DNA of 64,000 nt from Marixanthomonas spongiae (GTDB taxonomy: Bacteria > Bacteroidota > Bacteroidia > Flavobacteriales > Flavobacteriaceae), in the NCBI RefSeq assembly GCF_003095375.1, contig NZ_QEHR01000004.1, positions 186,001-250,000 of the forward strand, in the 5' to 3' direction. This document shows positions 1-64,000 of this stretch, piece by piece. Made by a program: the position numbers and the translations under genes. Each line of letters starts with the position of its first letter. Position 1 is the first letter of the stretch. The notes beneath the pieces are model-generated. The model made no database searches, had not been told where the DNA came from, and saw only the letters and a list, made by a program, of their open reading frames with translations.

Positions 1-1378
1 TCGGGATTTTGGTACCGTCTTTCGAGGTATAAAAAACTTGTTCGCTGGTATAATCTTCCGGATTGAAGTCTATTTCAGGTTTGCGGAACAATTCTGAAGT
101 ACCTTCTTCAATATCATATTTATAGATGCTTCCTGGCGTTACATAATTGGTAAAGTTGTAAAACAGTTCTTTTTCGTCTTTTTTAGCGCCAAAGCCGCCG
201 GCGCTTCCTACGCCTGGCAGTTCTATTTCACGTACTTTATTTCCGTCGTAATCATATTGATATACTTTTGAAACGGCATCGACCATATAATTGGTAAAAA
301 TATAACCACCCCCTGTTGATGGGTTCAGCACGTTTTCGGTCTCTGGGATAAAGTCTTCCCAGTTTTCAGGTGTTGGATTTGCGGCATCGACCGTCACAAT
401 TTTTTTATTGGGCGCGTTGAGGTTGGTAACCAAATAGAGTTTGGTGCCGTCGTTGTCCAATAAATAGGTGTCGCTATCGGTATGGTCTAAAATCGTGACC
501 AATTCGCTGTCCGGCTTGGTCAAGTCTTTTAAGAAAAGCTTGTTGCCAGAAGTGGAAACACTGGCGAGTATAGTAAGATAGCGATTGTCTTCTGAAACGT
601 TTCCACGAACGTATCTATGTTTTTCTGCTTCGGTACCACCAAAAACCAATTTATCTTCTTTTTGAGAGGTTCCCAACTTGTGATAATATAATTTATGTTG
701 GTCGGTTTTTGCCGAAAGCTCGCTTCCTTTTGGTTTATCATAACTGGAATAGTAAAAACCGTCATTTCCATTCCAAGACAGTCCGCTGAATTTTACATCA
801 ATAATGGTATCCTCTACTATTTCCTTTTTCTCGGTATTCATGACGAGCACTTTTCGCCAATCGCTTCCACCTTCCGAAATACTGTACGCAGCGGTTTTCC
901 CATCTTCAGAAAAGCTTAGGTTGTCCAAAGAGATGGTACCATCGTCTTTAAAAGTGTTGGGATCCAAAAACACTTCAGCAGTATCGGGGTCTTCCCCGGT
1001 TTTGTAGCGATAGACCACGTATTGATTTTGCAGGCCATCGTTTTTATAGAAATACGTATAATCGCCCTCTTTGAAAGGGGCGCTTACTTTTTCGTAATTC
1101 CAAAGGGTCGATAGTCGTTCTTTTAGAGCATCGCGGTATGGAATATTGTCTAAATATCCGTAGGTGGTTTTGTTTTCACGCTGCACCCAATCGGCCGTTT
1201 CCTCGCTGCGGTCGTCTTCCAACCAGCGGTACGGGTCTTTTACTTCGGTGCCAAAATAGGTGTCAACGGTATCTACTTTTTTAGTTTCGGGATACGTCAA
1301 CGCAGTAGTTTCTTTAGATTCTTCTTTGCAAGCCACAATGGTAAGCCCAACAACAATGGGAATTATAAGTTTTTTCAT
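1..1378 (-). CDS. Prolyl oligopeptidase (S9A family) lipoprotein, C-terminus outside the window
   Basis: This open frame starts with ATG at 1378 and is still open at base 1, so only the N-terminal ~459 residues are visible. The start MKKLIIPIVVGLTIVAC is a lipoprotein signal peptide with a lipobox (TIVAC), so the protein should be exported and lipid-anchored. It continues with YPETKK and DPYRWLEDD, the N-terminal signature of S9A prolyl endopeptidases. The rest of the visible part fits the beta-propeller that gates the active site (repeats such as VFLDPN and LSWNGND). The catalytic Ser-Asp-His domain would lie beyond the left edge and cannot be checked. By family knowledge the enzyme cleaves short peptides after proline. 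It is transcribed away from DoxX with its own upstream gap of ~130 bp. Confidence 0.9.
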   Translation of the reverse strand, partial: MKKLIIPIVVGLTIVACKEESKETTALTYPETKKVDTVDTYFGTEVKDPYRWLEDDRSEETADWVQRENKTTYGYLDNIPYRDALKERLSTLWNYEKVSAPFKEGDYTYFYKNDGLQNQYVVYRYKTGEDPDTAEVFLDPNTFKDDGTISLDNLSFSEDGKTAAYSISEGGSDWRKVLVMNTEKKEIVEDTIIDVKFSGLSWNGNDGFYYSSYDKPKGSELSAKTDQHKLYYHKLGTSQKEDKLVFGGTEAEKHRYVRGNVSEDNRYLTILASVSTSGNKLFLKDLTKPDSELVTILDHTDSDTYLLDNDGTKLYLVTNLNAPNKKIVTVDAANPTPENWEDFIPETENVLNPSTGGGYIFTNYMVDAVSKVYQYDYDGNKVREIELPGVGSAGGFGAKKDEKELFYNFTNYVTPGSIYKYDIEEGTSELFRKPEIDFNPEDYTSEQVFYTSKDGTKIP

Positions 1379-1509
1379 AATAAAATATTTAGTCCTTATT
1401 CCACTTTTCCATTTTGCAAAGTGAGCATGTAGGACAAGTAATCGGTAAATGTAATAAAAACCGAAATTATAAACTATTTTAGTTTAGGCAGACTTGCTTT
1501 AACGGACGA

Positions 1510-1887
1510 TCAATATTGAAACAACGGTCTATAGACCTTCCAATACTTATAGATTAAAATACCGTTGATTACCGAAATAACGATGGCATTTGCAATGGCC
1601 GGGAGGTCTAAAAACAAATGGAACAACAATATGTTCAAACTTATGGGAGCCAATAACAACAAGGCAAAGGGCACCCATTTTTTGATCAATAAGAGCAGAC
1701 CGATAAAAACTTCAAAAGCTCCAAGAACGGGCAGCACGTATCCAGTGGCTTTTAAAGATTGCATGAAATCTGCCGCATGTGCGGGCAATTGAGGAATGGG
1801 CATAAAACCGATAAATTTATTAAGGCCAAAAACGAGCAGACCCAGCGCAAGGATGATGCGCAGGATGGTAGTAAAAGTTGAGTTCAT
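1510..1887 (-). CDS. DoxX-family small membrane protein
   Basis: This 125-residue integral membrane protein has four hydrophobic segments, around residues 7-25, 50-68, 72-92 and 98-112. The first segment contains the ILALGLLVFGLNKF stretch typical of DoxX/DoxD-like proteins (GxxFxxxGxxKF pattern). Family members are four-helix membrane proteins; some associate with oxidoreductases or thiol stress responses, but the biochemical role of most is unknown. It follows asd on the same strand, but a terminator-like hairpin at 1936-1967 separates them, so it probably has its own promoter. The ATG start at 1887 is the first in frame. The family is confident; the function is not. Confidence 0.8.
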   Translation of the reverse strand: MNSTFTTILRIILALGLLVFGLNKFIGFMPIPQLPAHAADFMQSLKATGYVLPVLGAFEVFIGLLLLIKKWVPFALLLLAPISLNILLFHLFLDLPAIANAIVISVINGILIYKYWKVYRPLFQY

Positions 1888-1930
1888 AAGGTTGGTTGTT
1901 TAGTGTTTTCTTTTTAAATATACTGAAAAA

Positions 1931-1967
1931 TAAAAAACCCCGTCACCAAATTATTGATTACGAGGTT
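1931..1967 (-). terminator. Rho-independent terminator downstream of asd
   Basis: Arms aaccccgt (1936-1943) and acgaggtt (1960-1967) pair with one G-U. On the minus strand the hairpin is followed by a T-run at 1931-1937. It lies directly after the asd stop and before the DoxX gene. Confidence 0.7.
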
Positions 1968-1988
1968 AAGAGACGTTCTTTAGAAAAT

Positions 1989-2978
1989 CTATACTAATTT
2001 GTTCTCTACTAAATATTCAGCAATTTGTATGGCGTTGGTTGCGGCCCCTTTTCTTAAATTATCACTCACAATCCACATGTTCAAGGTGTTGGGCTGGGTT
2101 TCGTCGCGCCTTATCCTGCCTACAAAAACCTCATCCTTATCGTGCGCATACACTGGCATAGGATAGGTGTTGGTATCTGGATTGTCTTGTACAGTAATAC
2201 CTGGCGTGTTGTGGAGTTCTTTTCGAATATCGGTCAAGTCAAAATCATTTTCAAATTCCACATTGACCGATTCGCTGTGTCCACCGGCCGTAGGGATACG
2301 CACCGCAGTGGCCGTTACCGAAAAACTGCGGTCATTCAATATTTTTTGGGGCTCGCGTGCTAGTTTCATTTCTTCTTTGGTATACCCATTTGCTTCAAAA
2401 ACATCACAATGGGGCAAGGCATTTTTATGAATGGGGTACGGATAGGCCATTTCGCCTTTTACACCGGTCATTTCATTTTCCATTTGCCGTACCGCTTTTA
2501 CGCCGGTTCCTGAAACTGATTGATAGGTAGAAATAACGACACGCTTCATGGTATATTTTTTATGAAGCGGCGCCAACGCCATCACCAATTGAATGGTTGA
2601 GCAATTAGGGTTAGCGATGATTTTATCTTCTTTGGTAAGCTCATTGGCATTAATTTCTGGAACAATCAATTTTTTATCAGGGTCCATTCGCCAAGCGGAA
2701 GAATTGTCGATGACGGTAATGCCCGCTTCTGCAAATTTTGGCGCCCAATCCAACGATGTGCTTCCCCCAGCCGAAAATATGGCGAGTTGCGGCTTGGCTT
2801 TTAATGCATCGTGCAAAGAAACTATTTTATACTTTTTATCCTTAAAAGAAATTTCTTTTCCCACAGATCGTTCCGATGCTACGGGCAAGAGTTTGCTAAT
2901 AGGGAAGTTACGTTCTTCGAGTATTTTTAAAAGCACGGTGCCTACCATTCCCGTGGCACCTACAACGGCTATTGTCAT
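1989..2978 (-). CDS. asd: Aspartate-semialdehyde dehydrogenase
   Basis: The gene encodes a 329-residue cytoplasmic enzyme that reduces beta-aspartyl phosphate to aspartate semialdehyde with NADPH. This is the branch-point step to lysine/diaminopimelate, threonine and methionine. The Rossmann motif GATGMVG is at residues 7-13, the catalytic cysteine is C126 in NPNCS, and the active-site histidine is H234 in the GGHSESV motif. Length and motif order match bacterial Asd. The start at 2978 is ATG; a -7 box (TAnnTTTG on the minus strand) at 3003-2996 puts transcription start only ~10 nt upstream, giving a very short leader. A terminator follows at 1931-1967, so the gene appears monocistronic. Confidence 0.97.
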   Translation of the reverse strand: MTIAVVGATGMVGTVLLKILEERNFPISKLLPVASERSVGKEISFKDKKYKIVSLHDALKAKPQLAIFSAGGSTSLDWAPKFAEAGITVIDNSSAWRMDPDKKLIVPEINANELTKEDKIIANPNCSTIQLVMALAPLHKKYTMKRVVISTYQSVSGTGVKAVRQMENEMTGVKGEMAYPYPIHKNALPHCDVFEANGYTKEEMKLAREPQKILNDRSFSVTATAVRIPTAGGHSESVNVEFENDFDLTDIRKELHNTPGITVQDNPDTNTYPMPVYAHDKDEVFVGRIRRDETQPNTLNMWIVSDNLRKGAATNAIQIAEYLVENKLV

Positions 2979-2995
2979 GGTTTACAAATTTGAAG

Positions 2996-3003
2996 CAAAA
3001 ATA
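2996..3003 (-). promoter_or_regulatory. -7 element of the asd promoter
   Basis: The minus strand reads TATTTTTG, matching the Bacteroidota sigma consensus TAnnTTTG, 18 bp upstream of the asd ATG. I see no TTTG at the -33 position, so only half of the consensus is present. Confidence 0.5.
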
Positions 3004-3035
3004 CATGCTAAAGATTTATTTTTCTGAAATATATC

Positions 3036-3071
3036 AAAAAAAGACCCTCCTTCGCTGAAGCTATGGAGGGT
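3036..3071 (-). terminator. Terminator downstream of mscL
   Basis: A GC-rich hairpin has arms accctcc (3044-3050) and ggagggt (3065-3071). On the minus strand it is followed by seven T (A-run at 3036-3042). Just upstream sits a short triple repeat of an 8-mer (gcagtgta-like, 3083-3107), which looks like simple sequence. Confidence 0.75.
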
Positions 3072-3134
3072 TTAATGAATATTAGCAGTGTAGCAGTGTA
3101 GCGGTGTCCCTGAAATTTTCAGGAACCGAAAAAT

Positions 3135-3551
3135 CTATTTATTCTGTTTTTTCAATTCGTCACGAATTTCGGCCAACAGTTCTTCTTGTGTAGGGCCTTT
3201 AGGTTCGGCAGGCGCTTCTTCTTTTGGCTTTTTGGTTTTGTTGTAGGCTTTAACAATTAAAAACAATACAAAACCTACAATAATCAAGTTGATAATGGCA
3301 TTGATCCATTTTCCATACATTACAGCGTTTTCGGGTTTAACCACTTCGCCGTCGGCACCTACCACTGCTTCATCGAGCACGAATTTCATATCGGCAAAGT
3401 CCAGTCCGCCAGCAAAGTGCCCCACGATTGGCATCATAATATCGGTAGTAAATCCTTTGACTACCAAGCTAATGGCACCGGCTAAAATAACGGCAACGGC
3501 TAAGTCTATCACGTTGCCCGTCATAATAAATTTCTTGAATTCTTTTAACAT
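3135..3551 (-). CDS. mscL: Large-conductance mechanosensitive channel
   Basis: This 138-residue MscL opens a wide pore in the inner membrane under tension and releases solutes on hypo-osmotic shock. The start MLKEFKKFIMTGNVIDLAVAVILAG is the conserved N-terminal amphipathic helix plus TM1 with its hydrophobic constriction. TM2 is near residues 85-105 (INLIIVGFVLFLIV), and the C-terminal charged helix ends in EEIRDELKKQ-type sequence. An upstream in-frame TTG at 3575 would add eight residues, but the family starts at MLKEF, so I use the ATG at 3551. A strong terminator follows. The periplasmic loop is slightly long, as is common in this phylum. Confidence 0.95.
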   Translation of the reverse strand: MLKEFKKFIMTGNVIDLAVAVILAGAISLVVKGFTTDIMMPIVGHFAGGLDFADMKFVLDEAVVGADGEVVKPENAVMYGKWINAIINLIIVGFVLFLIVKAYNKTKKPKEEAPAEPKGPTQEELLAEIRDELKKQNK

Positions 3552-3620
3552 GTTGATTGGTTTTAGGGTTAACAACAGGCAATTTATATAAAAAACCCAT
3601 TTAACGGCAGCAACTGATAT

Positions 3621-4730
3621 TTATTTTCGACAAACAACCCGTTTTACACGTTGCGAGACCCCTGTGATGAGTTCGTAGGGGATGGTGGCGATTACTTGCG
3701 AAAGCTCATCGGCCGAGGGGTTTTCGCCAAAAACGATTACTTCATCGCCTTCTTCGCAATCAATATCGGTAACATCGATCATGATCATGTCCATGCACAC
3801 ATTCCCAATGATAGGCGCTTTTTTGCCGTGCACGGTCACCCAGCCCCTTTTGTTGCCAAAAATACGTTTAATACCATCGGCGTGACCAACTGGCAAAGTT
3901 GCTGTCTGCGTGGTTTTGGTGGCTTTAAACGCACGGTTGTACCCTACGGTTTCGCCCTCATTTACGGTGTGGATTTGTGAAATGACTGTTTTTAACGTAG
4001 CCACCGGTTTTAAGTGTTTGTTTTCTTCTGGGTCGTTGCCAAAGCCGTAGAGGCCAATTCCCGTCCGCACCATATCGTATTGTGCTTCAGGATAGTTTAA
4101 AACTCCTGATGTGTTCAACATATGGCGTAATGGTTTATAACCAATGTTGTCAATAATTTTTTCTGAAATTTTTTCAAACTGTGCAATTTGGGATTCAGTA
4201 AACACCTTTTCCGAAGCATCTTCACTCGCCGCTAAATGACTGAACATTGATTTAATTTTTACGCTTTTCGTATTAGAAACTTTTTCAGAAATAAAATCAA
4301 GATCGTCTGCAAGAAACCCTAATCTATTGAGCCCCGTGTTGAATTTTAAATGCACGGGATACTTAGATAACCCTTCTTTTTCGGCAAAGGCAATAAACGC
4401 TGTTAGCATAGCACGGGAATATATGGCAGGCTCTAAGCAATGGTCCACGATTTGCTTAAACGTAGCCGGGAGCGGATGCAACACCAAACAAGGGGTTTCA
4501 ATGTCCGCTTTACGAAGTGCAACCCCTTCGTTGGGATATGCAACGGCAAAATAGGAAACGCCCAAGGCAACCAATTCCTTGGCAATCGCCGCCGAATCGC
4601 TTCCGTACCCAAAAGCCTTTACCACGCCCATAACGCGCGTGCTTTTCTCTATTTTTGAAGTGAGGTACCGATAGTTTTGCGCCAAGGCGTTTAAATCGAT
4701 CTCTAACACTGTTTCGGTTGCTTTATGCAT
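3621..4730 (-). CDS. alr: Alanine racemase
   Basis: This 369-residue PLP enzyme interconverts L- and D-alanine for peptidoglycan. The PLP-binding lysine is K38 in VVKAFGYG, and the second catalytic base is the tyrosine of TVGYNRAF. The C-terminal beta-domain carries the conserved GNVCMDMIMIDVT block. Length matches Alr. The ATG start at 4730 lies three bases downstream of the tdk stop (4734) on the same strand, so tdk and alr are very likely co-transcribed and possibly translationally coupled. The mscL gene follows 69 bp downstream of the upstream end of that unit's 3' side. Confidence 0.96.
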   Translation of the reverse strand: MHKATETVLEIDLNALAQNYRYLTSKIEKSTRVMGVVKAFGYGSDSAAIAKELVALGVSYFAVAYPNEGVALRKADIETPCLVLHPLPATFKQIVDHCLEPAIYSRAMLTAFIAFAEKEGLSKYPVHLKFNTGLNRLGFLADDLDFISEKVSNTKSVKIKSMFSHLAASEDASEKVFTESQIAQFEKISEKIIDNIGYKPLRHMLNTSGVLNYPEAQYDMVRTGIGLYGFGNDPEENKHLKPVATLKTVISQIHTVNEGETVGYNRAFKATKTTQTATLPVGHADGIKRIFGNKRGWVTVHGKKAPIIGNVCMDMIMIDVTDIDCEEGDEVIVFGENPSADELSQVIATIPYELITGVSQRVKRVVCRK

Positions 4731-4733
4731 AAA

Positions 4734-5372
4734 CTATGCTTGCTTTTTGGGCGGCAATTGCTGAGGTTCTTTTACGTTCATTTTCTTGACCTTATCCCGT
4801 AATACCGCTTTGTAGTAAGCGGCACGGCTCAAGGGCTCGTATTCTTCGGTTTCGCCAAGCAAGACCAAGTCATCGCTTTTTGCTTTCCTGAAACTATAAT
4901 GCGCCAAGTTTCCGGTACGGGTGCATACGGCATGTACTTTGGTCACATACTCTGCAGTGGCCATTAAATTGGGCATAGGACCAAACGGATTGCCTTTAAA
5001 ATCCATATCGAGCCCGGCAACGATGACACGAATACCACGGTTTGCCAAATCGTTACAGACTTGCACAATCTCGTCATCGAAAAACTGGGCTTCGTCAATA
5101 CCAATTACATCGCAATTATCGGCAAGCATCGGGATGTTTGCTGCAGCCGGTACCGGAGTGGAGCGTATTTCGTTGCTGTCGTGCGAAACCACCTTTTCCT
5201 CCTCGTAACGAACATCGATGGCAGGCTTGAAAATCTCTACCCGTTGCCGCGCAAATTTGGCACGTTTCAGCCGGCGGATAAGTTCTTCTGTCTTTCCTGA
5301 AAACATTGAGCCACAAATAACTTCAATCCAGCCAAATTGTTCTTTTTGATTAACGGTATTTTCAAGAAACAT
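4734..5372 (-). CDS. tdk: Thymidine kinase
   Basis: This 212-residue type II thymidine kinase phosphorylates thymidine with ATP in pyrimidine salvage. The P-loop GSMFSGKT is at residues 21-28, and the Walker B/catalytic segment GIDEAQFF is at 91-98 with E94 as likely general base. The lasso region follows (VHAVCTRTG). One usual zinc-site cysteine pair is incomplete: a CTRTG motif is seen, but the second pair is not obvious, as in some Bacteroidota Tdk. It is the first gene of a two-gene unit with alr (3-bp gap). The intergenic region on its 5' side is shared with a divergent plus-strand gene. Confidence 0.95.
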
Positions 5373-5473
5373 ACTTCAATTTTAGAATAAAACGCAAATC
5401 CTTGACGTTTACATATAGGATGCGTAAATTTAACAAAACAAAATACAGTAAAAACACATCATTTTAAAAAGTT

Positions 5474-6253
5474 ATGAAGAAGCAGCTTAGAAAGCAGGTA
5501 CGGGCGTTGATCGAGAAACTTTCAGAAGAAGAAAAACAATTCAATACCACCGCTATAAAAAACATAGTGGGCAACTTATATGAAAAATTGGCTGTTTTGG
5601 AGTATATGGAGCATCAAATTGATTCAGATACGGCTGAAACGGCTTTCGATTCTAAAACGTTTAGGGAACAAAACTGGTTTAAAGAGCCCGAGCCTGTTCC
5701 GCAACCCGAACATGAAGAAGACCTTGTAGAACCGTTAATGGAAAAAATAAAGGATATTGTGGCACAGATGCCAAAAGAAGCCGATAGGGTGGACCAGTTG
5801 CTGGAAGATATCCTTCCGAAGAAAAACCTTCAAAAAAACGACAAAAATGAGTTGGAAGATTTTGCCGAACAATACCAGCAAATGCCAACCTTTGAACGTA
5901 AAACTGTTGGCGATCGGCAAAATACCGAGACAGAAAACCACACTTCTAAAAATGGTACGTCCAAGGTTGCCGAACTGGCCAACAGAAAGGAACCCAAGAA
6001 AAAATCGGTCAACGAAGCGGTGAATACAGGCTTGCAAATTGGCCTTAACGACCGTTTGGCTTTTATAAAACATTTGTTTGATGGCAACGCCAACGATTAT
6101 ACCCGGGTACTGTCGCAAATAAATACAATGAAATCGTACGATGAAGCCGAAAGTTTCATAAAAGGAAAAATAAAGCCCGATTACAACTACTGGCTCAACA
6201 AAGATGAATACGCCGATCGCTTTATGGCCGTGATAGAGAAAAATTTTAAGTAA
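5474..6253 (+). CDS. Conserved flavobacterial protein of unknown function, upstream of rsmI
   Basis: I do not recognise a named domain in this 259-residue soluble protein. It has no signal peptide. Residues 1-55 are predicted-helical and charged, residues ~75-165 are acidic and low in complexity (many E, K, P, Q; probably disordered), and residues ~185-259 form a more ordered C-terminal region. That last part contains NDRLAFIKHLFDG, YDEAESFIKG and a final DRFMAVIEKNF, and looks like the functional part. It sits 18 bp upstream of rsmI on the same strand, so the two are probably co-transcribed, which hints at a ribosome-related or housekeeping role. That is inference only. Confidence 0.75.
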   Translation: MKKQLRKQVRALIEKLSEEEKQFNTTAIKNIVGNLYEKLAVLEYMEHQIDSDTAETAFDSKTFREQNWFKEPEPVPQPEHEEDLVEPLMEKIKDIVAQMPKEADRVDQLLEDILPKKNLQKNDKNELEDFAEQYQQMPTFERKTVGDRQNTETENHTSKNGTSKVAELANRKEPKKKSVNEAVNTGLQIGLNDRLAFIKHLFDGNANDYTRVLSQINTMKSYDEAESFIKGKIKPDYNYWLNKDEYADRFMAVIEKNFK

Positions 6254-6271
6254 GCCCTTTTTCAATTGTAT

Positions 6272-6943
6272 ATGGGAAAACTCTATCTCGTTCCAACGCC
6301 TATTGGCAATTTAAAGGATATTACCTTTCGTGCCGTTGAAGTATTGAAGGAAGCCGATCTTATTCTAGCCGAAGATACCCGAACCAGCGGAAAGTTGCTT
6401 AAACATTACGGTATTACCACTCCCATGCATTCGCACCATATGCACAACGAACATAAAACGGTGGAAGGAATTGTAAACAGGATTGAAAACGGCGAAACCA
6501 TTGCCTTAATCAGTGATGCCGGAACTCCAGCAATTAGTGATCCTGGTTTCTTGTTAACGCGTGCCTGTGTAGCAGCGGGGCTTGAGGTGGATTGCCTTCC
6601 TGGTGCCACAGCTTTTGTTCCGGCTTTGGTGAACAGCGGATTGCCCAATGATAAATTTGTATTTGAAGGCTTTCTGCCCGTTAAAAAAGGCCGACAAACC
6701 CGTTTAACTTTTTTAGCTGAAGAGACCAGGACGATGATTTTCTATGAATCGCCACATAAATTGGTTAAAACACTTACTAATTTTTCTGAATATTTTGGTG
6801 CCGAGCGAAAAGTTTCGGTATCCCGTGAAATCACAAAACTGCACGAAGAGACTGTTCGTGGTACGGTGGAAGAGGTCTCGATACACTTTGAAAATAAGCC
6901 ACCCAAAGGTGAAATCGTGATTGTGGTGTCTGGAAAAAAATAA
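6272..6943 (+). CDS. rsmI: 16S rRNA (cytidine1402-2'-O)-methyltransferase
   Basis: This 223-residue SAM-dependent enzyme 2'-O-methylates C1402 in the ribosomal decoding centre. The tetrapyrrole-methylase fold signature is clear: VPTPIGNLKDIT at residues 7-18, AEDTRTS at ~38-44, SDAGTPAISDPG at ~87-98, and the PGATAFVPAL block. An upstream in-frame TTG at 6266 adds two residues, but the ATG at 6272 gives the canonical MGKLYLVPTP start, so I prefer it. The Bacteroidota form lacks the longer C-terminal domain of E. coli RsmI, consistent with the length here. It is second in a unit with the preceding hypothetical gene. Confidence 0.95.
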   Translation: MGKLYLVPTPIGNLKDITFRAVEVLKEADLILAEDTRTSGKLLKHYGITTPMHSHHMHNEHKTVEGIVNRIENGETIALISDAGTPAISDPGFLLTRACVAAGLEVDCLPGATAFVPALVNSGLPNDKFVFEGFLPVKKGRQTRLTFLAEETRTMIFYESPHKLVKTLTNFSEYFGAERKVSVSREITKLHEETVRGTVEEVSIHFENKPPKGEIVIVVSGKK

Positions 6944-7014
6944 ATATACCCACAATTGCTTTTAATCGTTAACAAAAAATGGAAAATATGCTCTTTCATG
7001 TATACAATTTTTTG

Positions 7015-7022
7015 TAAATTTG
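7015..7022 (+). promoter_or_regulatory. -7 element for the AAA ATPase gene
   Basis: TAAATTTG matches TAnnTTTG and lies 23 bp before the GTG start at 7045. An in-frame stop at 7015-7017 rules out any longer protein, so this box also fits the start choice. No -33 TTTG is visible. Confidence 0.45.
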
Positions 7023-7044
7023 CTTTTTATTAAAAGCAAATATT

Positions 7045-8241
7045 GTGGATGAGTTATTGGAAATACACGAATCGTTAATTCATGCCCTAAAAAACGATAA
7101 ACGCAGATATCTACTCGAAAAAATAGATTGGTCCAATAGATTGATCGCTATTAAGGGTGCAAGAGGATCTGGAAAAACAACTCTTTTGCTCCAAAGGATA
7201 AAGTACTGCTTGCCTGAGGATAACACGGCACTCTATACTTCGCTCGACAACCTATATTTTTTGGAAAACAATGTAGTAAGCCTGGCCAAGGAGTTTACGT
7301 TGCAAGGAGGAACCCATTTATTTTTAGATGAAGTGCATGTGTACCCCAATTGGTCCAGGGAACTGAAATTGATTTATGACCAATTTCCCAACCTACATGT
7401 TGTTTTTACCTCTTCTTCTATGCTACAGATAGATAAGGGAGCAGCGGATTTGAGTAGGAGAGCGGTGCGGTATTTTTTAAAAGAGCTCTCCTTCCGCGAA
7501 TTTGTTTATCTCAAAAAAGGTTTTGAACTGCCAGTTTTAACGTTAGACGAGTTAATAAACAACCACACCGAAATAGCTAGAAACGTAAAGGACCGATTGC
7601 AATCGCCTATGGTCTATTTTAAGGAATACTTGAAAATAGGGGCATATCCTTATTTTTTGGAAAACCCTAATCTGTACCAGCAAAAATTGCTGACGGTCAT
7701 AGACTTAATTCTGGAAACCGACTTAAACGTCATTGAAAACATAGGATATACTGATAGCCGAAAAATAAAAAAATTATTGATTGCCATCTCGCAGACCGTA
7801 CCCTTTGTTCCCAACGTCTCCAAATTGAGCGAGCGCCTTGGCATATCGCGGAATTTTTTGGTGAATTCCATAAAAATCTTAAACCGGGCAGAACTGTTAC
7901 AAGAACTTTTTAGTCCCACAAAAGGAATAGGTGCCTTGACAAAACCCGAAAAACTGTATTTGAATAATACGAATTTAGTTTATGTGCTGTCCAAAAACCA
8001 ACCTTCGGAAGGCACACTAAGGGAGACTTTTTTCGCGAACCAGATGAAGCATCTATATGAAACGCACCTTCCAAAGAAAGGGGATTTTTTGATTGAAGGA
8101 AAGTACACTTTTGAAGTGGGCGGAAAGGGGAAAAAAAACGATCAGATTAAAGGTGTGCCCAATGCCTTCGTGGTAAGCGATAATATGGAAATTGGCAGTT
8201 TAAACGTTATCCCACTGCATCTATTTGGGTTGTTGTATTAG
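7045..8241 (+). CDS. AAA-family ATPase with C-terminal nuclease-like domain (AAA_14 / DUF4143 type)
   Basis: This 398-residue cytoplasmic ATPase has a Walker A GARGSGKTT at residues 38-46, a Walker B HLFLDEVH at 91-98 and a sensor-like VVFTSSS at ~119-125. A winged-helix-like region (FVPNVSKLSERLGISRN, ~253-270) follows. The C-terminal part (~320-398) resembles the DUF4143 domain, with an E-V-G-G-K-G-K-K stretch placed where a PD-(D/E)XK core lysine is often found. Family members are common, mobile and poorly understood; roles in defence or in toxin-like modules have been proposed. Translation must start at GTG 7045, because a stop is in frame at 7015 and no ATG intervenes. The gene stands alone between rsmI and a bidirectional terminator. 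Confidence 0.85.
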   Translation: MDELLEIHESLIHALKNDKRRYLLEKIDWSNRLIAIKGARGSGKTTLLLQRIKYCLPEDNTALYTSLDNLYFLENNVVSLAKEFTLQGGTHLFLDEVHVYPNWSRELKLIYDQFPNLHVVFTSSSMLQIDKGAADLSRRAVRYFLKELSFREFVYLKKGFELPVLTLDELINNHTEIARNVKDRLQSPMVYFKEYLKIGAYPYFLENPNLYQQKLLTVIDLILETDLNVIENIGYTDSRKIKKLLIAISQTVPFVPNVSKLSERLGISRNFLVNSIKILNRAELLQELFSPTKGIGALTKPEKLYLNNTNLVYVLSKNQPSEGTLRETFFANQMKHLYETHLPKKGDFLIEGKYTFEVGGKGKKNDQIKGVPNAFVVSDNMEIGSLNVIPLHLFGLLY

Positions 8242-8307
8242 GTTGCAATCATTACCCATTGCCCATTTTACACAGCTTCTACTTTTACACACCGTAACGG
8301 AAAGTTT

Positions 8308-8341
8308 AAAAAATCAAGAAAAGAAAAGTTCTTGATTTTTT
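8308..8341. terminator. Bidirectional terminator between the ATPase and AhpD-like genes
   Basis: Perfect 13-bp arms aaaaaatcaagaa (8308-8320) and ttcttgatttttt (8329-8341) flank an 8-nt loop, with A and T runs on both sides. It serves the two convergent genes. Confidence 0.8.
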
Positions 8342-8367
8342 TAAATAATCAGCATAGCTCCAGATAA

Positions 8368-8958
8368 CTAAATATGTTTTCCCTTACTCCAACCGTGTTT
8401 ACCTAAGTATTGTTCGCCACTATCTACAGCCCCTTCTTCAATGGAAGTTCCCATAGAATCGTTCCAACGGTTTAGGTAACCAAATAAAGAAATAACGCCT
8501 AGCATTTCCACAATCTCGCCATCGTTCCAGTATTGGTGCAGTCTTTTCTTTATGTCCTCGTCCACGGCATTGGGTACTTGGCTTGCGGCAAGGGAAAAGT
8601 CGAGTGCAGCGCGTTCTGCTTCAGAAAAAGAAGGATGCGTGCGGTATTCCCAGATATTATTCAATTGTTCCTGTTGGGCACCGTAGCGTTCTGCAGCTCG
8701 AATGGCGTGGGCCTGGCAATAGCGGCAACCGGAGGCATTGCTGCTTACCCATGCAATCATTCGTTTTAAAGCCGACGTTACCCGGCCTTCGTTGGCCATT
8801 ACGGCTTTGTTAAGCTCAATAAACGCTTTGCTGATTGCCGGTCGATGCTGCATGGTCAAGACGCTGTTGGGGCAAAAGCCCAAGGTTTCGTTGAAAAATT
8901 CGGCCAATTGCTTCGTTTTGGCATCGTGGTCTGGAGGAAGCGGTGGTACTAATGGCAT
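8368..8958 (-). CDS. Carboxymuconolactone decarboxylase / AhpD-like peroxidase-related protein
   Basis: This 196-residue soluble protein is of the AhpD-like superfamily. The catalytic CxxC-x-x-H motif is intact: C78-R-Y-C81 with H84 (GCRYCQAHA), preceded by the helix RMIAWVSSNAS. Family members with this motif reduce peroxides or alkylhydroperoxidase partners through the cysteine pair; many belong to the peroxidase-related enzyme subfamily. The N-terminus (MPLVPPLPPDHD) carries the usual proline-rich start. The gene is monocistronic, with a terminator on each side (8308-8341 and 9020-9073). Its substrate cannot be told from the sequence. Confidence 0.85.
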   Translation of the reverse strand: MPLVPPLPPDHDAKTKQLAEFFNETLGFCPNSVLTMQHRPAISKAFIELNKAVMANEGRVTSALKRMIAWVSSNASGCRYCQAHAIRAAERYGAQQEQLNNIWEYRTHPSFSEAERAALDFSLAASQVPNAVDEDIKKRLHQYWNDGEIVEMLGVISLFGYLNRWNDSMGTSIEEGAVDSGEQYLGKHGWSKGKHI

Positions 8959-9019
8959 AATACAGTTTTATGTTACAGAAAGTTCAGGGTTCAAAATACG
9001 TAAAGCTCTATTCAAATTC

Positions 9020-9073
9020 AAAAAAAAATAAAACGGCTGCGAGAATGTTTTTGCGAATTCTTGCAACCGTTTT
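9020..9073 (-). terminator. Terminator downstream of the transthyretin-like gene
   Basis: Arms aaaacggctgcgag (9030-9043) and cttgcaaccgtttt (9060-9073) pair with two wobbles. On the minus strand a T-run (A-run 9020-9028) follows. Confidence 0.7.
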
Positions 9074-9096
9074 AGGGCTAAAACAAATACAAATAA

Positions 9097-10995
9097 TTAT
9101 TTACAGAATAATACCCTGTCCCAGATAGTATGGTGTTGGTCTTCTCCATTTGTAAGGTTTAATTCTGCAGATAACCTTACCTCGTACGAACAGTTTGGGA
9201 GGTTTTTAACGTCGTTGGCATCCACCGTGTTGTTGGCGCCCGTGTATTTCGAGGCCCCAAAGGCTTCCTCGCCAGGACTTGGAAAAGCAACAGGTTCAAA
9301 ATTGTGGGGTCCGCCCGGTCCGTACATCTTGATGGATACACTGCCAAGGTTTGGGTTTGCTGCCGTATAATTTACCGTCAGTGTATCGGTGATCTTACTG
9401 CATCCGCCACCCACTTTCAATTCTTCTAGATCAACGCTGGCGATACCCAACTCATTGCTAGCAGAGGGCAACCATGAACCGCCTTGTGGCACATTTTGAT
9501 AGGTGGTGTTGAAAATAGCCAACGGACGTGAAAATCCTGCGGCCACTTCAGAAGCTGCATTTCCCACCTCACGTTTTCTCATACGGAGGGCAAAATACCG
9601 GTTTTTCTGCAAGGGTGCAGAACTTGATCCTTGGGTCAATCCTGATTGATCAACACTACCGCTTGCAAGTTTGCTGGATATCAGTTTGATCAACGAACCG
9701 TTAAAATGTATGTCGAAAATACCGGAATCTTGTGGCACTTGTATCCAGTTTCCATTAAAAGGCACTTCCACTTCTTGGCCATAAGGGGTGGCCGCTGCGG
9801 TACCATGAATTTGATACGAATTGTACTTAATAACCGGAAATAAAGCGGTTATCCTTGTCCCAATTTCGCTTTTGGCAATATCGTTGGGTTGCACGTCGGT
9901 CCATGTGGTTATGGTAGAAATATCCACCGAAGGATCGGCAACTTCAGCATATTGAAACTTGTATTCCACGGGATTGCCGTTTAGTTTTTTCGATAGCGAC
10001 CCCCGTAAGTCCAGCGTGCTGTAAAATGCTTGTTCGTTCCAGCTGGTGGAGGCTTTTCCGGTGGTTCTTCCCGTAGCGGGGTCGATATTGAGCACCGGAT
10101 GGTATTTACGGGCATAGCCTATTTGGTAAAATGCGGCGGGCGGGTCCTGGGTAACATCAGGTGCATCATCCAAGCAAAGTGTTACGCACAGGCAATGCCC
10201 CACATTCTTACGGCTCGGTTTGTGTGCTTCGGAAACTGGTTCGGCATCAATTTCTTCTCCGCCCAGCGAAAATTTAAAATAAACATCCGGCCCGTTGTCA
10301 AAACTAAATGGCGGTGTGGTCTCCACATTGATCCAAGGCGATAAAAACGTTTTTTTGAAATCGAGTGAACGGTAATAGATACAAAAGCGTCCGTTGGCAT
10401 CGGTAACAGCGCTCCCTAACAGGTCGTCGGTGATGATATCGTCATCCATGGCGGTAACTTCAATTCCATAAAGGGGCGCTTGGCTTTTGCAATTGATAAG
10501 CGTTCCGCAAATAACCCATATATCCAGGCGTTGCAAAATGTAACACCAAATACGTTTCAGCAGGGTATGGTTCCATCCTGCAACAAGGCCGTCTTGGGTT
10601 TCACGCCATTTGGGCTGTATAATGTCCATACGTATTTCAAAAGAGTTGAAGCCCTTTGGTGGTTTTGTATTTTCTTGTCCGTAATCTGGAACGGAATCAT
10701 AGTACAGCACCAGCTCGATAGCCCCACCGTTGTAGTCTGTTTTCTTACCGTCGATTTTAAGTTCGTAATCCCCATTGGCATTGGTGGTGGTTTCGGCCAA
10801 CAGCTGTTTGTTTCGGCTTTTGATATCTTTTTCCTCAAAAACTTGAGCTACTTCCTTGCTTTGTGCCGCAGTGTAAGCTGTTGCAGCATTTACATCTTGT
10901 TCCATGCGATAGGCTCTCAGTTTGGTGTTTGCCAAGGCATGTTTGTTTTCGTCGCAGATTGCAGCGTGCAACCTTCCGTTTACTTTGTACTTCAT
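9097..10995 (-). CDS. Large protein with two transthyretin-like domains and no signal peptide; function unknown
   Basis: I do not recognise a named family for the whole 632-residue protein. Two transthyretin/carboxypeptidase-regulatory-like beta-sandwiches are visible. The first spans residues ~3-125 (VNGRLHAAICDE at the start, then TNANGDYELKI). The second spans ~158-270 (VICGTLINCKSQAPL, then VTDANGRFCIYY). A mid region (~285-560) is beta-rich with many aromatics. The end has paired cysteines (GGGCSK, LPNCSYEV, VLFCK). Such sandwiches usually occur in exported proteins, yet the N-terminus MKYKVNGRLHAA is not a signal peptide and there is no T9SS tail. It may therefore stay inside the cell, or leave by a non-Sec route. 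It is monocistronic, with a terminator downstream. Confidence 0.8.
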   Translation of the reverse strand: MKYKVNGRLHAAICDENKHALANTKLRAYRMEQDVNAATAYTAAQSKEVAQVFEEKDIKSRNKQLLAETTTNANGDYELKIDGKKTDYNGGAIELVLYYDSVPDYGQENTKPPKGFNSFEIRMDIIQPKWRETQDGLVAGWNHTLLKRIWCYILQRLDIWVICGTLINCKSQAPLYGIEVTAMDDDIITDDLLGSAVTDANGRFCIYYRSLDFKKTFLSPWINVETTPPFSFDNGPDVYFKFSLGGEEIDAEPVSEAHKPSRKNVGHCLCVTLCLDDAPDVTQDPPAAFYQIGYARKYHPVLNIDPATGRTTGKASTSWNEQAFYSTLDLRGSLSKKLNGNPVEYKFQYAEVADPSVDISTITTWTDVQPNDIAKSEIGTRITALFPVIKYNSYQIHGTAAATPYGQEVEVPFNGNWIQVPQDSGIFDIHFNGSLIKLISSKLASGSVDQSGLTQGSSSAPLQKNRYFALRMRKREVGNAASEVAAGFSRPLAIFNTTYQNVPQGGSWLPSASNELGIASVDLEELKVGGGCSKITDTLTVNYTAANPNLGSVSIKMYGPGGPHNFEPVAFPSPGEEAFGASKYTGANNTVDANDVKNLPNCSYEVRLSAELNLTNGEDQHHTIWDRVLFCK

Positions 10996-11223
10996 CTTTT
11001 TTCCTTTTGATTACTATTAGGTTTGATTTTGAAGTGCTAAAGTACAGCGGAATGCGATGGAATATAAGAAGTAAACAACTGATAATGAACGGGTAAATAC
11101 CCTTTTTTTAAAGGGGCATTACCAATGAAATCTAGAAAAAATGCAATAGTTGGAGTTTTATAATGCACGCTATTGAAGGTTTCGCACGGTTTCAGAAAGC
11201 AATGGAAGTTGAGGTGCTTTCTA

Positions 11224-12645
11224 TCAATTTTTCAACAGGCGGAAGGTGTTTCCAGCGCATTTCAGAAAATACATTCCGGCGGCAAATGAGGAAAGATCCA
11301 CTTGGTTCTCGGTGTTTCTGAAGGTTCCTGCAAGCAAAACCCTTCCATTGATATCACTTACAGTATATGAATTGTGGATAGCGTGTTGTCTTTTTAGGTA
11401 GAAAACACCATTGGAGGGGTTGGGTAAAACGGTAATTCGGGTCTTAATTTCTTCAGGAATGCCCAATGGATCGTTATGGTACTGAAACAAGAGGATATCT
11501 TGAAACGGGTCTAGGCCCATATTGTTTGCAGCTACCAACAGTTTTCCGGAGTTGGTGATCATACTTTTATAGGTATGCTCTATTGTTTCGGGGGCTGGTT
11601 CAAACTGGAAACTACTGTCTAACGTACCGTTGCTGTAATAGCGCTTAAAATTAATATTTGTACCGCCTTCATAATCTACAGATGAACTATTGGTTATAAA
11701 ACGTTGGTTTTGCTGAATCAACTCAACAGAACGCCCTTGGATGTAGCCGTTGGTGCCAAAATTGGCATCAAAATTTCCTTCGGGACTTAATTTGAGCAAT
11801 TTATACACCATCATCATAAGGTCGAAGTCCCAATAGCTGCAGCTTACCAAAACGCTTTCATCGCTAAAAGCCCGTGTACTGCAAGCAAACTCTTCTTCAA
11901 TAGGTATTTCTATTTTTCCGTTTGTGCCGAAGGTTGTATCAAGTTCACCGTTTGAATGGTATTTTTCAATGTACGATGGCGCGTTGCCACCGGCGGTTTC
12001 ATCGTAGTTTAAAAATAGGTTACCACTGGGCAATAAGGTCACTTTTATGCCCGAAACAGACCCGCCGTTGTTTGGGGTAATTGTAAGCAAACCATTTGTG
12101 CCGTAAGCAGTATCCAAGTCGCCGTTGGGCAAAAGTCTTTTTAAGATCACTGAGTTATTTTGGTTTTCTTGGACATAAATCTGATCGTTTTCATCCAGCT
12201 GTAAAAACCTTCCATCCACATATATGGATCCATTGGTGCCGAAGGCTGTGTCTAAAGAGCCATCGGGAAGCAACCGGATGATCGTTTGGCCGGAGCCGCC
12301 ATACACAGCTATCAATTTTCCGTTACTTTGAAAAACAATGTTTTTATATTCTAAGGTTATTGGATCTATTAAAAATCCATTATCGGCAAATGAAAGGTCT
12401 ATCGTTCCGTCTTCCAAGTACATGACAATAAAACTTATCACATCGGTTTCGCCTAAACTTTCTCCCGCAACGGCTATTTTACCCGAAGGCGATTGGGCAA
12501 CAGCATTAAAGACTTCAACTTGTTGGTCAATATCGGTATAGACTACGCCATTGTTTCCAAAAGAGGGATCATAGCTTCCGTCTTGAGCGATCACCATCCC
12601 CAGGTTCAATAAAAATAATAAAAAGAATAAGGTAATTTTGTTCAT
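11224..12645 (-). CDS. Secreted delta-60 repeat protein with T9SS sorting domain
   Basis: This 473-residue exported protein has a signal peptide at residues 1-20 (MNKITLFFLL..., cut before Q21). It then has several delta-60 (~55-residue) repeats, recognisable by recurring LDTAFGTNG / FDANFGTNG units; the first is YDPSFGNNG. A type A T9SS C-terminal domain covers ~395-473 (VLPNPSNGVFYL, DINGRVLLAG, FAAGMYFLK). Delta-60 repeats are expected to form beta-propeller-like folds, and the tail routes the protein across the outer membrane to the surface. A paralogue of the same architecture lies at 55336-56847. The substrate or ligand is unknown. Confidence 0.9.
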   Translation of the reverse strand: MNKITLFFLLFLLNLGMVIAQDGSYDPSFGNNGVVYTDIDQQVEVFNAVAQSPSGKIAVAGESLGETDVISFIVMYLEDGTIDLSFADNGFLIDPITLEYKNIVFQSNGKLIAVYGGSGQTIIRLLPDGSLDTAFGTNGSIYVDGRFLQLDENDQIYVQENQNNSVILKRLLPNGDLDTAYGTNGLLTITPNNGGSVSGIKVTLLPSGNLFLNYDETAGGNAPSYIEKYHSNGELDTTFGTNGKIEIPIEEEFACSTRAFSDESVLVSCSYWDFDLMMMVYKLLKLSPEGNFDANFGTNGYIQGRSVELIQQNQRFITNSSSVDYEGGTNINFKRYYSNGTLDSSFQFEPAPETIEHTYKSMITNSGKLLVAANNMGLDPFQDILLFQYHNDPLGIPEEIKTRITVLPNPSNGVFYLKRQHAIHNSYTVSDINGRVLLAGTFRNTENQVDLSSFAAGMYFLKCAGNTFRLLKN

Positions 12646-12715
12646 GGGTTTGGTTTTTGTTTAAAAAATCACTTTCTACGGCTTGCTTATTGCTTGTATT
12701 TAACCGCGAGATTGG

Positions 12716-13747
12716 CTAATTCCTTTTTTTAACTATTTTCAAAATACGTCCATATACGATATCTGCTAAATTCCAATTGTATAATTTAGGGTCTGTTGTG
12801 CTTGTGAATTGGATAACAACCGCATCTATTTCTTTGTGGTATTTTGCAATGCTTTGATAGCCTGGCACCCATCCTTTATGCTCATACTTGTAAATGGATG
12901 AGTAAATAGCTTGTTCTCCTTCATCAAACAACGTCCCGTCGTTCAATGCCCTTATAAATATCCCTACATCCTCTGCAGAGGCGAGCATGCCTTGTTTGTC
13001 GGTTTTTAAATCCAAGGGATGTCCCACGTGATAACCGCTCATCACACTGTCTATGTTCACTTTCTTGAGCGACGGGTAGGTGTGTTTTAATTGAAGCCGA
13101 TCTAAAATTTCCTTTTGGATAAACTGAAAATGATCGTAACCAAGTACGTTATCCATTATTTTGGAAAGCAACAAATAATTGGTGTTGCTGTACTCGTAGC
13201 TTTCATCAGGTTTAAAATCTGCTGGTTTATCAAGAATCAACTCAAGCTTTTCGGTGTTGTTTTCTTTTGGATGCGCCCAATAATTTGGAGTGTCGGTATA
13301 ATTCGGAATGCCACTTCGATGTTGCACCATCAACCGTATGGTAATTTTATCGGCATATTCAATTTTTCCCTTAAGCTCGGGCAGGTAATAAGCAAGCGTT
13401 TTATCTAATGACAAACGTCCATCATGCACTAATTTAGTTATGGCAACGGCCGTATATAGTTTATTGATACTGCCTATTTTGAACAACGCTTTGGGGTTGG
13501 CAGGTATTTTGTTGTTTCGGTCATGCCAGCCAGCGGCATAAAATCCTGGGGGGTTACTTGCTTCATCCACATATACAATAATTCCATCAAACCCAAGGTC
13601 AACAGCTTCATCCAATTGTTCTTGAATGGTGTCTGGAAGCGGTAATATCCACGCTTTGACCAAAATCCACGGCACAAAAAACAAAGACACAACGGTTCCT
13701 ACCAGCAAGGCGATTTGGGTTATTCGCTTTATGTTTTTCTTTGTCAT
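12716..13747 (-). CDS. Serine beta-lactamase-like (class C / D,D-peptidase family) membrane-anchored protein
   Basis: This 343-residue penicillin-binding-fold hydrolase has an N-terminal membrane anchor at residues ~11-31. The catalytic S93-I-N-K96 (SxxK) is followed by the Y186-S-N188 motif and, near residue 294, an HKGWVPG segment taking the KTG/HxG position. This is the beta-lactamase (Pfam) fold shared by AmpC, D,D-carboxypeptidases and esterases. An uncleaved anchor and a non-canonical third motif argue for a peptidase or esterase rather than a true resistance enzyme; that is inference. It is divergent from recJ, with ~130 bp between the two starts. Confidence 0.85.
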   Translation of the reverse strand: MTKKNIKRITQIALLVGTVVSLFFVPWILVKAWILPLPDTIQEQLDEAVDLGFDGIIVYVDEASNPPGFYAAGWHDRNNKIPANPKALFKIGSINKLYTAVAITKLVHDGRLSLDKTLAYYLPELKGKIEYADKITIRLMVQHRSGIPNYTDTPNYWAHPKENNTEKLELILDKPADFKPDESYEYSNTNYLLLSKIMDNVLGYDHFQFIQKEILDRLQLKHTYPSLKKVNIDSVMSGYHVGHPLDLKTDKQGMLASAEDVGIFIRALNDGTLFDEGEQAIYSSIYKYEHKGWVPGYQSIAKYHKEIDAVVIQFTSTTDPKLYNWNLADIVYGRILKIVKKRN

Positions 13748-13876
13748 CCTGCTTTAAAACGAGCGGCTTTAATGAACCACCTTAAATATACGCATTTTAT
13801 TTTCAACTTTTGTTTCGTAGCAAGTGCACTAATTTTTATCTTTACTTTTCTCCCCGTTTTATAATCATACCAAATT

Positions 13877-15568
13877 ATGCGCTGGACCTTAAAACCCAAA
13901 CCTGCTGAAGAAACCGTTAACCGCCTTTCAAAAGAATTGGGCGTCAATACCGTTATTGCCACGCTTTTGGCACAACGCGGAATTGAAACCTTTGATGCCG
14001 CCAAACAGTTTTTCCGTCCCCAATTGAGCGATCTCCACGATCCGTTTTTGATGAAAGATATGGACAAGGCGGTAGCACGAATTGAACAAGCCATCGCCAA
14101 CGAAGAAAATATTTTGGTCTATGGCGATTACGATGTGGACGGCACCACCAGCGTCGCTTTGCTTTCTTCATACCTAAAAAGTTACTATCCTAATGTAGCC
14201 ACGTATATTCCAGATCGCTATGATGAAGGCTACGGCATTTCGTACAAAGGAATCGATTTTGCTGAAGACAACGGTTTCAGCTTGATTATTGCCTTGGACT
14301 GCGGGATAAAAGCAATCGATAAGGTTGCGTATGCTTCTGAAAAGGGAATTAATTTTATTATTTGCGACCATCACCGTCCTGGTGCTGAAATTCCAAAAGC
14401 GGTTGCTGTGCTCGATCCCAAAAGGAAAGATTGCGACTATCCGTATAAAGAACTGTGCGGTTGCGGTGTAGGTTTTAAATTGATTCAGGCGCTTTCAGAA
14501 AAAAGGGGACTTCAAATTGACGATTTGTTGTTGTACCTTGATTTGGTGGCGACGGCCATTGGTGCCGATATTGTTCCTATTACTGGGGAAAACAGGGTGT
14601 TGGCCTATTATGGGTTAAAAGTCATCAATAGCAATCCCAGGGTTGGGTTTCAAGCGATCTTAGCGCAAGTAAAAAAGAAAACCCTCACCATTACCGATGT
14701 CGTTTTTATCATCGCCCCACGTATCAATGCTGCCGGAAGGATGAAACACGGCAATCACGCCGTTGCGCTGTTGACGGAAACCGATGTAAACCGTGCTGCT
14801 GAATATGCTTCGGAAATTGAACAATTCAACACCGATAGAAGAGATACCGATAAAACCATTACCCAAGAAGCCTTGATGCAGATTGTTGCTAACAATGAAG
14901 AAAATCGTAAAACAACGGTGGTGTACCACGAAAATTGGCACAAAGGCGTGATCGGTATTGTAGCGTCGCGGTTAACGGAAACCTACTACCGCCCAACCTT
15001 GGTGTTTACCAAAAGCGGCGAAAAGCTAGCTGCTTCGGCGCGTTCGGTAAGGGGTTTTGATGTTTATAATGCGTTGGAAGGCTGTTCGGAATTTATTGAA
15101 CAGTTTGGCGGCCATAAATATGCAGCAGGATTGACGTTGCATGAAAAGGATTTTGAAAGCTTTAAAAATGAATTTGAAAAAGTGGTTTCAGAAACCATCG
15201 ACCCGAAACTACTGCAACCCGAACTGCAAATTGATGCTGAAATCGATTTAACTGAAATAACCCCAAAATTATATCGTCTTTTAAAGCAGTTCGCTCCCTT
15301 TGGCCCCGGAAATATGACCCCCGTATTTATGACGCAAGGTTTAAAAGACACGGGTTGGGGCAAGTGTGTTGGCGAAGATAAAACGCATTTGCGAATTACC
15401 GTTAAGCAAGGTAATTCGCCACAGTTTGTGTGCATAGGTTTTGGAATGGCAGAAAAACAAGACATCGCTTGTGGAGATGCCCCATTTAAAGCGGCTTATG
15501 TAATCGATGAAAACGAGTGGCAAGGCAATGTGAGCTTGCAGCTTCGCTTGAAAGATATTAGGGAATAA
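13877..15568 (+). CDS. recJ: Single-stranded-DNA-specific exonuclease RecJ
   Basis: This 563-residue 5'-3' exonuclease on single-stranded DNA acts in recombination and mismatch repair. The DHH-family motifs are in order: D84-Y-D86-V-D88-G (motif I), a D in ALDCGIK near 141, and D164-H-H166 (motif III, ICDHHRPG). The DHHA1 segment follows with HKGVIGIVASRL and GGHKYAAGL, and a C-terminal OB-like region begins near residue 450. Length matches RecJ. It starts at ATG 13877. An intergenic repeat (15581-15684) lies 12 bp after the stop. Confidence 0.97.
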   Translation: MRWTLKPKPAEETVNRLSKELGVNTVIATLLAQRGIETFDAAKQFFRPQLSDLHDPFLMKDMDKAVARIEQAIANEENILVYGDYDVDGTTSVALLSSYLKSYYPNVATYIPDRYDEGYGISYKGIDFAEDNGFSLIIALDCGIKAIDKVAYASEKGINFIICDHHRPGAEIPKAVAVLDPKRKDCDYPYKELCGCGVGFKLIQALSEKRGLQIDDLLLYLDLVATAIGADIVPITGENRVLAYYGLKVINSNPRVGFQAILAQVKKKTLTITDVVFIIAPRINAAGRMKHGNHAVALLTETDVNRAAEYASEIEQFNTDRRDTDKTITQEALMQIVANNEENRKTTVVYHENWHKGVIGIVASRLTETYYRPTLVFTKSGEKLAASARSVRGFDVYNALEGCSEFIEQFGGHKYAAGLTLHEKDFESFKNEFEKVVSETIDPKLLQPELQIDAEIDLTEITPKLYRLLKQFAPFGPGNMTPVFMTQGLKDTGWGKCVGEDKTHLRITVKQGNSPQFVCIGFGMAEKQDIACGDAPFKAAYVIDENEWQGNVSLQLRLKDIRE

Positions 15569-15580
15569 ATTTTAAACCAA

Positions 15581-15684
15581 TATCCTGCAAGGTCTTTGGG
15601 ACCTTGTAGGTATAAAAAAACAGGAAATAACGACAAAGCTACGAGGTTTTTACTTGTCCGCTGGGTGGAAAACCTTGCAGGATA
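15581..15684. repeat. Intergenic palindromic repeat, copy 1
   Basis: This is a 104-bp element with 13-bp terminal inverted repeats (tatcctgcaaggt at the left, its complement at the right end). The left end also pairs locally with gaccttgtaggtata (15600-15614), so it can fold in two ways. The internal motif acttgtccgctggg is shared with copy 2 (16493-16614). It has no coding capacity and lies between recJ and the next gene. Confidence 0.8.
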
Positions 15685-15732
15685 GGTATAACTTAAGGAG
15701 TTTACTATAAATAAAAAATACAGTTTAGTACA

Positions 15733-16482
15733 TTGAAAAGAGTTTTTCCATTCATATTGCTTATCTTATTTGGATTGTTTTCCAGCCAACTTCAGGCCCA
15801 AGAAATTTCAGGGAGGGTGTACGATGATGCTTCAGCGTTACCTGGCGTCACTGTTTTTAACAGCAACGAAAAAACGGCTGTGGTTACTAATGAAGACGGC
15901 GCGTTTACAATTAAAGCAACTATTGGTGATACGCTTACATTTCAGTCGTCGTTTCATATAAGCCAAGATAAAATTATCACAATGGCCGAATATAGAACGC
16001 TTTTAATTGTTGAATTAAAGCAAAAAGTAAACACCTTAGATGAGGTGCTATTAAGCGGAAAAGAAAAAGAGTTTGATGTAGAAAAATACAATGCTGATTT
16101 AAGCAAACAAATAGAAAATGACATTAAAAACAATCCGTTTGACTATGGAAAAGCTCCGGCTGGAGGTGGGGTAAATTTATTGGCTCTTGTAAAACTGGCC
16201 ATTTCAATTTTTAAAAAGAAACCCGAAAAACAAATTATATATGCCACACAAACCGATTTAATACATCTTTTTAATGAAGATGAATTTTTTACCGAAACCT
16301 TACTCGAAAGCACCTTGAAAATCCCGAAGCACTATAAAAACCTATTTTTAGATTATTGTGCTGCCAAACAGATTGAAGAAGATCTTTTAAAAGAAGAAAA
16401 CAAATTTCAGTTACTTGATATTTTGGTTATTAGCAGTAACGAATTCAAAGAAATTTTAGTGGAATATGAAGCAGGTAAATAG
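15733..16482 (+). CDS. Exported carboxypeptidase-regulatory-like domain protein
   Basis: This 249-residue protein has a Sec signal peptide at residues 1-22 (MKRVFPFILLILFGLF, cut near AQE). A CarboxypepD_reg-like sandwich follows (~24-105: ISGRVYDDASALPGVTVF, then VVTNEDGAFTIKATIGDTL, and NTLDEVLL at its end). This is the same module that begins many TonB-dependent receptors. Residues 110-249 are helical and charged, with no barrel, so it is not a receptor itself. Translation must start at TTG 15733, since the in-frame stop at 15712 leaves no ATG before the signal peptide. The gene is closely flanked by two direct copies of an intergenic repeat, and its function is unknown. Confidence 0.75.
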   Translation: MKRVFPFILLILFGLFSSQLQAQEISGRVYDDASALPGVTVFNSNEKTAVVTNEDGAFTIKATIGDTLTFQSSFHISQDKIITMAEYRTLLIVELKQKVNTLDEVLLSGKEKEFDVEKYNADLSKQIENDIKNNPFDYGKAPAGGGVNLLALVKLAISIFKKKPEKQIIYATQTDLIHLFNEDEFFTETLLESTLKIPKHYKNLFLDYCAAKQIEEDLLKEENKFQLLDILVISSNEFKEILVEYEAGK

Positions 16483-16492
16483 TTTTTTAATA

Positions 16493-16614
16493 TATCCTGC
16501 AAGGTCTTTGTGACCTTGTAGGTATAAAAAAAGGCCCTAGTATCCCGATAAAGATAAGGGCTAAAGACCTCAAGGCTTTTACTTGTCCGCTGGGGTGAAA
16601 AACCTTGCAAGATG
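16493..16614. repeat. Intergenic palindromic repeat, copy 2
   Basis: It begins tatcctgcaaggtcttt and carries gaccttgtaggtata at 16512-16526, acttgtccgctgggg at ~16581-16595 and a terminal accttgcaagatg. It is in the same orientation as copy 1, with a longer and diverged middle (~122 bp). It lies between convergent genes and may also act as a terminator. Confidence 0.8.
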
Positions 16615-16623
16615 GAGCTTGGT

Positions 16624-17400
16624 CTATTGATTTCTGCTTTGGTATAGCTCAAACTCCTTCAACTTAAACTTTTCGCCATCAAAAACGCCGTAGGTATAAT
16701 GGTTTATCCAATCGCCCAAGTTGAAATATGTTGAATTGTCGCCCACTTGTATTTCCATCGGTAGATGGCGGTGGCCAAATACAAAATAATCGTAATGCTT
16801 GGTTTCCAGTTTCCGCTTGGCATATTGTGCTAGCCATTCGTTTTCTTCGCCTAAAAACTGCTGGTCTTCATCACCGGAAATCAGTTTATTCTTTACCGAA
16901 AGGTGCTGCGCCAACCGCACCCCAATATCTGGATGCACCCACCGGAACAACCACTTTGAAAATGGATTGACAAACACTTTTTTCATGCGTTTATAACCTT
17001 TATCGCCAGGCCCTTTCCCGTCGCCGTGGCCAATAAAAAAACGTTTGTTGTTGAATACAAACTCTTTGGGGTCGTGATAAACCGGAATATTTAATTCTTC
17101 TTCAAAATAACCGTGCATCCAGAGATCGTGGTTGCCTACAAAAAAGTGAATGGGGATACCGCTGTCGCTAATTTCGGCTAATTTCCCCAGTACGCGTACA
17201 AAACCCTTTGGAACCACTGTTTTATATTCAAACCAAAAATCGAACAGATCACCCAGCAAGAAAATGGCGGCGGCATCTTGTTTTACTTCGTCCAGCCAAG
17301 CGATGAACTTTTGTTCCCGGGGTTTGCTTTCGGCAGCAGTTGGGGCGCCCAAGTGGTTGTCGCTGGAAAAGTAGATTTTTTTGCCTTCTGGTAGTTGCAT
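16624..17400 (-). CDS. lpxH: UDP-2,3-diacylglucosamine diphosphatase (LpxH family)
   Basis: This 258-residue calcineurin-like metallophosphoesterase has metal-binding motifs in order: D14-N-H16 (FSSDNHLGA), GDLFDFW at ~46-52, GNHDLW at ~87-92, a GHGDG histidine and the final FGHRHLP. The DLFDFWFEY and GNHDLWMHGYF stretches are characteristic of LpxH, which hydrolyses UDP-2,3-diacylglucosamine to lipid X in lipid A synthesis at the inner face of the inner membrane. The ATG start at 17400 follows queD on the same strand by 50 bp, so the two may be co-transcribed. Confidence 0.9.
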   Translation of the reverse strand: MQLPEGKKIYFSSDNHLGAPTAAESKPREQKFIAWLDEVKQDAAAIFLLGDLFDFWFEYKTVVPKGFVRVLGKLAEISDSGIPIHFFVGNHDLWMHGYFEEELNIPVYHDPKEFVFNNKRFFIGHGDGKGPGDKGYKRMKKVFVNPFSKWLFRWVHPDIGVRLAQHLSVKNKLISGDEDQQFLGEENEWLAQYAKRKLETKHYDYFVFGHRHLPMEIQVGDNSTYFNLGDWINHYTYGVFDGEKFKLKEFELYQSRNQ

Positions 17401-17449
17401 AGGGTAAAGATAATAAAAGACCCTTCGACTTTCAGGATTCTAAGTAAAG

Positions 17450-17899
17450 TTAATTGTCCGAAGCATACCATTCGGCGTAGCTCGTGGCAGTTTCCTGTAG
17501 TTTTAAGGAATGCAATTGTAGGTTATGAGGCAGTCTCTTTTTAAGTTTTTCAGCAAAATCAATCACCATCATTTCGCTGGTAGGTTGATAATCTACCAAT
17601 AATACGTTGTGATCGCGGTTTTTTAATTCTTTTGCCAGTTCAACGTGTGGCGTATTCTTATTAAAAACGGTGGCGTGATCAAAAACATCAACGATTTCTT
17701 CTTTCACAATCTTTTTAAGGTCCCCAAAATCGATGACCATGCCGTATTTTACATGGTCGGTATCATCAATGGGCGTACCAATAACCGTAACCGAAAGCTT
17801 ATAACTGTGGCCGTGCACATTGCGGCACTTGCCGTCGTATCCATACAAGGCGTGGCCGGTTTCAAAAGAAAATTGTTTGGTGATTCGAATCTTGCTCAT
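17450..17899 (-). CDS. queD: 6-carboxytetrahydropterin synthase (QueD family)
   Basis: This 149-residue member of the PTPS/QueD fold has zinc ligands H16, H29 and H31 (VHGHSY) and a catalytic cysteine, C25, in KCRNVHGHS. VIDFGDLK near residue 54 and the C-terminal ETATSYAEW with its glutamate complete the active site. QueD makes 6-carboxy-tetrahydropterin from dihydroneopterin triphosphate in the queuosine/7-deazaguanine pathway. Other queuosine genes are not in this window. A TATCTTTG -7 box lies just upstream at 17924-17917. Confidence 0.9.
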   Translation of the reverse strand: MSKIRITKQFSFETGHALYGYDGKCRNVHGHSYKLSVTVIGTPIDDTDHVKYGMVIDFGDLKKIVKEEIVDVFDHATVFNKNTPHVELAKELKNRDHNVLLVDYQPTSEMMVIDFAEKLKKRLPHNLQLHSLKLQETATSYAEWYASDN

Positions 17900-17916
17900 A
17901 ACTGTATTTTATGGTG

Positions 17917-17924
17917 CAAAGATA
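17917..17924 (-). promoter_or_regulatory. -7 element for queD
   Basis: The minus strand reads TATCTTTG, an exact TAnnTTTG match, 18 bp upstream of the queD ATG. There is no clear -33 TTTG. Confidence 0.5.
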
Positions 17925-17973
17925 GCAGTTTTAAGCACACTAATTTTTCTGAAAAACATATCAGTTTCTGAAG

Positions 17974-17981
17974 TATATTTG
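17974..17981 (+). promoter_or_regulatory. -7 element for the 2OG-Fe(II) oxygenase gene
   Basis: TATATTTG matches TAnnTTTG 28 bp upstream of the ATG at 18009. Together with the queD box it forms a back-to-back promoter region only ~50 bp apart. Confidence 0.5.
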
Positions 17982-18008
17982 CGCACTTTTATTTTTCATA
18001 TCTAAGCA

Positions 18009-18644
18009 ATGGAAGAATTGTTTGAGCAGTTGGATTTTGCCGTAAATCCTGTTTTTGAAACTATTATTGAAGACATTCAAACCCAGAAGTTTTCAATTAT
18101 TGACAATTTTTTTTCTTCGGAAGAAGTTGTTCAACTTCGGGATTCGTTATTGGAAAAATACAAAGCAGACCGATTTAAAAAATCAGCTATCGGAAATCGA
18201 GTACAAGAAGAAATCCATACCGAAATACGCGGCGATTTCATACTGTGGATGGATCAAAATAAAGCTACCCCAACCGAGCAGTTGTTTTTCGATAAAATCA
18301 ACGAATTGGTTGAGTATTTAAACAGAACGTGTTTTCTAGGTATTTTACACAAAGAATTTCATTATGCCGTGTACCCCACTGGTACCTTTTATGCAAAGCA
18401 TCTTGACACATTTCAAAATGATGACAGACGAAAGTTATCTGTAGTGTGCTATTTGAACGAAGCCAATTGGCCCAGGGAAAACGGTGGCGAACTGAGTTTG
18501 TATCTAGAAAATAATGAAGTACTTGATGTATTACCACTTCCGGGACGCGTGGTTATTTTTGAAAGTCAAGAACTGGAACACGAAGTGAAAGTTGTAAAAG
18601 CTTCCGAACGGTACAGCATCACCGGTTGGCTGAAAAGCCGCTAA
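18009..18644 (+). CDS. 2-oxoglutarate/Fe(II)-dependent oxygenase (prolyl 4-hydroxylase-like)
   Basis: This 211-residue soluble protein has the full facial triad: H131-x-D133 (YAKHLDTF) and H191 (ELEHEV), with R201 (SERYSITGW) placed to bind 2-oxoglutarate. The spacing and the RKLSVVCYLN and GGELSLY strands match the P4Hc/SM-20 class, which hydroxylates protein prolines or related targets using O2 and 2-oxoglutarate. The target is unknown. Residues 1-90 form an N-terminal helical cap. Its stop abuts the end of a minus-strand small gene (18645). Confidence 0.88.
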   Translation: MEELFEQLDFAVNPVFETIIEDIQTQKFSIIDNFFSSEEVVQLRDSLLEKYKADRFKKSAIGNRVQEEIHTEIRGDFILWMDQNKATPTEQLFFDKINELVEYLNRTCFLGILHKEFHYAVYPTGTFYAKHLDTFQNDDRRKLSVVCYLNEANWPRENGGELSLYLENNEVLDVLPLPGRVVIFESQELEHEVKVVKASERYSITGWLKSR

Positions 18645-18743
18645 TCATCGGTTTTTATATTTTTTGTAAACGACCACCACTACTACCAATATAGCGAGGA
18701 TTAAAAACAATCCGGGCCCGCCAATAAATTCTAAAAAGTCCAA
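18645..18743 (-). CDS. Candidate 32-residue single-pass membrane peptide
   Basis: This short frame reads MDFLEFIGGPG, then a ~16-residue hydrophobic stretch of L, I, A and V (six valines in a row), and ends YKKYKNR. It fits a single-pass membrane peptide with a positively charged cytoplasmic tail. It would start at TTG 18743, two codons after an in-frame stop, and ends one base from the convergent oxygenase gene. It lies 12 bp downstream of the 170-residue gene on the same strand, as a third member of the MATE unit. No ribosome-binding site decides it. The strongest argument is that the frame fills the gap exactly with membrane-peptide composition. Confidence 0.45.
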   Translation of the reverse strand: MDFLEFIGGPGLFLILAILVVVVVVYKKYKNR

Positions 18744-18755
18744 GTATTACTTTTT

Positions 18756-19268
18756 TTATTTAAATGTATCGATAAATTCTTTGTAGAAATTGATAAAAGG
18801 CTGCAATACCTGTGTCCAATCTGAAAACTGTAAAGAATATTCAGTCGTTAGCTCGAAAGCACCATCTTTATAAACCCCTGTGATATGCGGTTCAAATGTT
18901 CCCTTCTTTGCAATTTCATTTAAATGAGCAACTGATTCAGAAGTTTTAAAAAAGTGATTGATATTGATGTTTTCAGATTTAATCTTAAATCTTTTTTTGT
19001 TTTTTGAAAATAAAGTTGAAAAATGACTTTTAGTGATAAGCTCAAAGTTCAACCTTTTCTTTTGAGTAGTAATCTTACATTCAATTAAACCATTAAAGCA
19101 CGTTCCAGTGTCATTTTTAATGATAATTAAATGGTCTTTATAATATAGTGTTAAAAGATATATAATATAAGGGCTTCGAACACCGCCTCCAAGACTAACA
19201 ACTTTTTCTTCAGAAGAAAATTTTGCATTCTCAGTTTCAGCTATCCTTAAAAATTCAGCTTCAACCAT
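18756..19268 (-). CDS. Hypothetical protein, 170 aa, in the MATE unit
   Basis: I do not recognise this protein. It is soluble, with no signal peptide, and rich in K, N, I and F. Its first half is beta-rich (VVSLGGGVRSPYIIYLLTLYYKD; LIIIKNDTG), and its second half is amphipathic (FEPHITGVYKDGAF; FINFYKEFIDTF). The DNA is more AT-rich than its neighbours, which may point to relaxed selection or recent acquisition. It lies 16 bp downstream of the MATE transporter on the same strand and 12 bp upstream of a candidate membrane peptide, so all three are probably one transcript. Confidence 0.65.
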   Translation of the reverse strand: MVEAEFLRIAETENAKFSSEEKVVSLGGGVRSPYIIYLLTLYYKDHLIIIKNDTGTCFNGLIECKITTQKKRLNFELITKSHFSTLFSKNKKRFKIKSENININHFFKTSESVAHLNEIAKKGTFEPHITGVYKDGAFELTTEYSLQFSDWTQVLQPFINFYKEFIDTFK

Positions 19269-19284
19269 AAAGTCAAAACTACAA

Positions 19285-20613
19285 TTAAACCTCCTTATTT
19301 AAATATTTTCTTCGGAATTTTATCACCAATCCGCCGGCCCGTATCAACATCCATACAAAAAAGGCAATCCAGATGGCGTATAGTTTCAGCCCAAAATAAT
19401 CTGAAATAAGCAACGCAGGCGTAAAGCCTAAAAAGGTGGCGACCAACAATAAATTGCGCAAATATTTTGCTTCGCCCAAGCCTTTAAAGATTCCGTCGAA
19501 CATAAAGGCGATGGCATTTACCGGTTGCATGAGCAACACAATCCAAAACACCGAACTGAACAACACCAAAACTGTGGCTTCTTTATTGAACAGCAGCCCA
19601 ATTTCGTCATACGCCAACGCACAGCCCGCCATTAATATGAGGGCGATCAAGATAGCGTATTTGCTTATTTTTTTGCTCAATACCCAAAGCGATTTATAAT
19701 CTTTTGCACCTAATAAGCGCCCGCCAATGGCATTACCGGCATTGGCATACCCATCGATAAAAAAACTGAAAAACAACCAAATGTTCATTAAAATACTCTG
19801 GGCAGCGATGTAGTTTTTACCGTAATCGGTTGCGTAGGCGTTTGCCAAATAAATAGCAAAGTTTAACGCTGCCGTACGCACAAAAAGGTTGGCGGCCATC
19901 AATAACAATGGCTTCAGTTGTGGATTGATATTGAAACTCAACTTTAAATGAAACGGTGTTTTTTTCCAGAAAAACCACAACGCCATTACCAGCATGACGC
20001 TCTGCGCCGCCAAACTTGCGTAGGCAGCACCTTTTAAATGCAGTGGTGGGATTACACCTTCTACACCATACACCAGCAAATAATCCAAAACGACATTCAC
20101 GAATGCTCCGGTAAGGCTGCATTTCATCGCCCAATAGGTGTTTTGCAGCCCACGGAAAATCCCAAAAATGGCAAAGGTGACCAAGGTTAGCGGATAGCCG
20201 ATGGCCCGAATGCGGTAATAATCGGCCGAGTAGCTTAAAATAAGCCCTTCGGCATTGTACAAACTGAAAATGGCTTCAGAAAAAAGAGCAGTTATTCCGT
20301 AAATAAATAGGCTCAATACCAAGTTGAACCCAATGGCCTGCGGAATCAAGGTTTTAACTGCGTGCAACCTATTGGCACCCAGATGTTGCGATACAATGGC
20401 TGAAATGGCTGTTTTGGTCTGTGCAACAATCCAAATAATGGCCGATAGGAACGACCCCACCAGCCCGGCGGCCGCCAATGCTTCGACCGAATGTTTTTCC
20501 ACATTGCCAATCACGGCGATATCGGTCAACGAAATCAACGGTTCGGCTATTCCCGCGATAATGGCCGGGATGGCTATTTTATTAATGCTCTTAAAACTGA
20601 TCTGTGTGTTCAA
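19285..20613 (-). CDS. MATE-family efflux transporter (DinF-like)
   Basis: This 442-residue inner-membrane antiporter has twelve predicted helices in two six-helix halves. Typical MATE/DinF features are ITDIAVIGN at the start of TM1 (residues ~29-37), the conserved QTKTAISAIVSQHLGA loop (~64-79) and the ANAYATDYGKNYIAAQSI stretch in the second half. Family members export cationic compounds with Na+ or H+, or act in oxidative or acid tolerance. The start is TTG at 20613, because no ATG is in frame nearby; the -7 box TATTTTTG at 20640-20633 lies 20 bp upstream and fits it. Two small genes follow on the same strand. Confidence 0.92.
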   Translation of the reverse strand: MNTQISFKSINKIAIPAIIAGIAEPLISLTDIAVIGNVEKHSVEALAAAGLVGSFLSAIIWIVAQTKTAISAIVSQHLGANRLHAVKTLIPQAIGFNLVLSLFIYGITALFSEAIFSLYNAEGLILSYSADYYRIRAIGYPLTLVTFAIFGIFRGLQNTYWAMKCSLTGAFVNVVLDYLLVYGVEGVIPPLHLKGAAYASLAAQSVMLVMALWFFWKKTPFHLKLSFNINPQLKPLLLMAANLFVRTAALNFAIYLANAYATDYGKNYIAAQSILMNIWLFFSFFIDGYANAGNAIGGRLLGAKDYKSLWVLSKKISKYAILIALILMAGCALAYDEIGLLFNKEATVLVLFSSVFWIVLLMQPVNAIAFMFDGIFKGLGEAKYLRNLLLVATFLGFTPALLISDYFGLKLYAIWIAFFVWMLIRAGGLVIKFRRKYLNKEV

Positions 20614-20632
20614 AGCGAGTTGATTGAGTGGG

Positions 20633-20640
20633 CAAAAATA
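20633..20640 (-). promoter_or_regulatory. -7 element for the MATE unit
   Basis: The minus strand reads TATTTTTG, an exact TAnnTTTG match, 20 bp upstream of the TTG start. It supports that start over anything further upstream. Confidence 0.5.
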
Positions 20641-20652
20641 GCGGTCTAAACC

Positions 20653-21153
20653 TTAAAAGACCAACTCATAGCAATAAAAAGGGTGTTCGCTTTGCTTTGG
20701 AAAATAAATGGAACTTAGTTTTTGATAACCACGGGCTTTATAAAACTTTTGGTTGCGTTTGTTTTGGCTGAAGGTGTCCAACCGAACGGAAACCGCACCA
20801 CTGTCTTTAGCCCTTTGTTCGGCAAAATCCATTAAGCGCTTGGCGTAGCCTTTGTGTTGATGTTTTGGATGGATGGCCAAACGGTGGATGTAATAGTTGT
20901 TGCCATCTTCGGTAAGCCAAGTAACAGTATTGTATTCTTCGTCTTTTAAAGTTGAAAGAACAATGCTACCAATGATATTCCCTGAAATGACAAGCACGTA
21001 TAGCTCGCCTCGTTTTGTGTCTTTTTGAGATGCAGCTTTGGTAGGATAGTGCTCATTCCATTGAAAAATGTTTTCGGTCAACATTTTAGCGGCGCAGGCG
21101 CGGGTTATCGCGACAATTTCTTCGATTTCCGTGGTTTTTGCTTTCCGAATCAT
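20653..21153 (-). CDS. GNAT-family N-acetyltransferase
   Basis: This 166-residue acetyl-CoA-dependent acetyltransferase carries the GNAT motif A at ~90-110 (IHRLAIHPKHQHKGYAKRLMDFAEQRA), where QHKGYA supplies the pyrophosphate-binding Q/RxxGxG/A turn. The tail has NQKFYKARGYQ, the usual motif B. The N-terminus IRKAKTTEIEEI is the standard beta-1/alpha-1 entry. The substrate cannot be inferred. It is on the same strand as the MATE unit and ends 40 bp before its start, but the MATE gene has its own -7 box. Confidence 0.88.
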   Translation of the reverse strand: MIRKAKTTEIEEIVAITRACAAKMLTENIFQWNEHYPTKAASQKDTKRGELYVLVISGNIIGSIVLSTLKDEEYNTVTWLTEDGNNYYIHRLAIHPKHQHKGYAKRLMDFAEQRAKDSGAVSVRLDTFSQNKRNQKFYKARGYQKLSSIYFPKQSEHPFYCYELVF

Positions 21154-21237
21154 TTTAGTTAAAAAAGTTTTACTCTAATTAAGAGGCTTTGCTATGACCG
21201 AAAATATAGCTTTTCAGTAAAACAAAATCCGTAAAAC

Positions 21238-21271
21238 AAAAAAAGCAAGGCCTTTTTAAAACCTTGCTTTT
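21238..21271 (-). terminator. Terminator downstream of tRNA-Ala
   Basis: Arms aaaagcaagg (21241-21250) and ccttgctttt (21262-21271) form a perfect 10-bp stem. On the minus strand a T-rich tract follows. It ends four bases from the tRNA 3' end. Confidence 0.8.
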
Positions 21272-21274
21272 AAG

Positions 21275-21348
21275 TGGAGCATATCGGAGTCGAACCGATG
21301 ACCTTTTGGCTGCCAGCCAAACGCTCTAGCCAACTGAGCTAATGCCCC
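21275..21348 (-). tRNA. tRNA-Ala (anticodon GGC)
   Basis: The minus strand folds as a cloverleaf. The acceptor stem is GGGGCAT/ATGCTCC with one G-U, and the D-loop is TAGCTCAGTTGGCTAGAG. The anticodon stem TTTGG/CCAAA holds loop CTGGCAG, giving anticodon GGC, and the T-arm is CGGTTCGACTCCG. The discriminator is A, and CCA is not encoded in the DNA, so it must be added enzymatically. It reads GCC and GCU codons. It is a single gene with its own terminator, downstream of the hydrolase gene on the same strand. Confidence 0.95.
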
Positions 21349-21391
21349 AATTGTGGAATGCGAAAATAAGCAATTTTTTAAAAGTATGGCA

Positions 21392-22234
21392 TTATTTTAA
21401 AAAATCTATGGTAAAATTAACAACTTCCTGCATCGGGGAAGGTAACCCGCCTTTTTCCCAAGGGTGCTTAGTGCCAAAAACGTGGTTGGCGTCTTCGATG
21501 ATTTTCAAGGTGCTTTCTGGACTCCATTGGTGCAAGTTTTTGGCTTCTGCAGCCGAAACTGTAGAATCGTTACCCCCGTGAACGATCAACTGCGGAATTT
21601 CCAACTGTTCAACCGCTCTTTTAATGGTGAGCCGCTCTTCATTTTCTTTAAAATTGGTGTAAAACTGAAAGTAGTGTGGCATTTGTTGCTTAGTGCGGCC
21701 GTTTTCAACGTATTTAACGCCTTTTTCTTTCCATTCCTTAAATTCGTTGCTGCCTTCCTTAAAACGGACTTTATAATCACTTACGCCTGCCCAAGTGACG
21801 ACTTTTTTTATTTTATCGTTTTCTTCGGCTTTAATCAATGCGATTCCACCGCCACGGCTGTGGCCAATCAACGAAATGTTTTTCACTTCGGCTTCTTGCA
21901 CATAGCGTTTGGTAGTTGCAACATAGTCGATCACGTACTCTAAATCGTCCAGTTCTTTGGTGTAATTGTTTTGGGCAAAAGCCTCCAAATCTGGAAAATC
22001 AATGGGCTCATCCACCGTCCCACCATTGTAAGAAAAATTGAATTTTATAAAGAAGAAACCGGCCTTGGCAAACGCTTCTGCCACTAAATGCCAAGCACCC
22101 CAATCTTTAAAACCTTTGTAGCCATGGCAAAAAATGACTATGGGTTTTGGTTTTTGGGTTTCGGTAAAATACACATCGTAAACAATGGGTTTTTTGTGCG
22201 CTCTATGCAGTATGTTATTGTGTTCAATCATCAT
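21392..22234 (-). CDS. Alpha/beta hydrolase (dienelactone hydrolase-like)
   Basis: This 280-residue cytoplasmic alpha/beta hydrolase has the oxyanion region FCHGYKGFKDWG (~35-46), the nucleophile S126 in GHSRGG, an aspartate in GGNDSTVSA near 238, and a histidine in ANHVFGTKHPW near 264. The family includes esterases, carboxylesterases and acyl-peptide hydrolases; the substrate is unknown. The start codon ATG (22234) overlaps the addB stop by four bases (ATGA), so it is translationally coupled to addB. I know of no functional link to double-strand-break repair, so the coupling may only reflect compact genome layout. Confidence 0.88.
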   Translation of the reverse strand: MMIEHNNILHRAHKKPIVYDVYFTETQKPKPIVIFCHGYKGFKDWGAWHLVAEAFAKAGFFFIKFNFSYNGGTVDEPIDFPDLEAFAQNNYTKELDDLEYVIDYVATTKRYVQEAEVKNISLIGHSRGGGIALIKAEENDKIKKVVTWAGVSDYKVRFKEGSNEFKEWKEKGVKYVENGRTKQQMPHYFQFYTNFKENEERLTIKRAVEQLEIPQLIVHGGNDSTVSAAEAKNLHQWSPESTLKIIEDANHVFGTKHPWEKGGLPSPMQEVVNFTIDFLK

Positions 22235-25002
22235 TCAATTTCTTTTTCAGTGAACGGAATTTCTTTAGTGCAGATTTCCAAGATTAATTTTTTCAATTCC
22301 ACAGCAAACGCATCCAGTGTTGCTTGCGTAATGATTTGGTCTTTTGCACCGCCCCGGACTTTTTCTTTCTTTCCGAACTTTAAAAATCCGTTGTTGAGGT
22401 TCTTAAAAGATATAATGCCGGCTTCAGTATTTTCAAAGGGCTTTTCGTGGTTGAACATCAACGCATATGCCAATACCTGAAACGACTTGCTGTATTTATA
22501 ATCTAAGGAAATTTCTTCCCAATCTACCAATTCTACGTTATTTTGTGCCACTTTTCCGGTTTTATAATCGATAATGCGCAATTGACCGTTGTATTGGTCC
22601 ACGCGGTCCACCTTTCCCCTTATTTTTACTGGAAATGGTAATTCTGAAATGGGGAGGTCAACGTCTAAATTGTTTTCAATGGAAATAATCTTTATCTCGT
22701 TGCCGGCTTTTATTTCTGAAATTTCGTGGTTGATGAAATTTTCAATGTAGCGTTTCGCCACCTCAAAAATGATAAGGTTTTTGCCTTTATCGAAGGTTCC
22801 GCCTTTGAACGTATCTTTAAATTGCTTGGTGACTTCTTCTTCAATTTTTGGTTTTAAATTGTTTAATATTTCCGAAGTGAGCAGCTTTCCCTCATGCGGT
22901 TTGTAAAATATTTCCAAGGTATCATGAACAATGGTACCAAGCGTATTGGCTGCAACGGTTTCTTCCACTTCTTCGGTTTCTTGGAGTCGCAATATTTTCT
23001 GAAAATAAAAATCAATTGGGTTACGTATGTAGCTGGTTAGTGCCGAAGGAGAGAACCCTTTGCCGGCAATTTCCTGCAATCGTTGCATTACCGCATCTGT
23101 TTTTTCGATGGTTTTCATTGTTTGTACCGTTGGCGTGATTTTAGGCGACAAAACCGTTTTGGAAATAGTATGGTTGGCTTGCTTTTCAATTTCCAACTGC
23201 AGTAGAAAACGGCTTTTTTCGCCTGTGTTTATGCCTTCGGAATGATTGTTATACAACAACGTAACCTCTTTGGCCCGTTGTAGCATATGGTAAAAATGAT
23301 AGGTGTAAATAGCATCTTTTTCGGTATAAAGCGGCAGGTTGAACTCTTTTTTCAAATCGTAAGTAATAAACGATGCGTTCGATTTGCCAGTGGGTAATAC
23401 CCCTTCATTGACCGAGGTAACGATGATGTTTTCAAAATCGAGCACCCGGGTTTCCAAGACACCCATAATTTGTAACCCTTCATACGCATCACCTTCAAAA
23501 TCCAGCGAGGTGGTGGCCACCAGTTCGGCGAACAGGCTTTGAACGGTCTTTACCGAGTCTAAATGTGGGTAATCATGGTTTAAAGCTTCGATCTTGCTGA
23601 ATATCTGGTATAGTTGATACAAAACAACGCGTTGCACAGGGTTTTCCTGAAATTGCTTCTTCAGCTCGTTCAGTATCTTCAAACAATTTGTTACAGCTGT
23701 TTCGCTTTTATTTCCCCAATCTTGAAATAAGAGGGCAACCATTTTAGCATCCTCTTTATCTGAAAACTGCGAGATGTCCTTACTGCTGAGATGGGTTTTG
23801 TTTTCAGTGCTTATTTTATGTGAAATATCTGAAGCACTGGAGAGCAAAACCGTTCCTAAGGGATGGTTGATTAGGCTTAAAATATCCTTATAGTACATCC
23901 ACTTTGATTGTTCTTTTGATGCTCCTGAAACAACTGAGTGCAACGATAATAGGAGTTCAAAAAATAATGTGGCCGGAACGTTCTTGAGCACTGCACCCAT
24001 GGTTACATTCACCGAATCGACATTGGGTGGCAGGGAGTGAAGCATTGGGATGAGCAAATTCTCGTCGGCCAAAACCACTGCGGTTTTATGGAGTTTTTCT
24101 TTGGAATAACCCGCCAAAAGTTCGCCCACATACTTTGCTTGGCCTATATTTTTTTGCACTTCTACAAAATGAATGTCTTTTTTAGCTTTAAAATGGTCGG
24201 TGATGCCTTGCGGTCTGTTTTTTTCTTTGTTGGCAGATTCGTTTTTATAATATCCCCATTTTTTTAAGTACCTTCTTATGAAAAGTGAAGCACTATGTTT
24301 GGGGTCGTTCATAAAGGTTTCATCGGCATCCCAATACACTTCTGTATTACCGGTTTGCAATAGGTGTTGTATAATGTGTTGCTCGGCGGCGTTTAAAGCA
24401 TTAAAGCCTATAAAAGCATATTTTTCGTTTTTACGTTCTTTACTGTAGGTTTTTATTTTTTCTGAAGCCACTCGATACACCAGTCCTTGATATCCTATAG
24501 CTTCTTTTAGCAGTATTTGTTTTATGTTGTTGTACAAATCCAACAGACTGTTCCAGAATTGCAGGTATTTTTCAATAAGTTCGGTTTTCTCTTCTTGTAA
24601 GTTCCAGCGCTCCAAAGTTTTTATGCTGCCCAAATATGTGAAGAAAGCTTTTGGATCGACCAAATAGCGGTCAATTTCATTAAAATCGTTAAGCAGTGTG
24701 GGTGCCCAGGTGCTGTAGTTTTCAAAGTTCCCTTTTTCAGAAAAAGAAGCAGTGTTTAAATAAACTTGGTAGCTTTTAAAAAGTAGTTCGGTACTATCTA
24801 TGATCGAAAGGCCCGAGACCTGTTCTATAAAAGTTTCAATACTGATTATTTTCGGTAAAAACGAAGCCGTCTGTGCGTGTTTTCCCAAATAGTTTTTAAG
24901 GAAACCACCGGCGCGTTTACTGGGTAGGACGAGCGTAAGTTCGGCAATGTCATCGTGGTTTTTTTTTAAGCTAAGCAGGGTTTCTTCCAAAAATGTTTGC
25001 AT
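22231..25002 (-). CDS. addB: AddB-like PD-(D/E)XK nuclease subunit
   Basis: This 923-residue protein is the nuclease/inactive-helicase partner of AddA in double-strand-break processing. The N-terminal half is a degenerate UvrD-like helicase (LTLVLPSKRAGGFLKNYL at ~22-39 replaces an intact Walker A). The C-terminal nuclease domain has SPSALTSYIRNPIDFY (~640-655) and the core GKVDRVDQ...RIIDYKTGKV near 815-835, with D, D and K of the PD-(D/E)XK site. No clear four-cysteine iron-sulfur cluster is seen. The matching addA lies at 27824-31003 on the same strand, separated by ompA and kbl. Confidence 0.9.
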   Translation of the reverse strand: MQTFLEETLLSLKKNHDDIAELTLVLPSKRAGGFLKNYLGKHAQTASFLPKIISIETFIEQVSGLSIIDSTELLFKSYQVYLNTASFSEKGNFENYSTWAPTLLNDFNEIDRYLVDPKAFFTYLGSIKTLERWNLQEEKTELIEKYLQFWNSLLDLYNNIKQILLKEAIGYQGLVYRVASEKIKTYSKERKNEKYAFIGFNALNAAEQHIIQHLLQTGNTEVYWDADETFMNDPKHSASLFIRRYLKKWGYYKNESANKEKNRPQGITDHFKAKKDIHFVEVQKNIGQAKYVGELLAGYSKEKLHKTAVVLADENLLIPMLHSLPPNVDSVNVTMGAVLKNVPATLFFELLLSLHSVVSGASKEQSKWMYYKDILSLINHPLGTVLLSSASDISHKISTENKTHLSSKDISQFSDKEDAKMVALLFQDWGNKSETAVTNCLKILNELKKQFQENPVQRVVLYQLYQIFSKIEALNHDYPHLDSVKTVQSLFAELVATTSLDFEGDAYEGLQIMGVLETRVLDFENIIVTSVNEGVLPTGKSNASFITYDLKKEFNLPLYTEKDAIYTYHFYHMLQRAKEVTLLYNNHSEGINTGEKSRFLLQLEIEKQANHTISKTVLSPKITPTVQTMKTIEKTDAVMQRLQEIAGKGFSPSALTSYIRNPIDFYFQKILRLQETEEVEETVAANTLGTIVHDTLEIFYKPHEGKLLTSEILNNLKPKIEEEVTKQFKDTFKGGTFDKGKNLIIFEVAKRYIENFINHEISEIKAGNEIKIISIENNLDVDLPISELPFPVKIRGKVDRVDQYNGQLRIIDYKTGKVAQNNVELVDWEEISLDYKYSKSFQVLAYALMFNHEKPFENTEAGIISFKNLNNGFLKFGKKEKVRGGAKDQIITQATLDAFAVELKKLILEICTKEIPFTEKEIE

Positions 25003-25014
25003 ACCCTAAAAATA

Positions 25015-25045
25015 AGAAACGCCCCCGATTTACGGAGGCGTTTCT
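25015..25045 (-). terminator. Terminator downstream of ompA
   Basis: Arms agaaacgcc (25015-25023) and ggcgtttct (25037-25045), with a T-rich 3' side on the minus strand, separate ompA from addB. AddB therefore needs its own promoter. Confidence 0.7.
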
Positions 25046-25070
25046 GCTATTTATTTAAGCGTGTCGCTTA

Positions 25071-26471
25071 TTACTTATCCCTGTTTTTGTTAAGGGAAAT
25101 TTCAACACGTCGGTTTTGCTGTCTTCCAGCAGCTGTTTTGTTAGTAGCAACTGGTCGCTCTTCACCATAACCTTCAGAAGTCAATCTGTTGGCTGGCATA
25201 CCGATAGTGGTTAAGTAATCCATTACAGAAGCTGCTCTTTCTTTAGAAAGCTTCATATTGTAAGCATCACTACCTCTACTATCTGTGTGTCCTTCAATAT
25301 GGAACACGGTATTTGGATACTCCTTCATAATGTCTGCGATGCTCTGTAGTGCACCGTAAGACTCTTGACGGATGGTAGCTTTATCGTAATCAAACAAGAT
25401 AGTTTTAGAATACTCGTTGATTTCTTTAATTACCTCAACAGTTACTTCTGGACAACCGTTGTTAGCAACAGTACCAGCAACATCAGGACATTGGTCATCT
25501 TTATCCAATACACCGTCGCCATCTCTATCTTCGTATGGGCAACCGTTGTTGGAAGCAGGTCCTGCTTCGTTAGGACACTCATCGTCTTTGTCAGCGATTC
25601 CGTCTCCATCAGCATCAGGACAACCGTTCAATGCAGCCAATCCAGCAACTGTAGGACAGTCGTCTTGAGGATCTGGGATTCCATCACCATCAGTGTCAGG
25701 ACAACCGTTGAACTCTGCTAAACCAGCAGTTTCTGGACATGCATCGTTTCTGTCCTCAATGCCGTCACCGTCAGTGTCAGGACAACCGTTGAATTCTGGA
25801 AGGCCGGGAGTTTCTGGACACTCATCATTTTGATCGTAGATGCCGTCTCCATCGGTGTCTTTTCCACCAAACTTAAACAAGATACCAGCAGAATGTTGGA
25901 AATGCTTTACACCGTAATCATCTTCAAAGGCATGTTTATAAGTTGATTGTAGGTTTAACGCTACGTTTTCGGCGAACCAGATTTTAATACTGGCCAAACC
26001 GTTGGCAGTACCAAAGCCTATGTCGTCAACCCAGGTGTAACCACCACCAACACCAAGAGATGGATCAAACCATCCGCCTGGACCGTTGATCAGGTCTCTA
26101 AAGCTATATCTAATTTCACCATCTGCAGCATAGTAGCTCATATCGTCTACACTCACATCACCAACTTTATCGATTCTGTTAATAGAACCAACAGCAGTAA
26201 AAGTGAAACCGCTACCTACATATCGGCTTACGGCAATTTTAGATACAGAAGGTAAAATGTTCCAGTGGTCATTTACGTTGAAGTATTCGTCAAAAAACTC
26301 GCCTCTCATTGGGGAATTTTCTGTTTGACCGTCCTCAAGGCCAACGGGAAAGACGTCAACAGCATTGACACCAATCTCAAAAGCCCAAGGGTTGTTTTCG
26401 TCCTGTGCGTTCGCTACGCCAATACCCATAAATAGGATGGCAGCAACTAATAAACTGTTAAGATGTTTCAT
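25071..26471 (-). CDS. OmpA-family outer membrane protein with thrombospondin type 3 repeats
   Basis: This 466-residue protein has a signal peptide at 1-22 (...GIGVANAQ), then a ~180-residue beta-barrel-like domain. About five calcium-binding TSP3 repeats follow at ~205-345 (recurrent DTDGDGI / NDECPE / NGCP units). The C-terminal OmpA domain at ~350-460 binds peptidoglycan ([27 protein letters not shown]; the NRRVEI end). It probably tethers the outer membrane to the cell wall and is likely abundant. Its promoter is the best match to the Bacteroidota consensus in the window (26506-26536). It is monocistronic, with a terminator downstream. Confidence 0.95.
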
Positions 26472-26505
26472 ATTCGATTGTTTAATTTTTAAGTGTTAAT
26501 TAGAG

Positions 26506-26536
26506 CAAAAGTAAGTTGTTATAACTTATAAACAAA
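26506..26536 (-). promoter_or_regulatory. Full consensus Bacteroidota promoter for ompA
   Basis: On the minus strand a -33 TTTG (26536-26533) is followed, after exactly 19 bases, by the -7 box TACTTTTG (26513-26506). This matches the published TTTG-N19-TAnnTTTG consensus. Transcription would start near 26500, ~30 nt before the ATG. Confidence 0.8.
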
Positions 26537-26590
26537 GTCAAATCTATTAAAATTTTCACAAATACAGCCCCTTTCGCCAGCAAAATTAGT

Positions 26591-27793
26591 TTATTCAGTC
26601 TTAATAATATTCAATTTTTTGCCCACCTTGATAAAGGCCTTTATGGCTGTGTCCAAATGCTCTTTTGTGTGTGCGGCAGATAGTTGTACCCGTATTCTCG
26701 CTTTGCCTTTTGGTACAACTGGATAGAAAAAACCAATCACATAAATGCCTTCTTCCAGCAACATATCGGCCATGTCTTGTGATAGTTTGGCATCATAAAG
26801 CATGACAGGGACAATAGCAGCATCACCGTCAATAATATCGAAACCGGCATCTTTTATGCCTTTTTTAAAGTAAGCCGTGTTTTGCTCCAATTGATCCTTT
26901 AACTCGTTGTTGTTGCGCAACATATCAAATACTTTAATAGAGGCGCCAACAATGGCCGGTGCCAAGGAGTTTGAAAACAAATAGGGCCTAGATCGCTGGC
27001 GCAACATCTCGATTATTTCTTTCTTGCCCGTGGTATAACCACCCATAGCTCCGCCCATGGCTTTGCCCAAGGTGCCTGTAATAATATCCACCCGGTCCAT
27101 AACACCTTTTTCTTCTAAGGTCCCACGCCCTGTTTCACCAATAAATCCAGTAGCGTGGCAGTCATCTATCATGACCAATGCATCGTATTGGTCTGCCAGA
27201 TCACATATTTCATCCAAAGGTGCCACCAGGCCGTCCATGGAAAAGACCCCATCGGTCACGATGATCTTAAAGCGGGCGCCATTGTCGTTGGCAGCGATCA
27301 ACTGCTGTTCCAGATCGTTCATATCATTATTCTTATACCGATAGCGGGCGGCTTTACACAACCGCACGCCGTCTATAATGGAGGCGTGGTTCAAGGAATC
27401 TGAGATAATGGCATCTTCTTTTGTAAGCAATGGTTCAAACACACCACCGTTGGCATCAAAACAAGCTGCGTATAATATGGTGTCTTCGGTTTGGTAAAAA
27501 TCGGCAATTTTTTGTTCCAGCTCTTTGTGGATGTCCTGTGTGCCGCAGATAAACCTAACGGATGACATTCCAAAACCGTGGGTGTCCATCGCGTCCTTGG
27601 CGGCTTGGATGACTTCTGGGTGCGAAGAAAGGCCCAAATAGTTGTTGGCGCAGAAGTTGATCACTTCTTGCCCTGTTGAAATTTTAATGACAGCATCTTG
27701 TGGTGAAGTAATGATGCGCTCTTTCTTAAAAAGTCCGTCGTTTTTTATTTCCTGAAGTTCTTCTTGCAGGTGTTCTTTAATTTTTCCGTACAT
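26591..27793 (-). CDS. kbl: Glycine C-acetyltransferase (2-amino-3-ketobutyrate CoA ligase)
   Basis: This 400-residue PLP enzyme of the alpha-oxoamine synthase family cleaves 2-amino-3-ketobutyrate with CoA to glycine and acetyl-CoA in threonine breakdown. The PLP lysine is K244 ([10 protein letters not shown]), with D210 and H213 in [11 protein letters not shown] contacting the cofactor. The N-terminal [10 protein letters not shown] and the [11 protein letters not shown] motif distinguish Kbl from BioF. It follows addA by 30 bp on the same strand, with its own -7 box, and there is no threonine dehydrogenase in the window. Confidence 0.95.
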
Positions 27794-27818
27794 ATCAATT
27801 TGTTTTTGTCTTCATCTA

Positions 27819-27826
27819 CAAAGTTA
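27819..27826 (-). promoter_or_regulatory. -7 element for kbl
   Basis: The minus strand reads TAACTTTG, an exact TAnnTTTG match, overlapping the last codons of addA. It suggests kbl is transcribed independently of addA. Confidence 0.45.
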
Positions 27827-30800
27827 GGCTTTATTTATAAGTATTCCATTTTCTGAAGTATAAACCAGTATTTTTTCAGCTATTGTAAATTTCATTTCCG
27901 AAAGGGCCGCGGCGTATTCGTTTATTTGCTTGACGTGTTTTTTCAATGGGCTCCCAGTTTTGTAATCGACAATGGTGACCCTGCCATCGGGATGGAACAC
28001 CAAACGGTCCGGCCGCAAGACTTTTCCTTCTGAAGTAATCAAATCCCGTTCATTTTCTACCTTGTTCGTCTTCTGAAACAAGTGACACAATTCCTCGTGG
28101 TGTATCACGGCGGAAACTGTTTCTTTCAATACATTGAAATCCTCTTCGGTAACGATAGACCGTTTGTTAAGGGTTTCCAATACTGCTGAAGCATCGCTCT
28201 CATAAGTGATTTCGGCCATGATATCGTGAAAGCGGTTTCCACTTAAAATGGCAGCTTCGGTTTCAGAATCCCACAAAAAAGCATCTTTGGTTACGATGTT
28301 TAACTTGTGGTCTGCAGGGGCCGTGTTGATGTATTTGGGTACGACCATACCGCTTACGGCTTCTTCTTTCTTTATTTCTTTATTTTCTTTTTCACCAAAT
28401 TGATACAAAAATTGGTCATCTTGCCATTGCCGTTCGTGTTTAAGGTACTCCATAAACAGCTGACTGAAATTTTTGGGGCGGTCTTTTACCTTGCTGGGCT
28501 GTTCGGTAAATATGTAAAGCTGCTCCACGGGGCGGGTAAGGGTAACGTACAAGAGGTTCAGATTGTCCAGCTCCAGTGTGTTTTGGCGTAAACGGTACTT
28601 TTCGGCGCCTGTTTCACTGTATTGCGCCACATTGCTGTTAAAGTTGATCAATGTTTCTTTAAAACCAAACTCGTTTTCCGGCGCCCCGAACCACGTTTTC
28701 GGTTCTATTTCTTTGTACAGGTCGGTTTCGGCAAAAGGAAACAACACAACAGGGAATTCCAGTCCTTTCGCTTTATGGATGGTCATTAAGCGTACCGCAC
28801 CGGCAGTTTCAGCCGCTGCGATTGATGCTTTTTCCTTTTTGACGTCCCAATAGTCTAAAAAAGCGGTTTTTGAGGCCAAGGGCTGCTGTTCAAATTCATA
28901 TACCAAATCCATAAAACCGAAGAGGTAGGCATCTGCAACTTCTCCTAAGCTCAACTGCCGGATGCAATATTCAAAAGCTTCGTACAGCGATACCGTGTGG
29001 ATGGTATTGGGATGGAAATCAATTTTATTTTGCATTAGTAGTTGTGATACTTCGTCTGCAGTTTTATTCAAAAACTGAGCAAAAAAGGTGTGCTTTTCAA
29101 TGTTGTCCCAATTGGTGGGCTCCAAAACTGATAAGTGGCTGTAAATAAAATCGAGCATGTTAATTTTCGCTTCTTCATTTTCAGGTTGTAGCGAATAGGT
29201 AAGTATGTGCATCAATCCTTGCACGAGCGGCGAAGACTGCAGCAATAATGTTTCAGAAGAAACAACCGAAATCCCTTGTTCCATTAGTCGCGTGCCCAAC
29301 GCAATGCCCTCTTTTTTGCGGCGGGTTAAAATACAGATGTCCTGCTCCTGATAGCCGTTGTTTTTTAAATCACGTATGGTTTGCAGGATCAAATTTGCAT
29401 AAGCTTCTTCCTTTTCGGACGCTGTTTGTTTTTCAATAAATTCAATTTGCACGTATCCGCCGTCTTTTTGGGTGGATTTTTGTTTGTTGCCCACTTCATA
29501 TAATTGAGTGTGGGTAGCATCTCCAAAATATTGCGAAACAAAAGTGAAGAACGAATTGTTGAACGAAATAATTTCCTCACAGCTCCGGAAATTGGTGCCT
29601 AAATTTTCCACCACGGGTTTTGAGGTGGCAAAAGGGCTCTTGCCGCCATAAAGGTCCATAAACTGCTCGGGTTTTCCACCACGCCAACGGTAAATGGATT
29701 GTTTGGCATCGCCCACCAATAGCAAGGTTCCTGGGCTTTCATCCTGGATTTGCTGCGACAGGGCATTCTCTATTAACGGAATGAGGTTTTCCCACTGCAG
29801 TTGCGAGGTGTCTTGAAACTCATCGATAAAATAATGACGGTACCGTTCGCCCAAACGCTCATAAATAAAGGGAGCGGGCTGGTTTTTTATTTCTTTGTTG
29901 ATGATGGAGTTGAATTCTGAAATGGGCAAGATGTTCTTTTCTTCTTTAATATTTTCTATTTCTTGTTGCACCAGGTTTATTACTGAAAGTGGCGTGAGGT
30001 TTTTCAATATGTTTTCCAACAAGTCGATCTTGAAGAACAAGGCCTTACTGTCCTTAAATTTTTCTTTGAAAACAGAAGAGAGTCCATCCATTACCGCTTT
30101 TATCGTATCATCGGTCGATTTGGTGTACAGCGGTTCTTCATCCAGTACCTTTTGTTGCCATTGGGTATCAAAATTAATGGAAGCAGTACCTTGGGACAGT
30201 TTTACAAAATGATCGTAAAAACTACCGCGTGAAAAGCAGGAACGGTCCAAGCCATTGCGCTCCAAAAGTACAAAAAGGGACGTGGTGACGCCAAGCAATT
30301 CTTTTTTTGTGGCTTCCAAGCTTTTATAAAGCGTTTTTTTGAAGCTTAAAAAATCATCCAGCGATCGCTCTTTAAGTTGCTCCACGTGTTGTGTTTCGTT
30401 TTCAGAAAAAAGAAGCGAAGCCGTTTTGGTGATATCGCGGGCAATGTCCCAAGATTTGTCGTCGTCTGTTTTTTCAAGGGCAAAATCCAGCAGGATGTTG
30501 GTAATTTGTTTGTCCTCGCCTGCTTTACTGATTAATTGATCCACTGCTTCGGCCAAAAGCTGTTCGGTGTCCAGGCTCACTTCAAAATTGCTCGACAGCT
30601 TTAAGTCCCTGGCAAAGGTGCGCAGCAATTGATGGTTAAAACGGTCTATGGTATCCACGCTAAAAGCCGAATAATGATGCAACAAATGTTTTAGTATTGC
30701 TTTTGAGGCAGTCTGGATGTCTTTAAGGCTCAAGCCTGTGTCGGCCGCGAGCAGCGTCATCATTTTCGGTGGATTGGCAACCGATGCCTCTTTTGAAAAT

Positions 30801-31003
30801 GCCACCAGATTTGAAACGATACGCTGTTTCATTTCGGCCACGGCTTTGTTGGTAAAGGTAATCGCCAAGAGATTTTTGTAGCTCCCCTCTTTTTGGGATA
30901 GCAACAGTTTGCTCAGGTACGCTTTAACAAGGGTAAAAGTCTTTCCGCTTCCTGCAGCGGCATTGTAGATGGTAAATGGCTGGGTTGATTTCAAATTGTT
31001 CAA
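27824..31003 (-). CDS. addA: AddA-like UvrD/Rep helicase-nuclease
   Basis: This 1059-residue helicase-nuclease resects double-strand breaks together with AddB. Walker A is AAAGSGKT at residues 15-22; motif II is FIDEFQDTS (~395); later helicase motifs include GDAKQSIYRWRGG, LGTNFRS, the MTIHKAKGLEFPVVL motif V and NLLYVTLTRP motif VI. The C-terminal nuclease has GRVTIVDYKTG near 1016. The start is TTG at 31003, since a stop is in frame at 31034 and no ATG lies before the P-loop. The gene is divergent from sodA across a 155-bp gap. Confidence 0.93.
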   Translation of the reverse strand: MNNLKSTQPFTIYNAAAGSGKTFTLVKAYLSKLLLSQKEGSYKNLLAITFTNKAVAEMKQRIVSNLVAFSKEASVANPPKMMTLLAADTGLSLKDIQTASKAILKHLLHHYSAFSVDTIDRFNHQLLRTFARDLKLSSNFEVSLDTEQLLAEAVDQLISKAGEDKQITNILLDFALEKTDDDKSWDIARDITKTASLLFSENETQHVEQLKERSLDDFLSFKKTLYKSLEATKKELLGVTTSLFVLLERNGLDRSCFSRGSFYDHFVKLSQGTASINFDTQWQQKVLDEEPLYTKSTDDTIKAVMDGLSSVFKEKFKDSKALFFKIDLLENILKNLTPLSVINLVQQEIENIKEEKNILPISEFNSIINKEIKNQPAPFIYERLGERYRHYFIDEFQDTSQLQWENLIPLIENALSQQIQDESPGTLLLVGDAKQSIYRWRGGKPEQFMDLYGGKSPFATSKPVVENLGTNFRSCEEIISFNNSFFTFVSQYFGDATHTQLYEVGNKQKSTQKDGGYVQIEFIEKQTASEKEEAYANLILQTIRDLKNNGYQEQDICILTRRKKEGIALGTRLMEQGISVVSSETLLLQSSPLVQGLMHILTYSLQPENEEAKINMLDFIYSHLSVLEPTNWDNIEKHTFFAQFLNKTADEVSQLLMQNKIDFHPNTIHTVSLYEAFEYCIRQLSLGEVADAYLFGFMDLVYEFEQQPLASKTAFLDYWDVKKEKASIAAAETAGAVRLMTIHKAKGLEFPVVLFPFAETDLYKEIEPKTWFGAPENEFGFKETLINFNSNVAQYSETGAEKYRLRQNTLELDNLNLLYVTLTRPVEQLYIFTEQPSKVKDRPKNFSQLFMEYLKHERQWQDDQFLYQFGEKENKEIKKEEAVSGMVVPKYINTAPADHKLNIVTKDAFLWDSETEAAILSGNRFHDIMAEITYESDASAVLETLNKRSIVTEEDFNVLKETVSAVIHHEELCHLFQKTNKVENERDLITSEGKVLRPDRLVFHPDGRVTIVDYKTGSPLKKHVKQINEYAAALSEMKFTIAEKILVYTSENGILINKA

Positions 31004-31100
31004 GTTGAAATTGTAAACTGTTTTTCAGAAAGTATCAATATAATCTATATCATTATAAAATCTTATAAAATTTATAACATTTTTTAAAGGATGTTCTGTG

Positions 31101-31108
31101 TACCTTTG
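31101..31108 (+). promoter_or_regulatory. -7 element for sodA
   Basis: TACCTTTG is an exact TAnnTTTG match 50 bp upstream of the sodA ATG. No -33 TTTG is seen. The ~45-nt leader is AT-rich and shows no obvious structure. Confidence 0.5.
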
Positions 31109-31158
31109 GTAAAGTACGAAAAGAAAAAACAAATAAATAACTAAAAAATAATATAATT

Positions 31159-31767
31159 ATGGCTTTCGAATTACCGAAATTAGACTATGCTTTTGATGCT
31201 TTAGAACCTCACATTGATGCGAAAACGATGGAAATCCATCACGACAAACACCACAAAGGCTATACCGATAAATTAAATGCAGCCATTGAAGGAACCGACA
31301 AAGATGGTAAGACTATCGAGAATATTTTGAACAATCTTGATATGGACAATAAAGCCGTTCGTAATAATGGCGGCGGATTCTACAATCACCGTTTGTTTTG
31401 GGAAATTATGTCGCCCAATGGTGGCGGAAAACCTTCAGGTGCTTTAGCTGAAGCGATAAACAGTGCCTATGGAAGTTTTGAAGATTTTAAAGAGAAATTC
31501 TCTTCGGCGGCCAAAGGACAGTTTGGCTCAGGATGGGCTTGGTTGTGCGTGCACGATGGTGGAAAAGTGGAAATCTGTTCCACACCTAACCAAGACAACC
31601 CATTAATGCCGGGCGTAGGTTGTGGCGGCACCCCAATATTAGGCTTAGATGTATGGGAGCACGCCTATTACCTAAACTACCAAAACCGCAGGCCCGATTA
31701 TGTAAACGCATTTTTCAATGTGATAGATTGGGATGAAGTTTCTAAACGTTACGAGCAAAATAAATAA
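31159..31767 (+). CDS. sodA: Superoxide dismutase, manganese type
   Basis: This 202-residue cytoplasmic Fe/Mn-family enzyme dismutes superoxide. Metal ligands are a histidine in the MEIHHDKHH helix (~27-28), a histidine in NHRLFW (~79), and the aspartate and histidine of DVWEHAYY (~165-169). Metal type is read from two positions: the helix carries GGFYNH (glycine, Mn-like), and [10 protein letters not shown] supplies the active-site glutamine from the C-terminal half (Mn-like). Iron enzymes place that glutamine in the N-terminal helix instead. It is monocistronic, with a good terminator at 31791-31819. Confidence 0.95.
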
Positions 31768-31790
31768 ACCACGGAACAGGTTAATTGTAG

Positions 31791-31819
31791 AAAATCCCAC
31801 TGGAAACGGTGGGATTTTT
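31791..31819 (+). terminator. Terminator downstream of sodA
   Basis: Perfect 10-bp arms aaaatcccac (31791-31800) and gtgggatttt (31809-31818) are followed by T residues. Confidence 0.85.
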
Positions 31820-32124
31820 TAGTCACATACATTTAATTTGCGATCCAGTTTTGTAAACGAGGAACAGTAAAGATTTTCATTCGAGTAAAGAGTTATGTTT
31901 TTCTTGAGGTTGTCAAAATAAGTCATGGCAAACTTCTTCTTGCAAACCGATGTGATGAGAGTAACCCCAGTGTGCTGCCGCAGACCTCCTTGTCGGTATA
32001 TTTTGAAAATAGGAATACGTGTTTGGAAAGAAAAGATGAAACGGCTGGCGTTAACAATTTTCTTCGATATTAAAACCTCAAACATGCTCGCCTGCTTACC
32101 AATTGTAAAATAGTAAACCACCCC
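31820..32124. other. Non-coding or decayed stretch between sodA and the first repeat array
   Basis: No gene can be supported here. A 100-codon minus-strand frame (31819-32121) starts with GTG and shows no recognisable domain. It has the biased basic/aromatic make-up of chance or decayed sequence, and its upstream side merges into the repeat array. The motif gctcgcc at ~32087 echoes the repeat units, so the array may once have extended further left. Confidence 0.5.
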
Positions 32125-32480
32125 AATTTTGACGCTTAAACTTACACGCGCGAGGCATAAAAAGATGGAAAGATCATGGGAAACTAAAAACGGCTCGCAA
32201 TAAAAGTGTATTTAATACGAATAAAGTTCTGGCTATTGCTCGCCACCCTTTTTAGATTTAGGGCATAAACCTACACGCTGGGGGTAAAAAGGTGGAAAGA
32301 TCATGGGGAACTAAAAACGGCTCGCAAGAAAAGGGCATTTAACAAGAGTAAAGTTCTGGCTATTGCTCGCCACCCCAAATTTGGCGCATAAAAAAAGGTG
32401 GAAAAAATCCACCTTTTTTTGCCCCAAATCTACCATGAACTTAACCTACTTATGCTATGGTATGGTTCAAATATAGGATA
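32125..32480. repeat. Repeat array 1: two ~127-bp units ending in two conserved hairpins
   Basis: Two direct units share taaac(c/t)tacacgc, ggaaagatcatggg, ctaaaaacggctcgcaa, aaagttctggctattgctcgccaccc and gggcataaacc. The anchor ctcgccaccc occurs at 32239 and 32366, giving a 127-bp period. The array ends in a 50-nt hairpin (32380-32429): outer stem tttgg/ccaaa, inner perfect 13-bp stem aaaaaaaggtgga/tccaccttttttt. A second hairpin (taccat 32431-32436 / atggta 32457-32462) encloses cttaacctacttatgc. The same 3' block recurs in array 2. No open frame covers it. Confidence 0.85.
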
Positions 32481-32690
32481 ATAATTCTTTCAGCTTCAGG
32501 TTTTTAGATAAAGTGCGTTAATTTTCGATTAAAAGATTAATTTTTATAGGTCTTTCTTTCGGAATATGGGTTTTGGACGAAGGACTTGCCAATAATGTAT
32601 CTTTTTCACTTTTCGGTTAACATATTGGCTCGCTAATATTGCTTTAACGTTATGTAAATGTAAATTTAAGGTTAACTTTTCAAATTTTTA

Positions 32691-32698
32691 TATATTTG
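32691..32698 (+). promoter_or_regulatory. -7 element for the small orphan gene
   Basis: TATATTTG matches TAnnTTTG 24 bp before the ATG at 32722. An ATG at 32711 is followed at once by a stop, so it is not the start. Bases 32481-32690 show nothing else I can name. Confidence 0.45.
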
Positions 32699-32721
32699 AG
32701 GTTGATAAAAATGAACGACTT

Positions 32722-33003
32722 ATGACTCATGACGATAACAAATATTATATACTGAAAATAAAATATTCGGTTCAGGAAATATCTGGAAAGAAAAAACATA
32801 CCAAAAGACCTATCCATAAGAATAAGAAACGCTACTTAATCAAAGACCTGCATTCGTTGGACCGCAAGTTTGAGGATATTGAACATACCCTGACCGAGGT
32901 TGATAAGCCTGATAAAAAGAATATTTTCAACATCTTGAAAAATTATGTGCTCAGGTTTGGGTCCAATTGCAACTCTACGTATCATAGGATGTTGCGGATA
33001 TAA
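32722..33003 (+). CDS. Small basic orphan protein between the two repeat arrays
   Basis: I do not recognise this 93-residue protein. It is lysine-rich (KKKHTKRPIHKNKKRY at ~25-40) and has no signal peptide or membrane segment. It has one predicted charged helix (LHSLDRKFEDIEHTLTEVD) and ends with RFGSNCNSTYHRMLRI. The basic stretch would suit nucleic-acid binding, which is inference. A promoter-like box sits just upstream, and the frame is the only plausible one in ~1 kb. It lies exactly between two related repeat arrays, so its role may be tied to them. It could also be a chance frame. Confidence 0.5.
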   Translation: MTHDDNKYYILKIKYSVQEISGKKKHTKRPIHKNKKRYLIKDLHSLDRKFEDIEHTLTEVDKPDKKNIFNILKNYVLRFGSNCNSTYHRMLRI

Positions 33004-33099
33004 ATTGAGGTTTCTGAATAAAATAAATAACATAACTCCCGTCCGCTAAATTTTATTCCTTTCCTGTAAGAAACTATGTAAAGCGTGTTAGAGGAGAAA

Positions 33100-33120
33100 T
33101 ATAAACGGCCCTTGATGAAA
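33100..33120. other. 21-bp exact match to the RNase HI gene at 36968-36988
   Basis: This intergenic stretch is identical over 21 bp to the part of the RNase HI gene that encodes FHQGPFI (residues 112-118). Flanks do not match well. It may be a small gene fragment or a chance match. The rest of 33004-33159 shows no feature I can support. Confidence 0.6.
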
Positions 33121-33159
33121 TTATTTCTTCAATTTTGATATAGCTTGTTATCTCTTTTG

Positions 33160-33605
33160 AGTTTAAAGTATAAACCTATAAACTGGAGCGTGAAAAGGCG
33201 AACAAGGTTCAAGAGCGGTGAAAACGGCTCGCAAGAAAAGCGCACGCGACAAGGGTAAAGCTAAGGCTATTGCTCACCAGTCTAGTTTGAGAATAGTTAA
33301 TAAGCTAAGCGCTGAAAGTAAAAAAGGGCGAATAAGCCCCAAAAAAGTGTGACATAGCCCGCCACTCTTTTTAGATTTTAGGGCATAAACCTGCACGCCG
33401 GGACGTGAAAAGGCAAAAAAGGTTCAAGAGCGGTGAAAACGGCTCGCAACCCAAATCTATCTTTAAGATTGAAATTTTAGGTATAGCTCGCCACCCCGAA
33501 TTTGGCGCATAAAAAAAGGCGAACAAGCGTTCACCTTTTTTTGCCCCAAATCTTACCATAAACTTAACCTACTTATGCTATGGTATAGATCAAATATATA
33601 GTATT
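33160..33605. repeat. Repeat array 2: diverged units and the same terminal hairpin block
   Basis: Units related to array 1 carry tataaacct, gcggtgaaaacggctcgcaa (33214 and 33432 regions), gctattgctcacc and a junction cgccactctttttagattttagggcataaacc that mirrors array 1. One intermediate unit (~33281-33367) is degenerate. The array ends with the 50-nt hairpin at 33501-33550: outer tttgg/ccaaa is unchanged, while the inner arms become aaaaaaagg-c-gaac / gttc-a-ccttttttt. The cttaacctacttatgctatggtat hairpin then follows (33551-33586). Inner-stem changes occur on both arms together, so the structure appears to be kept. Confidence 0.85.
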
Positions 33606-33706
33606 TTTTCAGTTCCACAATAAGGCTTTTCCTACTATTGGACGAACTGTCTAATATAATCGATTAACAACGTAATTACGGCAGATTATGCTGTGTTTCA
33701 AACAAT

Positions 33707-35605
33707 TTAGTAGGCCCGTTCTGGGTTTCCTTCGTAAAAATGGACGTACGCTTTATTTACTACGCGTTTTCCGCCGTCGGTTGGGTAATTGCCTGTAAAA
33801 TACCAATCGCCCAAATTTTTGGGACAGGCTTTGTGCAGGTCGTCCACCGACTGGAAAATCAACTTCACATCGGCTTGAATATCTTCAACACTTATGATCT
33901 CGGCTATCTTATCTGAAATTTCTTGATCACTGAACGGTGCATACAATTCTTTCACGTGATTTACTGTTTCATTGGTTTCTGTTTCAAGCTGTTCTTTGCA
34001 CTTGTTGTAAATTTCTTCAACAATACCATAGGTGCCTCGTTCTTTGTGCAGTGCCAAAGCAGCCTGAAAAGCCACTAAATCTTCCAACCGAGCCATGTCG
34101 ATACCATAACAATCGGGGTAACGAATTTGTGGTGCAGACGATACCACGATAATTTGCTTGGGGTGCAAGCGGTCTAACATTTTTAAAATGCTTTTTTTCA
34201 ACGTGGTTCCGCGTACAATGCTATCGTCGATTATAACCAAACTGTCCGTTGGCTTAACCACTCCGTAGGTAACATCGTACACGTGGGCTACCAAGTCGTC
34301 CCGGCTGCTGTCTTCGGTAATAAAGGTTCGCAGCTTAACGTCTTTAATCGCAATTTTTTCAGTACGTATTTTATGTTCTTGTATCTGCTGAAGCCTTTCG
34401 GTCGTTAAATTTCCTTCCTCTTTGAGAATGGCTTCGTTTTTCTGCTTGTTCAGTTCGTTTTGTGCAGCATCTAGCATGCCGTAGAACGACGTTTCAGCTG
34501 TATTCGGAATAAAAGAAAACACAGCGTTTTCGGTGTCGTGGTCTATTTCTTTTAATACCTTCGGCATGACGAGGCGGCCCAGTTCTTTCCGTTCTTCATA
34601 GATTTCGGCATCGCTTCCGCGGGAAAAATAAATACGCTCAAACGAACAGGATTTGCGTTCCAAAGGCTCCAATATCTTCTTTTCTGAAAAACTTCCGTCT
34701 TTTTTCAAAATAATGGCATGCCCCGGCTCTACTTCTTCAATAGTGTCAAAAGGCACGTTGAACACCGTCTGTATGGCCGGCCGTTCGGAAGCTACTACAA
34801 TCACTTCGTCATCTTTATAATAGTACGCTGGCCGTATCCCGGCAGGATCGCGTAATACAAAAGCATCGCCGTGTCCCAGCATACCTGCCATGGCGTAACC
34901 GCCATCCCAATCTTTGGCCGATTTTTTCAGTATTTTTTCTATTTTCAATTTTTCGGCGATAAAAGGAGAGGCTTCCATTTTGTTGAGCCCGGCCTTTTTC
35001 GCTTTTTTATAAAGTTTCCGGACGCCTTCATCGAGAAAATGGCCAATTTTTTCCATCACGGTAATGGTGTCGGCCTTTTCTTTCGGGTGCATGCCAAGCT
35101 TGATCAAGTTGTTGAACTGCTCGGTTGTGTTGGTCATGTTGAAGTTTCCGGCAATAATTAAATTACGGTGCATCCAGTTGTTTTGCCGTAAAAAAGGATG
35201 TACGTTTTCCACGCTGTTAATGCCAAAGGTGCCGTAGCGTACGTGGCCCAAAAATACTTCGCCTATATAGGGAATGTGCTTTTTTTGTGCGGCCACGTCG
35301 TCTTTATATTCCGGATGGTGTTCAAACGCTTCGTTAATGCGGCCGTTTATCTGGGCAAAAATATCCTGTATGGGTTGGGCTTTATTGGAGCGTACCCGGC
35401 TTATGTAGCGTTCCCCTGGCGAAACATCGAGCTTTATACTGGCAAAACCCGCACCGTCCTGGCCACGGTTGTGCTGTTTTTCCATCATCAAGTACATTTT
35501 GTTCACCCCGTAAAATGCCGTGCCATACTTTTCTTTGTAATATTCTAGTGGCTTTAGCAACCGGACCATTGCAATTCCGCATTCGTGTTTTAAAGCGTCG
35601 CTCAT
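33707..35605 (-). CDS. purF: Amidophosphoribosyltransferase-like protein
   Basis: This 632-residue protein has an N-terminal class II glutamine amidotransferase domain with catalytic cysteine C9 (HECGIAMVRL), plus KQHNRGQDGAG and GHVRYGTFG. A C-terminal phosphoribosyltransferase domain has the PRPP loop VIIDDSIVRGTTLKK. PurF transfers glutamine nitrogen to PRPP in the first committed step of purine synthesis. This form is ~130 residues longer than E. coli PurF, with the extra length between the two domains and at the C-terminus, as seen in other Bacteroidota. The purine gene purN lies nearby on the same strand. Confidence 0.9.
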   Translation of the reverse strand: MSDALKHECGIAMVRLLKPLEYYKEKYGTAFYGVNKMYLMMEKQHNRGQDGAGFASIKLDVSPGERYISRVRSNKAQPIQDIFAQINGRINEAFEHHPEYKDDVAAQKKHIPYIGEVFLGHVRYGTFGINSVENVHPFLRQNNWMHRNLIIAGNFNMTNTTEQFNNLIKLGMHPKEKADTITVMEKIGHFLDEGVRKLYKKAKKAGLNKMEASPFIAEKLKIEKILKKSAKDWDGGYAMAGMLGHGDAFVLRDPAGIRPAYYYKDDEVIVVASERPAIQTVFNVPFDTIEEVEPGHAIILKKDGSFSEKKILEPLERKSCSFERIYFSRGSDAEIYEERKELGRLVMPKVLKEIDHDTENAVFSFIPNTAETSFYGMLDAAQNELNKQKNEAILKEEGNLTTERLQQIQEHKIRTEKIAIKDVKLRTFITEDSSRDDLVAHVYDVTYGVVKPTDSLVIIDDSIVRGTTLKKSILKMLDRLHPKQIIVVSSAPQIRYPDCYGIDMARLEDLVAFQAALALHKERGTYGIVEEIYNKCKEQLETETNETVNHVKELYAPFSDQEISDKIAEIISVEDIQADVKLIFQSVDDLHKACPKNLGDWYFTGNYPTDGGKRVVNKAYVHFYEGNPERAY

Positions 35606-35628
35606 TGTTTTCTGAAATATTAATTCAA

Positions 35629-35659
35629 TTAAAAACGCCCCGAAAATTCAGGGCGCGTT
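35629..35659 (-). terminator. Terminator downstream of the PfkB kinase gene
   Basis: GC-rich arms aacgcccc (35634-35641) and gggcgcgtt (35651-35659), with a T-run on the minus-strand 3' side, lie between the kinase stop and the purF start. Confidence 0.7.
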
Positions 35660-35660
35660 G

Positions 35661-36584
35661 TTATGTTAGTGCTATATCAAATTGGGTTAGGCTTTGAAAT
35701 TGCTTCAAGCGTTTGTGGACTTCTTTTTTTGAAAGTCCTTCCAGGCGTTCAGTGCCAAATTTTTCCACACAGAACGAAGCCAATGCCGACCCATAAATAA
35801 TGGCATTTTTCATGTTTTCGAAGCTATAATCCCCGGTTTTTGCCAGATATCCGGTAAACCCTCCAGCAAAGGTATCGCCTGCGCCTGTGGGGTCAAAAAC
35901 GGCTTCCAAAGGTAAGGCCGGGGCAAAAAATACGTCTTCCCCCTGAAACAACAAGGCGCCGTGCTCCCCTTTTTTTATCACTACGTATTTTGGTCCCATT
36001 TCCATGATTTTTTGAGCTGCTACCACTAAGGAGTATTCACCCGTTAACTGTCTTGCTTCTTCATCGTTGATGGTAATCACATCTACTTTGGCAATGGCTT
36101 GTTTTAATTCGGGTAACGCGTTGTCCATCCAAAAGTTCATAGTGTCCAGCACGATTAATTTTGGGGCATCCATTTGCTCGATCACACTCAATTGGACGAG
36201 TGGATGCAGGTTTCCTAACATCACTACTTCGGCATCTTTGTAGTTTTCCGGTACTTTTGGGTTGAAGTTTTCCAATACGTTCAGCTCGGTTGCCAAGGTG
36301 TCGCGGGAATTCATGTCGTTATGGTATTTCCCGCTCCAAAAAAAGGTTTTGCCTTCTTTGATCACTTCAAGCCCTGTAACATCCAACTCGTTGTTTTTTA
36401 ACATTGCGATATATTCCTCTGGAAAATCACCGCCTACGACTGAAACAATAGCGCCATCGGCATTAAACTGGCTGGCGGCCAGACCTATGTAGGTAGCGGC
36501 GCCTCCTAAAATTTTATCGGTTTTGCCAAAAGGGGTTTCAATAGCGTCGAAAGCAACGGTACCAACAATAACGAGTTTGCTCAT
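35661..36584 (-). CDS. PfkB-family sugar/nucleoside kinase
   Basis: This 307-residue ribokinase-fold enzyme has the C-terminal signature DPTGAGDTFAGGF at 231-243, with the catalytic base D237 and the GAGD anion hole. An N-terminal GGAATYIGLAASQFN block (~27-41) forms the substrate lid. It phosphorylates a sugar or nucleoside; adenosine/inosine or a carbohydrate are all possible, and the sequence does not decide. It sits in a conserved purine/fatty-acid housekeeping block next to purF, which mildly favours a nucleoside. Its -7 box is at 36615-36608. Confidence 0.88.
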   Translation of the reverse strand: MSKLVIVGTVAFDAIETPFGKTDKILGGAATYIGLAASQFNADGAIVSVVGGDFPEEYIAMLKNNELDVTGLEVIKEGKTFFWSGKYHNDMNSRDTLATELNVLENFNPKVPENYKDAEVVMLGNLHPLVQLSVIEQMDAPKLIVLDTMNFWMDNALPELKQAIAKVDVITINDEEARQLTGEYSLVVAAQKIMEMGPKYVVIKKGEHGALLFQGEDVFFAPALPLEAVFDPTGAGDTFAGGFTGYLAKTGDYSFENMKNAIIYGSALASFCVEKFGTERLEGLSKKEVHKRLKQFQSLTQFDIALT

Positions 36585-36607
36585 AAAAGGGTTTTAAATT
36601 GAGGGTG

Positions 36608-36615
36608 CAAATTTA
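36608..36615 (-). promoter_or_regulatory. -7 element for the PfkB kinase gene
   Basis: The minus strand reads TAAATTTG, an exact TAnnTTTG match, 23 bp upstream of the ATG. Confidence 0.5.
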
Positions 36616-36678
36616 ACGAAATAATTTAGAAAAATAATGATTTTAACGAAGACTGAATAAAGCGTAAGTAATTGATTA

Positions 36679-37320
36679 TTACTTCCTTCCAAAATCGGCC
36701 GGGATTTCGCCCCACGCTTTGGTTTCCCATTTCACTACTTTGGTAGCGTAGGTGTTGGTTTTAAGCCAAGTTTCCGCTCGGGCAATTAATTCAAATAATG
36801 GTTTATTTTTGGAAGACTTTTTTAATTTAGTGTTGCATTTTTTTCGTTTTACCCAGCCCATTGCGATTTTACTGTCGCTGTAAATAATGCGATCGCTCCC
36901 TATTTTTTTTAAATAGGCCAAACCATGAACCAAGGCCAAAAACTCCCCAACATTATTGGTTCCTTGTATAAACGGCCCTTGATGAAACAGCTGCTTGTGC
37001 GTTTGCGTATCCACTCCGCGATATTCCATTTTTCCGGGATTACCGCTAGAGGCCGCATCGACCGCAATGGAATATAGATTGGGTTCGCCTATTTTTTCTA
37101 ACTGCTCTTTGGTGAGTGTTTTTTTGCGTTTGGTGTTTTTGCCTCTATAATCGGCATACTCTTTATTGTACGCTATTTTGGCTTCTTTTAAACTTTCAAA
37201 ACTTTTGTATTGGGCACCGGTAACGCCTGTAATGGCCTTTTTGCACTCTTTCCAACTATGGAAAATACCCGTGGGGTTCCCAAACCAGACGACGTAATAT
37301 TTTTGTTTCTTCTTTGTCAT
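36679..37320 (-). CDS. rnhA: Ribonuclease HI with N-terminal viroplasmin (hybrid-binding) domain
   Basis: This 213-residue enzyme cleaves RNA in RNA-DNA hybrids. Residues 7-52 are a caulimovirus-viroplasmin-type hybrid-binding domain (YYVVWFGNPTGIFHSW, KSFESLKEA). Residues ~80-213 are the RNase H domain with catalytic D88 (SIAVDAASS), E126 (NNVGEFLAL) and D149 (IYSDS), and D209 near the end. This domain order matches the eukaryote-like RNase HI found in Bacteroidota. A linker of basic residues (NTKRKKTLTKEQ) joins the two parts. It is followed by purN upstream on the same strand with a ~50-bp gap. Confidence 0.94.
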   Translation of the reverse strand: MTKKKQKYYVVWFGNPTGIFHSWKECKKAITGVTGAQYKSFESLKEAKIAYNKEYADYRGKNTKRKKTLTKEQLEKIGEPNLYSIAVDAASSGNPGKMEYRGVDTQTHKQLFHQGPFIQGTNNVGEFLALVHGLAYLKKIGSDRIIYSDSKIAMGWVKRKKCNTKLKKSSKNKPLFELIARAETWLKTNTYATKVVKWETKAWGEIPADFGRK

Positions 37321-37334
37321 GTTAAGAGGTTTTA

Positions 37335-37385
37335 TTTTTCCCCGCCTGGTTGCTGAGCGGAGCCGAAGTATCAGCGTGGGGACAA
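37335..37385 (-). repeat. CTGAGCGGAGCCGAAG-type palindromic repeat overlapping the purN stop
   Basis: Outer arms ccccgc/gcgtgggg enclose tgctgagcggagccgaagtatc. The purN stop codon (37371-37373) and its last codons lie inside the repeat. A T-rich tract on the minus-strand side suggests it also acts as a terminator. A related cctgagcccagtcgaagg lies at ~57270. Confidence 0.6.
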
Positions 37386-37946
37386 CAATTTCTCAATTAC
37401 CTTAGGAAAATGCTCATACTCCAACGCATGGACTTTTTCAGCAACCGTTTCGGGCGTTTCGTGTGCTGAAAGGGCTGTTTTTTCCTGAAATATAATCGCT
37501 CCTTCATCATAATGTTCGTTCACGTAATGAATGGTAATGCCCGTTTCGGTCTCTTTATTGGCGATAACCGCTTTATGAACGTAGGATCCGTACATGCCTT
37601 TTCCGCCGTATTTGGGCAATAAGGCCGGATGGATGTTAATTACTTTGTTGGGGTATTCTTTCAAGATTATTTCAGGAAACTTCCATAAAAAACCGGCCAG
37701 CACAATAAGGTCTGGTTTTGTTTCCCGAAGCGTTTGTAAGATGCCTTTTTCAGAAACCAAGTTTTTTTTATCAAAGTGCAACGTATTGATATTGTGGTTT
37801 TTAGCCCGTTCGAGCACCTTGGCATTCTTGTTGTTGGACAGCACGAGAACAACCTCACCAATTGTTGCTTGTTTAAAATGGGTGATGATGTTTTCGGCAT
37901 TGGTGCCACTGCCCGAAGCGAAAATAACGATGCGTTTTTTACTCAA
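37371..37946 (-). CDS. purN: Phosphoribosylglycinamide formyltransferase
   Basis: This 191-residue enzyme formylates GAR with 10-formyl-tetrahydrofolate in purine synthesis. It shows the N-terminal VIFASGSGTNAENI (phosphate loop), the catalytic N-x-H in INIHPALLPKYGGKGMYG, the family loop HKAVIANKETETGITIH, and the catalytic aspartate in YDEGAIIFQ. The start is TTG at 37946, because a stop is in frame shortly upstream and the protein begins properly with MSKKRIVIFASG. Its end runs into a palindromic repeat, so the last residues SPR may be repeat-derived. Confidence 0.94.
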   Translation of the reverse strand: MSKKRIVIFASGSGTNAENIITHFKQATIGEVVLVLSNNKNAKVLERAKNHNINTLHFDKKNLVSEKGILQTLRETKPDLIVLAGFLWKFPEIILKEYPNKVINIHPALLPKYGGKGMYGSYVHKAVIANKETETGITIHYVNEHYDEGAIIFQEKTALSAHETPETVAEKVHALEYEHFPKVIEKLLSPR

Positions 37947-37986
37947 AATAGGTTGGGTTTTTCATGAAGTACTATAAAAATATCAA

Positions 37987-37994
37987 CAAAAGTA
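37987..37994 (-). promoter_or_regulatory. -7 element for purN
   Basis: The minus strand reads TACTTTTG, an exact TAnnTTTG match, 40 bp upstream of the TTG start. It is back to back with the acpP promoter. Confidence 0.5.
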
Positions 37995-38080
37995 AGGCAA
38001 TATGGGCATACTTCTCCCAAAAATGTTTAAATTGGTGTTCACATTTTATGGTTAAAATGGTGTATTAAATTAAAAAATTT

Positions 38081-38088
38081 TATTTTTG
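38081..38088 (+). promoter_or_regulatory. -7 element for acpP
   Basis: TATTTTTG matches TAnnTTTG 31 bp before the acpP ATG, in a very AT-rich divergent region. A weak tgg lies near the -33 position. Confidence 0.5.
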
Positions 38089-38119
38089 CCACTTAATTAA
38101 ATTTTAAAAAACAAAGATT

Positions 38120-38353
38120 ATGTCAGACATTGCATCAAGAGTAAAAGCAATCATAGTAGACAAACTAGGCGTTGACGAAAACGAAGTAGTCAACGAAGCA
38201 AGCTTTACAAACGACTTAGGAGCTGATTCCTTGGACACGGTAGAACTTATTATGGAGTTCGAAAAAGAATTCGATATCCAGATCCCGGACGACCAAGCCG
38301 AAAACATAGCAACGGTAGGCCAAGCAATATCCTATATAGAAGAAGCTAAATAA
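38120..38353 (+). CDS. acpP: Acyl carrier protein
   Basis: This 77-residue acidic four-helix protein carries the growing fatty acyl chain. The phosphopantetheine attachment serine is S37 in [10 protein letters not shown], followed by the acidic recognition helix [13 protein letters not shown]. Length and motif match bacterial ACP. It is first in the unit acpP-fabF-rnc, with fabF 12 bp downstream, and its -7 box is at 38081-38088. Confidence 0.98.
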
Positions 38354-38365
38354 ACGTAGCCCTTT

Positions 38366-39619
38366 ATGGAACTTAAGCGAGTTGTAGTTACAGGTCTTGG
38401 AGCATTGACACCCATTGGCAACACCATTCCCGAATATTGGGAAGGTTTGGTCCATGGAAAAAGCGGTTGTGCCCCCATCACGTATTTTGATGCCGAAAAA
38501 TTCAAAACTAAATTCGCTTGCGAGTTAAAAGGGTTTAACCCACAAGACTTTTTTGACAGGAAAGAAGCCCGAAAGCTGGATCCTTTTGCGCAATATGCTT
38601 TAGTATCTTCAGACGAAGCCATTAAAGATGCGGCAATAAACCTGGACGAAGTTGATAAATTTCGCGTTGGGGTTATTTGGGGTGCCGGAATTGGTGGGTT
38701 GGAAACCTTTCAAAATGAAGTGATAAACTTTGCTGAAGGGGATGGAACACCACGTTTCAACCCCTTCTTTATTCCTAAAATGATAGCCGATATCGCACCT
38801 GGCAATATTTCTATCAAGCATAAATTTATGGGGCCAAACTACACCACGGTTTCGGCTTGTGCTTCTTCTGCCAACGCCATGATCGATGCACTGAACTACA
38901 TTAGGTTAGGCCATTGCGATGTAATCGTGACTGGAGGTAGTGAAGCCGCGGTTACAAAAGCAGGAATGGGCGGTTTTAACGCTATGCACGCCCTTTCTAC
39001 CCGAAACGACAGTCCCGAAACGGCATCAAGACCTTTTGATGCTACACGTGATGGTTTTGTACTGGGAGAAGGAGCAGGCGCCTTGATCCTAGAAGAGTAT
39101 GAACATGCCAAAAAACGCGGTGCAAAAATCTATGCCGAAATTGTTGGCGGGGGTATGTCCAGCGACGCCCATCACATGACAGCGCCCCACCCAGATGGTA
39201 TAGGTGTAGAGCGCGTAATGCTCAATTGCCTGCGCGATGCAGGGATAAGCCCAAATCAAGTAGATGCCATCAATACACACGGAACTTCAACGCCATTGGG
39301 CGATGTGGCCGAACTTAAGGCCATTACCAGCGTATTTGGTGAACATGCTAAAGATATCAACATTAACTCTACCAAGTCCATGACTGGGCATTTATTGGGT
39401 GCTGCCGGAGCCATTGAAGCCATCGCTTCCATCTTGGCTATGGAAAACGGTGTGGTACCACCAACCATAAACCATACTACGGTAGATGAAAACATTGACC
39501 CTTCCCTTAACCTTACCCTCAACAAAGCACAAGAACGTGAAATTAAAGTAGCGATGAGCAATACATTTGGTTTTGGAGGGCACAATGCCTGCGTATTATT
39601 CAAAAAACTGGACGCGTAA
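38366..39619 (+). CDS. fabF: Beta-ketoacyl-ACP synthase II
   Basis: This 417-residue condensing enzyme extends acyl-ACP by two carbons with malonyl-ACP. The nucleophile is C165 (TVSACASSANAM), with catalytic histidines in NTHGTSTP (~305) and GHLLGAAGA (~342), and a C-terminal SNTFGFGGHNACV. VVVTGLGALTPIG at the N-terminus is the standard FabF start. It lies between acpP (12-bp gap) and rnc (7-bp gap), the same order found in many bacteria. Confidence 0.98.
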   Translation: MELKRVVVTGLGALTPIGNTIPEYWEGLVHGKSGCAPITYFDAEKFKTKFACELKGFNPQDFFDRKEARKLDPFAQYALVSSDEAIKDAAINLDEVDKFRVGVIWGAGIGGLETFQNEVINFAEGDGTPRFNPFFIPKMIADIAPGNISIKHKFMGPNYTTVSACASSANAMIDALNYIRLGHCDVIVTGGSEAAVTKAGMGGFNAMHALSTRNDSPETASRPFDATRDGFVLGEGAGALILEEYEHAKKRGAKIYAEIVGGGMSSDAHHMTAPHPDGIGVERVMLNCLRDAGISPNQVDAINTHGTSTPLGDVAELKAITSVFGEHAKDININSTKSMTGHLLGAAGAIEAIASILAMENGVVPPTINHTTVDENIDPSLNLTLNKAQEREIKVAMSNTFGFGGHNACVLFKKLDA

Positions 39620-39626
39620 ACAATAA

Positions 39627-40370
39627 ATGGCATCCATAAAACACATATTTCATTCCCGCACTACAAATGACGGGGATTTTTTTTATGCGATTAAAAAGAT
39701 ATTAGGGTTTAAGCCTAAGGATATTTCCATCTACAACGAAGCCTTTACCCACCGTTCCCTCCATGAAACAAATAAAAAGGGCGTACCGCAAAATTACGAA
39801 CGGCTGGAGTTTTTGGGCGATGCCATGCTCGGTTCGGTTATTGCGGCACATCTCTTCAATAAAGTGCCCACCGGCGACGAAGGATATTTGACCAAAATGC
39901 GCTCAAAAATTGTGAGCCGGGAACACTTAAACGAATTGGGTCGCGACTTGAACCTGATCAAATTCCTGAAATCCTCGGTTTCTTCTGAACAGTTCGGCGG
40001 AAACATCCACGGAAATATTTTCGAGGCTTTGGTCGGTGCCATTTACTTGGACCGCGGCTATAAGTATTGCGAAAAATTTATCTACAAACGGGTCATAAAA
40101 CCTTATGTGGACATTGAACGGTTGGAAGGTAAAATAATAAGCTATAAAAGTCTTTTTATTGAATGGTGCCAAAAGAACAAACAAAAGTTCAATTTCAATG
40201 TTTACGAAGATACCGGCAAAGACGAAGTGAAGCATTTTGCCGTAAAATTGAAATTAAATAACGAAACCATAGCCAAGGCCAGGGCCACTTCAAAAAAGAA
40301 AGCCGAAGAACGGGCAGCCAAAAGAGCCTATTATAAGTTCCAGGAAAAAATTGAGAAAGAATTAAACTAA
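39627..40370 (+). CDS. rnc: Ribonuclease III
   Basis: This 247-residue endonuclease acts on double-stranded RNA (rRNA processing and mRNA turnover). The RNase III signature ERLEFLGDAMLG at 58-69 holds E61 and D65, and a second catalytic pair lies in NIFEALVGAIYLDRG (~131-145). The double-stranded RNA-binding domain covers ~165-240, ending in KAEERAAKRAYYKF. It starts 7 bp after fabF and is translated from ATG 39627. Confidence 0.97.
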   Translation: MASIKHIFHSRTTNDGDFFYAIKKILGFKPKDISIYNEAFTHRSLHETNKKGVPQNYERLEFLGDAMLGSVIAAHLFNKVPTGDEGYLTKMRSKIVSREHLNELGRDLNLIKFLKSSVSSEQFGGNIHGNIFEALVGAIYLDRGYKYCEKFIYKRVIKPYVDIERLEGKIISYKSLFIEWCQKNKQKFNFNVYEDTGKDEVKHFAVKLKLNNETIAKARATSKKKAEERAAKRAYYKFQEKIEKELN

Positions 40371-40421
40371 GCTCTTCGGTAATTACCTAAAGTATCCTTA
40401 TTTTTATACTAAAATGAGGGT

Positions 40422-40913
40422 ATGGGAAAGCTCAAATTGGTGCTTGAAGACGATTTTAAGGAAGATTTTCAAATAGTGGCCATTCACTGTGGTGCAGCAC
40501 CCTTTAAATTAGCGTATTACCTTAACAAATATGTAAACTTACGGTTAAAGCGCCGAAGAACCGATCTAGCGTTTTCAAAAGATGGGCTGGAAGTACAATT
40601 TCCCTTGTTTGAATTTAAAGATACTGTAAATTATACAGTGTACGATTTGGTGTCCAATACCTGCAAAACGGCCAAAGCCCATACAACGGCCAGTGGAGGG
40701 TTGTTCGGGACTCAAGCTACGGAAGAAAACATAACCACTTATTTGGTTCCCGAATATAAAAACGTGGATTATTTCTTGAAAATCACTTCAGAATACGATC
40801 AAGCCCCTATTAACAAACTGCTTTCCGAAGTAAATAAAATAAAACCTGTCATTTCTTCTTATCACATAGAAAATGAACAGATAAAATCTAAAAACAATTT
40901 AATATTCAGTTAA
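40422..40913 (+). CDS. IPExxxVDY-family protein
   Basis: This 163-residue soluble protein is of the Bacteroidota-specific family named for the motif seen here as LVPEYKNVDYFLKI (~110-123). Its function is unknown. Residues 23-45 form a helix (APFKLAYYLNKYVNLRL), followed by a charged beta-strand region (QFPLFEFKD). Its stop codon overlaps the pyk start by one base (TAATG), so it is translationally coupled to pyk. The two are near neighbours in many flavobacteria as far as I recall, which suggests a role near pyruvate kinase or in the rnc unit. Confidence 0.85.
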   Translation: MGKLKLVLEDDFKEDFQIVAIHCGAAPFKLAYYLNKYVNLRLKRRRTDLAFSKDGLEVQFPLFEFKDTVNYTVYDLVSNTCKTAKAHTTASGGLFGTQATEENITTYLVPEYKNVDYFLKITSEYDQAPINKLLSEVNKIKPVISSYHIENEQIKSKNNLIFS

Positions 40914-42343
40914 TGTTAAAATTAAAACGAACAAAAATAGTTGCCACCTTAGGCCCATCGACCACAAAGAAGGAGATCTTGAAAAATATGATCTTGGAAG
41001 GGGTAAATGTATTCCGTATCAACTTTTCGCATGCCAAATACGAAGACGTGAAAAAACGAATAGCCGTTATCAGGGAATTGGGCGAACAGCTGGGGATGAC
41101 TCCGGCAATCCTGGCCGATCTGCAAGGTCCAAAATTGCGCGTGGGGATGATGAAAGAGGAAGTGGTATTAAAGCCAGGAGACGAGCTGTTTTTTTGTACG
41201 GGTAAAGAGTTTGAAGGTACCCAAAAAAAAGTTTTTATGAATTACGACAGCTTCCCGAAAGATGTCAACACAGGCGAACGCATTTTACTGGACGATGGAA
41301 AGCTTATTTTTGAGGTGTTGGAAACCAACGATAAAGACGAGGTAAAAGCCAAAGTGATCCAAGGCGGTCCATTACGCTCCCGAAAAGGCGTAAACCTGCC
41401 CAATACCAATATTTCCTTACCGGCACTTACCGAAAAAGATAAAAAAGACGCCATTTTTGCCGTAGAGCAAGAGGTGGATTGGATTGCACTGTCTTTTGTG
41501 CGTCGGGCCGAAGATTTAAAAGAATTACAAGCTATAATTGAGGCACATTGTGATTATAAAATACCTATCATCGCAAAAATTGAAAAACCCGAAGCGGTAA
41601 AAAACATTGATAAAATTGTAGCCTACTGTGATGGTTTAATGGTCGCCAGAGGCGATCTCGGGGTAGAAGTACCAGCTGAAGAAGTGCCATTAATTCAAAA
41701 AGAATTGGTATTAACGGCCAAACGGGCGCGTATTCCGGTTATCATTGCTACCCAGATGATGGAAACCATGATCACTTCGCTCACCCCAACGCGGGCCGAA
41801 GTGAACGATGTGGCAAACTCTGTTATGGACGGCGCCGATGCGGTTATGTTAAGCGGCGAAACATCGGTTGGTAAATATCCGGTTGAGGTAATCCAAACCA
41901 TGGCCAATATCTGTAGAAGCGTGGAAAACTCAAAATTAATTGCCGTGCCCCACGAGCCGCCACAGATTAGAACCAACCGTTACATTACAAAATCGGTTTG
42001 CTATCACGCAGCAACGATGGCCAATGAAATAGACGCTACGGCAATATGTACGTTGACCAATAGTGGCTATACGGCTTTTCAGATTTCAGCTTGGCGGCCA
42101 GATGCCAATATTTTGGCCTTTACCTCAAACAAACGCATTCTATCGCGGTTAAATTTGTTGTGGGGCGTCAAGGCGTTTTATTACGATAAGTTTGTAAGCA
42201 CCGATGAAACGGTGGAAGACGTTAACCAAATTGCCAAAGATCACGGCTATGTAAATAAAGGAGATTACCTAATAAACCTTGCCGCAATGCCTATTGCAGA
42301 TAAGGGTATGGTGAATACCTTACGGGTGTCGCTTGTTAAATAG
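40913..42343 (+). CDS. pyk: Pyruvate kinase
   Basis: This 476-residue glycolytic enzyme converts phosphoenolpyruvate and ADP to pyruvate and ATP. It shows TKIVATLGPST at the start, VFRINFSHA, the catalytic lysine region IIAKIEKPEAV (~220-230), metal-binding MVARGDLGVEVP (~245-256), and MDGADAVMLSGETSVGKYP. The C-terminal allosteric domain is the short type (ends RVSLVK). ATG 40913 overlaps the preceding stop by one base. A small hairpin follows the stop but has no T-run. Confidence 0.97.
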   Translation: MLKLKRTKIVATLGPSTTKKEILKNMILEGVNVFRINFSHAKYEDVKKRIAVIRELGEQLGMTPAILADLQGPKLRVGMMKEEVVLKPGDELFFCTGKEFEGTQKKVFMNYDSFPKDVNTGERILLDDGKLIFEVLETNDKDEVKAKVIQGGPLRSRKGVNLPNTNISLPALTEKDKKDAIFAVEQEVDWIALSFVRRAEDLKELQAIIEAHCDYKIPIIAKIEKPEAVKNIDKIVAYCDGLMVARGDLGVEVPAEEVPLIQKELVLTAKRARIPVIIATQMMETMITSLTPTRAEVNDVANSVMDGADAVMLSGETSVGKYPVEVIQTMANICRSVENSKLIAVPHEPPQIRTNRYITKSVCYHAATMANEIDATAICTLTNSGYTAFQISAWRPDANILAFTSNKRILSRLNLLWGVKAFYYDKFVSTDETVEDVNQIAKDHGYVNKGDYLINLAAMPIADKGMVNTLRVSLVK

Positions 42344-42448
42344 CAATCTTAAGTTCATTTCGAGAACTTAGTTAAGCGGCTTTCAAGTTTTTGCTCACAA
42401 TTTCCAACTTATACGATGTGTTGATAGTAACAATAAAAAACTATCATC

Positions 42449-44353
42449 ATGAATCGAAAATTCTATCTTTTAAGTATAACCTTATTTTTAAGTGTACTTA
42501 CAACAGCACAGACGGCCACTTTTGTTGGTGGTGGGTCGGACAATAGGTGGCGTACTGCCGCCAATTGGGATATTGGCACAATACCAGGGGCCTCGCATGA
42601 TGTAATATTGCCCAATGGTTCTGATTCTGAGATTTTTGGCCTAGCGACGACACTCCAAGTAAAATCTATTACCATGCAAGGCAATGCATTGCTTACCGTT
42701 ATTGGAAAATGGGGCATAGAAGAGACCTCTGTAGTTGGTGCAAATGCCACCATCCACTGGCAGACAGGCACCTTATCTGGCCCCGGGACATTAATAAATG
42801 AGGGCACTATCGCAAACCAAACCATAAGCAATAAAACAATTGCTCAAGGAGCTGTCATTCAAAATGATGCGACCTATCTACTACCGGATGGTTCGGGCGA
42901 TTTTTTAATCGAAGGGCTTTTTGAAAATACCGCAACCGGTACACTTTCTGCTATCGCTCCCACTTCAGGTAGCAACCCGCTCATCAATTCTACCACGACC
43001 AATGGGATTCTTCGTAATTTCGGTACTATTGAAGCAAACGCTTTAAGCCTGCTTCTGTCTCTGGAAAATGAAGGAGGTACCATCAATGTGCAATCAGGAA
43101 CGTGTATTATCAATGATCCAAATTCTAAACTCAATGGTGGCGAATACAATATTGACGCAGGAGCAGAAATGCAGTGGATAGGCGGAACAACAACGCTTTC
43201 TGGTACCCTGGTTGGAAACTTGATGGGACCTCTCAATTGGTTCGGAAATGTAAAAGTGCCAACCACGGCCACCATAGATTTTGGTGGAAGTGAAAAGCTA
43301 TATTGGAAAGATAATACCTTGAGCGGCGGTGGAACCTTAATCCTTGCAAGCCCAACGAACATAGACAATGGAACCGACGGTATTATCGAGACCACTATGC
43401 TTCAAAATGAAAGTCAATTAAACTTGAACAGCTCTATAAATATTGTAGATGGTATCTTTTTAAACACTTCAACAGGGATGGTATTCTTAAATGACAATGC
43501 AGGTTTTACCACAGCAGGTGCAGCTGCCATAAGAAAGTTTTTAAATGAAGGAACGGTCCAAAAATCCGTAACCACAACAACACCGGTAAACAGTATAGCT
43601 TTTGAAAATAACGGAACCGTAAATATCGAGGCAGGCACATTGGCTGTAAATTCAAATTTAGGATTTGAGAATGCCACAAATGGAATTGTGAAAGGCATCG
43701 GTACTCTGGCCATTACCGCTAATACCCCAATGGTGAATAATGGAACCTTTTCCCCAGGGCTTTCACCCGGTATATTAAGTTTTACCGGTAATTTCAATAG
43801 CGAATCAAATGCTAAAATTCTAGTAGAACTTGACGGTTTGGCACAGGGCACTGAATACGATATGCTCCAGATTACAGGAGATGCCAATTTTCAAGGAACA
43901 ATCGAAGCGATTTTAGGCTTCGAACCCTTAATTAATGATGAGTTTATAGTTGCCACTACTTCCGGAAACATTACCGGATGCAATCTGCCTACTACCATAA
44001 CTGCAAGCATTGGCAACCTGGAATATACTTTTTCCGTTGCATGTAGAAACGACAATCAACTTGTGCTCACTACCCAATCTTCCGTGCTTGGTAACCATGA
44101 ATTTAATACGCTAAATAACGTGAAAGTCTATCCCAATCCGGTATTTAATGTGCTGTCCATTGAGCAAAATCCGGCAGCATTAATCGAACAGGTTCAATTG
44201 CTGACCATTGACGGAAAATTAATTCAAAACTTTAAAACTGAAACACAAGAACAGTTTTTAAAAGTGCCAGTTCAATTTTTGCCTTCGGGACTGTACTTGA
44301 TCAGGCTTGTTTCTGAACATGAACAAACGGTAAAAAAAATAGTGAAGCGGTAA
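42449..44353 (+). CDS. Secreted repeat-rich protein with T9SS sorting domain
   Basis: This 634-residue exported protein has a signal peptide at 1-20 (MNRKFYLLSITLFLSVLTTAQ). Its long beta-rich region is full of short recurring LINEGTI / ILRNFGTIE / FLNEGTV units, consistent with a beta-solenoid. The C-terminal type A T9SS domain spans ~560-634 (VYPNPVFNVLSIEQ, TIDGKLIQNF, FLPSGLYLIRLVS). The N-terminal block (GGGSDNRWRTAANWDIGTIPGASHDVIL) resembles the start of G8-like/adhesin proteins that read GGSDGDWFTAANW. It is likely a cell-surface adhesin or structural protein; the ligand is unknown. Confidence 0.88.
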   Translation: MNRKFYLLSITLFLSVLTTAQTATFVGGGSDNRWRTAANWDIGTIPGASHDVILPNGSDSEIFGLATTLQVKSITMQGNALLTVIGKWGIEETSVVGANATIHWQTGTLSGPGTLINEGTIANQTISNKTIAQGAVIQNDATYLLPDGSGDFLIEGLFENTATGTLSAIAPTSGSNPLINSTTTNGILRNFGTIEANALSLLLSLENEGGTINVQSGTCIINDPNSKLNGGEYNIDAGAEMQWIGGTTTLSGTLVGNLMGPLNWFGNVKVPTTATIDFGGSEKLYWKDNTLSGGGTLILASPTNIDNGTDGIIETTMLQNESQLNLNSSINIVDGIFLNTSTGMVFLNDNAGFTTAGAAAIRKFLNEGTVQKSVTTTTPVNSIAFENNGTVNIEAGTLAVNSNLGFENATNGIVKGIGTLAITANTPMVNNGTFSPGLSPGILSFTGNFNSESNAKILVELDGLAQGTEYDMLQITGDANFQGTIEAILGFEPLINDEFIVATTSGNITGCNLPTTITASIGNLEYTFSVACRNDNQLVLTTQSSVLGNHEFNTLNNVKVYPNPVFNVLSIEQNPAALIEQVQLLTIDGKLIQNFKTETQEQFLKVPVQFLPSGLYLIRLVSEHEQTVKKIVKR

Positions 44354-44360
44354 AAATATA

Positions 44361-44399
44361 AAACCCTAATTTCTTGATATGCAAATTAGGGTTTTTATG
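44361..44399. terminator. Bidirectional terminator between convergent genes
   Basis: Perfect 10-bp arms aaaccctaat (44361-44370) and attagggttt (44385-44394), with T- and A-rich sides, serve the T9SS gene and the SH3 lipoprotein gene. Confidence 0.8.
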
Positions 44400-44401
44400 G
44401 T

Positions 44402-45181
44402 TTATTCTACTTTTTCAGTCCGTTCCAACTTCATCATATTGCCCTCTTTTGTTATGGTGACTTCATACCCAAAACCTTTGGCACGGTACTCGTAGTTTAT
44501 TTTTTCTAAGGTATTATCTTTCCTGTTTACGGTAAGTTGGCTGGTCCACGTACCGCTTTTGGGGTTGTTTTCCTTAACGGTTTCCTCAGGGCTCCCTTTG
44601 GGGTTGGGAAATGCAAAACTCTTTGGAATATCAAATAGTTCGGCCGCGATGTAGAAGGCTTCATGCCAATTATCGGTAGGAAGCGATAAAATCTCTGTAT
44701 TGGTGGGTTTGCTCGCAGTCCCGCCACTGGTTTCATTAAACGAAACATCTAGGAATTGTGCTTTTAAATCCTCTGCGTATATTTTTGCTTTTAGGTCTTC
44801 TTCTGGAGGGAAAAATTTGGAAAGGTAACCGTTAAAGGCATAACCGGTTTTTTGGTTAAATTCCACTTGATGCATACCGCCTTTTAGGCCGCCAACGGTC
44901 ATGGTTTCCTCCGTTTCTGGAGTAATCACCTTAACCTTGGTGCCGTAGGGCATCACGCCCATTTTTTCACTGTTTAGGTTGTTATGTTCGCGCAGGGTAA
45001 GTCCGCTGGATGCGGTAACATACATAAATTCTGGCGTGGTTTCGGTTTCTTTTTCAGCAAGGGCAAGTTCGTTTGTTTCTTCTGAAACTTCTGAAGCGTC
45101 ATTTGATTTCGTTTCGTTTTTACAGGATATTACTGAAACAATAACGGCAAAAACAAGCAAGGAATAAGCTACTTTTTTCAT
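44402..45181 (-). CDS. SH3-domain lipoprotein
   Basis: This 259-residue exported lipoprotein has a signal peptide with lipobox VISC (C20). A low-complexity Glu/Thr linker follows. A bacterial SH3-like domain at ~50-105 (YVTASSGLTLREHNNL, then MPYGTKVKVI) is the kind that often binds cell-wall peptide. Residues 120-259 are conserved in type (TYAEDLKAQF..., ending VTITKEGNMMKLERTEK) but not recognised. It probably sits at the outer membrane or wall. It is convergent with the T9SS gene and shares its terminator. Confidence 0.8.
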   Translation of the reverse strand: MKKVAYSLLVFAVIVSVISCKNETKSNDASEVSEETNELALAEKETETTPEFMYVTASSGLTLREHNNLNSEKMGVMPYGTKVKVITPETEETMTVGGLKGGMHQVEFNQKTGYAFNGYLSKFFPPEEDLKAKIYAEDLKAQFLDVSFNETSGGTASKPTNTEILSLPTDNWHEAFYIAAELFDIPKSFAFPNPKGSPEETVKENNPKSGTWTSQLTVNRKDNTLEKINYEYRAKGFGYEVTITKEGNMMKLERTEKVE

Positions 45182-45234
45182 AATAGATGGGTTTTGAAGT
45201 TACTAATTAGATTCAAGTAGTCTTATTTCATATT

Positions 45235-46338
45235 TTAAAAATCAAATTTAAGTTGAACGTCTATACTTTCCTCGGGTTCGGGTTGTTGTTCTTTTTTTTC
45301 GTTGTTAAGGTTCGATAAAGAAATCCCCAACAATCGCACCGAATTTTTCATTTTCTCCTGAAATAACAAATCTTTAACAGCGTCGAGCATTAGCGACTTG
45401 CTTGAAATATAGAACGGTAACGTTTTGCTTCTTGTCTGTAACGTAAAATCACTGTATTTAATTTTAAGCGTGATCGTTTTTCCGGCCACATTGTTTTTTG
45501 TGAGTCGGCGCTCTACTTCTTCGGCAATGGTTTCTAGGCGCTCCAGCATATACACTTCCGAAGAGATGTTTTCAGAAAACGTACGCTCTGCCGCAAGTGA
45601 TTTTCGGGTTCGGGTGGGTTTTACGGCGCTGTTGTGGATACCGCGTACCACATGATAGTAATACGAACCGCTTTTGCCAAAATGTTCCTGAAGATATTCC
45701 AAGGGTTTGGCTTTTAAGTCTTTTCCTGTGAAAATTCCGTGGCGGTACATCTTTTCTTTGGTCACTTTCCCAACACCGTAAAACTTTTTAATTTCCAAAT
45801 TTTCCAGAAAACCTAAAACCGCTTCGGGTGGAACGGTTTTTTGTCCGTTGGGCTTGTTGATGTCACTGGCAACCTTCGCGATGAATTTATTGGTGGATAT
45901 CCCCGCCGAAGCATTCAAGCTGGTCTTCTCCTTGATTTTTTGTCTTATTTCCTGGGCAATCAACGTAGCACTGGGATTGCCTTTTTTGTTTTCGGTTACA
46001 TCCAAGTAGGCTTCATCTAATGAGAGCGGCTCTACCAAATCGGTATATTCAAAAAAAATGTTCCGTATGCGTTGCGAAAGCTCACGGTAACGATCAAAAT
46101 TACTTTTCACAAAAATCAAGTGCGGGCACATTTTCTTCGCCAATACACTGCTCATCGCCGATCGCACGCCAAATTTACGAGCTTCATAGCTGGCAGCTGC
46201 GACCACGCCCCGTTTGCTGCTTCCGCCCACGGCAATGGCCTTCCCCCGTAATTCAGGATTGTCCAGCTGTTCTACCGATGCATAAAACGCATCCATGTCC
46301 ACGTGGATAATTTTACGAATGGGCAAGGCTTCTTCCAT
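45235..46338 (-). CDS. dinB: DNA polymerase IV
   Basis: This 367-residue Y-family translesion polymerase has the first metal ligands in IHVDMDAFYASVEQ (D14, D16) and the catalytic pair D108-E109 in SLDEAYLDV. The little-finger domain is at ~240-350 (RKSLAAERTFSEN). The C-terminus ends DVQLKFDF, a clamp-binding motif (QLxF-type) that would recruit the beta sliding clamp. Length and motif order match DinB. It is divergent from the oxidoreductase gene; an intergenic repeat lies in the shared upstream gap. Confidence 0.96.
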   Translation of the reverse strand: MEEALPIRKIIHVDMDAFYASVEQLDNPELRGKAIAVGGSSKRGVVAAASYEARKFGVRSAMSSVLAKKMCPHLIFVKSNFDRYRELSQRIRNIFFEYTDLVEPLSLDEAYLDVTENKKGNPSATLIAQEIRQKIKEKTSLNASAGISTNKFIAKVASDINKPNGQKTVPPEAVLGFLENLEIKKFYGVGKVTKEKMYRHGIFTGKDLKAKPLEYLQEHFGKSGSYYYHVVRGIHNSAVKPTRTRKSLAAERTFSENISSEVYMLERLETIAEEVERRLTKNNVAGKTITLKIKYSDFTLQTRSKTLPFYISSKSLMLDAVKDLLFQEKMKNSVRLLGISLSNLNNEKKEQQPEPEESIDVQLKFDF

Positions 46339-46374
46339 ACTGTAAATTTAATATCTTTATAGTAACCAAATAAA

Positions 46375-46442
46375 TATACCTACAGGGTTTTCTTTCTTTG
46401 CTGAAAAAGCTTTGGCAAAGAAGTAAATACCCTGCAAGATGG
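46375..46442. repeat. Third, compact copy of the CCTTGCAGG-type palindromic repeat
   Basis: It begins tatacctacagggt, matching the complement of the inner arm in copies 1 and 2. It ends accctgcaagatgg, matching the end of copy 2 (accttgcaagatgg). The middle contains ctttgc/gcaaag. It lies just upstream of the oxidoreductase start, so an apparent N-terminal extension of that gene is repeat-derived. Confidence 0.6.
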
Positions 46443-46463
46443 ATGATTCAACATAAAAAAACC

Positions 46464-47123
46464 ATGCAAAAAATAGCCATAATTTTAGGAGCCACGGGCC
46501 TAACAGGAGGTATCTTGCTTAAGCAGTTGCTTCAAGATGATTCCATTTCAACGATAAAATTATTTTCGCGTAGCTCTAGTGGGGTAAAAGATCCTAAAGT
46601 GAGGGAGTACCTTATCGATATGTTTCAACTGGAAAGAGAAACCGAACGCTTTACGGGCGATGTGGTTTTTTGCTGTATTGGGACCACAAAGTCTAAAACA
46701 CCAGATAAGGAAACTTATAAAAAGATAGATTATGGTATTCCGGTTACAGCTGCAAAATTGGCTAAACAGAATTCAATTCCGAAGTTTATTGTAATTTCAG
46801 CCTTAGGCGCAAATCCAGACAGTAGCGTGTTTTACAATAAAGTAAAAGGTGAAATGGAGCGCGATGTGTTGCAGCAGAACATTTCAGAAACCTATATTTT
46901 GCAACCTTCCTTAATTGGTGGGAACAGATCTGAAAACAGGATGGGGGAGTCGATTGCGAAATTTTTCGCAAAAACATTTGGGTTTTTAATTCCGAAGAAA
47001 TATAAAATGATTGAACCGGAAACCATAGCAAAAGCGATGCAAAATTTAATCTATAAACCTTATTCTGAAAAACGGATTCCTTCAGATAAAATTAAAGAAA
47101 TAGTAGAATCTAACCCCAATTAA
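46464..47123 (+). CDS. NAD(P)-binding oxidoreductase (atypical SDR, HTATIP2-like)
   Basis: This 219-residue Rossmann-fold protein begins MQKIAIILGATGLTGG, with the nucleotide-binding glycines at 9-16. FCCIGTTKSKT (~71-81), the catalytic-like VISALGANPDSSVFYNKVKGEMER block and the FLIPKKYKMIEPETIA end match NAD(P)H-binding/HTATIP2-like oxidoreductases, in which Y and K stand in for the SDR catalytic pair. An ATG-free extension back to 46398 reads through a repeat element and is not supported. I use the ATG at 46464. The substrate is unknown. Confidence 0.85.
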   Translation: MQKIAIILGATGLTGGILLKQLLQDDSISTIKLFSRSSSGVKDPKVREYLIDMFQLERETERFTGDVVFCCIGTTKSKTPDKETYKKIDYGIPVTAAKLAKQNSIPKFIVISALGANPDSSVFYNKVKGEMERDVLQQNISETYILQPSLIGGNRSENRMGESIAKFFAKTFGFLIPKKYKMIEPETIAKAMQNLIYKPYSEKRIPSDKIKEIVESNPN

Positions 47124-47158
47124 AATACTAATTGGATTTTTAGAATAAAGAATAAACA

Positions 47159-47638
47159 ATGAAAGAAATAGAACGGAAATTTTTAGTGACTTCTGAAGCA
47201 TTTAAAGAACTCGCTTTTAAAAAAACAAGGATAGTGCAAGGTTTTTTAAATACCCATCCCGAGCGAACGGTGCGAGTTAGAATAAAAGGCACCGAAGGTT
47301 TCATTACCGTGAAAGGAATAGGGAACGAAACCGGGGCGAGCCGTTTTGAATGGGAAAAGCAGATTACGGTATCAGAAGCCGAGGCGTTGTTGGAAATTTG
47401 CGAACCGGGAACAATAGATAAAATACGATACGAGGTAAAAGCTACCAATCATATTTTTGAAGTAGATGAATTTTTTGGCGAAAACCAAGGATTGACCGTG
47501 GCTGAAGTTGAATTGCACGAAGAACAGGAGAAAGTTAAAATTCCCTGTTGGATAGGGAAGGAAGTTACCGGGGAAACAAAATATTATAATTCGCAATTAA
47601 GCAAACAACCATTTAAAACTTGGAACGATGAAAATTAA
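47159..47638 (+). CDS. CYTH-domain phosphatase
   Basis: This 159-residue CYTH (triphosphate tunnel metalloenzyme) protein has the diagnostic ExExK motif at residues 3-7 (MKEIERKFLV). TVRVRIKGTEGFITVKG (~37-53) and GLTVAEVELHEEQE supply the tunnel's basic and acidic residues. Members hydrolyse triphosphates, tripolyphosphate or thiamine triphosphate using Mg2+. The substrate is not clear here. Its 3' end overlaps the next gene by 11 bp, so the two are probably coupled. Confidence 0.9.
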   Translation: MKEIERKFLVTSEAFKELAFKKTRIVQGFLNTHPERTVRVRIKGTEGFITVKGIGNETGASRFEWEKQITVSEAEALLEICEPGTIDKIRYEVKATNHIFEVDEFFGENQGLTVAEVELHEEQEKVKIPCWIGKEVTGETKYYNSQLSKQPFKTWNDEN

Positions 47639-48140
47639 AATTACGTTAGTAGCAATATTATTGGCTTTTTGCAGCTGCGACAACCCGAAAGAAGAAAAGA
47701 AGAAGGACACTTTTGTAGAGAAAGAAGAACAAACATTCAAAGCTGAAAAAGAATCTGTGACAGAACTTAAAAAAGAGCTTACCGATAAAGGCTACCAGAT
47801 TTTTGATTATGTGGATGAGAAAACCGGCGATACGGTTTTGATGCAACAATATTTCATCGCCTTTTTAAAACGAGGTGCCAATAGATCACAAAATAAAAAA
47901 GAAGCTGATAGCTTACAAAAATTACATTTAGCCCATTTAGGAAGTATGTATGAACAAGGCTTTGCCGATATTTCGGGCCCTTTTGGAGATGACGGCGATA
48001 TTCGCGGTATTACTATCTATAATGTGCCAACAAAGCAAATGGCAGATAGTTTGGCCAATATGGATCCTATGGTACAAGCAGGCCGGTTAACGATTGAAAT
48101 ACACCCGTGGTGGGCAGCAAAAGGGTTTTCGTTACGTTAA
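47628..48140 (+). CDS. YCII-related lipoprotein
   Basis: This 170-residue protein has a lipoprotein signal (MKIKITLVAILLAFCSC; C15 or C17) followed by a Lys/Glu-rich linker to residue ~45. The domain from ~65 resembles YCII-like proteins: QQYFIAFLKRGANR, HLAHLGSMYEQGFADISGPFGDD, and IYNVPTKQMADSLANMDPM. YCII domains are ferredoxin-like folds; one cytoplasmic form is a chlorohydrolase, but exported forms have no known activity. It overlaps the CYTH gene by 11 bp. Its stop abuts the convergent TetR gene with no gap. Confidence 0.8.
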   Translation: MKIKITLVAILLAFCSCDNPKEEKKKDTFVEKEEQTFKAEKESVTELKKELTDKGYQIFDYVDEKTGDTVLMQQYFIAFLKRGANRSQNKKEADSLQKLHLAHLGSMYEQGFADISGPFGDDGDIRGITIYNVPTKQMADSLANMDPMVQAGRLTIEIHPWWAAKGFSLR

Positions 48141-48722
48141 TTAATCTATCAACGAAGTGTCAACCACAATACCCCGTAAATTATGAATCACCAAATGGTT
48201 TAGCATTTGCTGGGTGGAATATTGGGTGTTGAATTCAGGATCGGCTAAAATCTCATCGATTTTAAACAAATGAATTTCACAAAAAAGGTTCAGGTTTACA
48301 TCTTGTCTTATTTCTTCTACTTCCTGTGCTTCTTTCAATAAGCCTAAAATTATATCAAAAATTATTGTTCTTTTATACGTTTCATAGTGGTTGTGGGCTG
48401 AAAGATGGTATTTTTTTAATTCAAAATAAAAAGCGGGATCGTAGGTTATCAATTGATTGATTCCGTAGCGATAAATAAGGATTATTTTTTGAAGCGGTGA
48501 CATTTCTTTTTCAAGAATACGATCTATTTTGTTGAAATGTTCTGTAAAAATGTAACAAATCGTTTTTTCAATAAGCAAATCTTTACTGTCAAAATATGTG
48601 TACAGCGTTTTCTTTGATACGGCTAATACTGAAGCAATATCATCCATAGAAACACTTTTTACTCCATATTTTTTAAAGAGCTCCAGTGTTTTTGTTATAA
48701 TTTTTTTGTCTTCGCTTTGCAT
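48141..48722 (-). CDS. TetR/AcrR-family transcriptional regulator
   Basis: This 193-residue protein has an N-terminal helix-turn-helix at ~20-50 (FKKYGVKSVSMDDIASVLAVSKKTLYTYFDSKDLLI), characteristic of TetR. The C-terminal ligand-binding domain is divergent. It lies directly downstream of an RND efflux operon, beyond a terminator-like hairpin, on the same strand, so it may control that operon or respond to its substrate. That is inference, because the operon already has its own GbsR-type regulator at the other end. Confidence 0.9.
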   Translation of the reverse strand: MQSEDKKIITKTLELFKKYGVKSVSMDDIASVLAVSKKTLYTYFDSKDLLIEKTICYIFTEHFNKIDRILEKEMSPLQKIILIYRYGINQLITYDPAFYFELKKYHLSAHNHYETYKRTIIFDIILGLLKEAQEVEEIRQDVNLNLFCEIHLFKIDEILADPEFNTQYSTQQMLNHLVIHNLRGIVVDTSLID

Positions 48723-48739
48723 CTTTTCTTTTAAAAAAA

Positions 48740-48769
48740 TTCCCGCCCTGCATTGCTACAGGGCAGGAA
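48740..48769 (-). terminator. Terminator downstream of the RND efflux operon
   Basis: Arms tcccgccctg (48741-48750) and cagggcagga (48759-48768) pair with one wobble. On the minus strand a T-run (aaaaaaa on the plus strand at 48733-48739) follows. It separates the efflux operon from the tetR gene. Confidence 0.8.
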
Positions 48770-48803
48770 TCAACAATCAACCAATCATGAAAACTATGAA
48801 TCT

Positions 48804-50204
48804 TTACTGCCAACCACCGCCTAGTGCTTCGTACAAATCAACCACCGATTGAAGCTGGTTGTTTTTTGCACGTATCAAGTCTAAGCTCGAGTTTAGGGCA
48901 TTTTCCCGGGCGCGAAGCACTTCTAAATAGTTTGCTAACCCATTATCCAACAATTCTTCTGAATAATCTGTAGAAAGGCTATAAGCCTCGTATTCTTTTT
49001 CTTTTACATCAATCTTTTCTGTAGCAGCTTCATACGAATACATTGCATCTGAAACTTCTTTTCCGGCATTTAAAATGGCAAATTTAAAGTCTAACCGTGC
49101 TTGCTCTTGTTGCGCTTGCGATACTTCGTATTGCGTTCGTATTTTCCGGCCATTAATAATGGGTTGCATTAAGCCTCCCGTAATGGTGGCAAACAATGAA
49201 CTTGCACTGAACAGATTGTCAATATCCAAACTTTGCAACCCGCCGTTTGCTGTTAAGGTAAGCGAAGGATAAAAGTTGCTTCGAGCCACATTGGTGAGCT
49301 CAAAAGCATTAATTAGGCTATATTCTGCTGCAATAACATCGGGGCGGTTTCGCAACAACTGTGCGGGAACACCGGTTTTTAATTCGGTATTTATTTCTTG
49401 GTTTTCCAGCTCTCCCCGGGCAATTTCTTTCATGGGGCTACCCAATAAAATGGACATGGTATTTTCCAGTAATTTAGACTGGGTTTTCAAGTCGATCAAG
49501 ATGGCTTGAGCGGTATATAATTGCGCTTCGGTTTGTTTAACGCCTACTTCGGTCACATTTCCTGCCTCTTTAAGGGCTTCCGTTGTTTCTAAGCTATTGG
49601 TTCGGGTTTCAATGGTTTCTTCCGTAATTTGAATCTGTTCATCCAAAGCCAATAATTGATAATAGGTCGAGGCAATATTGGCCACTAACCTACTTTTAAC
49701 GGCTTTGTGCGCAGCAACAGACTGTAAATAAGAAGCTTGAAAAGCCCGTTTGTTGCTTCGTATTTTACCCCAAATATCTGCTTCCCAAGAAAGACCGCCA
49801 CTCAATTGGTATTGGTTTAGGGAAGAAAATTGCCCTCCAAACTGACTGTTTTCTGAAAGTTCTTGTCTGGTATAGGTAGCATTTCCGTTCAATGTAGGAA
49901 AATAACCTGCCTTTCCTTGTTTGAGATAAGCTTCGGCAGCCGAAATCTGCTGTATGGCAATACGGATGTCAATATTGTTCTGCAACCCTTCTTCAATATA
50001 ATTTTGAAGTTGGGCATCGGTAAACAATTCTTTCCAAGAAACTGAAGCCAAAGATAAACTATCTTGAGGCAGTTTGTCCGTTCGGTAATATTCAGTTTCT
50101 ACAACAGTTTCCGGCCTACTGTATTCTTTGGCCACAAAGCAAGATTGCAGTATTAAGAAAACCAAGGCAATTGCTGAAATTTTTATTATTTTAACTTGTT
50201 TCAT
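48804..50204 (-). CDS. Outer membrane efflux lipoprotein (TolC/NodT family)
   Basis: This 466-residue outer membrane factor of an RND pump has a lipobox at ILQSC (C22). It then shows KEYSRPETV, the ELFTDAQLQNYIEEGLQNN helix, and two OEP repeats with RPDVIAAEYSLINA and RPDV-type turns (~285). The frame could extend to a TTG at 50219, but the ATG at 50204 gives the normal start and a three-residue-shorter leader; I use it. It is the last gene of the operon regulator-adaptor-pump-OMF, 18 bp after the pump gene. Confidence 0.92.
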   Translation of the reverse strand: MKQVKIIKISAIALVFLILQSCFVAKEYSRPETVVETEYYRTDKLPQDSLSLASVSWKELFTDAQLQNYIEEGLQNNIDIRIAIQQISAAEAYLKQGKAGYFPTLNGNATYTRQELSENSQFGGQFSSLNQYQLSGGLSWEADIWGKIRSNKRAFQASYLQSVAAHKAVKSRLVANIASTYYQLLALDEQIQITEETIETRTNSLETTEALKEAGNVTEVGVKQTEAQLYTAQAILIDLKTQSKLLENTMSILLGSPMKEIARGELENQEINTELKTGVPAQLLRNRPDVIAAEYSLINAFELTNVARSNFYPSLTLTANGGLQSLDIDNLFSASSLFATITGGLMQPIINGRKIRTQYEVSQAQQEQARLDFKFAILNAGKEVSDAMYSYEAATEKIDVKEKEYEAYSLSTDYSEELLDNGLANYLEVLRARENALNSSLDLIRAKNNQLQSVVDLYEALGGGWQ

Positions 50205-50222
50205 TTTTTCAGTTTTCAAAAA

Positions 50223-53200
50223 TTAGTTTGCTTCTACAGCTTCTTTTTTGGTGGTTCCGTTTATTTTATCTTGAAGCCATTGGAAAAAGATATAGAGAAT
50301 AGGAATAATAAATACTCCAAGCACGGTCCCTATAAATAATCCTCCAACAGCTCCTGTACCGATGGCATTATTTCCACGAGCTCCAATCCCTGATGAAAAA
50401 ACCAATGGCAATAACCCGATGATAAACGCAAAGGAAGTCATTAAAATAGGACGTAAACGTGCTTTTGCACCTTCAAAAGCAGCTTCCATACGGCTGAGGC
50501 CTGTCCTTCTTCTTTGTATGGCAAATTCTACAATCAAGATGGCGTTCTTCGCTAACAATCCTATTAACATAATTAATGCAATTTGGAAATAGACGTTGTT
50601 TTCCAGTCCTGCAAGTTTTGTTGTTAAATAGGCTCCCATTACACCAACAGGTAAGGAAAGCAAAACAGCAAAAGGTATTAAGTAACTTTCATATTGAGCA
50701 GATAGAATAAAATAAACAAATACAATACATAACAAGAATATAAATGTGGTTTGATTTCCTGCGTTAATTTCTTCTCGTGTCAATCCTGAAAAACCAATGG
50801 AATAATTTTGAGGTAAAGCGGTTTCGCTCACTTCTTGAACTGCAGCAATTGCGTCACCCGAAGAATATCCCGGTGCTGCAGCTCCGTTTACACTCGCTGA
50901 ATTAAAAAGATTGAAACGTGTAACCGATTGCGGACCATATACACGTTTTAAGTTTATAAATTCTGTAATGGGTGCCATAGTACCGGTATCATTCCTTACA
51001 TACATGCTGTTTAAACTTTCGGTGGTAGCTCGGTCTTCCGGCAGTGCTTGTACATATACTCGATATTGTTTTCCAAAACGTGAAAAATTGGCTGCATAAA
51101 TACTACCTATATAACCTTGTAAAGTTGATAGAATAGAGCTTACCGATATACCGGCTTCTTTGGCTTTTGAAATATTTACATCAATTTCATATTGTGGATA
51201 ATTTACATTAAAAGAGCTCTGTGCATATTGAATTTCCGGGCGTTGTGATAATGTCTGTAAGTACTCTTGGGTTACTTGGCTCAGTTCAGAAAAACTTCCT
51301 CCAGATTGATCCAGTACTTGTAATTCAAAACCTGAGGATGCCCCAAAACCTGGTACTGATGGAGGTGCGAAGAATAAAATATTGGCATCGGGTATGGTTG
51401 TAGCAAGCCCGAATAGTTGCCCTGTAATGGCTTCTACCGATTTTGAATCGTCTTCCCGTTCGCTCCAATTATCCAGTTTAATGAAACCTATTCCATAATT
51501 GCTCCCCGCACCACTAATGATACTAAAACCACTTACCAATGATATATCACTTACTCCAGGAATACTTTTCGCTTTAGCTTCCAGTTCTCTTTGTACGCCA
51601 ACTGTACGGTCTAATGTAGCACCGGCCGGAAGTTCAATATTGGCAAAAATCAATCCACGGTCTTCATCGGGCACAAAACCGGTTGGGGTGGTTTTGGCGG
51701 CCCATAAAATAGCACCTGTGGCCACTAAAAGCACTACCACAGTTATCCACTTGTGTCTATATAAAAACCCAAGTGAGTTTATATATTTATTGGTTGCTGC
51801 TTTAAAACCAACATTAAACCCAGTAAAAAAACGCTGTAGGAAATTTTTCTTTTTGTCCTTTTCCGTATGGGGTTTTAAGAAAAGAGCACTCAATGCAGGA
51901 CTCAACGTTAATGCATTTACTGCTGAAATACCTATGGCAACCATTAAAGTCACTCCAAATTGTTCATAAAAAACCCCTGTAGGACCTGTAATAAAAGTTA
52001 CCGGTATAAATACCGCAGCCATCACCAAAGTAATGGAAATAATTGCTCCGGTAATTTCATCCATGGCTGAACGTGTTGCTTTTAAAGCATTTTCTGCTCC
52101 TTCTTCAAGCTTAGCGTGGACTGCTTCAACCACAACAATGGCATCATCAACCACAATACCAATAGCCAATACCAAAGCAAAAAGTGTTAATAAGTTGATT
52201 GTGTAACCAAACAAACTGAGAAAGAAAAAAGTACCAATAATGGAAACCGGGACCGCAATAGCCGGAATAAGTGTAGAACGGAAATCTTGAAGAAACAAGA
52301 ATACAACAATAAACACCAGTACAAAAGCTTCAAAAAGAGTGCCTAATACTTTGTCTATCGATGCTGTTAAAAATTCATTGGTATCAAAATTCACTACATA
52401 TTTCATCCCTTTTGGAAAATCTGCAGAAAGATCTCCCATTTTTTCATGGATAATTTCAATAATTTCCTGGGCATTTGATCCTGCCGTTTGGTAAACCGCC
52501 ATACTTACACCTGGATTACCATTGGTGAATGAAATGGCATTATATCCTTCAGCATCCAATTCAATTTCAGCAACATCCTTTAAGGTCAAAAACTTCCCAT
52601 TATCCAATGCTTTGATTACAATATCTTCATACTGAGATTCTTCTTTATAACGACCGGAATAGGTTAAGACATATTCAAATGATTCAGCATTATTCTGTCC
52701 TAAAGCCCCTGCAGCGGCTTCACGGCTCTGTTCGTCAATAGCGGTCGTTATATCTGTTGGAACCAAGTTATAGGCGGCAAGTTTTTCAGGTTGCAGCCAG
52801 ATACGCATGGCGTAATTTTTACTTCCGAATACACGAACGTCACCCACGCCATTAATACGTTTTAATTCTGGAAGCACATTTATATTCAAATAGTTTTGAA
52901 TATAAGTTGCATCGTATTCTTCATTTTCAGAATACGTGGTGAGAAACATTAAAGCACTTGTCTGCTGTTTTTGTGTAATTATCCCAGACTGTGTTACTTC
53001 AACAGGAAGCAAAGGATTAGCACGCGCCACCCTGTTTTGTACGTTTACTGCTGCAATATCGGGATCGGTACCTTGATCAAAAAACACTTGTATACTTGCA
53101 CGACCACTATTACTGGCTGTAGAAGTAATATATGTCATTCCTTCCACCCCGTTTATTTGTTCTTCAATAGGAATGATCACACTCTCCAGAACAGTTTGTG

Positions 53201-53360
53201 CATTGGCACCGGGATAGTTTGCTGTTACTTGAACTGTGGGAGGTGCAATTTCAGGGTACTGCGTGGTAGGGAGTGTTGTAATTCCTAAAACCCCCAAAAT
53301 CACCAATATAATGGAAACTACGGTTGATAATACCGGTCTTTCAATAAATATCTTTAACAT
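50223..53360 (-). CDS. RND efflux pump inner-membrane transporter (HAE1/AcrB family)
   Basis: This 1045-residue, twelve-helix proton-driven pump starts with FIERPVLSTVVSIILVILG, the classic TM1 of AcrB-type pumps. The proton-relay aspartates are in TM4 (GIVVDDAIVVVEAVHA). TM6-TM7 have the expected FITGPTGVFYEQFG and GISAVNALTLSPALSALFL, and a repeat of this pattern is in the second half (NAILIVEFA, RLRPILMTS). It exports drugs, bile acids or other amphiphiles in this family. It sits 6 bp after the adaptor gene. Confidence 0.96.
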   Translation of the reverse strand: MLKIFIERPVLSTVVSIILVILGVLGITTLPTTQYPEIAPPTVQVTANYPGANAQTVLESVIIPIEEQINGVEGMTYITSTASNSGRASIQVFFDQGTDPDIAAVNVQNRVARANPLLPVEVTQSGIITQKQQTSALMFLTTYSENEEYDATYIQNYLNINVLPELKRINGVGDVRVFGSKNYAMRIWLQPEKLAAYNLVPTDITTAIDEQSREAAAGALGQNNAESFEYVLTYSGRYKEESQYEDIVIKALDNGKFLTLKDVAEIELDAEGYNAISFTNGNPGVSMAVYQTAGSNAQEIIEIIHEKMGDLSADFPKGMKYVVNFDTNEFLTASIDKVLGTLFEAFVLVFIVVFLFLQDFRSTLIPAIAVPVSIIGTFFFLSLFGYTINLLTLFALVLAIGIVVDDAIVVVEAVHAKLEEGAENALKATRSAMDEITGAIISITLVMAAVFIPVTFITGPTGVFYEQFGVTLMVAIGISAVNALTLSPALSALFLKPHTEKDKKKNFLQRFFTGFNVGFKAATNKYINSLGFLYRHKWITVVVLLVATGAILWAAKTTPTGFVPDEDRGLIFANIELPAGATLDRTVGVQRELEAKAKSIPGVSDISLVSGFSIISGAGSNYGIGFIKLDNWSEREDDSKSVEAITGQLFGLATTIPDANILFFAPPSVPGFGASSGFELQVLDQSGGSFSELSQVTQEYLQTLSQRPEIQYAQSSFNVNYPQYEIDVNISKAKEAGISVSSILSTLQGYIGSIYAANFSRFGKQYRVYVQALPEDRATTESLNSMYVRNDTGTMAPITEFINLKRVYGPQSVTRFNLFNSASVNGAAAPGYSSGDAIAAVQEVSETALPQNYSIGFSGLTREEINAGNQTTFIFLLCIVFVYFILSAQYESYLIPFAVLLSLPVGVMGAYLTTKLAGLENNVYFQIALIMLIGLLAKNAILIVEFAIQRRRTGLSRMEAAFEGAKARLRPILMTSFAFIIGLLPLVFSSGIGARGNNAIGTGAVGGLFIGTVLGVFIIPILYIFFQWLQDKINGTTKKEAVEAN

Positions 53361-53366
53361 ACTTTC

Positions 53367-54497
53367 TTATTTAAATGCTTGTTCTAACCCTTTGGCAATA
53401 CTGTCAAAAGAAACAGGTTGAGGAGTAATAGGTGCGTTATTTCGTAATTTACCAACTCCTTTGGCAACAATTTTATCACCTTCTTTAATACCTGATTGTA
53501 CTATAATCAAATTATTTACCCGATCGGTAATTTCAATAGGGGTAGAAACCGCAATACTATCTCCTTGAACTTTGTAGGTGTATAATTTACCTTGTCTCTC
53601 ATAAGTTGAAAACTCTGGGATTACAATGGCATTTTCATACGTTTCAGGAATTTGGATTTTTCCACTGTAGCCATTGGAAAGCAGGCGTTCCGGGTTGGCA
53701 AAAACTGCCCTAAATGAAACGGTTCCTGTATTTACGTTTACTTGAGAGTTAATTGTTTCAATTTTCCCTTCGTGTTCGTAAAGATTACCATTTGCCAATA
53801 CCAACCTAACGTTTGGAAGGTTATTTATTTTTTCTTCTAAACCCTCGCCTTCTGTATTTTGTATAAAGTCTAAGTATTCTTTTTCATTCAACGAGAAATA
53901 AGCATATACTTTGCTCACATCTGCTACTGTAGTTAAAGGTGTTTGCGAGCTAGGGCTTACCAAAGCACCTTCCCGAAGCGGAATAGAACCCACATACCCA
54001 TCGACCGGGCTTTTAATATTTGCATAACCAATATTGGCAGCAATACTATTATAGCCGCTTTTTGCCTGCTCTAATTTTGCTTTAGCGGTTTCCAACTGTA
54101 CATTGCTAATAATATTCTTTTCAACCAAAGGCTTTAGTTTATCAACTTCCACTTGTGCTGCGTTTACATTTGCCTTAGCGGCGGCTGCGTCTTGACTTAA
54201 AGATTGTGTTTCAAGCTTAAAAAGCAACTGGCCTTTACGTACTTTTTGACCTTCGTCGACCATGACATTAGATATATAACCCGAAACCTTTGCTCGAATT
54301 TCACTGTTCACGATCCCTTCAATACTTGCAGGGTAATTTGTGTATGCAGTTACCGTTTTTGTAGGTATGGTTACAACAGGGAAACCTAATTTTTGTTGTC
54401 CTTGTGCAGCCTGAGCTTGTTGTTTTTCATCATTTCCACAGGAAGTCAATGCCAGGGATGATATAAAGAGCAAGATTAATATTTGCGTTTTTTTCAT
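53367..54497 (-). CDS. RND efflux periplasmic adaptor (membrane fusion protein) lipoprotein
   Basis: This 376-residue adaptor bridges pump and outer membrane channel. The lipoprotein signal has lipobox LTSC (C20). YPASIEGIVNSEIRAKVSGYISNVMVDEGQKVRKGQLLFKLE is the paired lipoyl half, mirrored by ANIGYANIKSPVDGYVGSIPLREGALV after the alpha-hairpin (~90-150). A beta-barrel and membrane-proximal domain complete it. It is 13 bp downstream of the regulator gene and 6 bp upstream of the pump. Confidence 0.95.
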   Translation of the reverse strand: MKKTQILILLFISSLALTSCGNDEKQQAQAAQGQQKLGFPVVTIPTKTVTAYTNYPASIEGIVNSEIRAKVSGYISNVMVDEGQKVRKGQLLFKLETQSLSQDAAAAKANVNAAQVEVDKLKPLVEKNIISNVQLETAKAKLEQAKSGYNSIAANIGYANIKSPVDGYVGSIPLREGALVSPSSQTPLTTVADVSKVYAYFSLNEKEYLDFIQNTEGEGLEEKINNLPNVRLVLANGNLYEHEGKIETINSQVNVNTGTVSFRAVFANPERLLSNGYSGKIQIPETYENAIVIPEFSTYERQGKLYTYKVQGDSIAVSTPIEITDRVNNLIIVQSGIKEGDKIVAKGVGKLRNNAPITPQPVSFDSIAKGLEQAFK

Positions 54498-54509
54498 AGC
54501 TAGTTAAAT

Positions 54510-55004
54510 TTACAGTTGATCAAATTCGTTATTAAACGCGATCATTTTTTTAATGGTGGTTTCTAAATTTTCTTTTTGTGTGGTTAAATATTCTTGAAAT
54601 ATCAGCCCAATATTTTTGTTTTTTTTGAATTTTTCAGGATTGTGCTTCTTATTAAAGGTGTTTACTTTCTTCACTAATTCCAATTCCTTATCTATGGACT
54701 CATAATGTTCTTCTAAGGTTAACCGTAAATAATTTTTTGTGGTTCGGAAATAACGCTTACGATCTCCCGTTTTAGTGAAATATTCAATAAACTTTAATTG
54801 TACCAACAAGTTAAGGTTGGTTGAGACAGAACTTTTACTGGCACTGGTAATTTCAATAATATCTTCAAAACTGTGGCCATCGACACTGGAAAGTATCATA
54901 ACCGCATATATCCTTCCTGCAAGCGGCGGAAGGTTGTGATTGTCTTCAAAACTTAAACCCAACTCTTCAACAAGCTTGCATTTTTCTTCTGAAATATTTT
55001 GCAT
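54510..55004 (-). CDS. GbsR/MarR-family transcriptional regulator of the efflux operon
   Basis: This 164-residue winged-helix protein begins KLVEELGLSFEDNHNLPPLAGRIYAVMILS, the GbsR-subgroup start. The recognition helix is SASKSSVSTNLNLLVQL (~50-66), followed by the wing (TGDRKRYFRTTKN). Residues 85-164 form long helices typical of this subgroup. As the first gene of the operon it probably autoregulates: a palindrome covers its promoter at 55032-55055. Its ligand is unknown. Confidence 0.9.
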   Translation of the reverse strand: MQNISEEKCKLVEELGLSFEDNHNLPPLAGRIYAVMILSSVDGHSFEDIIEITSASKSSVSTNLNLLVQLKFIEYFTKTGDRKRYFRTTKNYLRLTLEEHYESIDKELELVKKVNTFNKKHNPEKFKKNKNIGLIFQEYLTTQKENLETTIKKMIAFNNEFDQL

Positions 55005-55020
55005 TAAAAATAATTTTTTG

Positions 55021-55055
55021 CAAATATACAGTTGGTTCGGAAGTCACCGAACTAA
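55021..55055 (-). promoter_or_regulatory. Promoter with overlapping palindromic operator of the efflux operon
   Basis: The minus strand has the -7 box TATATTTG (55028-55021), 17 bp before the gbsR ATG. Immediately upstream, between the -7 and -33 regions, lies a dyad ttggttcgg (55032-55040) / ccgaactaa (55047-55055) with a 6-bp spacer and one mismatch. Binding there would block polymerase, so it is a likely operator for the GbsR protein itself. Confidence 0.65.
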
Positions 55056-55246
55056 ACAGGTATTAATATTTTGTTAAATTTCATTAAATGAAAATATCTT
55101 TAGTATCGAAAACTCAAATCTGGTGTTTTTGAAGATATTATTGAATTTTCTTCAGTAAGAAACCTAAATCTTTTAAAAAGTATGCCTATTGTATCTCTTT
55201 CTTGTGGTTTTTGAAGGTTTAATGCTTTCAGGAATCTATTTTTACC

Positions 55247-55272
55247 CTTTCAAATTTCAGTAAATTTGAAAG
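55247..55272. promoter_or_regulatory. Perfect 11-bp palindrome upstream of the delta-60 gene
   Basis: ctttcaaattt (55247-55257) and aaatttgaaag (55262-55272) are separated by cagt, 64 bp before the ATG at 55336. There is no T-run, so it is more likely an operator or an mRNA 5' hairpin than a terminator. The rest of 55056-55335 shows nothing I can name. Confidence 0.5.
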
Positions 55273-55335
55273 ACAAGTCGCTTGAAATACCTGTAATATG
55301 TATTATTTTGTGCACAAATTTAAAAACCTAACATA

Positions 55336-56847
55336 ATGAACAATTTTTACACTTTACTAATACTTTTGGTATCCTATTCTGCTACCTATGCACAAGGCAC
55401 CTTAGATCCCACTTTTGGTGATAACGGAATTGTAACTACCGTTGTAAATGGAACCTATAACGAAGCTGCGGCTACCACGGTACAACCGGACGGAAAAATA
55501 TTGGTAGCTGGTCATGCAGGTGAACCAGCAACTTATAAAGCTACTGTAGCTCGTTACAATACAGACGGTAGCTTAGACACTACTTTCGGTGAAGACGGAA
55601 CAATTATTATCCCTATTGGCAACGATAAATCCTTTGCCACCGATATAGAATTGCAAATAGATGGTAAAATAGTCGTGGGAGCACGTACCTGGGACAATGT
55701 TACCGGTGATTTTGCCGTAGTACGGCTTAATGCAGATGGCTCGTTTGATGATACCTTTGGCACAAACGGAATAAGCGTTGCCGATAATGGAACTGAAGCT
55801 GCAGAAACCCTCGTTATTCAAAATGACGGCACTATATTATTGGGCGGGTACAGTGATGACGAATTTGCCATTGCAAAGTTCAATACAGATGGTAGCTTGG
55901 ACACTACATTCGGGACCAATGGTTTTGCCATTACCGGTTTTGGTTCTTCTTTAGGCTTTATCAAGGAAATTGCCGTACAAAATGACGGCAAGATTGTAGC
56001 GGGCGGCTTTTTGTTGAACAATAATAACCTATACCAAATGGCGGCAGCAAGGTTTAATGCCGATGGAACCACCGACAGTTCGTTTGGAACCAATGGAGAA
56101 GTATTCTTCAACATTGATGTTGAGAACGATTTTGTAGATGGGATGGTAATACAGGATGATGGAAAAATTATTTTGGGAGGCCATACCTATATTGATTCTA
56201 ATCCACTTAGATATGATATTGCAGCAGTAAGGTTAAATACCGACGGAACCTTTGATAGCACTTACGGTGACAACGGTGTTGTTACTGTTAGATTGGTGAA
56301 CGGTGAAAATTATACGAAGAGTATGATCCTGCAAGATGATGGTAAAGCTATTTTATTTGGTTCTACGGTTTTACAAAGTGAATATGATATCGCTTTGGTA
56401 CGTCTCAATACGGATGGAAGCTTAGACACCTCTTTTGATACGGACGGTATGGTAAGTACTGATATAGATGGAAGACAAGATTACGGTACCGATGTTGTGT
56501 TACAACCTGATGGAAAAATTATTGCATCTGGGTATTCTTATACTGGATCGGGATCTTCAGAAATGGTCGTGGCACGATATAGCAACGAACCATTGGGCAT
56601 CAATGAAAACCAAGGTTTGGATTTCAACCTATACCCGAATCCGGCGAACGATTATGTTACCGTTAACCTTCAAAGCACAGGAGAAACATACCAAGTTGAA
56701 ATCGTGGATATGTTAGGCAAAACAGTACTTACTTCTGAAGTAACAAACAATGGCCGCATTCAAGTTTCAGCTTTGGCAGCAGGGAACTATTTTGTAAAAC
56801 TAACTTCTGCTGAAACATCAGGAGTGGTTAAGTTTGTAAAACAATAA
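55336..56847 (+). CDS. Secreted delta-60 repeat protein with T9SS sorting domain (second copy)
   Basis: This 503-residue protein has the same architecture as the one at 11224-12645. It has a signal peptide at 1-20 (MNNFYTLLILLVSYSATYAQ), then six to seven delta-60 units (LDPTFGDNG at ~23, LDTTFGEDG, FDDTFGTNG, LDTTFGTNG, TDSSFGTNG, FDSTYGDNG, LDTSFDTDG). A type A T9SS domain covers ~425-503 (LYPNPANDYVTVNLQ, VDMLGKTVL, LAAGNYFVKL). Queries in each repeat such as QPDGKILVAGH and QNDGKIVAGG match the family. It is likely a surface-exposed or released protein of unknown ligand. A palindrome lies upstream. Confidence 0.92.
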   Translation: MNNFYTLLILLVSYSATYAQGTLDPTFGDNGIVTTVVNGTYNEAAATTVQPDGKILVAGHAGEPATYKATVARYNTDGSLDTTFGEDGTIIIPIGNDKSFATDIELQIDGKIVVGARTWDNVTGDFAVVRLNADGSFDDTFGTNGISVADNGTEAAETLVIQNDGTILLGGYSDDEFAIAKFNTDGSLDTTFGTNGFAITGFGSSLGFIKEIAVQNDGKIVAGGFLLNNNNLYQMAAARFNADGTTDSSFGTNGEVFFNIDVENDFVDGMVIQDDGKIILGGHTYIDSNPLRYDIAAVRLNTDGTFDSTYGDNGVVTVRLVNGENYTKSMILQDDGKAILFGSTVLQSEYDIALVRLNTDGSLDTSFDTDGMVSTDIDGRQDYGTDVVLQPDGKIIASGYSYTGSGSSEMVVARYSNEPLGINENQGLDFNLYPNPANDYVTVNLQSTGETYQVEIVDMLGKTVLTSEVTNNGRIQVSALAAGNYFVKLTSAETSGVVKFVKQ

Positions 56848-56873
56848 GTACATTCATTTTAAAATATCCTAAG

Positions 56874-56902
56874 AGGCCGTCTGTAAAAGATGGCCTTTTT
56901 TT
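56874..56902 (+). terminator. Terminator downstream of the delta-60 gene
   Basis: Arms aggccgtct (56874-56882) and agatggcct (56888-56896) pair with one G-U, followed by a seven-T run. Confidence 0.8.
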
Positions 56903-57127
56903 GTTTTTGAGCAACGCCATTCTGAAGAAGGCTCGCCTGAATGATGAGTCGGGCAGGTACGACTGAGGAATCCGCCATTGGAAAAATAATAGGTATTTTA
57001 TCAATATCACCTAAATGTTTTTAATGCCTTATCTATATTGATTTCTAATAAATTTTAAATAATTAAGAATTAATTTTGAAAAATCCCTTTTCGGTCTATC
57101 AAAAGTTTATCGTAAAATTTGAAATGA

Positions 57128-57300
57128 GAGTGCCGTTAAAAATTTTAGGCTGTTTGAACATGCTAAATCTTTAGAGTAGGCAAGAGCTTTAAAGCGAGTT
57201 CCTAAAATTTAGGCGCGGAATGATAAATTTAGATAAAGTTTTGTAAGCCTAGATTTTTTTGGCTTGGTTTATCCTGAGCCCAGTCGAAGGGTTTTTTCAT
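57128..57300. repeat. Intergenic repeat-like stretch with inverted segments
   Basis: The stretch has aaaattttagg repeated and inverted (cctaaaatttaggc), aggctgtttga, gataaatttagataaagttttgtaagcctagattttttt, and then atcctgagcccagtcgaaggg. I associate this composition with a repeat common in flavobacterial genomes, from memory and unchecked. The region 56903-57127 shows nothing else I can support except a caggtacgactgaggaatccg motif near 56955. Confidence 0.5.
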
Positions 57301-57365
57301 CAATGGAAAATATGAACATGTATAATATTTAGGATAGAATTGGTATTCCATCAAAAAAACCTCGA

Positions 57366-59732
57366 CTACAACTTCTCAATCTCAATGTTCTCTCGCAACT
57401 CATTTCCTTCGCTATCCATGACGGTCAATATATGGCTTCCGGGTTTTGGCGAAATGGCCAGTTCGTGAAACGTATCGGTACTCCCCACATATTCTGAATC
57501 CAGATACCAATACACCGTCCGTTCCGGGTCGCGGTGGGCGAGTTTAAAGATAAGTTCTTGTGTGGTTTCGTTAAAGTCTTTTGCCAATAAGATGGTTTCG
57601 TTTCGCTTCGGAAATATAAATTCCATCAAATTTTCGCCCTCTTGTAAACAACTGTTTTTAAAAGGAGGCAAAGGCTTATATTCTGGGTGTAAGGGTGCGT
57701 AATAATATTCCATTACCGGCGGAAGGGCAAACCAACTTTTTTGTTTCATTTCTGACAGTTCATAGCAAGATGAATTTACGCGCGCCGTTCCTGAAGCATT
57801 TAAAAACACTTTTTGATGGTAGGGGCAAGGTGCTGTTTTTACTCCGTTCTTCGGAATAAATTCTGAAAACGTTTCTTCACAAAACACATTAGCCAAATGC
57901 CCGCTTTTTCTACAGATTTCGGCTTCGGTCAATTCATCATAGGGTGTTGTAAACCATTGGGAAGAAGTTGGCAATACATCCAACACATCGAATAAAACAG
58001 GAGCGGCAGCTTGAATTCCTGTTAATCCGGGGCGGCCTTCTCCGTCGGCATTGCCTACCCAAACCCCAATCGCGTACTTTGGCGTAACCCCAACGGCCCA
58101 TGCATCTTTAAACCCGAAACTTGTTCCGGTTTTCCAAGCAATGGGCTGCGAATTGCTGAAAAAACTCCAATTTTCCTCCCCTTGTGGCCGGTTTACTTCT
58201 TTCATAGCGGTAAAAGTTTTATAAATGGCGCCTGCATTAAAAACAGAGGGGTTTTGTTGCTTTTTTCCGAAGTCAGCTTTTTTATTCTTTATATAATTAG
58301 GTTCCATAAATTCATTGGGACGATATTCACTGGAAGAATTATTAAAAAAATTGAGGGTCGATGCCAACCCTGCATACGCATTGGTCACCTGCCATAACGA
58401 ACTTTCCGCACCACCGAGAATTAAAGACAAGCCATAATAATCGGCAGGATGGTCAATGCTTGAAAGTTTCACATCATGCAACCGATTGTAAAACCGTTGT
58501 AACCCATATTCCCGCAACATACGCACGGCGGGAACATTCAACGAACGAGACAGCGCAACACTTGCAGGAACGGCACCGTTAAAAGTATTGTCAAAATTTT
58601 CAGGACTATAGCCATTTACCGTTGTGGGAACATCGGCCACCAGCATATTGGGCAACAGTTCGCCTGCATTCAACAAAGCCGAATATAAAAAAGGCTTTAA
58701 TACACTTCCGGTACTTCGGTTTTTGTCGATGATGTCAACATAGTTGTTGTGCTCTTTGGTTGTTGGCGCATTGCCTACATACGCCAAGACCTCTTTGGTA
58801 TTCACGTCCAAGACCAAAACAGATAGGTTATGAATTTGGTTTTGTTTTAGTTGAAAATAGTGCTCCTTTACAATGCGATTTGTCTTTTGCTGAAGCGAAA
58901 GGTCTATTGTGGATTGAATGCGTTCTCCCGTATGTTCAATTCTTGCTTTTTCGGTTAAATGTGGTGCAATTTCAGGTAAGGGAAATGGTTTGCCGGGCAA
59001 GCGTTCAGCGATAGCTAATTCATAGGTTGTTTTATCAATAATTCCCTTTTGAAACAATTTGAACAACAACTTATCTCGTTTTTGCTTTAAGATTACTTCG
59101 TTTTTCCCTGGAAAAATTAAAGCTGGTGCGTTAGGTAAAACGGCTAACGCTGCCGATTGCCCCCAGCTCAATTCACTAGCCGGAATGCCAAAATACCGCC
59201 ACGATGCGGTTTCCAATCCTACTACATTCCCACCAAAAGGGGCGTAGGAAGCGTAGAGGTTCAATATTTCTTTTTTCGTAGTGCCCGCTTCCAATCGAGT
59301 GGCTTGAAAAATTTCGATCAGTTTCTCAAAATAGGTGCGTTTTTGGTTTTTACGGGAAAGCCTGATTACTTGTTGTGTGAGTGTACTGCCACCACGACGG
59401 GAATGAGTCGAGATGTTTTGCCAAAGCGCTTTGGTGATGGAAACAGGATTAAAACCTGGATGCGTATAAAAATATTCATCTTCAAAATATAAAATGGAGT
59501 GCTCAAACCGATACGGTACCGAATCCAACTGTGGAAACCGCCATTGCCCATCATCGGCAATCCGGGCACCCATCATAACACCTTCCCGACTTTCCAACAC
59601 GGTTGAGGTGGGTGTTTTAAATAATTGGGAAGGAAGGCAAAACAACCAAACAAGGAAAACCACAAACACAACCCCAAGTTTGAACTTGTGTTTTTTTATG
59701 AAGGTTTTTATATGTGTTTCTATTTTTCTCAT
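57366..59732 (-). CDS. pbpC: Penicillin-binding protein 1C
   Basis: This 788-residue bifunctional peptidoglycan synthase is anchored by one N-terminal helix (~17-34, FKLGVVFVVFLVWLFCL). The glycosyltransferase domain has FEDEYFYTHPGFNP and RRGGSTLTQQVIRLS. The transpeptidase domain has STGSVLKPFLYS (SxxK), SRSLNVPAV (SxN) and WKTGTSFGFKDAWAVG (KTG). A C-terminal BiPBP_C domain follows. The frame extends to 59801, but that part is a repeat element; the ATG at 59732 starts a normal protein. It lies downstream of an alpha-2-macroglobulin gene, the classic partner pair in bacteria. Confidence 0.94.
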   Translation of the reverse strand: MRKIETHIKTFIKKHKFKLGVVFVVFLVWLFCLPSQLFKTPTSTVLESREGVMMGARIADDGQWRFPQLDSVPYRFEHSILYFEDEYFYTHPGFNPVSITKALWQNISTHSRRGGSTLTQQVIRLSRKNQKRTYFEKLIEIFQATRLEAGTTKKEILNLYASYAPFGGNVVGLETASWRYFGIPASELSWGQSAALAVLPNAPALIFPGKNEVILKQKRDKLLFKLFQKGIIDKTTYELAIAERLPGKPFPLPEIAPHLTEKARIEHTGERIQSTIDLSLQQKTNRIVKEHYFQLKQNQIHNLSVLVLDVNTKEVLAYVGNAPTTKEHNNYVDIIDKNRSTGSVLKPFLYSALLNAGELLPNMLVADVPTTVNGYSPENFDNTFNGAVPASVALSRSLNVPAVRMLREYGLQRFYNRLHDVKLSSIDHPADYYGLSLILGGAESSLWQVTNAYAGLASTLNFFNNSSSEYRPNEFMEPNYIKNKKADFGKKQQNPSVFNAGAIYKTFTAMKEVNRPQGEENWSFFSNSQPIAWKTGTSFGFKDAWAVGVTPKYAIGVWVGNADGEGRPGLTGIQAAAPVLFDVLDVLPTSSQWFTTPYDELTEAEICRKSGHLANVFCEETFSEFIPKNGVKTAPCPYHQKVFLNASGTARVNSSCYELSEMKQKSWFALPPVMEYYYAPLHPEYKPLPPFKNSCLQEGENLMEFIFPKRNETILLAKDFNETTQELIFKLAHRDPERTVYWYLDSEYVGSTDTFHELAISPKPGSHILTVMDSEGNELRENIEIEKL

Positions 59733-59739
59733 TTTTGGC

Positions 59740-59862
59740 TCCCCTCCTGACAGGGAGGGGACATTTTTCAGTTTACTGAAAAAAGGGGTGGGTTCACGCA
59801 CCCCTTCCGTCTTAAGGCTACGCCTTAATCCACCTTCCCCTGTCTAGGGGAAGGAGCTTTTT
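59740..59862. repeat. GC-rich palindromic repeat between the macroglobulin and pbpC genes
   Basis: It contains tcccctcc/ggagggg (59740-59760), aaaaaggggtggg/cacccctt, ttaaggc/gccttaa and ccttcccc/ggggaagg arms in series, giving several nested hairpins. It is read into an apparent upstream extension of pbpC, so it is not coding. A similar ccttcggca-centred repeat lies within the macroglobulin gene (63403-63442). Confidence 0.65.
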
Positions 59863-59870
59863 TTATTTGC

Positions 59871-62800
59871 TTACTTCACAACCTCAACCCACATCCCCTT
59901 ATTACGCGCATAATAATTACGGTCGTACATCGCTTCCACTTGTGTGCCGGGCAGATAATAAGTGCCCAAATACGAAGCATTCAGTTTTATCGTAAACGTT
60001 TTCGACTTTTTGGCCCGGAGATCAAAGTAAAAATTTACCCGGTCATCACGGATGTCGGTATATCGTGCTTTGCCACTAGCGCCGCCACCAAGTTCGGTAA
60101 AACTAGTATTGACAATTTCCCAACCGCTTGGGGAGATTTTAGTAAGCGCTACGTTGTTAATGTGATCATTAGAGATGTTGGTAACCGTTACCGTGGCAGA
60201 AATTTCTGTCCCTTGCCGTAATTTTGAAACGTCGATTGATTTTCCTGTTCCATCCAAATATTGAGCTTGAATAGTGAGGTTTTTTCGTTCAGCCAATTCT
60301 TTACCTAACGGAAGTTTTCCTTGCTGAATTAAAGTAACATAGACCACATTCCCTTTTTTATTAGAAACAGAAACTGAATTATCACCCATTGTAAAACTAA
60401 GCTCTCGTTGCGCTACGGCACGGTCGGTTTTAACGATTTTTGTTTTTCCGTTGTCGGTATAGGTAAGCTCCATCGCTTTTCCGCCATTTTTGTTTATCAT
60501 TTTTGCCATAGCTAACAAGGCGTAAGCAGTTTCTTGGGTGCTGTACCAACGCTGGGATGACAATTCTTTAGCCACGGAAACAGCCATCTCCCGTTGCTTG
60601 TTATCTCCCAATGCCACCATAGTCTCAAGTGCCATAGCCTTGTTCCTAAAAGGGGAGCCGTAGGTGTAATAATTGTATCGTTTAGGCTCAAAATTGATAT
60701 TTGCTGTTTGCGAAATCTGCTCGGCTACATTCCTTTTACCTGCCAAAGCATAAGCTGCTGCCAATCTCCATTTGGCATCGTTACTTAGGTGTTTCGATTC
60801 CCGAAGCCGGTTCATAGCCGCTAATTCGGGTTGACCAGCTAGTGCCAAGGTGTACAACCGGTAGGCTTGCGTTAAACTAGAATTATAACTTGTACTACTA
60901 TTACGCCATTGTCTAGCTGCATTTTTCTGAAACTGCAACCAATTGTTCAAAAACGAAATAGGCAAGGCGTATCCTTTTTGTTTGGCTTCCAACATAAAGT
61001 GCCCTACATAATTGGTGCTCCACGGGTCTGCTTCTCGTTCACCGGGCCAATAACTGAGTCCGCCGGAAGTATTTTGATAGTTCCCTAATTTTCGGATGGC
61101 GGTTTCTACGTTTTTTTGAATGTCTTTTTTCTTATCAAAGGTAATATCAAACACATCGGCCAAATACAGTTGTGGAAAAGCACCCGAAGTGATTTGCTCC
61201 ACACAGCCATGGGGATAACGGATTAAGTATTCCATGCGCTTGCCAAAATCCATGGGTGGAACGGTAGAAAATTCCAACATCGCTCCGTTGCTTCCCGAAA
61301 CGCCAAAGGTTTCAAAGTTGATGGTTTCGGTCCCGTTTTCGGTCAAGGTGTATTGACTTGCCTTTTGAGAAATAGGGTTGGGGTTTTCCACGTCTATTTC
61401 CACTTTGTAGCTCGCTTTTTCGCCACTTCCCGAAGCGAGCACTTCAATGGTTTGTATTTTTGAAGTTGGCAACACATCAAACTCAAAATTCACTATTTTT
61501 TCACCTACCGAAGGAAATGATATGGTTTTTGAAGTTCCGTTAATAGGTTTTAATCCATCACCTGTTTTTACGGTAATGGTTGCGTTTTTTACTTTTTCTT
61601 CCATTGCAAAAACGGTTACCGGAAGCGTTACTTTCTCGCCAGGTGACAATTTCCGTGGAAGCGAAGCCAACACCATCAAGGGTTTTCGTACGGGTGTGGT
61701 TTCGTCAATCTTTCCATACGCACTTTTGGAGTTATCCCCGGCAATGACCATAGTACGCACCGATCCCACATAGTTGGGCATGGTCAATGTATGGGAAGCG
61801 GTTTCGCCAGCTTTCAGTTTAAACGGACCTACATATTTTACAACGGGTTTAAATCGGTCGGCTTTTCGGTTTTTGGCGCCGGCAGCCACATCGCCACCCC
61901 CAATAGCATAAATATTATCCACACTCCCCGAATAAGCGCCGATTACATCATCGTACATATCGAAAGTTTTTACGCCCAAAGCTTCGCGGGTGTAAAAAGC
62001 CTTGTGGATTTCAGGGGTTTTAAAACGGGTTAAATCCAACAACCCTTCATCGACCATCGCCAACGTGTAGGTCATGGGTTTGTTGTTTGCTTCGGAAACC
62101 TTTACGGTAAAATTCTCCTCCGGCTTCAATACGTTGGGCATATTGATTTCAGGTTTTAGCACAGTTGAAGCATCTTCCACCAAAATAGGAATCACGCCAT
62201 ACAACCGGATGGGCAGATCGTTTTTGGTCTGTTCATGGGGCTGCAGCAAAGAAATGTTTACATATATATTGGGTGTCATTTCCTTGGTAAGGCGAATGGC
62301 GGCTTTGGTTTCGCCTTTTTTGGTCTCTATCCAATGGGTGGCCAATACTTCGGTACCGTTTTCCACACTGATCAATGCCCGGCCTTCACTACCAGATGGG
62401 AAGGTGATAAACGCTTCTTCGCCTACATTATATTTTTCTTTATCTGCGGAAAAAACCAACATTTTGGCACTTTCGGCCTCGCCATCAACTGGGGCTTTCC
62501 ACCAGTTTCGGTAAAAATAGGCAACACGGCCCGTGGCGTGCCCTGATTTTTTATCGATGACCCGAATTAAATACCGGCCGCCTTCTTCTTCAGGAATGTT
62601 GATGGTAAAATTAGCCTTTCCTTTGCTGTTGGTAGTAACCTTAAAATCTTTTACCGGTTTGTGGACGGTGGCGTTTTCATACCTTGATAAATTATCGTTC
62701 CCACGGTTCCACCACCAGCGCCATTCTATCCTGAAAACCTTTACTTCTACTTCGCGGTTGGGGCTGGCATTGCCTTGGGCATCGACAGTTGCCACATCGA

Positions 62801-64000
62801 ACACCGTGTTTTCATCGGTAAAATAAGAACCGTATTTATGGGCTTCGGGCGAGCGCAAGCCTACAAAATGTGAGTAAGGCGCTAAATTTTTACTAAACAC
62901 ATCGATTGAAAAATCGCCGCCTCCTTCAAACACCTTCGTTAAAAAAGTAGCTTGGAGCATGCCGGGTGCTTTGCCGCTGACTTCAAAATCTTTTGAAAAC
63001 GACGTAGTTCCTTTCGAAGAAAGTTTCGTATCCAACACCGGGATTTCCACTTCATTGAACGTGCGAACTGGATCGTTAAACTGATAGTTCGGGTAATTTT
63101 TGAACGCAGTGGAGGTTGTTCTAAGTGTAGCGTCCATTTCAATTTTCAAGTTCCGGGCTGGAGCGCCGTGTAACCACGCGGCATTCGCCGTCCCCTTTAT
63201 CGGTTTGCTGGCATCGAGGATGTCATCATCAAAATCCAATTTTATTTTTAAACGGTTGGGTTTTACCGTGGCAACTTTTAGGCTTTTGGTAAACTGCACG
63301 CCACCAACGGTTACCGTAGCATTCCAATTGCCGGTCGGGGCACTGGGCTGGGTGGGGATGGGGAAGTAATAAAAACCTTCTTTGCTTCTGAACATCCCGC
63401 TTTCTCCCCCTCTGCCTTCGGCATCTCCTCCAAAAGGGGAGAATTTTGTTCCGTTCAACACACTTCGTTGGACTAGTTTTCCTCGGGCGTCGGTTACTTC
63501 TAGTTTTACGGGATGGTTTTTTGGTAATGGATTGGCCACATCGCTGAGTACAAAGGTTAAGTGTATGCTGTCACCCGGACGGTGAACGCCACGCTCGGTA
63601 TATAAAAATCCTTTGATGCCTTTTTGCAATTGTTTTCCGGAAACATCAAACTTGCTCATGGACAGTGCTTTTCCGTCTTCCAATTTGGCGTAGGCGTAAT
63701 TTTTTCCCTTTTGTGCCACGGCAAAAGCGATGTTTTTTTCGCTATCGTAAAGCGTCATCCCTTCGGCATCTGTGGTAACAGTTTCCACCAATTGCTGTTG
63801 GTAATTATAGAGCTTGATCTTAACGCCACTTTCGGGTTTGGTGGTCACTAAATTGTTCGTGATAAAATGATAGGAGCGGTTGCTGCTTTCCTTAACGATC
63901 AAACCCAGATCGCTGCCTATTACATTACTGCTTATTATTCGGTCTTGATTATAATAGGCAGCGTGGCACGGGTTATCCCTTTCTTGCCAATTGTAGGTGT
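59871..64000 (-). CDS. Bacterial alpha-2-macroglobulin, N-terminus outside the window
   Basis: This frame stays open to base 64000 (codons read TYNWQERDNPCHAAYY at the edge), so the protein begins beyond the window; ~1,376 residues are visible. The MG-type beta domains at the left lead to a bait-like region, and the thioester motif is intact: PHGCVEQIT (CxEQ), the reactive cysteine-glutamine pair that traps proteases. The terpenoid-cyclase-like ring after it (WPGEREADPWSTNYVGHF) matches bacterial alpha-2-macroglobulins. It pairs with pbpC 9 bp after a repeat, so it may guard peptidoglycan repair at the cell surface. A 40-bp palindromic repeat is inserted in frame near 63403-63442. Confidence 0.93.
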   Translation of the reverse strand, partial: TYNWQERDNPCHAAYYNQDRIISSNVIGSDLGLIVKESSNRSYHFITNNLVTTKPESGVKIKLYNYQQQLVETVTTDAEGMTLYDSEKNIAFAVAQKGKNYAYAKLEDGKALSMSKFDVSGKQLQKGIKGFLYTERGVHRPGDSIHLTFVLSDVANPLPKNHPVKLEVTDARGKLVQRSVLNGTKFSPFGGDAEGRGGESGMFRSKEGFYYFPIPTQPSAPTGNWNATVTVGGVQFTKSLKVATVKPNRLKIKLDFDDDILDASKPIKGTANAAWLHGAPARNLKIEMDATLRTTSTAFKNYPNYQFNDPVRTFNEVEIPVLDTKLSSKGTTSFSKDFEVSGKAPGMLQATFLTKVFEGGGDFSIDVFSKNLAPYSHFVGLRSPEAHKYGSYFTDENTVFDVATVDAQGNASPNREVEVKVFRIEWRWWWNRGNDNLSRYENATVHKPVKDFKVTTNSKGKANFTINIPEEEGGRYLIRVIDKKSGHATGRVAYFYRNWWKAPVDGEAESAKMLVFSADKEKYNVGEEAFITFPSGSEGRALISVENGTEVLATHWIETKKGETKAAIRLTKEMTPNIYVNISLLQPHEQTKNDLPIRLYGVIPILVEDASTVLKPEINMPNVLKPEENFTVKVSEANNKPMTYTLAMVDEGLLDLTRFKTPEIHKAFYTREALGVKTFDMYDDVIGAYSGSVDNIYAIGGGDVAAGAKNRKADRFKPVVKYVGPFKLKAGETASHTLTMPNYVGSVRTMVIAGDNSKSAYGKIDETTPVRKPLMVLASLPRKLSPGEKVTLPVTVFAMEEKVKNATITVKTGDGLKPINGTSKTISFPSVGEKIVNFEFDVLPTSKIQTIEVLASGSGEKASYKVEIDVENPNPISQKASQYTLTENGTETINFETFGVSGSNGAMLEFSTVPPMDFGKRMEYLIRYPHGCVEQITSGAFPQLYLADVFDITFDKKKDIQKNVETAIRKLGNYQNTSGGLSYWPGEREADPWSTNYVGHFMLEAKQKGYALPISFLNNWLQFQKNAARQWRNSSTSYNSSLTQAYRLYTLALAGQPELAAMNRLRESKHLSNDAKWRLAAAYALAGKRNVAEQISQTANINFEPKRYNYYTYGSPFRNKAMALETMVALGDNKQREMAVSVAKELSSQRWYSTQETAYALLAMAKMINKNGGKAMELTYTDNGKTKIVKTDRAVAQRELSFTMGDNSVSVSNKKGNVVYVTLIQQGKLPLGKELAERKNLTIQAQYLDGTGKSIDVSKLRQGTEISATVTVTNISNDHINNVALTKISPSGWEIVNTSFTELGGGASGKARYTDIRDDRVNFYFDLRAKKSKTFTIKLNASYLGTYYLPGTQVEAMYDRNYYARNKGMWVEVVK
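63403..63442. repeat. Palindromic repeat inserted in frame in the alpha-2-macroglobulin gene
   Basis: Outer arms tctcccc (63403-63409) and ggggaga (63436-63442) enclose tgcc-ttc-ggca. Read on the minus strand it encodes a Gly/Glu/Arg-rich insert (FGGDAEGRGGE) in an otherwise conserved beta region, with the frame kept. Confidence 0.7.

Follow-up and report, generated by a model that had tools for sequence, protein, structure and literature searches.

The interval between sodA and a purF-like gene in Marixanthomonas spongiae raises the question of what two repeat arrays with hairpin ends, set on either side of a small orphan gene, are for; the window, by which we mean the whole stretch of DNA analysed, is 64,000 nt long. 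The first-pass annotation took the arrays as the main object, and offered a family of non-coding RNAs, a mobile element or a cassette carrying the orphan gene as explanations. The direct repeats and hairpins it described are real, but the key object is the terminal “cap” of each array and not the array itself: each cap is, by its sequence signals, a complete small-RNA (sRNA) gene of about 76 nt on the minus strand, with a promoter box, a 5′ part and an intrinsic terminator. We consider it very likely that these are two paralogous, family-conserved genes of trans-acting base-pairing sRNAs, whose pairing at start codons would block the translation of exported proteins. The promoter, strand, family-wide conservation and targets had all been missed at first reading. 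The features of the locus are listed below (CM, covariance model).

31159..31767, plus strand: sodA, convergent neighbour (Pfam Sod_Fe_N and Sod_Fe_C)
32187..32247, minus strand: array B unit 2 (sequence)
32314..32374, minus strand: array B unit 1 (sequence)
32389..32463, minus strand: sRNA copy B, predicted transcript with +1 at 32463 (CM E 3.5e-18; fold z -4.5)
32390..32420, minus strand: intrinsic terminator of copy B (13-nt perfect inverted repeat)
32468..32475, minus strand: promoter -7 box TATATTTG of copy B (sequence; position conserved in homologues)
32496..32536 (approximate), minus strand: putative activator site of copy B, direct repeats TTTAATCGAAAA and TTTATCTAAAAA about 20 bp apart (operator logo; sequence)
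32722..33003, plus strand: orphan ORF of 93 aa lying between the two sRNA genes (identity of 59-74% within the genus)
33221..33278, minus strand: array A unit closest to the orphan gene, GGTGAGC...GCGAGCCG (sequence)
33436..33495, minus strand: array A unit 1, tandem-GA hairpin GGTGGCGAGC...GCGAGCCG (sequence, fold)
33510..33586, minus strand: sRNA copy A, predicted transcript with +1 at 33586 (CM E 2.8e-17; TAnnTTTG spacing; fold z -4.0)
33511..33542, minus strand: intrinsic terminator of copy A (14-nt inverted repeat, 93% complementary; stem covaries across homologues)
33591..33598, minus strand: promoter -7 box TATATTTG of copy A (sequence; position conserved in homologues)
33707..35605, minus strand: purF-like gene, codirectional upstream neighbour (TIGR01134 E 5e-38; “purF” is a label here, since the match lies below the curated cut-off)

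Both arrays close with the same 62-nt block (32414-32475 and 33537-33598, 85% identical). What had been described as a “second hairpin”, around CTTAACCTACTTATG, belongs to the same minus-strand RNA as its 5′ stem-loop, and the plus strand, earlier taken as the sense strand of the hairpins, is the wrong one. On the minus strand both caps read TATATTTG, four bases, ATACCATAGCATAAGTAGGTTAAGTTYATGGTA(A)GATTTGGGGC, and then an A-rich stem-loop with a U-run. The 5′ part is 41 nt long and nearly invariant among 233 distinct copies, comprising a 5′ hairpin with little covariation (its sequence hardly varies), a AAGTAGGTT loop and a GATTTGGGGC linker. The terminator stem pairs over 12-16 bp in 232 of these 233 copies, even though its core occurs in 53 different versions (among them GGTGAAC/GTTCACC, GCATGAAC/GTTCATGC, and GTCGGAC/GTCCGGC). 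The inner-stem differences reported between the two window copies (GGTGGA/TCCACC and GGCGAAC/GTTCACC) are thus instances of terminator covariation, and hundreds of homologues bear out the selection on pairing that had been suggested from them. The two window copies have folding energies near -24 kcal/mol (z -4.0 and -4.5), and the terminal hairpin folds far better than its shuffles (z -4.0 to -5.2). Since the terminator is near-palindromic, it is the promoter box and the conserved 5′ part on which the strand assignment depends. The covariance model was built on a gap-free subset of copies with stated structure; RNAalifold on the first alignment was misleading because the lengths of the A-runs vary. 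A coding reading of the 5′ part (ATGGTAGATTTG...) was rejected by inspection: the extra A in ATGGTAAGATTTGGGG copies shifts the frame, and the extra base in copies reading ATGGTAAGATTT likewise breaks the only frame available, so the 5′ part is not coding.

The -7 box keeps a fixed position across the 233 distinct copies. In Flavobacterium, TAnnTTTG at -12 to -5 is the housekeeping promoter box (PMC9723704), which would place the sRNA +1 on or beside the ACCAT that opens the 5′ hairpin. A positioned TAnnTTTG box and a covarying terminator are found together in more than 200 homologues, which is sequence evidence for the short transcription unit of a trans-encoded sRNA. Upstream of the -7 box, a logo of 171 non-redundant promoters reveals a strongly conserved direct repeat, TTNRNC.AA, with a 20-bp period, its proximal C lying 45-48 nt ahead of CCAT; this operator looks like a probable activator site. 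The LytTR consensus consists of direct repeats [TA][AC][CA]GTTN[AG][TG] about 21 bp apart; set against this consensus, the sRNA repeats (20-bp spacing, core [GT]TTN[AG]T) show a resemblance that we treat as a lead.

The covariance-model search that the first-pass annotation had recommended found the RNA in 246 of the 299 Flavobacteriaceae genomes, about 237 of them at E<2e-8 (a manual table count), and an order- and class-wide search outside the family returned no match above about 42 bits. The sodA-purF interval was also compared across relatives, again as recommended: in all 103 loci with both flanks visible, purF is followed by one to three same-strand sRNAs and then by convergent sodA. The synteny loci were picked by motif, so presence and absence rates are to be taken from the model search. 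Some genomes carry extra sRNA copies away from purF-sodA. That the conserved block might be a cis-acting or DNA element (a bidirectional terminator or a protein-binding site) instead of an independent RNA is very unlikely: a location flanked by convergent sodA on one side and the purF strand on the other, together with the symmetry of the terminator's A-run and U-run, would suit such an element, but a terminator needs no invariant 41-nt extension, no -7 box of its own and no operator repeated with every tandem copy, and a cis role does not fit the additional copies at other sites.

Tandem repeats with structured ends flanking a small gene are also what a non-autonomous mobile element or a cassette array carrying the orphan gene might look like, but the identical location in 103 of 103 loci, the confinement of own-genome matches to a single locus and the absence from viral contigs leave this with hardly any likelihood. 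Neither of these earlier proposals found support, given the constant purF/sodA position and a gap between sRNA copies that is usually about 200 bp long and without a gene. An integron attC array or mobile cassette was rejected as a class on the same fixed site, geneless spacing and single own-genome locus. The orphan ORF itself is confined mainly to the window's genus, had no Pfam match above cut-off and no NCBIfam match, was absent from the viral contigs searched, and probably lies outside the system. A phage DNA search gave nothing relevant to the locus; the exact sRNA core was found in none of the viral contigs, and the many matches there to a loose gapped core pattern were taken as chance.

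A mismatch-pattern target search in one genus was weakly informative (it returned an infB leader) and led to a second RNA in the window's genus, encoded in the same genome as the first at a separate locus, G000:C6:136644-136729 (L241) on the minus strand, with the layout ACATAAGTAGGTTG-[hairpin]-GATCAAATTTGGGGC-[terminator] and its own TAnnTTTG-like box. It shares AAGTAGGTT and ATTTGGGGC with the first sRNA in another scaffold, matches no Rfam family, is kept in 7 of 7 genomes of the genus, and also occurs in three other genera. Elsewhere its inner hairpin is very different and self-complementary (GACACGCCTATAGGTGGGTC, TTCAGCTTAAGCTGA, GATGACTTAGGTTATC), with AAGTAGGTT and ATTTGGGG unchanged; the constancy of both motifs within differing hairpins therefore isolates two functional motifs. 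Separately, we observed an RNA-like element with a duplicated motif 2 (AAGTAGGTTTTGGTAGATTTGGGGCAACATGG...) at L294 and L295 (genomes G034 and G046), possibly a third member judging by its motifs. At the infB-like gene, AACTTTACCTACTTTTA lies just past the stop codon of a nusA-like gene upstream, some 55 nt ahead of the start of the infB-like N-terminus, in 6 of 7 genus genomes (L245, L246, L247), a possible further target.

A search with the two-motif pattern also matched, on the antisense side, a CAP-domain lipoprotein leader in two genera (an orthologue has the Pfam CAP domain). Of 84 relatives, 38 gave matches, one of them G000:C4:253306, which lies some 34 kb away from the sRNA genes, and in most genera the motif antisense lies at the start codon. 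The complementary site is TTAACCTACTTATG in L326, AACTTAACCTACTTA at -17 in L311, AACTTAACCTACTT at +13 in L293, and TGCCCCAAAT at about -27 throughout the window's genus. Because the site shifts between leader and codons with complementarity kept, plain leader conservation does not explain it. Predicted duplexes between CAP leaders and the sRNA have a median of -28.6 kcal/mol, compared with -16.8 kcal/mol for 160 random gene starts (P 8e-17, an optimistic value because the orthologues are related), and the CAP mRNA of G000 reaches -45 kcal/mol with the full sRNA 5′ part. The CAP homologue from an sRNA-less genome (G009, L329) had no excess pairing; some CAP leaders (L320, L322, L330) pair weakly despite the sRNA in their genomes.

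The complementarity extends beyond CAP genes. We searched ACCTACTTATGAA in 149 genomes and examined 87 matches: ACCTACTT-ATGAA marked the start of an ORF of at least 80 aa in 51 of the 87, versus 1 of 30 for the reversed 8-mer before ATGAA (P 2e-8). The products of 40 of these 51 starts were predicted to be exported, against 44 of 165 baseline genes (27%; P 5e-11), ratios that are rough since export was called by a crude hydrophobicity heuristic and the baseline comes from 200 kb of stretches of one genome. The motif-2 complement (CCCAAA or CCAAAT) was present in 15 of the 51 leaders versus 5 of 160 (P 6e-7). Without the CAP genes, 33 of 44 were exported (P 1e-8) and 11 of 44 had the motif-2 complement (P 3e-5). 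In sRNA-less genomes only 1 of 7 matches was a start and none was exported (P 0.018 and 0.014; the numbers are small and the genomes were assigned by hand). Pfam domains among the predicted targets include T9SS sorting domains, CarboxypepD_reg of the TonB-dependent-receptor type, GH8, peptidase M57, PKD and cadherin lipoproteins, and TonB_C. The RNA thus carries a conserved seed, predicted to be unpaired, whose complement is found in unlinked mRNAs close to their start codons.

Two smaller observations concern AACCTACTT. It stands directly before the ATG of a conserved 22-aa hydrophobic ORF (of the MKNIKRIVLLVSLVVMVSKIFF type) in five genera (L354, L358, L365, L383, L386); the product may be a small membrane protein or a toxin-like peptide that the sRNA controls. 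In two genera, AACCTACTT-ATG also opens genes for LytTR response regulators (L355, L381), which are predicted sRNA targets; together with the LytTR-like promoter repeats, this makes a feedback loop conceivable.

We infer the following course of regulation. Transcription of each sRNA gene would run along the minus strand, starting at a housekeeping-type promoter of its own and ending at the intrinsic terminator, probably under the control of an activator bound to the two direct repeats about 20 bp apart. The RNA would expose two invariant unpaired stretches, AAGUAGGUU and GAUUUGGGGC, whose antiparallel, colinear partners would be ACCUACUU(AUG) and GCCCCAAAU around the start codons in mRNAs that encode exported proteins (lipoproteins, T9SS cargo and TonB-dependent receptors); pairing would span the start codon, CAU with AUG, AAGUAGGU with ACCUACUU, and GGGG with CCCC upstream. 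In the simplest outcome translation initiation of these proteins would be blocked, as by FopS on SusC mRNAs, and the sRNA would probably switch off envelope and secretion genes, although the direction could be activation instead of repression. The tandem copies probably raise dosage or separate inputs. Alternatively, the sRNA may titrate a protein in the manner of 6S or CsrB, making the start-codon matches secondary or coincidental. The near invariance of the whole 41-nt 5′ part, hairpin stem included, goes beyond what a seed needs and would suit titration, as would the multicopy tandem arrangement; but the complementarity at start codons shows strong enrichment, is limited to exported genes and changes position in CAP mRNAs, and the second scaffold keeps only the two motifs, so that we regard titration as unlikely and start-codon pairing as the better account.

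Rfam 15 holds no family matching the sRNA at gathering or permissive thresholds, and a literature search for the core sequence returned only an unrelated Candida paper. The closest counterparts are FopS/GibS of Bacteroides, sRNAs that form multicopy sets of paralogues, carry an unpaired seed ahead of an intrinsic terminator and bind the start regions of envelope (SusC) genes (PMC11697453). FopS, an Rfam-deposited RNA, is described as being conserved among Bacteroidaceae, its roughly 14 copies lying at separate loci (PMC11697453); the permissive scan (4227 models) listed no FopS match, FopS being perhaps not among the models. The flavobacterial sRNA likewise belongs to Bacteroidota, with multicopy paralogues, a seed plus terminator and predicted pairing at envelope-gene start regions. 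Unlike FopS, it is confined to Flavobacteriaceae and tandem at purF-sodA, with two motifs and a 5′ hairpin, and we claim no sequence homology; the comparison points to separate origins of envelope-directed multicopy sRNAs in Bacteroides and in flavobacteria. Many sRNAs are reported from F. psychrophilum and F. columnare transcriptomes (Rfp1-89 in F. psychrophilum; PMC9723704), and ours may already have been detected under one of these Rfp numbers. One of them, Rfp18, is described there as pairing through its third stem-loop with predicted targets in secreted metalloprotease and adhesin mRNAs (PMC9723704). Ours resembles it as a flavobacterial sRNA with predicted secreted-protein mRNA targets and looks different, going by that description, in having one 5′ hairpin plus the terminator (two hairpins), also in Flavobacterium copies. 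We call it a new family of a known kind, the base-pairing, envelope-directed, multicopy sRNA.

In enterobacterial envelope stress, MicA, RybB and MicL repress outer-membrane protein and lipoprotein mRNAs at the start codon, depending on Hfq and controlled by SigmaE; the flavobacterial sRNA would work in the same way on envelope mRNAs. The Qrr sRNAs of Vibrio are several near-identical genes at dispersed loci, each with its promoter and regulator site, under Sigma-54/LuxO control; ours are similarly several genes with a promoter and regulator site each, but in tandem. We know of no sequence relation of either group to the flavobacterial sRNA. Flavobacteriaceae are a major family of sea and soil, with fish pathogens among them, and their post-transcriptional control is almost unmapped; this syntenic RNA is a candidate for one of their core sRNAs. 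Its predicted regulon is concrete (exported proteins, lipoproteins, T9SS cargo), its pairing code is defined and an operator is at hand, so that work with genetically tractable flavobacteria could test it straight away.

The non-coding RNA proposal holds for the terminal hairpins and not for the 127-bp units; the 127-bp spacing itself applies to array B (103-nt copies at 32146/32273, 87% identical) and not to array A, where 84-nt copies at 33151/33366 are 215 bp apart and 82% identical. A whole-genome search with array B matched only its own locus, plus one chance-level match; array A, compared with 149 relatives, matched most Flavobacteriaceae genera tested over the terminal block and not the units, the best-conserved part being around window positions 33509-33600. 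A segment reaching from the terminator 3′ arm into the flank is tandemly duplicated in genera including Aequorivita, Ulvibacter and the window's own, and the 127-bp units are, on this comparison, a clade-specific tandem expansion of the structured 3′ flank of the sRNA. They follow, more or less degenerately, the pattern ...CCTTTTTTTATGCCCCAAATC-NN-GGGGTGGYGAGC-N(10-80)-GYGARCCGTTTC..., whose arms pair into a hairpin that contains, on the sRNA strand, a G.A/A.G tandem. Two of the pairs flanking it switch both bases (C-G to T-A) in different genera, though only one of these exceeds all shuffles. Beside this tandem-GA hairpin the units keep an antisense of the sRNA's GATTTGGGGC (CCCCAAATC or close variants), the same sequence that the target mRNAs use, though imperfectly in the window units (GCGCCAAAT, GCCCTAAATC). 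Within a transcript reading through the terminator, CCCCAAATC of the first unit is predicted to be able to pair in cis with GATTTGGGG of the sRNA, and a role of the units as decoy or attenuator is possible. From these retained antisense copies one might go further and suppose, though we think it rather improbable, that in array-bearing genera the read-through RNA over the units is a built-in decoy, so that the locus would make both a regulator and a sponge whose strength is tuned by tandem duplication.
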